A stretch of 33,268 nucleotides of DNA, from the IMG/VR virus record IMGVR_UViG_3300042465_002874, positions 1 through 33,268 of that record; one strand, written 5' to 3'. Position 1 is the stretch's first letter, and each line of letters begins with the position of its first letter. Below are positions 1 to 33,268 of the stretch, one piece after another. The stretch is from a virus. The notes under the pieces were generated by a model. It searched no databases, was not told where the DNA came from, and worked only from the letters and a program-made list of their open reading frames with translations. A program made the position numbers and the translations under genes.

Positions 1-81
1 GCTTTAGAGCTTAAGCCCCTTCGTGATTCTGATTGGCAACTTCCACGCTTCTCTAAAGGAACTGTGGTATGCATCCGATAA
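1..81 (+). CDS. C-terminal end of an unknown gene (partial)
   Basis: The first reading frame is open from the window edge to a TAA at 79-81; the other two plus-strand frames close within the first 15 bases. It would encode the last 26 residues of a protein ending in FSKGTVVCIR. I do not recognise a family in so short a tail. It lies directly upstream of, and in the same direction as, the packed replication operon, so it is probably a cotranscribed early or replication gene. The start lies outside the window. Confidence 0.45.
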   Translation, partial: ALELKPLRDSDWQLPRFSKGTVVCIR

Positions 82-83
82 CA

Positions 84-140
84 ATGTTCTTGATACTCTT
101 CGGAGTCTTCATGCCTCAACCCAAGGAAACACCAAAATGA
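84..140 (+). CDS. Possible 18-residue hydrophobic peptide, ATGA-coupled to the next gene
   Basis: An ATG three bases after the preceding stop opens an 18-codon frame, MFLILFGVFMPQPKETPK, whose TGA overlaps the ATG of the next gene at 137 as ATGA. The first ten residues are strongly hydrophobic. ATGA and GTGA overlaps are the usual coupling signature in this operon, which is the only reason to list it. No clear Shine-Dalgarno sequence precedes it. It could be a small membrane peptide, a coupling leader, or chance. Confidence 0.22.
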   Translation: MFLILFGVFMPQPKETPK

Positions 141-481
141 AAGTTGTTCTCAAAGTCACGGTGCTTGACCGCATCTTGAAAGAAATTGGCACTGCTCGTG
201 CAGCGGGGCGTGAGATTGCCCACATCATCGTGTCTGAAGCTGAGCATCGTGAGCTGCGCGCTGACCGACGTTCGATGGCTAACCACACAAGCTTCGTCTT
301 TTCTCGGGCTGCTCCAGATGCTACGGTTGAGTTTGAGACCATTGAGCTTCCAGTGCGCAAAGGGAGGGCTGGCATGCGTCCGTACATTCGAGCGATAAGC
401 AATGAGTTCTTCAACGGCTACAAACTCTATGTTGTGCCTGAAGACTACGCTCCAGTCGACAGCAAGGATGAACCGCTGTGA
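137..481 (+). CDS. Hypothetical protein, 114 aa, with C-terminal KDEPL tail
   Basis: I chose ATG 137 (MKVVLKVTVLDRILKEIG) over the longer frame opening at 23, because AAGGA at 123-127 is well spaced from it and 23 lies within the end of the previous gene. The protein is small and mixed in charge, with a helix-like N-terminal half rich in Ala, Arg and Glu; no family is recognised. It ends in VDSKDEPL. The primase-helicase two genes downstream also ends in KDEPL, so the tail may be a shared docking peptide for a replisome partner (inference). The stop overlaps the GTG start of the next gene as GTGA. Position points to a replication accessory or early protein. Confidence 0.8.
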   Translation: MKVVLKVTVLDRILKEIGTARAAGREIAHIIVSEAEHRELRADRRSMANHTSFVFSRAAPDATVEFETIELPVRKGRAGMRPYIRAISNEFFNGYKLYVVPEDYAPVDSKDEPL

Positions 482-693
482 AGCTCAACGTTGTCGATGT
501 AATCTTCGAAGAGAACATGATCGGTATCGTCGTGGAAATTGACGGTAAATACATGGCTGCCTCTACGAGCTTCGGTAGTGGTTGCGTTGTGCCAACTGAA
601 GAAATCCTGTCGAAGCTTCGTCAACAAGTGATGGCTGTTATTGAGCAGAAGCTCTTTAACGACTACAACGTTCGGTCAGTAACCATTCACTAA
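478..693 (+). CDS. Hypothetical protein, 71 aa, GTG start
   Basis: The frame starts with GTG at 478, overlapping the previous stop by four bases, with AAGGA at 464-468 in good position. It encodes a compact protein: two predicted beta strands at the N-terminus (VVDVIFEENMIGIVVEI) and a helical C-terminal half. I recognise no family. It ends 20 bases before the primase-helicase gene and is surely cotranscribed with it. Confidence 0.75.
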   Translation: MKLNVVDVIFEENMIGIVVEIDGKYMAASTSFGSGCVVPTEEILSKLRQQVMAVIEQKLFNDYNVRSVTIH

Positions 694-713
694 CAACAAC
701 AAGGAGGCTTCTC

Positions 714-2327
714 ATGGCCAAGACAGAATCCGTAGTCCTCTCTAAAGGGGCGTGTGAGGACTGTGGAAGCTCTGACGCTTGTGCCCTCTACGACGACGGA
801 CACACTCACTGCTTCTCATGCGGTAAAACTTCTCGAGGTGGCATCACAAAAGCCTTATCGACAACCAAAGCTAGAAAGGCCACTATGTCATCTGCACCCA
901 TTGAAGTTCCCGGTACCATCAAAGGTATTGCTGATCGCTCCATAACAAAGAGTACCGCTGAGAAGTATGGCGTGACTCAGGAAACCAATAAGCACTACTA
1001 CCCTTATTGTGATGCTGACAGCAATGTCATTGCTTACAAGATGCGGCTGATTGAAGAGAAAGAGTTTGCTTCTAAGGGAGACCTCAAGAATGCTACTTTG
1101 TTTGGTCAGCAGCTGTTCAGTAAAGGTGGTAAAGCTGTAACGATCTGTGAAGGTGAGCTGGATGCTCTTGCAGCATTCCAAATGCAAGGCTCGCTGTATC
1201 CTGTTGTGTCCATTAAGAATGGCGCTCAGGCGGCTCTCAAGGACATCAAGGCTAACTTTGAGTGGCTTAATAGCTTTGAGAGTATTGTCATCTGCTTTGA
1301 CGCCGATGAGCCCGGGCGTAAAGCTGCAAAGCTTGCCTCTGAGCTACTCGGTAGTAAGTGCAAAGTCTTCAAGCACTCAGGTGGTTACAAAGATGCCTGC
1401 GACTATCTCAAAGACGACTCTCAGAAGGCCTACATGGCTGACTGGTGGCGTGCTGAAGAGTACAAGCCTGAAGGTATCGTAACCGTCAATGATGTGTACG
1501 AAGAGATGATGGTGGATGATGTCGAGGGAATTCCTTGGGCATTCAAGTTCTTGACTGCTGCAACCTATGGTAGACGTGCCGGAGAGCTGTATGGCTTCGG
1601 CGCCGGCGTTGGAGTTGGCAAGACAGACGTGTTCACTCAGATGATCGCTTATGACATCGAAGTGCTAAAGCTTCGTGTTGGCGTCATCTACCTTGAGCAA
1701 GCCGTCAAGGAGACTGTGAAGCGTGTCGCTGGAAAGATTGACAAACAGCTCTACCACATTCCGAATGCGGGGTGGACGAAAGAAGCCTATGTCGCTTCAA
1801 TCCAAAAGCTGCGTGATAAAGATCAGCTGTTCATGACGTCTCACTTCGGTGCGATGGATTGGGCAGCAGTCAAAGGGCAGATTGAATACTTCGCCAAGAC
1901 AAAAGACATCAAAGTCATTTACCTCGACCACCTCACAGCTCTAGCAGCTGCAGAAGAGGATGAGCGACGTGGCCTTGATAAGATTATGTCTGAGATGGCA
2001 GCCTTGGCTTTAGAGCTCGGCATCATCATTCACTACGTCAGCCACTTGACTACGCCGAAAGTTGGTAGCCATGAAGAGGGCGCTCGAGTCCTTGAGAAAG
2101 AGTTTACAGGCAGTCGTTCGATTGCTCGTTGGACTCACTTCATGATCGGCCTTGAGCGTGACAAGCAAGACCCTGACATGAAGCGCCGAAGCATTACCAC
2201 TGTGCGTATCCTCAAAGATCGTTACACTGGCCAAAGTACTGGAAAGACTTCGGGTCTGAAGTACGATAACAAAACTGGCATCTTAACTGAGTGCGAAGCT
2301 CCAGCGGACAAAGACGAGCCGCTATAA
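714..2327 (+). CDS. T7 gp4-like DNA primase-helicase
   Basis: This bifunctional replisome protein synthesises RNA primers and unwinds DNA ahead of the polymerase. Its 537 residues compare with 566 for T7 gp4. The N-terminal zinc finger has Cys14, Cys17, Cys33 and Cys36, the same spacing as Cys17/20/36/39 of T7. A TOPRIM fold follows, with the glutamate in VTICEGELDALAA and the aspartates in ICFDADEPG. The RecA-like helicase domain has Walker A GVGVGKT (Lys303), a Walker B-like IYLDHLTAL and the downstream VSHL segment. The ATG at 714 follows a perfect AAGGAGG at 701-707. The C-terminus is short and acidic, APADKDEPL; in T7 the acidic gp4 tail contacts the polymerase, and the last five residues recur in the protein ending at 481. 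The polymerase gene begins 22 bases downstream. Confidence 0.97.
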   Translation: MAKTESVVLSKGACEDCGSSDACALYDDGHTHCFSCGKTSRGGITKALSTTKARKATMSSAPIEVPGTIKGIADRSITKSTAEKYGVTQETNKHYYPYCDADSNVIAYKMRLIEEKEFASKGDLKNATLFGQQLFSKGGKAVTICEGELDALAAFQMQGSLYPVVSIKNGAQAALKDIKANFEWLNSFESIVICFDADEPGRKAAKLASELLGSKCKVFKHSGGYKDACDYLKDDSQKAYMADWWRAEEYKPEGIVTVNDVYEEMMVDDVEGIPWAFKFLTAATYGRRAGELYGFGAGVGVGKTDVFTQMIAYDIEVLKLRVGVIYLEQAVKETVKRVAGKIDKQLYHIPNAGWTKEAYVASIQKLRDKDQLFMTSHFGAMDWAAVKGQIEYFAKTKDIKVIYLDHLTALAAAEEDERRGLDKIMSEMAALALELGIIIHYVSHLTTPKVGSHEEGARVLEKEFTGSRSIARWTHFMIGLERDKQDPDMKRRSITTVRILKDRYTGQSTGKTSGLKYDNKTGILTECEAPADKDEPL

Positions 2328-2345
2328 ATACTTACCTAATTAAGG
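2323..2345 (+). promoter_or_regulatory. TATAAATACTTACC element upstream of DNA polymerase
   Basis: The segment spanning the helicase stop and the short gap before the polymerase reads TATAAATACTTACC followed by TAATTAAGG. Nearly the same string follows the TATAAT boxes before DNA ligase (32126 onward) and at 33212 onward. It also contains the polymerase ribosome-binding site (TAAGG). It may be a promoter/initiation region or a binding site for a phage protein; function is inferred only from recurrence. Confidence 0.35.
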
Positions 2346-2349
2346 CAAC

Positions 2350-4335
2350 ATGAAGAAAGTTCTGATTGATATTGAGACTACCGCCATTGGTAATAAGTCT
2401 CCGAAGATTTGGTTAGCTTGGACGCTAGACATCAGCGAAGGCTTTGATGGCGACGGGGACTCGCCATGGAGCTACTGGGAATCTCCCTTTGCTCTCAAAG
2501 AGTACTTGGCAGCCTTTGATGAAGTTATCGCCCACAATGGCATTGGCTTCGACATTCCCACACTGAATAAGTTGTGGGGTTGTGAGGTGCTTCCTGAACG
2601 TACTGTTGACACCATTGTGATGTCACAGCTGCTTGAGCCTTCACGTCCTCAAGGGCACTCCTTGGCATCGTGGGGTGCTGCTCTCGGCTATCCCAAGATG
2701 GACTACAAAGCTCGGTGGATCGAAACGATGGGCCGCAAAGAAGAGTACTCCGGCGAGTGCTACGACAATCCTGTTGAATGGCTCAACAAAGAGTACTGTA
2801 AGCAAGACGTGGTTGTGCTCCAGCACCTCTACACCCACTTGACAGATGCGTTGAGCACTAAAGGCTTCTCTGAGCAGTCCATTAAGCTTGAGCACGACAT
2901 TGCGTGGATTCTGCGCAAGCAAGAGGCAGATGGCTTCTACTTTGATACTCAGCATGCTCTGAACCTCCTTGTGGGTTTGAAGGCAGAAGTTGAGACCATC
3001 AAAGAGTCAATGATGGCCAAATACCCTGACTATGAAGTGGAACGAATCAGCGCTAAAACGGGCAAAGTCCTCAAGCCTGAAATCGTAAGCTTCAATCCGG
3101 GTAGTCGCCAGCAAGTTGTTGAGAAGCTCAAAGAGCTTGGCTGGGTGCCTACGAAGTTTAAAGCACTCACTGTAGGGAGCATCACCAAGCACCTCAAAGA
3201 TGTGTTGCCTGCCGAGAAGATGGCGCGTGTGCGCGTCCTCGCTGCAGCTTCATTGCTTAATGGCTTTGGAGACTCTGACGACGAGAAAGCAGAAGCTAAG
3301 CGCTGTCAAAAGCTCTTGGATGCCGCTTACGAGAAGTATGGAGTTGGTCCACCTGCTGGTTCAGTAGAGCTCGATGAGACAGTCCTCGAAGGTGTCTGTA
3401 AAGCAAACGTTGAAGGTCCTCTGTTTGACATGGCGAATACTACTCGTCGTTTCCTACTGGTCCAAAAGCGTGTGACTCAGATTGAATCGTGGATTGAAGC
3501 TATTGGGCCTGATGGGCGCATTCATGGTCGCGTCATAGGCAACGGAGCAGTGACAGGTCGGATGACGCATATGTCCCCTAACCTCGCTCAAGTGCCTAAT
3601 GCCTCTTCGGAGTATGGCCCAGAGTGTCGTCAAAGCTTTGGGGTGCCAAAGGGACGCGTCTTAGTTGGTGCCGACCTTAGCGGTATTGAGCTGCGGTGCC
3701 TCTCTCATTACATGGCAGATGCAAAGTGGCAAGCAGAATTGCTTACGGGTGATGTTCATTGGCTCAATGCGCAAGCCTTTGGGTTAGTGTCAACAGGAAC
3801 TCTTCGAGATAAGCACAATGCCCATCACACAGCGATGCGGGACCTTTGCAAGACAATGACTTACGCTACTCTTTACGGAGCTGGCGGCAAGCAGATTGCG
3901 CACGTTTCTGGGCGTACCGAAGCGCAGGGCAAAAAGCTAATTGCAGACTTCATTAAGAACACCCCGGCCCTGTCAGCCCTTATTGATGACGTAAAAGCAG
4001 ATGCTGCGCTTGGGTACCTCAAGGGCCTCGACGGCCGCTTAATCTGGGTCCGAAGCCCTCACTCAGCTTTGAATTCATTGCTACAAGGCGCAGGTGCAGT
4101 CGTGTTGAAGCTATGGCTTATTCTTGCTACCAAGGCAATCAAAGAAGCCGGGATTGACGCAAAGCTTGTAGCCACAGTGCACGACGAAGTTCAATTTGAC
4201 TGTGAGGCTCCTAGGGCTGAAGAGTTAGGGGCGTTGTTAGTTAAATGCGCCAATCAAGCGGGCATCGACGCTGGCCTTATTTGTGTAGTAGACGCTGAGT
4301 TTAAAGTTGGCAATTCATGGAGAGAAACACACTAA
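2350..4335 (+). CDS. Family A DNA polymerase (T7 gp5-like)
   Basis: This is the replicative polymerase with 3'-5' proofreading, 661 aa against 704 in T7 gp5. The exonuclease domain has Exo I DIET (Asp7, Glu9), Exo II in AHNGIGFDIPTL and Exo III in YCKQDV. Polymerase motif A is DLSGIELR starting at Asp442. Motif B runs from Arg497 through Lys501 and Tyr505 to Tyr509-Gly510. Motif C is HDE at 611-613. Tyr505 aligns with T7 Tyr526, the residue that lets T7 polymerase accept dideoxynucleotides. The protein probably depends on a processivity partner such as host thioredoxin, but I cannot identify a thioredoxin-binding loop with confidence. ATG 2350 follows TAAGG. An HNH endonuclease gene sits 13 bases downstream. 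Confidence 0.97.
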   Translation: MKKVLIDIETTAIGNKSPKIWLAWTLDISEGFDGDGDSPWSYWESPFALKEYLAAFDEVIAHNGIGFDIPTLNKLWGCEVLPERTVDTIVMSQLLEPSRPQGHSLASWGAALGYPKMDYKARWIETMGRKEEYSGECYDNPVEWLNKEYCKQDVVVLQHLYTHLTDALSTKGFSEQSIKLEHDIAWILRKQEADGFYFDTQHALNLLVGLKAEVETIKESMMAKYPDYEVERISAKTGKVLKPEIVSFNPGSRQQVVEKLKELGWVPTKFKALTVGSITKHLKDVLPAEKMARVRVLAAASLLNGFGDSDDEKAEAKRCQKLLDAAYEKYGVGPPAGSVELDETVLEGVCKANVEGPLFDMANTTRRFLLVQKRVTQIESWIEAIGPDGRIHGRVIGNGAVTGRMTHMSPNLAQVPNASSEYGPECRQSFGVPKGRVLVGADLSGIELRCLSHYMADAKWQAELLTGDVHWLNAQAFGLVSTGTLRDKHNAHHTAMRDLCKTMTYATLYGAGGKQIAHVSGRTEAQGKKLIADFIKNTPALSALIDDVKADAALGYLKGLDGRLIWVRSPHSALNSLLQGAGAVVLKLWLILATKAIKEAGIDAKLVATVHDEVQFDCEAPRAEELGALLVKCANQAGIDAGLICVVDAEFKVGNSWRETH

Positions 4336-4348
4336 CACAAAGGACGGT

Positions 4349-4726
4349 ATGACTGTTTATAAACTGATAACGAAGCATGGGCACCCAAATGCGAAAGCGA
4401 ACGGGCAAATCTACGAGCACACTTATGTGATGTCTGAAATGCTTGGACGGCCTTTAACAGCCGAAGAAGTTGTCCACCATCGTGACGAAAATAGAGGTAA
4501 TAACGTCCCGGGTAATCTCCAGCTCTTTACTACCAAAGCAGAGCACAACATGCATCATGCCAAAATGGATGCTTTAAAAGCAAGCGGAAACGCCCTGTTT
4601 ATGAAGTGTCCATTCTGCAAAGCATACGACAATCCTTCCAAGATGTATGTGAGAAAAACTCACTATCAAGCTTGGCACCGTGAATGCAAAAACGCGCACG
4701 TCAAATCTCTCTCAATATCAATTTAA
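4349..4726 (+). CDS. Free-standing HNH homing-type endonuclease
   Basis: A 125-aa HNH nuclease. The core is EVVHHRDENRGNN, then NLQLFTTKAEH, giving the conserved His-His, Asn and final His of the phage HNH family. A C-terminal CPFC with a later His and Cys looks like a second zinc-binding knuckle. I chose ATG 4349, not 4307, because AAAGGA at 4339-4344 precedes it and 4307 lies inside the polymerase reading frame. It is wedged between polymerase and SSB with short spacers, typical of an intronless homing endonuclease that spreads by cutting the matching locus in related phages. The SSB ribosome-binding site overlaps its stop codon. Confidence 0.9.
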   Translation: MTVYKLITKHGHPNAKANGQIYEHTYVMSEMLGRPLTAEEVVHHRDENRGNNVPGNLQLFTTKAEHNMHHAKMDALKASGNALFMKCPFCKAYDNPSKMYVRKTHYQAWHRECKNAHVKSLSISI

Positions 4727-4739
4727 GGAATCTCTTATC

Positions 4740-5168
4740 ATGGCAACTAAAGCACCAATCAAGCCCGTCAAAGTGTCGGCACAATTGTTCTACTCACAGG
4801 ACATGACGAAGATCAGCAAGCGCTTTGACGAAGACAATACCAAGTACTCAGCGACTATTGGTAAGCTGTCTGCAAAGGCTTGTGAAGCTCTCGAAGAGCT
4901 GGGCATCAAGATCAAGAACCGTGACCCAATGGGCTCGTACATCAACGCCAAGTCCACCTACCCGTGGGAACTGTGTGATGAAGACGGCAATGAAGTCGAC
5001 ATGAAGAAACTGGGTAACGGCACCAAAGTCGTGGCAGTCATCAGCTCCTACGAGCACAAGCTTTCTAAGAAGCATGGCAATGCCGCAAGCGTCGTCAAGA
5101 TGGTTGTTACTGAGTTCGTTGAATACGACGGTGGTGATGACATGGACGACGGCGAAGAAGCTCTGTAA
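4740..5168 (+). CDS. Single-stranded DNA-binding protein (T7 gp2.5-like)
   Basis: This 142-aa protein is predicted to coat single-stranded DNA at the fork and recruit polymerase and helicase. The N-terminal part has the Lys/Pro-rich start and beta-strand pattern of phage gp2.5-type OB folds, with GSYINAKSTYPWEL as a recognisable core segment. The C-terminus is strongly acidic (DGGDDMDDGEEAL), as in gp2.5, where the tail mediates protein contacts. I chose ATG 4740, which follows AAGGA at 4725-4729, over an in-frame ATG at 4680 that lies inside the HNH gene. It is placed in the replication operon between polymerase and exonuclease. A strong hairpin follows at 5176-5203. Confidence 0.85.
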   Translation: MATKAPIKPVKVSAQLFYSQDMTKISKRFDEDNTKYSATIGKLSAKACEALEELGIKIKNRDPMGSYINAKSTYPWELCDEDGNEVDMKKLGNGTKVVAVISSYEHKLSKKHGNAASVVKMVVTEFVEYDGGDDMDDGEEAL

Positions 5169-5175
5169 TTAACAT

Positions 5176-5203
5176 GGCACTCTAGAGTTCGCTTTAGAGT
5201 GCC
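5176..5203 (+). promoter_or_regulatory. Intergenic RNA hairpin after SSB (no T-run)
   Basis: GGCACTCTAG at 5176-5185 pairs with TTAGAGTGCC at 5194-5203 around an 8-base loop, a 10-bp stem with one G-U pair. No T-tract follows, so it is not a standard intrinsic terminator. It more likely stabilises or processes the mRNA, for example as an RNase III-type site or 3' shield for the SSB message. A similar 9-bp hairpin with an 8-base loop sits at 7331-7356. Confidence 0.6.
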
Positions 5204-5217
5204 AACTAAGGACTTCA

Positions 5218-5385
5218 ATGAATCAAATACCAATTGTTGTGGACGGCAGGACATACACTCAAACCCCGGCAGTTCCGGCCTTCTCTTGTGCTGGATGTGC
5301 TGGATTAGCACCAAGCACGTGCTTTAAGTTACCCAACTGCTCTGATGGCGCTTCCATCTTTGTTGAGGTGGCTAAACATGCCTAA
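5218..5385 (+). CDS. Small four-cysteine protein, 55 aa
   Basis: ATG 5218 follows AAGGAC at 5208-5213, and the frame runs 55 codons to TAA 5383-5385, overlapping the start of the exonuclease gene by eight bases. The middle reads FSCAGCAGL, then a Cys in STCFKLPNC: cysteines at 24, 27, 35 and 41. This resembles small CxxC...C...C phage proteins encoded near replication genes and suggests one bound metal ion. The C-terminus is IFVEVAKHA. No enzymatic function can be assigned. The frame carries the exonuclease ribosome-binding site (GAGGTG 5365-5370), so the two genes are translationally linked. Confidence 0.7.
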   Translation: MNQIPIVVDGRTYTQTPAVPAFSCAGCAGLAPSTCFKLPNCSDGASIFVEVAKHA

Positions 5386-6103
5386 TAAAGACCTCCAACG
5401 CATCGCCCTAATCGACTCCGATCTCTACGCCTATCGCGTCGGGTACGTCTCAGAAGACAAAAGTGAAGACCAAGCAAAGCTGATGCTCACCCGAATGCTC
5501 GGTGAAATCCTTTGCGAGCCGTGGTGTACAGATTTCGAGTTGCGCTTAACTGGTCCAACAAACTTCAGAACTGAAGTCGCAGTCTCCGTGCCCTACAAAG
5601 GCGGTCGTACTTCTGAGAAGCCAAAGCACTTCCTTGCCCTCCGTCAGCACATGATGGATATGGGCGCAACTGTGTCTGACAACGAAGAAGCCGATGATGT
5701 CGTGGTTTATCAGTATTGTGCTGAGCCTGAAAAGTACGTCATGGTCCACGTTGACAAAGACCTAGATCAGTGCCCAGGATACCACTATAACCCAGTCAAG
5801 AAAGAATTCTATGTTGTTACAGAAGCTGAGGGACTCCGCTCCTTCTACACCCAAGTGTTGGTTGGTGACCGGGTCGATAACATCCAGTGCATCAAAGGCG
5901 TTGGACCCGCCAAAGCCCTCAAGATCATTAGCGGCGCTACTGAGGCCTCCGACTTGTTCGAAGCCGTTCATGGCGCATACATCGCCAATGGGCTCACTCT
6001 TGACCGTCTGATTGAAAATGCGCGCCTCTTGTGGCTGCGTCGCGTCAAAGATGAAGAGCTGTGGTTGCCTCCTATACAGAAAGACACTAATGGCAACAGC
6101 TGA
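5378..6103 (+). CDS. 5'-3' exonuclease, FEN/PIN-like (T7 gp6-like)
   Basis: This 241-aa enzyme should remove RNA primers and degrade host DNA from 5' ends. The N-terminus IALIDSDLYAYR supplies the first metal-binding aspartate. YKGGR and NEEADD follow, then VHVDKDLDQCPG and GDRVDNIQCIKGVGPAKA. The last is the helix-hairpin-helix region with the second-metal aspartates of the FEN family. ATG 5378 is preferred because GAGGTG lies just upstream and the alternative at 5345 would overlap the 55-aa gene much further. The stop overlaps the start of endonuclease I by 14 bases. Confidence 0.93.
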   Translation: MPNKDLQRIALIDSDLYAYRVGYVSEDKSEDQAKLMLTRMLGEILCEPWCTDFELRLTGPTNFRTEVAVSVPYKGGRTSEKPKHFLALRQHMMDMGATVSDNEEADDVVVYQYCAEPEKYVMVHVDKDLDQCPGYHYNPVKKEFYVVTEAEGLRSFYTQVLVGDRVDNIQCIKGVGPAKALKIISGATEASDLFEAVHGAYIANGLTLDRLIENARLLWLRRVKDEELWLPPIQKDTNGNS

Positions 6104-6521
6104 ACGGAAAACACTTGTAAGGAAGTTAAGCATTCGAGAATCTGCAATCAAAGCAGGCTATCGGAGTGGCTTAGAAGAATCCATTGGCGAGCAGTTGAAA
6201 GAGCTCAATGTCGACTACGGCTATGAAGCTGTTCGGATTCCTTACTACTCTCCAGCGATGCCTCATAAGTACACACCAGACTTCATCCTGCCCAATGGCA
6301 TCATCATTGAGTCTAAAGGGCTCTTCACACCTGATGATCGCAAGAAACATGAGCTCGTTAAAGCTCAGAATCCTTCACTGGACATCCGCTTCGTATTCAG
6401 CAACTCACGTCAACGAATCACAAAGCTCTCCAAAACAACTTATGGCATGTGGTGCGCTGCTCGCGGCTTCCTCTATGCTGACAAGCTCATCCCTCTTACT
6501 TGGATAAATGAAACAACATGA
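6090..6521 (+). CDS. Endonuclease I, Holliday-junction resolvase (T7 gp3-like)
   Basis: A structure-selective nuclease that cuts branched DNA and helps break down host chromosome. The 143 residues align along the whole of T7 gp3 (149 aa): RSGLEES, YTPDFILPNGI, IESKGLF, DDRKKHELV, LDIRFVFSNSR, TYGMWC and ADKLIPLTWI all have T7 counterparts. The catalytic set Glu29, Asp64, Glu74 and Lys76 matches T7 Glu20, Asp55, Glu65 and Lys67 with a constant offset of nine. Start ATG 6090 lies inside the end of the exonuclease gene, and the frame is not preceded by a strong ribosome-binding site, so coupling is likely. The stop overlaps the next ATG as ATGA. Confidence 0.96.
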   Translation: MATAERKTLVRKLSIRESAIKAGYRSGLEESIGEQLKELNVDYGYEAVRIPYYSPAMPHKYTPDFILPNGIIIESKGLFTPDDRKKHELVKAQNPSLDIRFVFSNSRQRITKLSKTTYGMWCAARGFLYADKLIPLTWINETT

Positions 6522-6961
6522 ACATGCAACAACAAGAACTCTTTCCCATCAAAGCTACTCGGAACGTCCCAAGTTACAAGACGATCTCTGAAGACATGGC
6601 AAATGAAATCATCGAGCTGCGCGCTGAAGTTGAACGCCTCAAAAGCCAAGGTGTGATGAATGACTACCAGCAATGGGCTTGGGGTACTCAGCTGCCTTCG
6701 AGCACCAACACTGAGTATCTCGGTCTTGGGTTGGCAGGCGAAGCCGGTGAAGTCTGTGGCGTCCTCGCAAAGCTCAAGCGTGACGGTGGTCCTCTTGATC
6801 GCCCCAACTTGGTCAAAGAGCTTGGTGATGTCTTGTGGTTTACTGCAGGCATCGGGACATTCTTTGGCATCACTCTTGCTGAAGTGGCTCAGGCTAACTT
6901 TGAAAAGATTGAGAGCCGCAAAGCTCGTGGTGTGCTTGGAGGTTCTGGAGATAACCGATGA
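6518..6961 (+). CDS. MazG-like nucleotide pyrophosphohydrolase
   Basis: A 147-aa protein with a MazG/all-alpha NTP pyrophosphatase core. LAGEAGEVCGVLAKLKRD carries the E-x-x-E motif, and LVKELGDVLWF carries the E-x-x-D motif, together binding Mg2+ for hydrolysis of NTPs or dNTPs to monophosphates. About 45 residues precede the usual MazG start (MNDYQQWAW); they contain the helical, coiled-coil-like segment EDMANEIIELRAEVERLKSQ and may mediate oligomerisation. ATG 6518 overlaps the previous stop; ATG 6524 is an alternative. In phages such enzymes may clean the nucleotide pool or alter alarmone levels; the substrate here is unknown. The 3' end is ATGA-coupled to the next gene. Confidence 0.9.
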   Translation: MNMQQQELFPIKATRNVPSYKTISEDMANEIIELRAEVERLKSQGVMNDYQQWAWGTQLPSSTNTEYLGLGLAGEAGEVCGVLAKLKRDGGPLDRPNLVKELGDVLWFTAGIGTFFGITLAEVAQANFEKIESRKARGVLGGSGDNR

Positions 6962-7320
6962 ATCACCCACGTGAGTCTATCTTCAGCGCCGTGGCGGGTA
7001 AGCATGATGCCTACATCGCTTCTATCAACGCTTCGCTTCCTCCCGACATTCCCGGCAAGAAGTACGATGCCGGCAAGCCTGACTATACCCTACTGCCCTT
7101 CAAAGCTCTTGAAGAAGTAGTGGCAGTACTCGGCTTTGGTGCTATCAAGTACGGCCGAGACAATTGGCGTGGCGTGGCAAAGCTCCGGTACATTGCTGCG
7201 GCGTTTCGGCACCTCGTTGCCATTGCTTCAGGTAGTGAAATCGATGAAGAGTCCGGTAAGTCTCACGCGGCTCACTTGGCTTGCTGTGCTCTGTTCCTAA
7301 GTGAACTCCGCAACAAGTAA
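6958..7320 (+). CDS. dATP/dGTP diphosphohydrolase-like protein (DUF5664 type)
   Basis: A 120-aa protein with the pattern KYDAGKPDYTLLPFKALEE, then GAIKYGRDNWRG, AAAFRHL and DEESGKSHAAHLACCALFL. From memory this matches the phage family annotated as dATP/dGTP diphosphohydrolase N-terminal domain (DUF5664), which is related in fold to MazG enzymes. The conserved acidic and His residues in the second half are probable metal ligands. It overlaps the MazG-like gene by four bases (ATGA), so two nucleotide-hydrolysing enzymes are made together. The exact substrate is not predictable from sequence. Confidence 0.85.
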   Translation: MNHPRESIFSAVAGKHDAYIASINASLPPDIPGKKYDAGKPDYTLLPFKALEEVVAVLGFGAIKYGRDNWRGVAKLRYIAAAFRHLVAIASGSEIDEESGKSHAAHLACCALFLSELRNK

Positions 7321-7477
7321 CGACCTCGGTGGCAATCTAGCACTCGTTAGATTGTCGCGTGAGATGCTCCTTCTGATGAGGAACTGCATAGGGCCTGAGG
7401 AGACTGCAAAGACTTCTCAACGCCTATTGCGTCTTCATGAAACCGCTGAATTCAAAGAAGTACTCAGCCGTCAATAA
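7301..7477 (+). CDS. Small ORF, 58 aa, GTG start, unknown function
   Basis: A GTG at 7301, inside the end of the preceding gene, opens a 58-codon frame to TAA 7475-7477. The product is largely helical and charged, with LALVRLSREMLLL and ETAKTSQRLLRLHETAEF, and looks like a real protein in composition. The start is uncertain: in-frame ATGs at 7364 and 7376 would give 37 or 33 residues, and the hairpin at 7331-7356 lies in the first part of the longer frame. No strong ribosome-binding site favours any of them. It fills the otherwise unexplained 174-base gap before the reductase gene. Confidence 0.42.
   Translation: MNSATSNDLGGNLALVRLSREMLLLMRNCIGPEETAKTSQRLLRLHETAEFKEVLSRQ
7331..7356 (+). promoter_or_regulatory. 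RNA hairpin before the reductase gene (no T-run)
   Basis: GGCAATCTA at 7331-7339 pairs with TAGATTGTC at 7348-7356 around an 8-base loop, with one G-U pair. It starts 11 bases after the stop of the preceding gene and has no T-tract. It resembles the hairpin at 5176-5203 in stem length, loop size and stem sequence (GGCA-TCTA). It could be an mRNA processing or stability element separating the reductase message from upstream genes. Confidence 0.5.
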
Positions 7478-7494
7478 CCAACAACAATATACCT

Positions 7495-9447
7495 ATGAAA
7501 CCAGTTTACATCACAGACACCTCAATCGCTAACGGCTTCAACCCAAATGGCATTGTCACTCCCTTCTCCTCTGTTGGTTACTTGACTTACAAGCGCACAT
7601 ACTCCCGTGGCGTTGAAGGCCAAAGTCGCACTGAAGAGTTTGCAGAGACTATTGACCGCTGTATGACGGGTGCTCAGCAACAACTCGGTGTGGGATATTC
7701 TCCTGAAGAGTTTGCTCGCTTCCGTGACTACCAGTTAGGCTTGAAAGTCTCCATGGCAGGTCGCTTCCTGTGGCAACTTAACACTGCTACTGTTGGTAAG
7801 CTCGGACTGCCTTCGTTGCAGAATTGTGCCTTTACTGTCATTGATAGTCCAGTGCGCCCTTTCACTTGGGCATTTGAGATGCTCATGCTTGGCTCAGGCG
7901 TTGGCTTCAATATCCAGCGTGAGAATGTTGATAAGCTTCCCATTGTGTCAATGAGCTTTAAACCTCCGACGCGGCAAGATGATGCCTCAGCAGACTACAT
8001 CGTCCCGGACACTCGGGAAGGTTGGATGCGTCTGTTGGGCAAGACGTTGAAGGCAGCGATGCAATCAACTAACAACACAACGTTCAGCTACAGCACTCAG
8101 CTCATTCGTGGTTACGGTGCAAAGATCAAAGGCTTTGGAGGCACAGCTTCCGGTCCTGAGATTCTTGTTACTGGAATCGAACAAATCGCTCAAGTCCTCA
8201 ATAATCGCCGTGGTGAGAAACTACGCCCTATTGATTGTCTTGACATCATGAATATCATCGGATCGATTGTCGTAGCGGGCAATGTTCGGCGCTCTGCTCA
8301 AATCGCAATTGGAGACTTTGATGACGAAGAATTTCTCAACGCAAAACGCTGGGATATTGGCTCAATTCCTAAGTGGCGAGCCATGTCCAACAACAGCATC
8401 GTCTGGGATGGGAAGACACCCTTGGGCGAATCCTTCTGGGCTGGCTATGAAGGCAAGGGAGAGCCGTATGGTCTTATCAACTTGGAACTATCTCGTACGG
8501 ATGGTCGGCTTGGGGACACACGATACCCGGACCCACGCGTCGCCGGTTACAACCCGTGTGCTGAGCAATCTCTTGAAGACAAAGAGACCTGTGCCCTCGG
8601 CGAAATCTTCTTGCCTAACTTTGCATCGAAACGAGAGCTTATTGATGCAACAAAGCTCCTCTACCGAGTTGTCAAGCACTCTCTCGCCATGCCCGCCGTT
8701 GGCCTCCCTGAAACAGAAAAGGTTGTCAACACCAATATGCGGATGGGGCTTGGAGTCACTGGTTACTTACAAGCCACTGAAACCCAACGGAACTGGTTGC
8801 CTGCCGTCTATGAAGCTCTCCGAGCCTACGACGTTGAGTACTCAGCCCTGAATGGTTTTCCTGTCTCCATCAAGCTGACAACGTGTAAGCCTTCGGGCAC
8901 TCTGAGTCTTCTGCCGGGAGTCACACCCGGAGCACACCCGGGCTACTCTCAGTATATGATTCGGCGCATCCGTATCTCTGCTGACCATGCGCTAGTTAAG
9001 GTTGCTAAAGAGCACGGCTACTTTGTCGAGCCTCTGCGGAACTTTGATGGCTCCACTGAAATGTCCACCATGGTGATCGAATTCCCATTCGCGCATCCTG
9101 ATGGCACTATCATGGCAAACGACATGTCTTGCTTTGACCAGCTTGATACTGTTGCTCGCATTCAGCGTGAGTGGTCCGACAATGCCGTGTCTTGCACTGT
9201 GTATTACCGGAAGGAAGAGCTGCCCGCTTTGAAAGAGTACTTGAGTAAGAACTTTGCTACTCGGCATAAGTCTCTGAGCTTCTTGCTGCACAGCGGTCAT
9301 GGTTTTGACCAAGCACCTTTGGAGGCAATCTCTAAAGAGCGTTACATGGAGCTGGTGGCAAACACCCGCATCATCACGGCGCTGACAACTGGAATGGACT
9401 TGGACACTTCGTCTGAGTGCGCTGGCGGAGCTTGCCCTATCCGCTGA
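7495..9447 (+). CDS. Adenosylcobalamin-dependent ribonucleotide reductase (class II, monomeric)
   Basis: This enzyme reduces ribonucleoside triphosphates to deoxy forms using a cobalamin-generated thiyl radical, so it needs no partner subunit or oxygen. Key cysteines match Lactobacillus leichmannii reductase. Cys111 (LQNCAF) corresponds to Cys119. Cys355 in NPCAEQ and Cys366, eleven residues later, correspond to Cys408 and Cys419. The C-terminal CAGGAC (Cys642, Cys647) is the re-reduction pair. The 650 residues are shorter than the bacterial 739. ATG 7495 lacks a good ribosome-binding site and follows an AAC-rich leader. It is the last plus-strand gene before a strong terminator. Such reductases are common in phages of aquatic bacteria. 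Confidence 0.95.
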   Translation: MKPVYITDTSIANGFNPNGIVTPFSSVGYLTYKRTYSRGVEGQSRTEEFAETIDRCMTGAQQQLGVGYSPEEFARFRDYQLGLKVSMAGRFLWQLNTATVGKLGLPSLQNCAFTVIDSPVRPFTWAFEMLMLGSGVGFNIQRENVDKLPIVSMSFKPPTRQDDASADYIVPDTREGWMRLLGKTLKAAMQSTNNTTFSYSTQLIRGYGAKIKGFGGTASGPEILVTGIEQIAQVLNNRRGEKLRPIDCLDIMNIIGSIVVAGNVRRSAQIAIGDFDDEEFLNAKRWDIGSIPKWRAMSNNSIVWDGKTPLGESFWAGYEGKGEPYGLINLELSRTDGRLGDTRYPDPRVAGYNPCAEQSLEDKETCALGEIFLPNFASKRELIDATKLLYRVVKHSLAMPAVGLPETEKVVNTNMRMGLGVTGYLQATETQRNWLPAVYEALRAYDVEYSALNGFPVSIKLTTCKPSGTLSLLPGVTPGAHPGYSQYMIRRIRISADHALVKVAKEHGYFVEPLRNFDGSTEMSTMVIEFPFAHPDGTIMANDMSCFDQLDTVARIQREWSDNAVSCTVYYRKEELPALKEYLSKNFATRHKSLSFLLHSGHGFDQAPLEAISKERYMELVANTRIITALTTGMDLDTSSECAGGACPIR

Positions 9448-9459
9448 TAACAACTATTG

Positions 9460-9501
9460 AATACCACTGAAGTCTTAATTGACTTTGGTGGTATTTTTTT
9501 T
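9460..9501 (+). terminator. Rho-independent terminator after the reductase operon
   Basis: AATACCACTGAAGTC (9460-9474) and GACTTTGGTGGTATT (9481-9495) pair over 15 bp with two adjacent G-U wobbles, around a TTAATT loop. An unbroken T-run follows to 9501. This is a textbook intrinsic terminator for the plus-strand operon and starts 12 bases after the reductase stop codon. There is no matching A-run on its left, so it is unlikely to work well on the minus strand. Confidence 0.93.
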
Positions 9502-9574
9502 CGCTGAGCGGCTGAGCGTCATTATAAGTCCATGGACGTTTGGCCAACTAATTCCCTTTCATGCAGCGTGGATG

Positions 9575-9669
9575 GGCCTACCGCGATCGTCCGGGGCAGT
9601 TTTAAATATGGATTAGAGGGTAGCACTAAGGCTAAGGCTTTAAAGCCCACCACGGCCTTTTAAACCAGT
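9575..9669 (+). repeat. Intergenic 95-bp element, copy L
   Basis: This copy opens with GGCCTACCGCGATCG, contains TAGCACTAAGGCTAAGGC followed by the palindrome GCTTTAAAGC (9636-9645), and ends in TTTTAAACCAGT. The same order of blocks occurs at 33069-33164 (GGCCCACCACGATTG, TAGCACTAGGGCTAAGGC, GCTCCGGAGC, CTTAAACCAGT), and in divergent form at 9748-9844 (reversed) and 31686-31791. It lies downstream of the reductase in the same direction as transcription. Conservation of a palindrome whose bases differ between copies suggests a hairpin or dimeric binding site. Confidence 0.7.
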
Positions 9670-9683
9670 TGGCAAATGAAAAA

Positions 9684-9727
9684 TAACCTACCAATATTCT
9701 CCGGTTAAAGAGCGTATCAGTAGGTTA
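9684..9727. repeat. Inverted repeat at the centre of the convergent junction
   Basis: TAACCTAC at 9684-9691 and GTAGGTTA at 9720-9727 are exact inverted copies separated by 28 bases. Their centre, about 9705, is also the midpoint between the opposed 95-bp elements at 9575-9669 and 9748-9844. It may form a weak stem or mark a symmetric protein-binding site where the two transcription fronts meet. Confidence 0.4.
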
Positions 9728-9747
9728 GTGTCACATTTAAGGCTTAA

Positions 9748-9844
9748 ACGTGTTTAAAGGCCCGCCACCGCATTTGGACCGTAGGCCCTAGTGCTTATAA
9801 GGGCTAGCCTGTCCGGGACCAGCATGGGCAATCGTGGTGCGGCC
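9748..9844 (-). repeat. Intergenic 95-bp element, copy I (reverse orientation)
   Basis: Read on the minus strand, this begins about 18 bases after the last structural gene's stop and carries CACCACGATTGCCCA (9839-9825). That 15-mer is identical to the 15-mer at 33073-33087. Further along come AGCACTAGGGCCTA and CCTTTAAAC at positions equivalent to the other copies. CCGCACC near its start can pair, with one bulge, with GGTGGCGG near its end. Its orientation follows the structural operon transcript, so it would lie in that transcript's 3' untranslated region. Confidence 0.65.
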
Positions 9845-9861
9845 GTTTTGCCATTGTCAGG

Positions 9862-11547
9862 CTAATTTCGCGCCCCAGATAGCATCCCGGCCCGCAGTGC
9901 CTCTTCAGAGGGTGCATAAGAGCTCAAGGGCTGCTTTGGAAGCTGTTTGCCACCCAAGATTTGTTGCATCATGCCGTACTGAGCCTCTTTAGCCATAGGG
10001 CCTGTTCTCCAATGCGCTAAGCCACCAACGGCCTGCAGAGGCAGCGAAGCTCCACCAGTGCCAACTGCGAGAGCAGCTCCAGCGGTCGGGAGGATGCCAC
10101 CACGAGCAGGGCTAAGCTTAGCAAGGATTTCAGTGACTGCTTGAGTCTTTGAACCTTTGTGGTAAGCTCTGAGAGCATCTTGTTCTTCCTTGCTAAAGAG
10201 TTTGAACTTTGGCTCTGAGCGAATCAATTGGCCAATCTTTGCTCGGTAACGTTCTGCGAGAGTACCACCTTGGAGTGTCTCTGCCTTAAGCAACATGTCC
10301 TCAACCAGCTTGGCTTTAGAGGCCTGAGTGTACGCTAAGTCCGCAGCCTTCTTGTATGTCAGACCTTCCTTCATTGCCGCAAGCTCATCGGTGCCTGCAG
10401 GGAGGAATTTGCCATTGGGACCACGGACAGCTGAGGTGTTGGTATGAAGTTGCTTCGGCGTCATTGTCTCAACCAACTCATCGAAACGCTTCAGAGCCGC
10501 ATATCCTACACGCTTTGATTCTTTTGATTGGGTAATACCGCCACCTACCGCTTCGTTGCGCATGTCGGTGCGGACCTTCATCAGCTTATCTAAGTCGATG
10601 CCAATCCATCCAGTCTTACCGTCACCACTATGCTTTGCCAAGTAGTCAACAGCCTTGTGAGCTGGTTGGTTGGCTAAGAGGTCACGATCACCAATGTGCT
10701 TACGAAGCTCATCCACCATTGTGCTGGTTGTCTTGCCAGTAATGACTACACCTGATTGCTTAGACTTCTCATAGAGCGCTTGAGCCTCTTTGAAGCGGTC
10801 ATCAGAGGTCAGAAGCTTACTAGCACTCAGCTTAGGAGTTGACCGTGGACCGCCAATGATATTGGCTAAGACCTCAGTTACGGCTCCAGCAGTTGGATTG
10901 ACAATACTCACAGCATCACCAAGGCCTTTAGCGCCTGCGGCAACGCCTCCAACGCGCGCTAGAGCAGCAACGCCTTCCTTTGAAGCCAAAGCTGCGCCTT
11001 TAACGCCACCTGCTCCTCCAGTTAGCACCATTCCGCCAGCAGCTTCAGAGCCCGCCTTGGCCATGCGCTCAGCCACATTCTCAGCTTTAAGATCACCGGG
11101 TAGGAGCTGATTGATGGCACCTGTAACATCAAGATTTGCAAGGTATTCATTCTGACTCGCTACAGGTTTATCTTTGAAGGTTTGAGTGCTATTGAGCAAC
11201 TTCCGTCCAGCCCAGTCAATGCCACGAGCACCAAGAACTGCGAGCTCTCCGGGTGCAGCAAGTGCACCAGCAACGAGGCCCTTTGCGGAGATTCCACCTA
11301 CCCGCATTGCCTGTTGGCTAAGGGTCCGGGATGGTGCTACCAGCTCACCACGATCGACCACGCCGGTCTGTTCCGGAGAGGGAGAACTAATTGTAGGGGC
11401 TACGGGAGAAGGCCCGCTGGGGCCCGTTTGGCCAGCCGTAGGATATTGGCGCAACACTTCATTTTGAACATCCTCTTGAGAAGCCCCGGAGGGCCCTTCA
11501 ATGGTGTATGATTTGCCGTTAGGCGCCGAGATTGTATAGCTAGCCAT
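9862..11547 (-). CDS. Internal virion / DNA-ejection candidate, 561 aa
   Basis: The N-terminus YTISAPNGKSYTIEGPSGAS followed by EDVQNEVLRQYP is a short module I recall at the start of large podovirus virion proteins. A Pro/Ser-rich linker (residues about 40-65) follows. Next comes a long Ala/Gly-rich, hydrophobic stretch (about 80-230) that could insert in membranes, then a charged helical C-terminal half. No lysozyme or transglycosylase motif is seen. It is the last gene of the structural operon, next to two other Ala/Gln-rich proteins, the usual place for proteins packaged inside the head and ejected with DNA. ATG 11547 follows TGGAG after an AAC-repeat leader. Function is inferred from composition and position. 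Confidence 0.72.
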   Translation of the reverse strand: MASYTISAPNGKSYTIEGPSGASQEDVQNEVLRQYPTAGQTGPSGPSPVAPTISSPSPEQTGVVDRGELVAPSRTLSQQAMRVGGISAKGLVAGALAAPGELAVLGARGIDWAGRKLLNSTQTFKDKPVASQNEYLANLDVTGAINQLLPGDLKAENVAERMAKAGSEAAGGMVLTGGAGGVKGAALASKEGVAALARVGGVAAGAKGLGDAVSIVNPTAGAVTEVLANIIGGPRSTPKLSASKLLTSDDRFKEAQALYEKSKQSGVVITGKTTSTMVDELRKHIGDRDLLANQPAHKAVDYLAKHSGDGKTGWIGIDLDKLMKVRTDMRNEAVGGGITQSKESKRVGYAALKRFDELVETMTPKQLHTNTSAVRGPNGKFLPAGTDELAAMKEGLTYKKAADLAYTQASKAKLVEDMLLKAETLQGGTLAERYRAKIGQLIRSEPKFKLFSKEEQDALRAYHKGSKTQAVTEILAKLSPARGGILPTAGAALAVGTGGASLPLQAVGGLAHWRTGPMAKEAQYGMMQQILGGKQLPKQPLSSYAPSEEALRAGMLSGARN

Positions 11548-11581
11548 AGGGCTCCATTCTGTTGTTGTTAGTTGATGTCAA

Positions 11582-12877
11582 TTACTTCTCTACGGCTTTC
11601 CCCCATCCAGTAGAGGCGGCAACAGGTGCTCCTGCTTTAGGGTTGCGTGCTGTAGCGCCAGGTAGGTTGATGCTCTGTTGACCAGCACGACGCTTACTAC
11701 GAGCCATGTCATCTTCTGCAACCGAGTTCTTCCAGCCTTCGTAGTGCTTCACGATCTTATCGAAGCTTTTGGAGAGTTCGGCGTCACTCTGCAGTGGGCT
11801 AAGGTTAGCGATAGAGGCTTGGAGTGCTTCCAATTCCTGAACTGCAACCTGACCAAGTGCACCTCCAGTAGGGGACTCATCACGCATCTTTTGAAGACGG
11901 TCGAATCCAATGTTAGCTTTTATGGTGGCAATACGTGTTCGCAGAGTGCCGGCCTCACCGCCGGGATTGATGGCTGCAGCGGCTTGGCCAGTACGTCCAG
12001 TTGTCTCAAACTTCACAAGGGTCTTTGCATCTTTGATATTCTCAATCATTTGAGTAGCATGAGTGATACTGCCTTGTGCAGAGCGAGAAGCCTTAGCGTC
12101 AAGGTCGTCCTGCTTTTCGTTAGCGCTGTTGATCTTCTCTTGAGCTAAGGTGACCTTGTAGTCCTCACCAACCTTCTGAGCAGAGTCCCGATTAGCGCGA
12201 CCTTCAGCGGCTGCGGCGGCGCGTGTCTTTGCGCCTTCACCAGCCAAGAAGCGCTGCTGTTCAAACAAAGCAGCTTGAGCTTCCTTAGCAGCGACAATCT
12301 TCTCTTCACGTGCTGTTGCGGCTTCTGCTGCCTTCTCTTTGCGTGCCTGCGAAGCTTCATCGATCTTGATGAGCTCAGGCATGTCAGCATACTTCCGAGT
12401 GATAGCCAAGCGTGCATCCGCATCAGGAGCTTCAGAGTACTCTTTAGAGAACGCAGCTTGCTTCTGAGCCTTACGCTCTGCCAAGTCAATTGCAGCTTTC
12501 TCTTTAGTGCGTTGATTAGCTTCTTCTTCAGCCTGGTTAGCAACCTCATGAAGCTTCAGCGCTTTGTTCTGAAGAGTTGCATTGCCAGACTGCATCCATT
12601 GCTGTGCAACACCTCGCACTGCTGCTGGGTCTTTTAAGTCAAGAGACTTTGCTGTCTGTTGAATCGTAGACTGCGCTTCTAGCTCAGGGTCCCTGATACC
12701 CATCAAGCTGGCACCAACGTCTCCAAGCTGAGAGCCAGCTCTAAACATTGAAGCGCGAGCAGCTACGACGGGTGAAAGACTCGCGTGCGCTACCGATTGT
12801 TGTTGCAGAGCATTTTCACGTTGTTGCTGTAGTTGTGTAGGGTCAAAGCCAAATAGCCCTTGAGTTACATTTGCCAT
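11582..12877 (-). CDS. Internal virion protein candidate with long coiled coil, 431 aa
   Basis: The protein starts MANVTQGLFGFDPTQLQQQR. It has an Ala/Gln/Glu/Lys-rich central region (about 110-270) with strong coiled-coil character, such as the EEEANQRTKEKAAIDLAERK stretch, and a more ordered C-terminal part (ANIGFDRLQKMRDESP, then GALGQVAVQELEALQASIAN). The N-terminal GLFGFDP motif and this architecture recur, from memory, in podovirus internal virion proteins. It lies between two other ejection-protein candidates. No enzymatic motif is visible. ATG 12877 has a weak GAAAG ribosome-binding sequence. Confidence 0.72.
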   Translation of the reverse strand: MANVTQGLFGFDPTQLQQQRENALQQQSVAHASLSPVVAARASMFRAGSQLGDVGASLMGIRDPELEAQSTIQQTAKSLDLKDPAAVRGVAQQWMQSGNATLQNKALKLHEVANQAEEEANQRTKEKAAIDLAERKAQKQAAFSKEYSEAPDADARLAITRKYADMPELIKIDEASQARKEKAAEAATAREEKIVAAKEAQAALFEQQRFLAGEGAKTRAAAAAEGRANRDSAQKVGEDYKVTLAQEKINSANEKQDDLDAKASRSAQGSITHATQMIENIKDAKTLVKFETTGRTGQAAAAINPGGEAGTLRTRIATIKANIGFDRLQKMRDESPTGGALGQVAVQELEALQASIANLSPLQSDAELSKSFDKIVKHYEGWKNSVAEDDMARSKRRAGQQSINLPGATARNPKAGAPVAASTGWGKAVEK

Positions 12878-12903
12878 AGTAATTACTATCTTTCATTATG
12901 ATT

Positions 12904-13776
12904 TTACCAAGTGCCAGGGAGGCGTCCTGTGCGAGTTGCTTCATTGATAGGAGCAGCGGCAGTATTAAAGAAACCACCAACCGCTTTAGCAGTATTTGGG
13001 TTACTTCCAAGACCGCTGAGTAGGCTGCCCCACATGCTCCCGCTATCTGCATCTGCTGTCTGTTGAGCAGCTAAGTTTGTTTGAGCAGCTGTTGCGCCTG
13101 CACCACGGAGTGCTCCTTCCCGCTGATCTTGACTCCACTTAAGAGTATCAGCAAGAGAAGCACGCCCACGGTCTTCAATGTTTCCTACTTGGCCCATCAA
13201 GCCATTAGCGCGTGTAATATCAGAGTCCATCAAGGAGCGCACTTGCGTCTGTGCTCCTGTTAGATTGGCCGCATCTTGTTGAGCAACCGCATTCATAAAG
13301 GCCTCCATCTGTGGGTTGACTTGCGCCAGCGCAGGACCACCTCCAATGCCACTTGTGCCTCCTGTGGAAAGTCCAAGAGTACCTTTATGCATTAAGTCAC
13401 TGAGCAGCCCGCTATACTGTCGCTCAACACCTGGTGCTTGTTGATTCTTGAGAAGCTGATACTGGGCCTGAGTAGCCTTAGTAGCATCAAAGTCAGTAGG
13501 AAGCGCTGTGTTCGCTCCAGCTTGAAGACGGTCCTGGTACGCCTTCATCTCAGGAGACATGTTCCAAGTTGCGCTTGTTAGGGCGCCAGAGTTGGGGTCA
13601 AGAACCTGCTCACTTGTGCCGTAACGGTTAGTGGTGCCTGTAGCTTTCCAACGCCCTGCGGCTTGTAACGCTGCGGCTTGCTCCCTAGAAACGCCTGCCT
13701 GAGTTTCTGCCGCATTCCCACTCATCATTCCGCCTACGAGGCCGGCACCTGCTGTTGCAACTAAGCCCCAAGTCAT
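12904..13776 (-). CDS. Internal virion / DNA-transfer protein candidate, 290 aa
   Basis: The first 20 residues (MTWGLVATAGAGLVGGMMSG) are glycine-rich and hydrophobic, typical of short podovirus ejection proteins that begin with a membrane-active segment. The rest is Gln/Ala-rich and helical, with long stretches of small residues near the end (SGSMWGSLLSGLGSNP). The ATG overlaps the stop of the preceding gene by four bases. It is the first of three consecutive ejection candidates in transcription order. No catalytic residues are recognised. Confidence 0.7.
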   Translation of the reverse strand: MTWGLVATAGAGLVGGMMSGNAAETQAGVSREQAAALQAAGRWKATGTTNRYGTSEQVLDPNSGALTSATWNMSPEMKAYQDRLQAGANTALPTDFDATKATQAQYQLLKNQQAPGVERQYSGLLSDLMHKGTLGLSTGGTSGIGGGPALAQVNPQMEAFMNAVAQQDAANLTGAQTQVRSLMDSDITRANGLMGQVGNIEDRGRASLADTLKWSQDQREGALRGAGATAAQTNLAAQQTADADSGSMWGSLLSGLGSNPNTAKAVGGFFNTAAAPINEATRTGRLPGTW

Positions 13777-14321
13777 GCTACACCGCCTTCTGAGGCGTTA
13801 GTATTATTATTATTTAGTGTCATATTAAAGTCCTTGACTGTAGAGATTAAATTAAGGTCGTCGTATGAAGGAGCAATTACTTCAGCCTCAATCTTATCGA
13901 GGTCAGCTTCACTGCCATACGAGACTACGTGTATTGTTGTCCAAACAGTGTCTTCTTTAGCATAGACAGCACGCTTAGTACCAACTTCAGAAACAAAGGT
14001 GCAAGGCGCTTCGTAACTCTTAGGGCCATGCTCGGTGATAACTTCAACGCACCCTTTTGAAATAATGTTAAGGTGCTGGTGCCGATGTAGCTTTCCAACA
14101 ATAACAGTATCTTTTGGAATTGACATCTCTCTGGCGTATGTATAGCACCCAAAGCTACCATCAATGGGAGTAAAGTAGTGCTTTACAGTACACTCGCTAA
14201 GGGTGCTTTGTATAAGGCCCTCAGAGATTGCACGGAGCAGCCCCTGCTCGACTTTAGTGATACTCTCCCGAAAAGACACAAGAGATAGCTGCGAAGAGGA
14301 GGTAGAGGCTACTGAGTTCAT
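13773..14321 (-). CDS. Cupin-like virion-associated protein, 182 aa
   Basis: The middle of the protein, YAREMSIPKDTVIVGKLHRH, then QHLNIISKGCVEVITEHGPK and APCTFVSEVGTKRAVYAKED, has the jelly-roll pattern of a small phage cupin: paired beta strands, an HxHQH cluster and a glycine turn. The usual cupin glutamate after the histidines appears replaced by Asn. The last ~25 residues are Asn-rich (NNNNTN) and probably disordered. It sits between the tail-collar protein and the ejection proteins. Such cupins recur in podovirus tail clusters; their role is not known to me. No good ribosome-binding site precedes ATG 14321. Confidence 0.7.
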   Translation of the reverse strand: MNSVASTSSSQLSLVSFRESITKVEQGLLRAISEGLIQSTLSECTVKHYFTPIDGSFGCYTYAREMSIPKDTVIVGKLHRHQHLNIISKGCVEVITEHGPKSYEAPCTFVSEVGTKRAVYAKEDTVWTTIHVVSYGSEADLDKIEAEVIAPSYDDLNLISTVKDFNMTLNNNNTNASEGGVA

Positions 14322-14331
14322 GGTGTTATTA

Positions 14332-14991
14332 CTACGTTTTGATTATGAAAGAAAGACCAACAAAAGGAGGCATGTTGCCATCCACTACATCAGTACCTGC
14401 AGAAGTGAGCGCCGCTATCGCGGTGATGCCCGTAGTCTTTGTACCTGTAGAGTTGGCAATGATTAAGCCTTGCCCACCTGTGAAACCTCCAGAACTTCCT
14501 GGAGTACCTGAAGCGTTAAGCTCCACTATTTCTGCGTTGGGAGAAAGAGTATGAGTGTGTCCGGGGTCTGTCAAAGTAACAGTAGCCGTGTGAGTGTGCG
14601 CTGGAAGAGGTGCTACCGCCGAGCCCCCTGTTTGACCCAGTACACCACCAAATGGGAAGCGCCCAACAAGATTCGGTAAATGGAACGTTGAGTAACTATC
14701 ACCAGCGCCATAGGTAGTGCCAATGATATTGAACAGGGCAGCATAGGTACTTCGACTCCGCGTAGTGCCATCACAGGGCAGAAAGCCCGTTGGAGAGCCT
14801 GTCGCACCGTACATCGTGATCGTACCAGTAGGAACTGCCACAAGCGCAGCAACGGCTTGCTCTTGAGTCGTAAGAGCTAACGCAATCGCATCAAACTCAT
14901 CATCAAACTCTTTGCCCCGCACCACCTTTAGTGGGTTGGTATCCACCATAGTATCTTTAACAGCAAAAGAAGTTAGTTTTGCGTAACTCAT
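14332..14991 (-). CDS. Tail-collar domain protein (short fibre/tip)
   Basis: A 219-aa protein with a classical phage tail-collar fold: GTITMYGATGSPTGFLPCDG, then SRSTYAALFNIIGTTYGAGD, FHLPNLVGRFPFG, HTHTATVTLTDPGHTH, and the ending NMPPFVGLSFIIKT. The paired HTH motifs resemble the metal-binding histidines of T4 short-fibre tips. The first ~55 residues are helical and likely attach to the tail. The ATG overlaps the stop of the tail-hub gene by four bases. It probably forms a receptor-binding or adhesin component of the short tail. Confidence 0.9.
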   Translation of the reverse strand: MSYAKLTSFAVKDTMVDTNPLKVVRGKEFDDEFDAIALALTTQEQAVAALVAVPTGTITMYGATGSPTGFLPCDGTTRSRSTYAALFNIIGTTYGAGDSYSTFHLPNLVGRFPFGGVLGQTGGSAVAPLPAHTHTATVTLTDPGHTHTLSPNAEIVELNASGTPGSSGGFTGGQGLIIANSTGTKTTGITAIAALTSAGTDVVDGNMPPFVGLSFIIKT

Positions 14992-16469
14992 AGTGATTTT
15001 CCAATTTTCATGTATAGGCCAATAGACTGAATTGAGATAGCTTCTCCAAACACTTCAGTCTCAAAGATTAGTTGAAGCACTCGCCCGGCTCCTCCAGCAT
15101 TTGTGGTGTACGCGCCAATTGAAGCGCCTTTAGCGTACTTTGCAGAGCCGAACAGAGCAGAGCCGAACAGAGCCTTTGAAACTTTGGCAATTAAGACTTT
15201 GTAGGTATTCTCTGAGCGCCCTTGGTAGTCCCATGCTGTCTTGACAAAGGTTGTTGAGCCTGCACCACCAATAATCGTTGTTGATACTTTTTTGAGCACC
15301 TTAATTACTGAGGGAGCACCTCCGCTTATCCAGCTTGTGGCGTATGTAAGACGATAGGGGTTACCGTTATCCGTGTAACCCTCGTACCGAAGTAGTGCGT
15401 TAGAACCTCCGAGTAGCAGCTCCCCTTGTAAGGTAACTTTTAAGGCGCTAGACGTCAGCGTCCATGTGGTTGCACGCCATTGTCCAGGTATCCGCGTGTC
15501 AAAACAGTATGTGATAAATGCTTCAGGGATTGAAAGAAGGTAGAAAGAATTCTCTGGGCTGTATACGCTAACAATATTGTCTTCTGTCGCATCTTGGACC
15601 GCAGTCATCAATTCGTCACGGACATTTTTTGATAGTTCATTCAGCGGGGCAGACTTTTCTTGTACTGTCCGATTCAATGAACGCACACCTGTTCGGCTTA
15701 AGAAGATCACGTCTTCACCAGTGCGCTGGATAGACTTCTTAGCGATACACCCTAACCCATTGATAGTGTCATACAATGCAAGGTTGGTGGGGTTTCCTGG
15801 ATTGCTGTAGACAAGAATGTTATTTCGTAGGAAGACAATCAGCGAGTTGTTGTGCGCTACCAGACCAGTTATAACATCCTCACCTACCATTGTGGTCAAG
15901 TCAAGCTTACCCGAACTACCTGTAGTCCAGTTCAGAGGGTTTAAGGTGTCAGAGAAGTAGACAACATTCTTGTCATTCAGGCCAGCTACCCATAGTCGGC
16001 CGTAGCCTGACATAATGATGCTTGGACGGAAGTCTGCTGCTGTAAGCCCTGTTGGGTATGTTGTGATAGCTAAAGGGGCAACTGAAGTACCGCTGAAGGC
16101 TAGAGGCACATCTTTGTTAGACACCATCACAAGAGTCTCTGGCCCATTTTGTCCAATAGCAATAACAGCGCCCTGTGTGGCGTGCCCTGAGACCGCTGCT
16201 CTAGCGGATACACCGTTGATATAAAACGCGGTATCAGTAGCAATAACTACTTTGCCTTTAACTTCATCAATGTACTTAATTTGCTCAAGGTTAGAGGAGC
16301 CTTCTACAACTACTACCCCTTTTCTTGAGCCAATGCGCCCGTACTTATCAATAATACAGTTAGATGCTACGAGTGCAAAGCCTTCAGGTAAGTCGGCAGA
16401 AGCATCCTGTGTATTGAGGCCTTTGAAGCCTGGTGCGCCTATTGATTGTGTTTCAAGTTTATCACTCAT
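14988..16469 (-). CDS. Tail hub / stabilisation protein, beta-rich, 493 aa
   Basis: The start GAPGFKGLNTQDASADLPEG, then a Cys-Ile-Ile-Asp segment and RIGSRKGVVVV, is the recognisable opening of podovirus tail hub or head-stabilisation proteins, comparable in role to T7 gp12 or P22 gp10. The body is beta-rich, with repeated blade-like segments (YGRLWVAGL, NNSLIVFLRNNILVY, GEDVIFLSRTGVRSL), suggesting a propeller. I prefer ATG 16469 over a TTG at 16487 that would overlap the preceding gene. It follows the adaptor gene by two bases, fitting an ordered adaptor-hub-collar tail module. Confidence 0.8.
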   Translation of the reverse strand: MSDKLETQSIGAPGFKGLNTQDASADLPEGFALVASNCIIDKYGRIGSRKGVVVVEGSSNLEQIKYIDEVKGKVVIATDTAFYINGVSARAAVSGHATQGAVIAIGQNGPETLVMVSNKDVPLAFSGTSVAPLAITTYPTGLTAADFRPSIIMSGYGRLWVAGLNDKNVVYFSDTLNPLNWTTGSSGKLDLTTMVGEDVITGLVAHNNSLIVFLRNNILVYSNPGNPTNLALYDTINGLGCIAKKSIQRTGEDVIFLSRTGVRSLNRTVQEKSAPLNELSKNVRDELMTAVQDATEDNIVSVYSPENSFYLLSIPEAFITYCFDTRIPGQWRATTWTLTSSALKVTLQGELLLGGSNALLRYEGYTDNGNPYRLTYATSWISGGAPSVIKVLKKVSTTIIGGAGSTTFVKTAWDYQGRSENTYKVLIAKVSKALFGSALFGSAKYAKGASIGAYTTNAGGAGRVLQLIFETEVFGEAISIQSIGLYMKIGKSL

Positions 16470-16471
16470 GG

Positions 16472-17152
16472 TTAAGCAGGCGTCCAAATAAGTTGGTCAG
16501 GGAAGCGTGCAGCCTCAATAGCAATCTCATCCGCTAAGTCGGCATTCCACATTGCTGCAGCCTCAGACGATGAAATGCCCCCATCTTCACCTCGCTCAGC
16601 AATTGCTTTTGCGTAGGCGTAGTCGACCAGCAAGTAGCCCGGCACAAGAGGCGCATCAATATCCTGTACAAGCTCATCTGTTGATGCGTACAAGTCAAAT
16701 AGGACTACTTCTTGCGTCGTAGGCACAGGGAAGAGTGTGACAAGAGGGTCGTAGTCTTTTCGCTGGGCCGCCGTGCCACTTAAGCCACTGGAGGATACAC
16801 CATTGAAGCTATAGTGGGTACAAGGCCCTTGAGGAGGGGTAGACATTCGCAGCTGCCTTGAAAGTTCCTGAAGTGGCATTAAGTTAACATCAGCCTGCTG
16901 CGTGTTGTTGTACACTCCAATGACTTTAAAGCGAGTGCCTACGTCATTCAAGATGTACTCAGTAACTCCTTCGGCCGTGGTCACAGTAGCCGTTACGCTG
17001 AGGGCCATCCAGTTGTGTGCGGACTCAACGCGACGCTTAGCATCGTTCAAGAAGCGTCCAATCATCTCAGAGTATGGAGTTTCTCCGATAATGGTTATTT
17101 TAGGTTCGCGGAGTCTTACGAGGACATCGTTAATCATTTCAAGAAAGGTCAT
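16472..17152 (-). CDS. Head-tail adaptor / tail tubular A-like protein, 226 aa
   Basis: The N-terminus MTFLEMINDVLVRLREPKIT, then RFLNDAKRRVESAHNWMAL, is typical of podovirus adaptors that bind beneath the portal (T7 gp11/P22 gp4 role). The centre is beta-rich and Thr-rich; the C-terminus is helical (LLVDYAYAKAIAERGEDGG, WNADLADEIAIEAARF). AGGAG is well placed before ATG 17152. On the minus strand that ribosome-binding region reads ACCTATAGGA, a ten-mer also present in the direct repeats at 30568 and 30701. Confidence 0.82.
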   Translation of the reverse strand: MTFLEMINDVLVRLREPKITIIGETPYSEMIGRFLNDAKRRVESAHNWMALSVTATVTTAEGVTEYILNDVGTRFKVIGVYNNTQQADVNLMPLQELSRQLRMSTPPQGPCTHYSFNGVSSSGLSGTAAQRKDYDPLVTLFPVPTTQEVVLFDLYASTDELVQDIDAPLVPGYLLVDYAYAKAIAERGEDGGISSSEAAAMWNADLADEIAIEAARFPDQLIWTPA

Positions 17153-17168
17153 TGAAGACTCCTATAGG

Positions 17169-17447
17169 TTATGGGTTGTCGATTAGGCGATCAATAAGTT
17201 TATCAAGCTTGATCTGAACCTCTTTATTTGCCGTAGCAAGGCGCTTCTCTACTTCCCTAATTTCCAGCTTAGTTGCAAAGTCTCTAAGTGCGTCTGCTTT
17301 GATAACAGAGTAAGATGAAGCTACTTCGTAGCGGTGTAAGGCTAAGTCAGCAGCCGTTTGATCAATTTTAGAGTCCGTCTTTTTAAGGACGTACACAATA
17401 AAAAGACCCACTGCTGTCAAAAGCATCTCGAGTAGGTTAAAGTCCAT
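17169..17447 (-). CDS. Small membrane protein with coiled coil, 92 aa
   Basis: One hydrophobic segment (residues about 4-20, LLEMLLTAVGLFIVYVL) is followed by charged helical sequence ending in KRLATANKEVQIKLDKLIDR, a likely coiled coil. An N-in anchor plus periplasmic helix would suit an i-spanin-like lysis protein, but many phage virion-linked small membrane proteins look the same and no partner o-spanin lipoprotein is seen. It lies between fibre chaperone and adaptor, away from lysozyme and holin. The ribosome-binding site is weak. Confidence 0.65.
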   Translation of the reverse strand: MDFNLLEMLLTAVGLFIVYVLKKTDSKIDQTAADLALHRYEVASSYSVIKADALRDFATKLEIREVEKRLATANKEVQIKLDKLIDRLIDNP

Positions 17448-17463
17448 TTGGTGTGAGGTGTAG

Positions 17464-17988
17464 TTATTTTAGAGATCCTGCGAGTGTCCAGAGATCATCC
17501 ATCTGCACTGGTGTGACCCCTAAGGCTTCAGCCATGCCAATGACCCGAGGGTGGCTCCGCTCAAACGTAGTAGCAAACTCCCACCAATCTTTAGTGTCCT
17601 GATCTGCCGTGGAGACAGCAGCTTCTACACTTGATCTCAAGCCAGCAGCGGTGAGTGCTTGCCTGATTTGTCGTGGGGAGATTTCAGAGGGGATGACCGC
17701 TACCCGCTTGGCCTCCAAGTCAGCAGCAATAGCAGCATCCTTTTCCTCCTGAGTCTCAAACCACTCCACCACTTCCCAGCGTTGCTCCCAATGACCCAGC
17801 ACAGTCAGTTCAGGCGCAATGGCTTGCACCCGCTGAGTGATGGGGTTATAGGCAGGTTGCGGTGCTGGGAACACCAGCGCATAGTCAGCAGGAGCAACGA
17901 AGGGATTGCCAAAGCTGGTGTTGGGGTTCAGTGCGCGAATCTCGGACTCGGAGAGTTGCGCTAGGGTTGGGGTGTGGATGTAGTTCAT
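17464..17988 (-). CDS. Tail-fibre assembly chaperone-like protein, 174 aa
   Basis: The layout is that of phage fibre assembly proteins: an N-terminal region ending in a Pro-rich strand (YALVFPAPQPAYNPITQRVQ), a GHWEQRWEVV segment, then a helical tail including ISPRQIRQALTAAGLRSSVE. The last part repeats a pattern seen in proteins encoded directly after fibre genes. The ATG overlaps the stop of the upstream modular tail protein by four bases and has AGGAC about ten bases before. It probably helps that protein trimerise. Confidence 0.72.
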   Translation of the reverse strand: MNYIHTPTLAQLSESEIRALNPNTSFGNPFVAPADYALVFPAPQPAYNPITQRVQAIAPELTVLGHWEQRWEVVEWFETQEEKDAAIAADLEAKRVAVIPSEISPRQIRQALTAAGLRSSVEAAVSTADQDTKDWWEFATTFERSHPRVIGMAEALGVTPVQMDDLWTLAGSLK

Positions 17989-19886
17989 GCGAAAGCGAGT
18001 CCTATGTAAGTGCCAGAAGTCACGTTGATGTTGGTGGCAGCAAGCTGGTTGACAATGAAGCCAGAGCTTGCGGGGTCAATGGAGTCGTTGGTGGTCACTT
18101 CAGCCACTGAGGTGTTGAGGCTCAGATGCGGGTCGTTGCCAGCCACCAAGCCTCGTACCGTGTCCCAGATGTACCAATCACCTACTGCGTCTGTGCGCTT
18201 AATGAGGACGAAGCGGGCACCTGTTGTAAACCCACAGTCCACCGTTAGGCTGCTGCCGTTGCCGGTGTAGCTAAAGACTTTGGAGATACCTGCTTTGGTG
18301 GCAAAGAGGTAGGCAACATAATTCCTAGCGGTTTCATTTACCGTAGTTTCTGCTCCTACTGTAAACGAAGATGCACTTGGAGAAGTGTTGTTCCACATTG
18401 CGGCTGATAGGCTATACCCATTTGTAAGATTGAGGTACATACTCCCGGCTGGATTGCCGTGGTACGCCGCCCAGTTGATTGCAGTACTTCTTGACTTAAT
18501 AAGCATTAACTCAGGCACCCCACCCAAGTTATGCGCTACTGTCCTAGCTACTCCAGTCCCGCTATAACAAACCACATCAAACACACCCGGAGCGCGTTTG
18601 AAGAAGTGGTTGATGTAGGTCCAAGCCGAGTTATTGACCCCGCTATTTATACCTAAGCTGGCACCATTCATGTCGAGTGATTTAACACCCTCTGTAACTG
18701 CCACTTCTGCATCTGTAAGCGTGGATAGTAAAGTTCTAGTTGAGCCACGAAGTCTGTCTGACCACCAAGCCCCTTGGATATTACTTCTAGCTTGAGGCAT
18801 TACCAAATCAGGTGCAAACCCCACCCCAGTAACCGTAGCAGCAGCCCCTGTCCCCGCGCGTGCAATCGCGTTGTAAACCTGCGTGCCTGTCGTGGGTGGT
18901 TTGTTGGGGCGTCTGATGGCTAGGTAGATGTTTGTGGAGCTAGCCCCCAAAGTTCCCCCTATAAACTTAAATCCAGTTGATGTTGGTTGTCCATCCTCGT
19001 TGGAGCCTTCCGAATAACTTGCATTTGGGTAGAGGGCTTTTGAGTTTGCAGGCGTCACTACCGGCATCCCCCGCGACATATCAACCAAACGCCATTGGTC
19101 GCCACCGCTGGTGGTTTTTGTTAATAAATACTGCGGCTCCCACCCTAGATTAACTGTAGCGGCACCACTAGCATCAACAGTGAAACTCCCGCACTGCACA
19201 ATGCCATCAGCACTGGGGTCGTGGGCGAATAGGTAGGCTACGTAGGTGGCCGTGTTGGAATTGACCTCACCTGCCGTACCCACCGTAAAGTTTGATGCTG
19301 TAGCTGCCGTGCTATTCCAGATGGTTGGGGCCGAAAATGCAGCAGAAGCACTATTAAGACTCAGAGTATCACTAGCAGCTAGTGATCGGTGCTGTACCAC
19401 CCAGTTATCTGCTGCGCTTGTTTTCTTGACAATCACCATACCCGGCGCAATCCCCAGCGCATGAGGTATCTGCCTACCTGCTACCCCATTACCCGTGTAA
19501 GTCACCACATCGAAGAACTTGGGGGCTTTGCGGAATGTCCAGCTTACGTAGGTGGCTGCACTTTGGTTGTGAGAGCTACTGGCACCAAGTGAGAATCCGT
19601 TAGAGGCCAGCGCCGTTATACGATCAGCGTTTGTGTACTGAAGGTCTGTTGCGTCAGACGCTAAATTTTTAGTAACCCCTCGCTCGGTGTCAATAATTGA
19701 GTGGTTATAACCAACGCTACGGCACTTCGTCCACACCAACCCTCCCTTACCCGCCAGATCAATCCCGTTGTTGATCGTCTGGGTGGCTCCATTGCCGGTG
19801 TAGGTGTACGCACTGAACACGTCATCGACGAAGAGCTTGTCCACACCCCCACCAGAAGCCGAAAGTAACTTAGCAGCCAAGCTCAT
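17985..19886 (-). CDS. Modular repeat tail protein, 633 aa
   Basis: At least five degenerate modules of about 100 residues begin with an F/Y-x-YTGNG-like strand. Clear heads are [36 protein letters not shown] and [12 protein letters not shown], with a divergent [10 protein letters not shown] module. Modules continue with a LG-x-x-P-x-x-V-x-x-K strand, an aromatic D-x-x-RG stretch and a closing TYVAYLFA-like strand. From memory this matches phage tail proteins with DUF7483-type repeats. The repeats probably form a beta-rich shaft or spike binding host surface polysaccharide. ATG 19886 is preferred to 19904 because AGGAGA sits ahead of it and the start overlaps the previous stop as ATGA. Confidence 0.78.
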
Positions 19887-20854
19887 ACCGTGTCTCCTAG
19901 CCATGCGACATTAAGCACAGCACCCACCATCCACAGAACCACAATGGTTTTGCCTGCGCTGAACAACGTTGGTGCCGCACCACTTCCACCCTGCTTTGAA
20001 AAGACACTTCCAGCAGGCCAAGTGATCGTGTTAGCGCCCGGTGTAATCACCAGAATGACTGACTGCCCTGATGTAAGCGAGTTGGTCGGTGTACTGGCTG
20101 CTGTGAGCGTCCAAGTCTGCACCGCGCCATTGGTGGCGAGGAAAGCTGGTGTAGTGCCGGTCACAGCAAACACGATGTCGGTGATAGTCTTGTTAGTGAG
20201 AGTCTCTACGCCTGCTTTTGTAGCGTACGCCGACAAATTCTGATCGCCTGTGTTGGTGCCTGTTGCCGTACCACCGCCAGTAGCGTAAGTTCCAGCAGGT
20301 TGCTTTGCATTCCAGGTTGTCTTTTCTGCATCCGTCACAAAGCGGTTTGAAGCGTCCTGCGTAATGACCGAAGCGGGGTGATTAGCAGGGTGAGTGTAAG
20401 CATTAGCATTAGAGGCTACCGCATCTAACTTTGCTTTATCTGCTGCACTCATTGAGCCCGCCGCAATAGAAGTAGCAGCTGCAATTGAGAGGGAGGGCGT
20501 AGAGCTCCCCATTGAGACCTCAATAGGTGCCACACCGGAAACAGAAGTCACAGTGCCTGAGCCAGTGCCGTTAGAGCCTGCAATACCTTGGATGCCCTGA
20601 GGACCCACGGGCCCTGTAGCACCCTGAGGCCCTGTAGCACCCTGAGGCCCTGTGTCACCTGTGAGGCCTTGGAAGCCTTGAGTACCCTGAGGGCCTTGAA
20701 TGCCCGGTGATGTTTCTGCAATTAACGCAGAAGCGGCTGCAGCGGCCGCTGCTTCGGTAGCTGTAGCAGCGGCTGTAGCGGCAGTCTTAGAAGCCGTGAC
20801 AGCCGCAAGAACAAGCGCTACACTGTTTGTAGTAGGACCACGATATAGGCTCAT
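19883..20854 (-). CDS. Collagen-like tail fibre protein 2, 323 aa
   Basis: The protein begins [11 protein letters not shown], has an Ala-rich helix (about 15-45), a Gly-X-Y collagen-like stretch (about 50-92, [20 protein letters not shown]) and a C-terminal region with the fibre motif [11 protein letters not shown] plus YTHPANHP and [13 protein letters not shown]. That last pattern is common in phage fibre shafts. The start MS[L/I]YRGP matches the next fibre gene, suggesting a shared attachment peptide. AAGGAG precedes ATG 20854. It probably trimerises through the collagen-like stalk. Confidence 0.82.
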
Positions 20855-20880
20855 TAGAGCTCCTTCTCAGATATTTAAAA

Positions 20881-22893
20881 TTAAATTTGGATGATAGTGA
20901 ACCCAAAGCCAATATCAGCTAGTGCAGCATTACCATCAACGGTCTCAACAAGGAAGTTGTTACCTGAATTAAGAACGCGACGCACCCATCCTGGGTTGAC
21001 ATCACGGGCTGTTGCTGTGATACCATAATTCTCGGCCGCAAGTGGAAGGGCTGTTGTAATCAAGTAAGTGCCAAGCGAAGTTTTGGAGACACTAAAGCCT
21101 GTCGCAATAGTGCTAGCCGTGCCATTAGCATTAACATTCCCAGCGAACACTGACTTGAATACTTGATAGCTACGCTTCAAAGCGCCGCCAGAGGTACCTG
21201 AAAATACAGCAACTTCTGAGTCTACAGAGCTTCCGGCACCTGTAACACCTCCAGAGCCTGCAGGCCCTTGGATACCTTGGATACCCTGAGGGCCTTGTGT
21301 GCCTTCAATAAGCGCTCCATCAGTAGCCGTTGTGGGCGCTCCTGATTTAGTGCGAATCTTCCCAGCTGTGTCAATCCACAAGTGATAGAGGCCAAGTTGA
21401 AGATGCCCTGTATTAAAACCTCCACCTTGGATGGATACCTTGCCGGATACACTCAAGAGTGCTGAAGGGTCCCATGGAGCATCTGCCCCAAGTGAGACAA
21501 CCCCTGCTGTAGCTGAAGTAGCGATTGCAATAGGGGCTGTAGCTGACGGGTGAGGAGCGCCGACGCGTACACCATAATCCATGTGGTCAGTTGACAGAAA
21601 GCCCGTGCCAATTTTAGAGCCACCATTGTAGGTGCCATCATTCAGCCAAGGCCCTAAGTTACTACCAGACTGGAAAGCAACTTCAAAGCCTTTTGTCGCA
21701 CCTGCGCTGTAAGCACCTGAGAGCGTAGAGCGATTATTGATGCCTGTAAACCCAGCAACGCCTACTCCAATGTCTACAGGAAAAGTATACATGTTAGAGC
21801 GAGCTTGAAAGCCGGCCCCCGCCTGAGGACGCGTTGTTACAAGACTTCCAACTGACTTTTGCCCTGAAGTTGCTGCGCTAGGATTCCAGCGACAGATCAT
21901 CTGAGTTGTGCCATAAAGAGCATAATCAGGGCCATCAGCGGCGCCGTACACAGACCAGTCATTTTGCCAAATGGTGTTACCACTATTAGCCGCTCCGAGC
22001 ATAGGCTCAAGCAGCATAACGGTATTTGCAAACTCATTAGGCCCTGCACTAGTGTCGGTGGTAGAAACTTGATTTACAAACTGCTGATTTACAGCAGAGC
22101 CTTTAGCGGGCGTTGAAGGGTTACCACCAACCACCATAGTGGTGTTGAGATTTGAAGCAGCAACATTAACAGGGTTAATGCCCGAAGCGAGCTGCCCTTG
22201 GTACTCTGCAATGATTGTATGCTGAGCGGTCCGTCCAAGGGCCGTTGAAGGCACCGCACCTGTAGTTACTTTGTACTCAACAATTTGATCAAGCAGCGCA
22301 CGCGTTTCGTGATAGACTTTTGGCGTACCAATAAAGCTAGCGCTTTTGATGCTATCAAGAGGGCCTACTTGTAAGTAATCAAAAGTTGCTGAGCCAGTAG
22401 AAGTACTTGAGCCAGGGTCACCCTTAGGTACTGTAAAGTTCAGTACAGCGGCAGTGCTAGTACCGCTATTAGTAATTACTACAGAAGAGCCGGCCGCGCC
22501 TGTAGTGACGGTACCTACTCCAATAGTGGCTGACGCACCCACAGCGCCTGTGAGCCCTTGGATGCCTTGGATGCCTTGAGGACCAGCAGCTCCAGTAGCT
22601 CCAGTAGCTCCAGTAGCACCTGTTGCTCCAGTAGTAGCCCCAGCTGGACCCGTAGTTCCTTGGAGACCCGTTGGTCCTTGGAGACCCGTTGGTCCCGTTG
22701 CACCAGGGGCGCCCGAAGGGCCCGAAGGGCCAGTAGGGCCTTGGAGACCCGTTGGGCCTACAGCGCCTGTTGTGCCCACTGTGCCTGCAGCCTCTAAAGC
22801 AGCTAATAGTGCCGAAGCAGCCGCTGTCAGCTCTTCAGTAAACGTTTCGTCACTTGGAAGGACGAGAGAGGAAGGGCCTCTATAAATACTCAT
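20881..22893 (-). CDS. Collagen-like tail fibre protein 1, 670 aa
   Basis: It begins [13 protein letters not shown]. Collagen-like Gly-X-Y repeats span about 42-118 ([26 protein letters not shown]), followed by a large beta-rich central domain (about 170-530), a second short collagen-like block ([13 protein letters not shown], about 550) and a C-terminal domain ending GFGFTIIQI. The central domain probably contacts the host or a virion partner. The DNA of the first block contains short tandem 9-bp repeats near 22587-22620, which could change stalk length by slippage. AAGGAG precedes ATG 22893. It is the first gene of the fibre cluster. Confidence 0.83.
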
Positions 22894-22926
22894 AATGCTA
22901 AGCTCCTTTAAAGACTACTGGACAGT

Positions 22927-23139
22927 TTAAACGGCTTTAGGGGCTACCGTTGGGACGGGAAGGGGCTTATCAGGGGCCACCACCGTGGGCTTGACCGGGA
23001 CGACTGTGGCAGGCTTAACTGGGTCCGGTTCAGGGACATCTTCCACTACGGTGTAATCTTGGCTCATCTTCATTGCTTTGATGTCTAGAGGCTCCGTAAA
23101 GGTGTAGACGCAGCCTGTAATGTTACATTTGAATTTCAT
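22927..23139 (-). CDS. Small proline-rich protein, 70 aa
   Basis: The N-terminal half has two cysteines five residues apart (KCNITGC) and looks folded; the C-terminal half is a Pro/Val/Lys repeat (PVKPTVVAPDKPLPVP) that is probably extended. I recognise no family. It lies between the holin and fibre 1, with few bases to either, so it is cotranscribed. A small structural linker or head-decoration role is conceivable but unsupported. Confidence 0.6.
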   Translation of the reverse strand: MKFKCNITGCVYTFTEPLDIKAMKMSQDYTVVEDVPEPDPVKPATVVPVKPTVVAPDKPLPVPTVAPKAV

Positions 23140-23146
23140 TTGAGAG

Positions 23147-23656
23147 TTACTTATTAGGGGTTGAGGAAGCTATAATCACATCTTTATTCTGGGAGCTACG
23201 AGAGCTACCAAAGAAGAAGTTGAGGACAGCGCCGAAGCCTGCAGAGAGACTTCCTAGTAGAATCAGAAGCGCTTGTTGGTCAGAGACGGTTAGAAGACCC
23301 ATCATCATGAGAATCAGAATTGTGAAGAAACCTGTAACAACGATGCCGGCAAGAATGTCAGGAGTATTGCTGCGCACAGCGATCTGCATGTCTCTAGCAC
23401 TCTTTGTGTTATCCACGTCGATGCGTGCAAGGTCAATTTTGTTCTGTTCCAAGAAGCGCTTGAATTCAACTTCTGCCTGTTTCAATGAGCTAATCTGCTC
23501 AGGAGACAAGGTACTGGTTGAAAGGACATCTGTGACTGCTTCAATAGTATCAGTACTCAAACCAAGCTTTGAAGCAATAAAGGATGCTGCAGCGCCTCCT
23601 AGAGGACCGCCGAGAGCTGTGCCGAGCATTGGCACTACTACTTTGAGCCATTCCAT
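23147..23656 (-). CDS. Holin of the three-membrane-segment type, 169 aa
   Basis: Three hydrophobic stretches are visible. A glycine-rich N-terminal segment is VPMLGTALGGPLGGAAASFI. Two clear membrane helices occur late: ILAGIVVTGFFTILILMMMG and LLILLGSLSAGFGAVLNFFF. They are followed by GSSRSSQNKD, a tail typical of the phage 3-TM holin family. A charged helix between the first and second segments is probably cytoplasmic. ATG 23656 is chosen because AAAGGA precedes it; the longer frame would run far into the lysozyme gene. It would release the lysozyme encoded just upstream by opening the inner membrane. Confidence 0.82.
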   Translation of the reverse strand: MEWLKVVVPMLGTALGGPLGGAAASFIASKLGLSTDTIEAVTDVLSTSTLSPEQISSLKQAEVEFKRFLEQNKIDLARIDVDNTKSARDMQIAVRSNTPDILAGIVVTGFFTILILMMMGLLTVSDQQALLILLGSLSAGFGAVLNFFFGSSRSSQNKDVIIASSTPNK

Positions 23657-23663
23657 GATGTTA

Positions 23664-24113
23664 TTAAGTTCCTTTAGTGTACTGCCATATATCAGTACGC
23701 ATTTGCTCTGACAGTCGTTTGGCACGTATAGGCGTCTGACTAGCCCAAAGACTTTGCAGCATACCTTTAGAAGCTGCTTCATAATCACCTGCTCTAATAA
23801 GCAATAGTGTGTTCTTGAAGCTTAAGAGGCCGGCGATACCTAACTGAAAGCTCATGTTAAGCAATACAGCCTGTCGAGCCTCGCTGAGCTCTTCAATCCA
23901 AGGCAGCTTAGCACTAAGAGCGAGCATACGCTCCTCAATGTCATTAGCTAGCATGAAGGCTATCTCTTTAGGACGGAGGCCACTGCCAGGCTTTCGCACA
24001 TCAACAAGACGCCCTACACCAATTGTCCAGTAGCCCAGAGTGTCTTGATAGACAGTAGCCTTGACGCCTTCGTCTCCAGTGAGTTGGCGTGTTAAATTAT
24101 CAATGAGTGCCAT
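23664..24113 (-). CDS. Endolysin, T4-type lysozyme (GH24)
   Basis: A 149-aa muramidase that cleaves the glycan strands of peptidoglycan. Catalytic Glu15, Asp24 and Thr30 have the same spacing as T4 lysozyme Glu11, Asp20 and Thr26, within EGVKATVYQDTLGYWTIGVG. Later FQLGIAGLLSFKN and the C-terminal ASQTPIRAKRLSEQ segment also fit the family. No signal peptide or SAR helix is present, so it needs the holin encoded immediately downstream. AAGGAG precedes ATG 24113. It follows the capsid terminator, so its expression may depend on read-through. Confidence 0.93.
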   Translation of the reverse strand: MALIDNLTRQLTGDEGVKATVYQDTLGYWTIGVGRLVDVRKPGSGLRPKEIAFMLANDIEERMLALSAKLPWIEELSEARQAVLLNMSFQLGIAGLLSFKNTLLLIRAGDYEAASKGMLQSLWASQTPIRAKRLSEQMRTDIWQYTKGT

Positions 24114-24137
24114 TGTGGCTCCTTATTCAATAGATGC

Positions 24138-24184
24138 AAAAAAGGCCACTGCAAACCCACTTAAGAGTAGCTACAGTGGCCTTT
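24138..24184 (-). terminator. Intrinsic terminator after the capsid gene
   Basis: On the minus strand AAAGGCCACTG (24184-24174) pairs perfectly over 11 bp with CAGTGGCCTTT (24151-24141) around a 22-base loop, and the T-run continues to 24138. It lies 15 bases after the capsid stop. Like the T7 terminator after gene 10, it probably lets capsid mRNA accumulate while allowing some read-through to the lysis and tail genes. Confidence 0.88.
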
Positions 24185-24198
24185 GATTTACCTACTGA

Positions 24199-25113
24199 TT
24201 AGGCAGGTACAGCTAGCACAACGCAAGCATCATCACGCAACTCACCAAGACCGTACAAGACGTCTGCGGTGAACAAGTTGCCCAAGTACTCTTGCTTGTA
24301 CTGAGTCTGCGAGCGCACCTCTTTCTGCATGGCCAAGACGGCGAAGTCTTTGTGGCCCAGGATAGCGATGCGAGCTGCCGTGGTGCCAGAGGTGACATCG
24401 GTGTTGGTAGTGACGTAAACGGGAGTTCCGTACAAGTCACCCATGTTGCCAGTCTTAATGGCAGTACCCGCACCAATGAAGGCCTGCTCAGTGAACCGGG
24501 CGGTACCACGCAGAGCATTCATCGAGGAAGGAGGGACCACCAAGAAGCGATCTTCCATGGGCACATCAGCATCATCCAGGCGTTGGATGGAGCGGCGCAG
24601 AGCCACGTCGGTGATGGCGCCTAGACCGGTGTTTGCGCCAGCAACGTAGGCTGTCACGCCGTCAGCACCAGAGAAGGCATTGGCGTACACGTTGGTGCCT
24701 GCGCCGCCATTGACGGAACGAGCCAGCTGAATCAGGTCGGTGTCAATCTGACGAGCCAACGCGTAGCCCGCATCTTGAGTGTAGAAGCCCCGCAACGAAG
24801 CCAGCGCTTGAGTCTCGACGATGTCTTCGATCAGACGGGAGTATTCAAAGTGCTTGTTGATGTTGATCAGGCGCTCACTCTCGGTAGCGGCGATCAGGGT
24901 CACCTGAGTAGACGCAGCCTTAGCGGAGGCAGTGCCGCGGGTAGGTGCGGGGATGTGAAGAGTATCGCCTTTCTTGCCGACAAAAGACATCGACTTGATC
25001 AGGTTAGCCATCACCAGCTTCTTTTTGAACGAAGCAATAACCTCGTCAGACCAGATTGCGGGGATGAATGAAGCGGCCGTAGCCTTTGTGACGTGAGTGG
25101 TACCGAGACCCAT
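24199..25113 (-). CDS. Major capsid protein (HK97-like fold), 304 aa
   Basis: The start THVTKATAASFIPAIWSDEV, then KKKLVMANLIKSMSF, is the usual podovirus capsid opening. A central segment ALARQIDTDLIQLARS corresponds to the spine-helix region, and DRFLVVPPSSMNALR, NMGDLYGTPVYVTTN and HKDFAVLAMQKEVR form the P- and A-domain strands of HK97-fold capsids. Length is typical. It lies directly after scaffold and before a terminator, as expected for the most abundant virion protein. AGGAT precedes ATG 25113. Confidence 0.92.
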   Translation of the reverse strand: MGLGTTHVTKATAASFIPAIWSDEVIASFKKKLVMANLIKSMSFVGKKGDTLHIPAPTRGTASAKAASTQVTLIAATESERLININKHFEYSRLIEDIVETQALASLRGFYTQDAGYALARQIDTDLIQLARSVNGGAGTNVYANAFSGADGVTAYVAGANTGLGAITDVALRRSIQRLDDADVPMEDRFLVVPPSSMNALRGTARFTEQAFIGAGTAIKTGNMGDLYGTPVYVTTNTDVTSGTTAARIAILGHKDFAVLAMQKEVRSQTQYKQEYLGNLFTADVLYGLGELRDDACVVLAVPA

Positions 25114-25170
25114 AATAGTAATCCTAAAAGAAATTGAAAGAGAAAGAGTGAACTGAAAGAGCAGTTGTTA

Positions 25171-26034
25171 TTACACTACTCGGCCATCGGCATAAGCTTT
25201 GAGAATTTCATCAGCCATTGCTTCATAGCGGGAAGGGTCAGAAGTCATCAAGCGCATGATGTCGCTTCGACGGTACTTCTTAGTAGCAGGCGTGGAAGCA
25301 GTGGTGCCTGTTGTGCCCACTGAGCCTGCCGCAAGAGTTGCAGCAATGGCCTTTGCTGTAGCAGCAGTTGGTTGTGTTACAAGAGCCGCCACTACTTTGT
25401 TGGCGCCGCTGGCTTTGAAGTTAGTGAGCAGCTCATCGGCGGCTTCCACGTCGAACTGATCTGCTAGCGCGTACATGCGAACCCTCATAGGACTAGCCTT
25501 AACCCACACAGCAAATTCTGGGGAACCAATTACCTGAGACATGTCAGGGTGGCTCTTGAGAACTTGTGCGGTTGACCGCTCTCGAGCAGCGAGGTCAGCA
25601 GCTTCTTTTGCAGCAGTCACCGCGGGATGCTTTGACACAGCGCGCGCAACAGCGGCTTCAGGGTCTGTAAAGAAGTCGTCTTCGTGCTCTTCTTGAACAG
25701 GAGGCTGAACTTCTTTAACGTTTGAGACAGTCAGAGACTTCTTCACAAGGTCATCTGCCAATTTGCGGACTTCGCCAATCTCAGAGGACTGCCGGCCGAT
25801 GTGGGCCTGAGCGTCTTCGAGCATTTGAGCGAGCTCTTCTTGAGACTTACCAGCGTAGCGGCCTGGAGGCTTTGGTTCAGCCTTTAACCCCGAACCCTCA
25901 ACTACGACTGTTTCGTCTTCATCGTCAAGCTTTGTAATATCCGAGATGTCATCCGGCGTCCCGGTAGTGTCATCTGTACCATTGAGCAGATTGGTTGTCT
26001 TTGTGGTTTCAATCTCGTCGTCGAACAATGCCAT
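25171..26034 (-). CDS. Capsid scaffolding protein, 287 aa
   Basis: The protein is acidic, with a disordered Asp/Thr-rich N-terminus, helical and coiled-coil-like central sequence (SQEELAQMLEDAQAHIGRQS) and a C-terminal helical end, KKYRRSDIMRLMTSDPSRYE, typical of podovirus scaffolds such as T7 gp9. It directs procapsid assembly by binding the capsid protein and leaves before DNA packaging. It sits between the portal block and the capsid gene, its classic place. AAGGA precedes ATG 26034. Extended low-complexity Ala/Thr sequence lies near 220-245. Confidence 0.88.
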   Translation of the reverse strand: MALFDDEIETTKTTNLLNGTDDTTGTPDDISDITKLDDEDETVVVEGSGLKAEPKPPGRYAGKSQEELAQMLEDAQAHIGRQSSEIGEVRKLADDLVKKSLTVSNVKEVQPPVQEEHEDDFFTDPEAAVARAVSKHPAVTAAKEAADLAARERSTAQVLKSHPDMSQVIGSPEFAVWVKASPMRVRMYALADQFDVEAADELLTNFKASGANKVVAALVTQPTAATAKAIAATLAAGSVGTTGTTASTPATKKYRRSDIMRLMTSDPSRYEAMADEILKAYADGRVV

Positions 26035-26138
26035 GATAAAATCCTTTATGAGCGCTCTTTCGAGGTTAGCTCTTCAATAACCCAGAGGTGCGGGTAGCCA
26101 CTTTAATGCTCAGTAAGTTACCGATTTATTACGGTTTA

Positions 26139-26345
26139 CTAAGCGTTTGATTCTTTTGCCTGTTTCTTGGCGCGATCAGAGGCCCAATTAGGACCCATCA
26201 CACCTACAGGGATGGTTGGAGCACTTACCTGACGGCCAGCGACGTGGCCACAAGTAGTACAGTGTATGCTAAGAGTATTAACATCGATATATTTCTCAGT
26301 GACATGACCGAAGTCACATTTGAAGTCGAAGAGTCTACGTGGCAT
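26139..26345 (-). CDS. FmdB-like zinc-ribbon protein, 68 aa
   Basis: MPRRLFDFKCDFGHVTEKYI, then a second knuckle CTTCGH and AGRQVSAPTIP, resemble FmdB-family regulatory zinc ribbons, which podoviruses often encode beside the portal. The second knuckle is a normal CxxC, while the first is atypical, with a single Cys followed by FGH rather than CxxC. Role unknown; a virion or transcriptional function has not been shown to my knowledge. Its ATG overlaps the upstream gene by 11 bases. Confidence 0.8.
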   Translation of the reverse strand: MPRRLFDFKCDFGHVTEKYIDVNTLSIHCTTCGHVAGRQVSAPTIPVGVMGPNWASDRAKKQAKESNA

Positions 26346-26571
26346 TTGAAGTCAGCTCCTCGTAAGCTCGCGTGAAGGTTTCACGACGGTTCAGGATGAG
26401 GGACAATTCAGTGATGCGACCTTGACGGTTCAACAGAGTGTCAGGAGTGACAGTGGAGATATTGCCTAAGACAACCAAGATGCCTTGTATGTCTTCGCAC
26501 ATGTCTTTCCAGCCTTTAGAGGTCATCATGTCAAACTGCGCTTCGTAGTACGCCTGTAGTTCGGGTGTCAT
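26335..26571 (-). CDS. Small head-region protein, 78 aa
   Basis: Starting at ATG 26571, which follows AAAGGA, the protein begins MTPELQAYYEAQFDMMTSKG, continues with WKDMCEDIQ and a helical remainder. Proteins with this helical opening recur between portal and scaffold in podoviruses; I know no established function. An upstream extension to 26643 exists in frame but would cover the ribosome-binding site. It overlaps the zinc-ribbon gene and is cotranscribed with portal. Confidence 0.75.
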   Translation of the reverse strand: MTPELQAYYEAQFDMMTSKGWKDMCEDIQGILVVLGNISTVTPDTLLNRQGRITELSLILNRRETFTRAYEELTSNAT

Positions 26572-26646
26572 TATTGTTATCCTTTCAAGATAGGTATAGG
26601 TGCCGGTTTGAGCCATAGAGAGCCGGCGTCTACTGAAAGCCAACTG

Positions 26647-28611
26647 TTAAATCGGTGGCTGGGGTGCAACTGGTGCGGCTGGCTGCTCTTGCGAGTCAGG
26701 GATGCCGTTGTTGTTCATATCAAAGTCAAGCTTCTGCTCGGCAAGGACAGTGTTAGCGAGTTGGATACGCTGATCGAAGGCTTGCTGATCGTCTTCACGC
26801 AAGTTGTTAGTAGCAGCAGCAATCAACTTAGCTTGCATCTCAATCGGCAGCAATTCAGTCTCTTTCATCATGTGTGAGACCTTAGCGCGAATCAAGGCGA
26901 GCTCAGCTTGCTTAATCTCTGCTTCGATGGCTTCGAGTGGGCTCTGCTCTTTCGGTTTTGACATGCCATCAAGCATCGTGATTATTTCCTGACGGTTCAT
27001 AACGCTACTGGAGGAGATGATGCCTTTCAGAAGAACAGGTAACACTGGGGTATTCGGTCCCAATGTCTGTAAGAGACCAATAAGCTTGGCACTCTCAAAT
27101 TCTCGCTGTAAGACGCCCATTGTGCCGACAGGGACAAACTTCATGTCTACTGAAGGGTACCGCTCAGGCTCAAGCTGCATCATCCGATACGCAACCATCT
27201 TCACAAATGGAATCAAGAAGGAATCTTGAAAGCTCACAAGTGCACGACGATAACGTTTAACTGACTGCGCAACCGATGCCGGCATACCATGTTGGCCTGC
27301 GCCTGCAGCAGCGGCCGATAAGCCATCAGTAGTGCCTGTCGCCTGCAATAGCATCCGCTCAATGTTCTGAGCTTCAACAACACCTTGGTTACTGGTAGTG
27401 CCAAACTTCAAAGGCATCAAGATGTCACTGGGGTTACCATTTGTAAGAATTGACTTACCTGCTTTGACTTCGAACTTGGTTCCTCGTGGGAGCCGCGTTG
27501 AGTCCATAGCGATCATCGGAGCAGTTGTGAGCGCCAATGAGTCAAAGTGAGCGCGCAGCTGAGCATCAAGAGCCTTTTGAGTACCCTGAGCCTTCTCAGC
27601 AGTACCACGGCCATAGAAGCCTTCTGCAAAGTCATCCTGATAGGAGACAACAGGTCGAGCTTCAAGTTCCCATGGAGACACGTTCTCTTTAAGAATCTCT
27701 GAGCCATTGCCAATGATAACGATTGCCTCAACGAGGTCAGCATAGTCATCATCTTCGTCTTCGTCAAAGAGCTCTACAACGCCCTCTTCAGCTGGTAAGA
27801 GTCGTCGAGGCACTTTACCGTAGTAAGTCAGCACTGTCACAAGATCACCGTTGTCTTGGACAATCATGTCATCGAGAGTTGTCAGGTCTTTCTCACGAGC
27901 AACCGGGTTAATCTCGACATCAAGGTAGATACCTTTAGTCTGCTTGTCAGCAACGTCAAACATTGCAACTTGACGTTCAATGGCACAGCCGAGGGCCTTC
28001 TTAACACTCTTTGAAGTGATGTCAATGAGGAAGTTCCGAGGGTGCACAGGGTTCAAGTACGCTCGAGTAACCTCTTTGGAAGAGATGCCTGTCTGTGCAA
28101 TGCCTGTCAAGTCCGGGATGGGCTTTGTAGCTGGAATAGACTCAGTCTCTTTGACTGTGACAACTTCACCAACACCAGTGCCGAAAAGCATCGCGTGGAG
28201 GACAATCTCAGAGATAGCAGTATCACATGCCGTGCTCTTCAAGTCTTCCTGCAATACCTTAGCGAGCTCTTCAATGTCCATTGAGTTGCCGTTAACATCT
28301 TTGATGTCATCCACAATGTCAAACCAGCGGCCAGTGGTGCCTTGGAGGGCTTCCATGATTTCAGCGTGGCGTGTCTCAACCGCTTGCTGCGTGGCAGGAC
28401 TAACGAAGCGAGAACGCTCAGAGTCCCGGGTCTTACCTGTGAAGCGGCCATAGAAAGCATCTTCGTAAGTACCCCAAGCAACTTGAAGGTTCTTGCGTTG
28501 TTCACGCCAAGTATCCGTGTGCTTTGTGATCCAAGCGATCAGTTTGTCATGGCGGGAGGCGTTAGGGTCTTTGACCTCCTCAGCATCACCCTCTTCTCGG
28601 TACATTTCCAT
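26647..28611 (-). CDS. Portal (head-tail connector) protein, 654 aa
   Basis: The portal forms the dodecameric ring through which DNA enters and leaves the head and to which terminase docks. SERSRFVSPATQQAVETRHA, then EIMEALQGTTGRWFDI, is a strong portal signature, followed by mixed alpha/beta sequence and a C-terminal helical, Gln-rich tail. Length is typical for large podovirus portals. I use ATG 28611, since the alternative at 28641 is a TTG overlapping the terminase stop; the true start is not certain. It follows terminase as usual. Confidence 0.92.
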   Translation of the reverse strand: MEMYREEGDAEEVKDPNASRHDKLIAWITKHTDTWREQRKNLQVAWGTYEDAFYGRFTGKTRDSERSRFVSPATQQAVETRHAEIMEALQGTTGRWFDIVDDIKDVNGNSMDIEELAKVLQEDLKSTACDTAISEIVLHAMLFGTGVGEVVTVKETESIPATKPIPDLTGIAQTGISSKEVTRAYLNPVHPRNFLIDITSKSVKKALGCAIERQVAMFDVADKQTKGIYLDVEINPVAREKDLTTLDDMIVQDNGDLVTVLTYYGKVPRRLLPAEEGVVELFDEDEDDDYADLVEAIVIIGNGSEILKENVSPWELEARPVVSYQDDFAEGFYGRGTAEKAQGTQKALDAQLRAHFDSLALTTAPMIAMDSTRLPRGTKFEVKAGKSILTNGNPSDILMPLKFGTTSNQGVVEAQNIERMLLQATGTTDGLSAAAAGAGQHGMPASVAQSVKRYRRALVSFQDSFLIPFVKMVAYRMMQLEPERYPSVDMKFVPVGTMGVLQREFESAKLIGLLQTLGPNTPVLPVLLKGIISSSSVMNRQEIITMLDGMSKPKEQSPLEAIEAEIKQAELALIRAKVSHMMKETELLPIEMQAKLIAAATNNLREDDQQAFDQRIQLANTVLAEQKLDFDMNNNGIPDSQEQPAAPVAPQPPI

Positions 28612-28637
28612 AATGGGTACTTTCAGTTGTTTAGGTG

Positions 28638-29900
28638 TCAATACCCGATGTATGGGTCAAGAATCTCATGCTCAGCTTCTTCGTAGTGGGATGCGAAGTT
28701 AACTGTGGCAACTTGAGCGATGTAGGCAAGAGAGTCAATACGGTCATCCTTGCTCGTAGGGGACGGAAACATTGAGAGTTGTTTCTTAACCTCAGTCCAA
28801 TCTTCATCCTCATTGAATGTGATCTGCCCATGCTCAAACTTAGCTTGGAGTGCGTAAGTGATTCGGTCAACCTTCTTCTGATTGCCGTGTGTCAACTCTT
28901 GAACGTGAATGTAGACACCATAGCGTCTCATCTCAAGCTCTAAAGTATCCATGACGGCGTTGCGGGACATACCACGCTCAATGCCGAAAGCAACAGGCTT
29001 GTACTTACGCAGCAAAGCAAGGATATGCGTTACAGTCTCTCTAACGGACCAACGGCCAGCGAGAATCTTTTCAACATACCACTTACCTTCGTCACTGATC
29101 TTCACTACTGAGAGCGCTGATTCATCGTTCTTAGACTTCTTGCCTTCAGAGGTATATTCGCCTCCAAAGCCTGCCAAGTCTCCAGTGATAACAAAGTCGC
29201 CATACTTGGGTTCTTTGCCGAGCTTAAAGAGTTCATCTTTGAAGATGTCAGAGCCAGGCGTCGTGAAGGATGCCATAAACTCAACTTCAAAAGTGTAAGC
29301 GCTCATTGTCTTATGAGCAGCCTCAATCTCACCACGATCAATAGTAGGATTATCGTATGTTGTCAAGTGAGTCGCTGACCACTCTTCATCACCACTCTCA
29401 AGAGCATAAACGTAGAGGTCATAGAAGCCATTGAAGCCATTAGGTGAGCTAATGAATAGTGCGCCACCTTTCAAGTCCGCTAGAGCAGGTCGAATCGTTC
29501 GGGTCCACATCTCCATGCCAGGATAGAAGGCAATCTCATCGAGCACACAGAACGCGAGTTTAAGACCTCGCATGCCGTCGGGAGCTTCCGCTGACCTAAA
29601 ACAGATTTTAACGCCATTATTGAGCAGGATGTCTCCTGCGTTAGAGTTAGAGGTCTTTATGAACTCTCTAGCCTCTTCAATCATGGCGTCGTAACCAATT
29701 TGCTTCGATTGGGCCGCAGTTGGGCCAACATAGCCGACGACTGAGCCTTTAGGAGCCTTTAGAGCTTCAGCAAGACAGCGCTTAATAGCGTAGTTACTCT
29801 TGCCACAGCGTCGCCCGGCGCAGACGACTTGAAAGCGTGCGCCTGAGGACCACAATAAGAGCTGCCATGGGAGCAGTACCCAATTGATGATGCTACTCAT
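28638..29900 (-). CDS. Large terminase subunit (ATPase-nuclease), 420 aa
   Basis: This motor packages DNA into the procapsid and cuts concatemers. Walker A is CAGRRCGKS (Lys34) and Walker B is FCVLDE (Asp121-Glu122). LFISSPNG a little later fits the coupling motif. The RNase H-like nuclease has candidate metal aspartates in ITGDLAGFGG, plus FGIERGMSRNAVMD and SKDDRIDSLAY. It is short compared with T7 gp19 (586 aa) but contains both domains. The ATG overlaps the small-subunit stop by eight bases. Confidence 0.94.
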   Translation of the reverse strand: MSSIINWVLLPWQLLLWSSGARFQVVCAGRRCGKSNYAIKRCLAEALKAPKGSVVGYVGPTAAQSKQIGYDAMIEEAREFIKTSNSNAGDILLNNGVKICFRSAEAPDGMRGLKLAFCVLDEIAFYPGMEMWTRTIRPALADLKGGALFISSPNGFNGFYDLYVYALESGDEEWSATHLTTYDNPTIDRGEIEAAHKTMSAYTFEVEFMASFTTPGSDIFKDELFKLGKEPKYGDFVITGDLAGFGGEYTSEGKKSKNDESALSVVKISDEGKWYVEKILAGRWSVRETVTHILALLRKYKPVAFGIERGMSRNAVMDTLELEMRRYGVYIHVQELTHGNQKKVDRITYALQAKFEHGQITFNEDEDWTEVKKQLSMFPSPTSKDDRIDSLAYIAQVATVNFASHYEEAEHEILDPYIGY

Positions 29901-30345
29901 AGCTACCTACGTCTGTGATGTCCTCTACAGAGCCTTGAGAGCCAACAACGGTAGCTGTTGAGTTTGTCAAGCCTGAGATATTGATGGAGATTGTTGGGGA
30001 CTGATTACCATTGACAGTCTTATCGAAGTGCGATAGAGGTAGTACGCGGTCAATGCACATCTTTAGAGCGCCCATTTGACCCGGGTGTGAGTCGTTGAGC
30101 GCAATAGTGATGAGCTTAGACATCAGTACTGGACCATTGTCACCCATCAGTAAGGCTTTGAACTCTTCGATGCGTGCGGCTTGACCGGGTGGACGCCCAA
30201 TTGGCTTGACTGGCGCCAATAGACCAACTCCAGGGATATTCGCTGCTCTAGCGACAGTCGTTGGCTTCCCCAAAGGAGTCTTTGGAGTATTGTTGATTTG
30301 CTGCTGTAAGAGCTCAGAGGCAGCAGACTTGATTGTAGTAGCCAC
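29893..30345 (-). CDS. Small terminase subunit, 150 aa
   Basis: GRPPGQAARIEEFKALLM, then ITIALNDSHPGQMGALKMCI and DRVLPLSHFDK, match the helical core of podovirus small terminases that recognise the packaging site. The Gly/Pro-rich N-terminus is probably flexible, and the Ser/Thr-rich C-terminus may contact the large subunit. It is the first gene of the minus-strand operon and begins at the edge of the repeat-rich gap, where its DNA target is expected to lie. Confidence 0.85.
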   Translation of the reverse strand: MATTIKSAASELLQQQINNTPKTPLGKPTTVARAANIPGVGLLAPVKPIGRPPGQAARIEEFKALLMGDNGPVLMSKLITIALNDSHPGQMGALKMCIDRVLPLSHFDKTVNGNQSPTISINISGLTNSTATVVGSQGSVEDITDVGSYE

Positions 30346-30443
30346 TTAAGAGCCCTTTGAGTGATGATTGACAGTAAGTAAGACCACCATCAGTGTTAAT
30401 ACAAAGTACTTAGAAGTACCATTGAGTTATTACTATAAGAATA

Positions 30444-30472
30444 ATTATAACAATAGCTCAATGAACCTTAAA
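30444..30472 (-). promoter_or_regulatory. Weak candidate promoter for the structural operon
   Basis: On the minus strand TATAAT lies at 30449-30444, about 100 bases before the small terminase ATG. The hexamer 17 bases upstream is TTTAAG, a poor match to TTGACA. The region is very AT-rich, so a chance match is possible. Confidence 0.3.
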
Positions 30473-30511
30473 GGACTTTAAAGACTCTATGATACATAAA
30501 GGACTTTAAAG
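30469..30511. repeat. Paired TAAAGGACTTTAAAG repeats
   Basis: TAAAGGACTTTAAAG occurs exactly at 30469-30483 and 30497-30511, a 28-base period. Each contains the palindrome CTTTAAAG, and a related CCTTTAAGG follows at 30553-30561. They lie 120-220 bases upstream of the small terminase start and could be terminase or regulator binding sites. Confidence 0.6.
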
Positions 30512-30559
30512 GTTGAAGCTTTATATTCAACAATAATAGCTATACTCAAAGACCTTTAA

Positions 30560-30728
30560 GGGCCTCCTACCTATAGGACGCACGAAGGCGATGATTATAG
30601 TTGTTCGACTCCGTCTTACAGTTATTACTGATATTCAGAGAACACCCAAGCCTTTTGAGCTCAGGTTTCTCACTGCACAGAATGACCCGTTTGGGCCTTA
30701 TACCTATAGGACGCACGAAGGCGATGAT
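30560..30728. repeat. 36-bp direct repeat containing CCTATAGG (two copies)
   Basis: Copies at 30560-30595 and 30693-30728 differ at only two bases: GGGCCT, two variable bases, then 28 identical bases starting TACCTATAGGACGC and ending GGCGATGAT. CCTATAGG is palindromic and resembles the CTATAGG start of T7-family promoters. Read on the minus strand the conserved part is mostly upstream of TATAGG, as expected for tandem phage promoters firing into the terminase operon. No phage RNA polymerase gene is in this window, so function is open. Confidence 0.65.
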
Positions 30729-30931
30729 CACTGTTAGGACGCTCAAGTGCATTAGAGTCCGTACCTTTATTACAGGCGCTCAGCACCGATACTCGTAATT
30801 TAGTTACAGGTATACTCTAGAGACTCTGAAGCACTCAGTCGTACTTTCAGCCAGCAAGTAGCAGTAACAATAACTCAAAGCATACTTTCTCTTTTTCTTT
30901 TTAGAATCAACAGCTTACGATCAAGGCTTCG

Positions 30932-30963
30932 GTGACTTTCGAGTGACTTTAGAGTACTATCGA
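30932..30963. repeat. 11-bp GTGACTTTNGA tandem repeat
   Basis: GTGACTTTCGA (30932-30942) and GTGACTTTAGA (30943-30953) are adjacent, followed by a diverged third unit GTACTATCGA. The period is close to one helical turn. It is a short element in the non-coding region with no known function. Confidence 0.45.
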
Positions 30964-31140
30964 GTGAGGTCTTTCTCAGAAGATGCTTTGTATTACTGTG
31001 GAAATGCGTTGAAAATGCGTTGTTTTGTGACGATGAGTTCCGTTTTGGCCTTTCGAGAGGCTTTGAAGCAGCACTATAAATCTACAGCTGCTGCGACGCC
31101 ACCCCCCCCCAGAGCCTCAAAGTCCTAACCAGCCTCAATC

Positions 31141-31325
31141 GCAACATCATGCAACAAGTGCGACGAAGTGTAACAAGTGCGACGAAGTGTAGCAAGTGCT
31201 TCAAAGTGCTCAGCCGTAACTAAATTACGTAACAGGATGTAAAAGTCGTAACGAATGGCAACGGATTGTAATAGATGCGACGGAGTGCTACGAAGTGCGT
31301 CAGAGTGTAACAAGTGCAACGGTGG
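31141..31325. repeat. Degenerate 9-10-bp tandem array, consensus GYRACRARGT
   Basis: Roughly 17 units alternate between 9 and 10 bases, for example GCAACAAGT, GCGACGAAGT, GTAACAAGT, GCGACGAAGT, GTAGCAAGT, GCTTCAAAGT at 31151-31207 and GCGACGGAGT, GCTACGAAGT, GCGTCAGAGT, GTAACAAGT at 31277-31315. Two units make a 19-bp higher repeat at 31151 and 31170. A diverged middle part contains GTAACTAAATTAC, an imperfect palindrome. Near-helical spacing suggests a phased protein-binding array. Confidence 0.7.
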
Positions 31326-31331
31326 TATACT
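31323..31331 (+). promoter_or_regulatory. Candidate extended -10 box TGGTATACT
   Basis: TGGTATACT fits an extended -10 (TGn plus TATACT). The 14-mer GGTATACTTTAGAG here recurs with one change at 30809-30822 (GGTATACTCTAGAG). No good -35 is present. The nearby ribosome-binding-like AGAGGA would fall at the transcript start, so it does not fit with the short ORF that follows. Confidence 0.3.
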
Positions 31332-31393
31332 TTAGAGGATTCTTATGGTAAGAGAGCTGAGCAAGGACCCTAAAGGCTATAAAGCAACTTCAA

Positions 31394-31466
31394 AGTATCT
31401 TTATAGTCACTCAGTATCTTTATAGTCGCTTCATCCACATCGCATCTGCTCAGTCATAAAGATACT
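31394..31466. repeat. AGTATCTTTATAGTC repeats, 19-bp period plus inverted half
   Basis: AGTATCTTTATAGTC occurs at 31394-31408 and 31413-31427, a 19-base period, and ATAAAGATACT, the inverse of its first eleven bases, occurs at 31456-31466. The inverted copy could pair with either direct copy to make a stem-loop. Confidence 0.65.
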
Positions 31467-31483
31467 ACTTAGTAATAAAAGAT

Positions 31484-31577
31484 CTATCAAGTAACTCTAT
31501 GACTATCAAGTAACTCTATGACTATCAAGTAACTCTATGACTATCAAGTAACTCTATGACTATCAAGTAACTCTATG
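31484..31577. repeat. Five 19-bp iteron-like tandem repeats
   Basis: CTATCAAGTAACTCTATGA is repeated head to tail starting at 31484, 31503, 31522, 31541 and 31560; the first four are perfect and the fifth lacks only its last base. Perfect identity means recent amplification or strong selection. Iteron arrays of this unit size often bind initiator or regulator proteins, but no such gene is identified here. Confidence 0.92.
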
Positions 31578-31685
31578 TCATTAAGACTATTATCACAATT
31601 CATTGATAAAGTAAACACTTAAAGTGCAACAGTTGGTCACAGAGTTCTATATAGCTTTGAGCTATCAATTGTTGATTCTTTAAGA

Positions 31686-31791
31686 CACCACAATGTGGCG
31701 GAGTTTAATGGTCTTTTGGGAGCTTTAAATTTAGAGTTGATGCTAGCACCAAGGCCTAAGGCATTAAGCCAACTGGGACCCATTAAGCCAA
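31686..31791 (+). repeat. Intergenic 95-bp element, divergent copy M
   Basis: CACCACAAT at 31686-31694, AGCTTTAAATTTAGAG at 31721-31736, TAGCACCAAGGCCTAAGGC at 31744-31762 and GACCCATTAAGCCA at 31777-31790 line up in order with the blocks of the copies at 9575, 9748 and 33069. It is the only copy not directly downstream of a recognisable gene. Confidence 0.5.
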
Positions 31792-31884
31792 CAATAGCTG
31801 CTGTTGGTCTATCATAAAGCTTTAAAGAATCATCAAGGCTATCAGTCTCATCAGCTTCGTGTTGCACACTGTTACACTTTAGTG

Positions 31885-31915
31885 GCTTAGAAGAGCTTAG
31901 AAGAGCTTAGAAGAG
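31885..31915. repeat. Three 10-bp GCTTAGAAGA repeats upstream of a TATAAT box
   Basis: GCTTAGAAGA is repeated three times without spacing (31885, 31895, 31905), ending about 13 bases before a TATAAT at 31928. A 10-bp period places each unit on the same face of the helix, as expected for an activator-binding array. Confidence 0.75.
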
Positions 31916-31933
31916 CCTTTATTGAACTATAAT
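31905..31933 (+). promoter_or_regulatory. Candidate promoter P1 (TATAAT 31928-31933)
   Basis: A perfect TATAAT is preceded at 17 bases by GCTTAG, a poor -35, within the GCTTAGAAGA repeats. Weak -35 plus phased repeats suggests activator dependence. The motif TGTTACAC lies at 31870-31877. A 12-codon ORF with a good ribosome-binding site follows. Confidence 0.4.
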
Positions 31934-31964
31934 ATATTTAACAGCAACAAACAAGGATAACTAA

Positions 31965-32003
31965 ATGATACTTATTGACAAAGCACTGATTCTCAAAGAC
32001 TAA
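31965..32003 (+). CDS. 12-residue leader-sized ORF
   Basis: ATG 31965 is preceded by AAGGAT at 31953-31958 with ideal spacing and lies about 32 bases after a TATAAT box. The frame encodes MILIDKALILKD. Promoter, ribosome-binding site and start codon in series are suggestive of a real leader peptide, but at this length composition gives no support. Confidence 0.28.
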   Translation: MILIDKALILKD

Positions 32004-32026
32004 GTTACAGACTGTTACACTCTAAG

Positions 32027-32056
32027 TTGCCTTAACTGAACAACTTAGACTATAAT
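32027..32056 (+). promoter_or_regulatory. Candidate sigma70 promoter P2
   Basis: TTGCCT at 32027-32032 and TATAAT at 32051-32056 are 18 bases apart, matching the bacterial consensus at four of six and six of six positions. TGTTACAC at 32013-32020 lies immediately upstream of the -35. It would read toward DNA ligase. Confidence 0.5.
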
Positions 32057-32125
32057 TGATTTGTGTGTGTTTTAACTTAGCGAACTATGTCACAATTTTA
32101 CGTAGGCCGCTGTCACTTTGTGGTC

Positions 32126-32145
32126 TATAATAATAAATGCTTACC
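32126..32145 (+). promoter_or_regulatory. Candidate promoter P3 with TATAAT and AAATGCTTACC
   Basis: TATAAT at 32126-32131 is followed by AATAAATGCTTACC; nearly the same string follows the TATAAT at 33212 and appears before the DNA polymerase gene at 2323. No good -35 is seen. Its expected start point near 32138 makes ATG 32170, not 32137, the ligase start. Confidence 0.42.
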
Positions 32146-32169
32146 TTAATTAAACCACTGGAGTCTGCC

Positions 32170-33069
32170 ATGACAAAACCCACCCTCTCAGTCAACCTTG
32201 CTGCTACTCTTGACAAAGGAGCTGCTGTTGTGTTTCCTAAGTTCGCTTCACCGAAGTATGATGGTATTCGATGTGTTATCATTGATGGTGCTGCGTACAG
32301 TCGGAATATGATTCTGATACCTAACTTGACAGTTCAAGCTTACTTCGCTGATGGCCTTTGTGATGGCTTCGACGGGGAGCTTATCAGTGGACGCCACGAC
32401 AAGGATGTCTTCAAGCGCACTTCGTCAGTCGTGAGGTCTATCAATGGCTCCAGTGAGTGGCACTTCAAAGTCTTTGATATTGCTAACGCCAACGCTGATG
32501 CTAACTTCTCAACTCGGCTGATGCAGATGCGTGAGCGTATCGCTGATCTTCAAGACTTGCAGAAGTTTAAAGTCTCATTGGTGGTACAGACCATGCTGCT
32601 GGATGACATTGAGCTTACTGAGTACGAGGCTAAGTGTCTTGCTGATGGCTATGAAGGGGCTATGTTGAGGAACCCAACTGCTAAGTACAAGAATGGGCGT
32701 GCCACAGCCAACTCTCAAGACCTCTTGAAGGTGAAGCAGTTCTCTGACTCCGACGCCATTGTGACTGGATGGACTCCTATGATTGAGGTAAGGGGGACAA
32801 CTCGATATGATTTGATGGGCTCTCTTGCAGTCAGAGACATCCACACCGGTATTGAGTTCTTTGTTGGTTCCGGCTTCACCGCTGAGGAACGTGTTATGTA
32901 CGCTTCAAACCCTCCAATGGGCCAAGTGTTCACTTATCAGTTCTTTGCTCAAGGTAACTACAATAAACCGAGGTTCCCGACGTTCAAAGGGTTTCGGCTT
33001 GACATTCCCGCTGGCGCAGCGTATTTGGGGCCAAAGTGTAACGGAAGGGGCTTGACCACCGGAAAGTAG
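32170..33069 (+). CDS. ATP-dependent DNA ligase, 299 aa
   Basis: The enzyme seals nicks through a lysine-AMP intermediate. Motif I is KYDGIR with nucleophile Lys29. DGELI, WHFKVFDI, EGAMLRNP and LLKVKQF correspond to later nucleotidyltransferase motifs, the last carrying the motif V lysines. A short OB-fold domain follows (DAIVTGW, GSLAVRDIHTGIEFFVGSGF). It is shorter than T7 ligase (359 aa), a minimal two-domain form. ATG 32170 has CTGGAG ahead and lies downstream of promoter P3; ATG 32137 would lie at the transcript start. It is the first large gene to the right of the repeat-rich gap, an early-gene position. Confidence 0.95.
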   Translation: MTKPTLSVNLAATLDKGAAVVFPKFASPKYDGIRCVIIDGAAYSRNMILIPNLTVQAYFADGLCDGFDGELISGRHDKDVFKRTSSVVRSINGSSEWHFKVFDIANANADANFSTRLMQMRERIADLQDLQKFKVSLVVQTMLLDDIELTEYEAKCLADGYEGAMLRNPTAKYKNGRATANSQDLLKVKQFSDSDAIVTGWTPMIEVRGTTRYDLMGSLAVRDIHTGIEFFVGSGFTAEERVMYASNPPMGQVFTYQFFAQGNYNKPRFPTFKGFRLDIPAGAAYLGPKCNGRGLTTGK

Positions 33070-33164
33070 GCCCACCACGATTGCCCACACCGGTTCCGGA
33101 AGGGTCTGCCTATACTAGCACTAGGGCTAAGGCTCCGGAGCTGGTGGTGGACCCTTAAACCAGT
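33069..33164 (+). repeat. Intergenic 95-bp element, copy R
   Basis: It begins at the ligase stop codon. CCACCAC at 33072-33078 can pair with GTGGTGG at 33144-33150, enclosing TTCCGGAA and the perfect palindrome GCTCCGGAGC (33132-33141). The 15-mer CACCACGATTGCCCA (33073-33087) is found exactly, in inverse, at 9825-9839. The tail CTTAAACCAGT matches copy L. The position suggests a 3' untranslated or terminator-like element for the ligase message. No long T-run follows. Confidence 0.75.
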
Positions 33165-33188
33165 AAAGTGTAACAGTTTACTATAAGC

Positions 33189-33217
33189 TTGTTAAATGTC
33201 AATAACGGGCTTATAAT
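33189..33217 (+). promoter_or_regulatory. Sigma70-like promoter P4
   Basis: TTGTTA at 33189-33194 and TATAAT at 33212-33217 are separated by 17 bases, the best match to a bacterial promoter in the window. GTGTAACA lies 13 bases upstream of the -35 and may be an operator. AAATGCTTACC follows the -10, as at P3. It would drive the gene beginning at 33251. Confidence 0.68.
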
Positions 33218-33250
33218 AAATGCTTACCAATCACCAACAGGATTACTATC

Positions 33251-33268
33251 ATGGCAACAGCAGCACCA
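33251..33268 (+). CDS. Start of a further gene (partial, MATAAP...)
   Basis: ATG 33251 lies about 27 bases after promoter P4's expected start point and is preceded by AGGATT at 33240-33245. Six codons, MATAAP, are visible before the window ends. Identity cannot be determined. Confidence 0.6.

Follow-up and report, generated by a model that had tools for sequence, protein, structure and literature searches.

A repeat-rich gap between the divergent arms of an uncultured phage genome as a candidate site of joined ends and a replication origin

Saffermanviridae and Zobellviridae with a two-arm gene layout carry terminal repeats where the divergent arms join (PMC6775973). The gene-free region between the arms of SIO1 is about 80% identical to the terminal repeat of ICBM1, and the 5' ends of cobavirus terminal repeats share a conserved G+C-rich region (PMC6775973). 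Pf-WMP3 (234 bp), A-4L (810 bp), Pf-WMP4 (107 bp), and VpV262 (139 bp) are two-arm phages whose terminal repeats lie at the divergent junction. Once the ends are joined, their gene-free length is 0.26-1.78 kb, as against 1.82 kb for the gap studied here. That gap, at 30346-32169, is where two opposed arms diverge in the window, by which we mean the whole virus record of 33,268 bases. An earlier note on this DNA had suggested that the gap may represent the joined termini of a linear T7-like genome. Joined ends are plausible as to place, but not in the T7 manner. We consider it somewhat probable that the gap holds the joined ends of a linear genome together with a replication origin and control region.

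Gene layout and packaging genes

The rightward arm carries the replication genes, namely a ligase, primase/helicase, DNA polymerase, exonuclease, endonuclease I, MazG, and a class II ribonucleotide reductase. Structural genes make up the leftward arm, and the two arms converge at a hairpin terminator (9459-9496) with a 16-bp stem and a T-run (fold z = -7.1). The leftward arm begins with a small-terminase candidate and TerL. As the earlier note had read it, the candidate (29893-30345, minus strand) borders the gap on the left and reads away from it. It is the ORF directly upstream of terL, which it overlaps by 8 bp, and a counterpart is found upstream of terL in 73 loci. The candidate has no match in Pfam or PHROG, and a search with the protein alone returned no relatives.

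On the right the gap is bordered by the first early-arm gene, an ATP-dependent DNA ligase (32170-33069, plus strand; PF01068 and PF14743; phrog_114). A ligase like it was absent from 40 out of 40 searched relative records, and a scan for ligases turned up distant ones alone, all on contigs at least 168 kb long. The window ribonucleotide reductase (7495-9447) is only 26-29% identical to the enzyme of the relatives. Because the one lacks a counterpart in the searched relatives and the other is so divergent, the two look like replaced or acquired genes.

The genome does not resemble that of T7 in its overall plan. No gene for a phage single-subunit RNA polymerase was found in the window, where every ORF of at least 600 aa was assigned another function, though the contig may miss a piece. 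The TerL falls outside the T7 clade, and the window has two opposed arms rather than the one direction of T7. Circularization of the assembly through a terminal repeat had been a condition of that suggestion, but the window record has no end repeat to show it. A short frame that has a ribosome-binding-like site continues from the end of the record into its start (33251-33268 and 1-84), which weakly fits a circular contig.

The window TerL is of the Terminase_6N/6C type (PF03237/PF17289), not PF22530, and lies outside the T7/N4/VpV262/Saffermanviridae clade. As some long branches joined falsely in the TerL tree, with lambda placed inside the family, profile scores were used instead. Against the family profile SSU5-type pJN2-26 and nickie scored 213-232 bits, HTVC010P 140, HFTV1 129, T5-like phages 104-114, P23-45 90, and T4 53. 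At the lower end were the Saffermanviridae (19-28 bits), N4 (23), VpV262 (1.6), and T7 (-2). The kin of the TerL include both phages with terminal repeats (T5-like) and a phage with headful packaging (P23-45), so that its phylogeny does not decide between packaging modes.

Repeats, promoter-like sites and DnaA boxes

The extent given for the gap and its description as repeat-rich both hold. It contains no supported gene, only short mechanically called ORFs of at most 76 aa, and its GC content is 0.392 versus 0.496 for the whole window. Four tandem arrays in it score at least 50, the best being a perfect, iteron-like 19-bp repeat of 4.9 copies (31484-31577, plus strand; score 188). In 300 dinucleotide shuffles of the gap the mean was 0.007 such arrays and the best score 55.

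A 44-bp palindrome (30420-30463) lies 75 bp upstream of the small terminase (fold z = -5.0; z = -6.3 for 30400-30560). It is overlapped by a promoter-like site on the minus strand (30461-30432) that points into the terminase operon, and we propose that the two form a late operator/promoter. Relatives have an AT-rich palindromic stretch in the matching position. Two microRNA matches to the palindrome in Rfam were both at chance level. Further right, a 55-bp direct repeat is found at 30548-30602 and, 133 bp further on, at 30681-30735 (both plus strand). Its core, TACCTATAGGACGCACGAAGG, occurs twice in the window and nowhere else, with 0 expected. About ten 9-10-bp repeats (RAGTGY...) follow in helical phase at 31156-31321 (spacings 10, 9, 10, 9, 10 and 10, 10, 9), all on the plus strand and none on the opposite one; these are proposed initiator sites. 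Two copies of an 18-bp repeat spaced by 19 bp (31394-31430) precede the 19-bp array, and a 10-bp repeat of 3.2 copies (31885-31916) comes after it, both on the plus strand.

Early-type promoters and the ligase were said to lead out of the right edge. The ligase does start there, and consensus early-promoter sites are present at 32027-32056, beneath a 15-nt inverted repeat (32015-32056, plus strand), and at 33189-33217. However, promoter-like sites overall are only modestly above chance (9 versus 4.8 expected, sd 2.3). A 14-bp motif, ACTGTTACACTYTA, is located near early promoter-like sites at 31868-31881, 32011-32024, and, inverted, 33164-33177, and is possibly an early operator. A dispersed intergenic element of about 75-100 bp is present in four diverged copies that are 62-73% alike. 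One copy is in the gap (31718-31790), one after the ligase (33064-33165), and two in the convergent region (9560-9672, plus; 9738-9850, minus). Rfam gave no match to the element in 9440-9870 and 30346-33268, and the three copies outside the gap have no RNA-fold signal.

We also examined how the gap compares with that of related phages. Relatives of the TerL, portal, and capsid are common in IMG/VR, with only distant ones among isolates. Complete relatives are about 34-41 kb with the same two-arm order as the window. A gene-free stretch of about 0.8-1.9 kb lies upstream of their small terminase, and a similar gap recurs in dozens of uncultured relatives.

The gaps of 78 relatives contain 117 copies of the consensus DnaA box TTATCCACA, a count made over related and hence not independent sequences. 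The density is 0.94/kb in the gap versus 0.015/kb in the neighboring early genes, and for permuted control words the median count was 1 and the highest 22. At least two boxes are found in 37 of the 78 relatives, and 11 of 17 TerL clusters have at least one such member. Among these is L003, which with one other sequence was nearest by TerL in the first scan. This spread over clusters argues against one inherited accident. In L076, 11 strict boxes fall within about 230 bases (1158-1389 bases upstream of the terL start), many spaced by 11 or 22, along with several near-variants. The boxes of the relatives adjoin tandem repeats, the sequences of which differ among relatives, and a C-tract is often just ahead of them. 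Across the whole window record there is no consensus DnaA box. The position of the boxes is taken in the window by the phased 9-10-bp repeats and the 19-bp iterons, which form an iteron-type feature of tandem repeats in helical phase beside AT-rich DNA.

Given the number of boxes, the tandem repeats next to them, and DNA that is palindromic and rich in AT, we infer that the DnaA boxes of the relatives form a replication origin. The repeats in the window gap look like a replication origin at least as much as like terminal-repeat arrays. More tentatively, these phages, a widespread family of uncultured tailed phages, may start replication at a DnaA-box/iteron origin on the joined genome ends, feeding a T7-type replication set, with members swapping the boxes for iterons of their own; or the dense boxes may act as a DnaA sink that blocks host initiation. 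If so, this would be a phage family with T7-type replication proteins tied to the host DnaA, which is unusual. No initiator gene was recognized in the window.

The C-tract and where the genome may end

A run of nine C (31102-31110) on the plus, early-gene strand is the sole run of at least six C on either strand of the window. A C-tract of the type CCCCTCCCCCC is found on the early-gene strand of the gap in 70 of 79 sequences (the 78 relatives and the window), and on the opposite strand in none of 17 printed examples. Outside the gap, just 12 C- or G-runs were counted in 433 kb. The word GAGGCT is present at 31057-31062 (plus strand), and 61 of 69 relatives have a GAGGCT-like word 23-38 bases ahead of the C-tract.

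Among 11 reference phages with terminal repeats, nine show 4-6 consecutive C on the early-gene strand, beginning 20-29 bases in from the left end. The run starts at base 26 in T7, 27 in P-SSP7, 26 in phiKMV, 29 in SP6, 26 in VpV262, 20 in Pf-WMP4, and 27 in Pf-WMP3, PP, and A-4L, where the closely related Pf-WMP3 and PP count as one case. The exceptions are RIO-1, with C-runs at other positions, and phiEco32, with no C-run. In Pf-WMP3 and PP the only C6 runs on the early-gene strand are the two terminal copies. By analogy with these left ends, the C9 run supports a predicted genome end near 31075-31083, 20-29 bases to its left, although the terminases being compared are of different types. When known ends were turned into a weight matrix, it did not single out this site; the matrix was too weak, with leave-one-out ranks of 2 to 27. 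A repeat of the window, CCTATAGGACGCAC, looks by eye like the T7 end; the matrix did not support the likeness (score 2.2, rank 447), and a scan of viral contigs for the repeat found none.

Contig ends of the relatives bear on the same question. They number 0.29 per kb in the gap versus 0.15-0.16 elsewhere, which is compatible with both physical ends and assembly breaks. None of 22 relatives of at least 34 kb has an exact end repeat within the gap. In one DNA cluster, contig ends are concentrated at a distance of 470-560 bases from where terL starts. They flank a pure-AT palindromic stretch on both sides rather than marking one base, and we read them as assembly breaks, not physical ends. Overlaps of 87-143 bp at the ends of relatives were not accepted as terminal repeats, as they look like assembly k-mer overlaps in unrelated genes, and larger imperfect overlaps (G041, G061, G064, and G065) look like strain joins. 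A 125-bp "terminal repeat" of Skadi-1 (PMC10504331) was set aside, since the record ends inside terL.

Some further ends were observed. G006 and G057, two nearly complete linear relatives, are broken nowhere but in the gap. In G006 both ends meet without overlap at a single position, which lies upstream of the small terminase by about 75 bp. At the start of the contig L259 (bases 1-30) is a TTCCCC...GGGTGTAC element that resembles the left end of Pf-WMP3, with 26 bases between the contig start and its C-run. In gaps of the G021 type, a TTCCCC...GGGTGTAC site about 540-590 bases from the terL start is a second candidate end in the cluster with the pile-up.

Of the proposal that the gap joins the termini, the place is supported, given the ends at the arm junction in Saffermanviridae and Zobellviridae and the conserved C-tract; the exact end repeat is missing from the gaps of the 22 relatives. 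We suggest that the joined ends of the linear genome coincide in the assembly with an origin and control region. A late promoter with its operator palindrome would drive the terminase and structural arm leftwards. Terminase would cut at the left genome end near 31075-31083, 20-29 bases before the C9 run. Inside this end an initiator would bind the phased 9-10-bp repeats and 19-bp iterons and open the DNA, a position at which many relatives have consensus DnaA boxes. Rightward transcription of the ligase and T7-type replication genes would come from early promoters. Once the DNA has entered the cell, its ends would be joined either by recombination between terminal repeats, of whatever length, or by annealing and ligation. 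Against this reading stand the window's lack of a DnaA box, the failure of the weight matrix to pick the site, the two reference phages without a C-run at that position, a TerL outside the clade whose ends show the run, the absence of relative contigs ending with an exact gap repeat, and the one cluster whose ends pile up about 400 bp away at an AT palindrome. Joined ends plus origin predict that the genome ends no more than a few bases from 31075-31083 and that DnaA binds the clustered boxes of the relatives. If this is right, a positionally conserved C-tract could serve to predict, without reads, where uncultured phage genomes end.

A less probable but serious alternative is that the gap is only a divergent control region and origin, with headful packaging from a pac site near the terminase genes and no fixed ends. 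The C-tract would then serve some other purpose, perhaps within the origin, and in relatives it does often come just before the DnaA boxes. The TerL is nearer to that of P23-45, a pac headful packaging phage (PMC6397560), than to T7-type terminases, and P23-45 likewise has divergent arms beside its terminase genes. The circular contigs of relatives are closed at many different genes, though terminal-repeat genomes too would give circular closure. Moreover, TerLs of T5-like phages outscore that of P23-45, and T5-like phages have long terminal repeats. Headful packaging also leaves the match of the C-tract to known left ends unexplained.

It is improbable that the ends lie in the gap with cohesive single strands or a very short repeat, not T7-like, that the early ligase seals after entry. 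In the window the early arm opens with the ligase, no relative contig has an end repeat, and the ends of the complete linear contig G006 meet at one gap point. However, the searched relatives lack the ligase, the TerL is far from the cos terminases of lambda and HK97, and the G006 break falls within palindromic DNA made of A and T alone, which an assembler may just fail to cross. We give least credence to a gap that is functionless, whether through decay, hypervariability, or faulty assembly: tandem repeats differ between relatives and some contigs break in the gap, but this reading is contradicted by the conservation, across independent samples and lineages, of the gap itself, the place of the palindrome, the C-tract, and the DnaA boxes.

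Comparison with known systems

P23-45 (Oshimavirus) is like the window in its Terminase_6-type TerL and its divergent arms beside the terminase genes. It differs in headful packaging from pac (PMC6397560), a genome of 84 kb, and the lack of a comparable 1.8-kb gap. Bacterial and plasmid origins resemble the gaps of the relatives in having clusters of TTATCCACA boxes together with tandem repeats and palindromic DNA rich in AT. Unlike them, this is a phage with T7-type replication genes and no recognized initiator gene, and the window has iterons without boxes.

T7 (Autographiviridae) has short repeats near its genome ends, and its terminal repeat has a C5 at base 26. It shares the primase/helicase, DNA polymerase, exonuclease, and endonuclease I types with the window, and is unlike it in having an RNA polymerase gene, another TerL type, and a single direction instead of two opposed arms. 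The Zobellviridae/cobaviruses (VpV262, RIO-1, ICBM1, and SIO1) have two arms, as in the window. Where these diverge, they carry terminal repeats 121-173 bp long, and their ends have long stretches free of genes, which in VpV262 add up to 1.78 kb once joined. Cobaviruses also share a cobalamin-dependent RNR and MazG with the window. However, the VpV262 TerL is unrelated to the window family at the profile level (1.6 bits), and VpV262 is without DnaA boxes.

The Saffermanviridae (Pf-WMP3, Pf-WMP4, PP, and A-4L) are without an AT-rich gap of iterons or DnaA boxes, and their TerL is of another clade, though their capsid protein is related to that of the window (28-36% identical). Like the window, they have opposed arms (replication left, structure right) that converge at a terminator, and no annotated RNA polymerase gene. 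Their genome ends, known where that of the window is predicted, lie at the divergent junction with a C-run 20-27 bases inside the left end.
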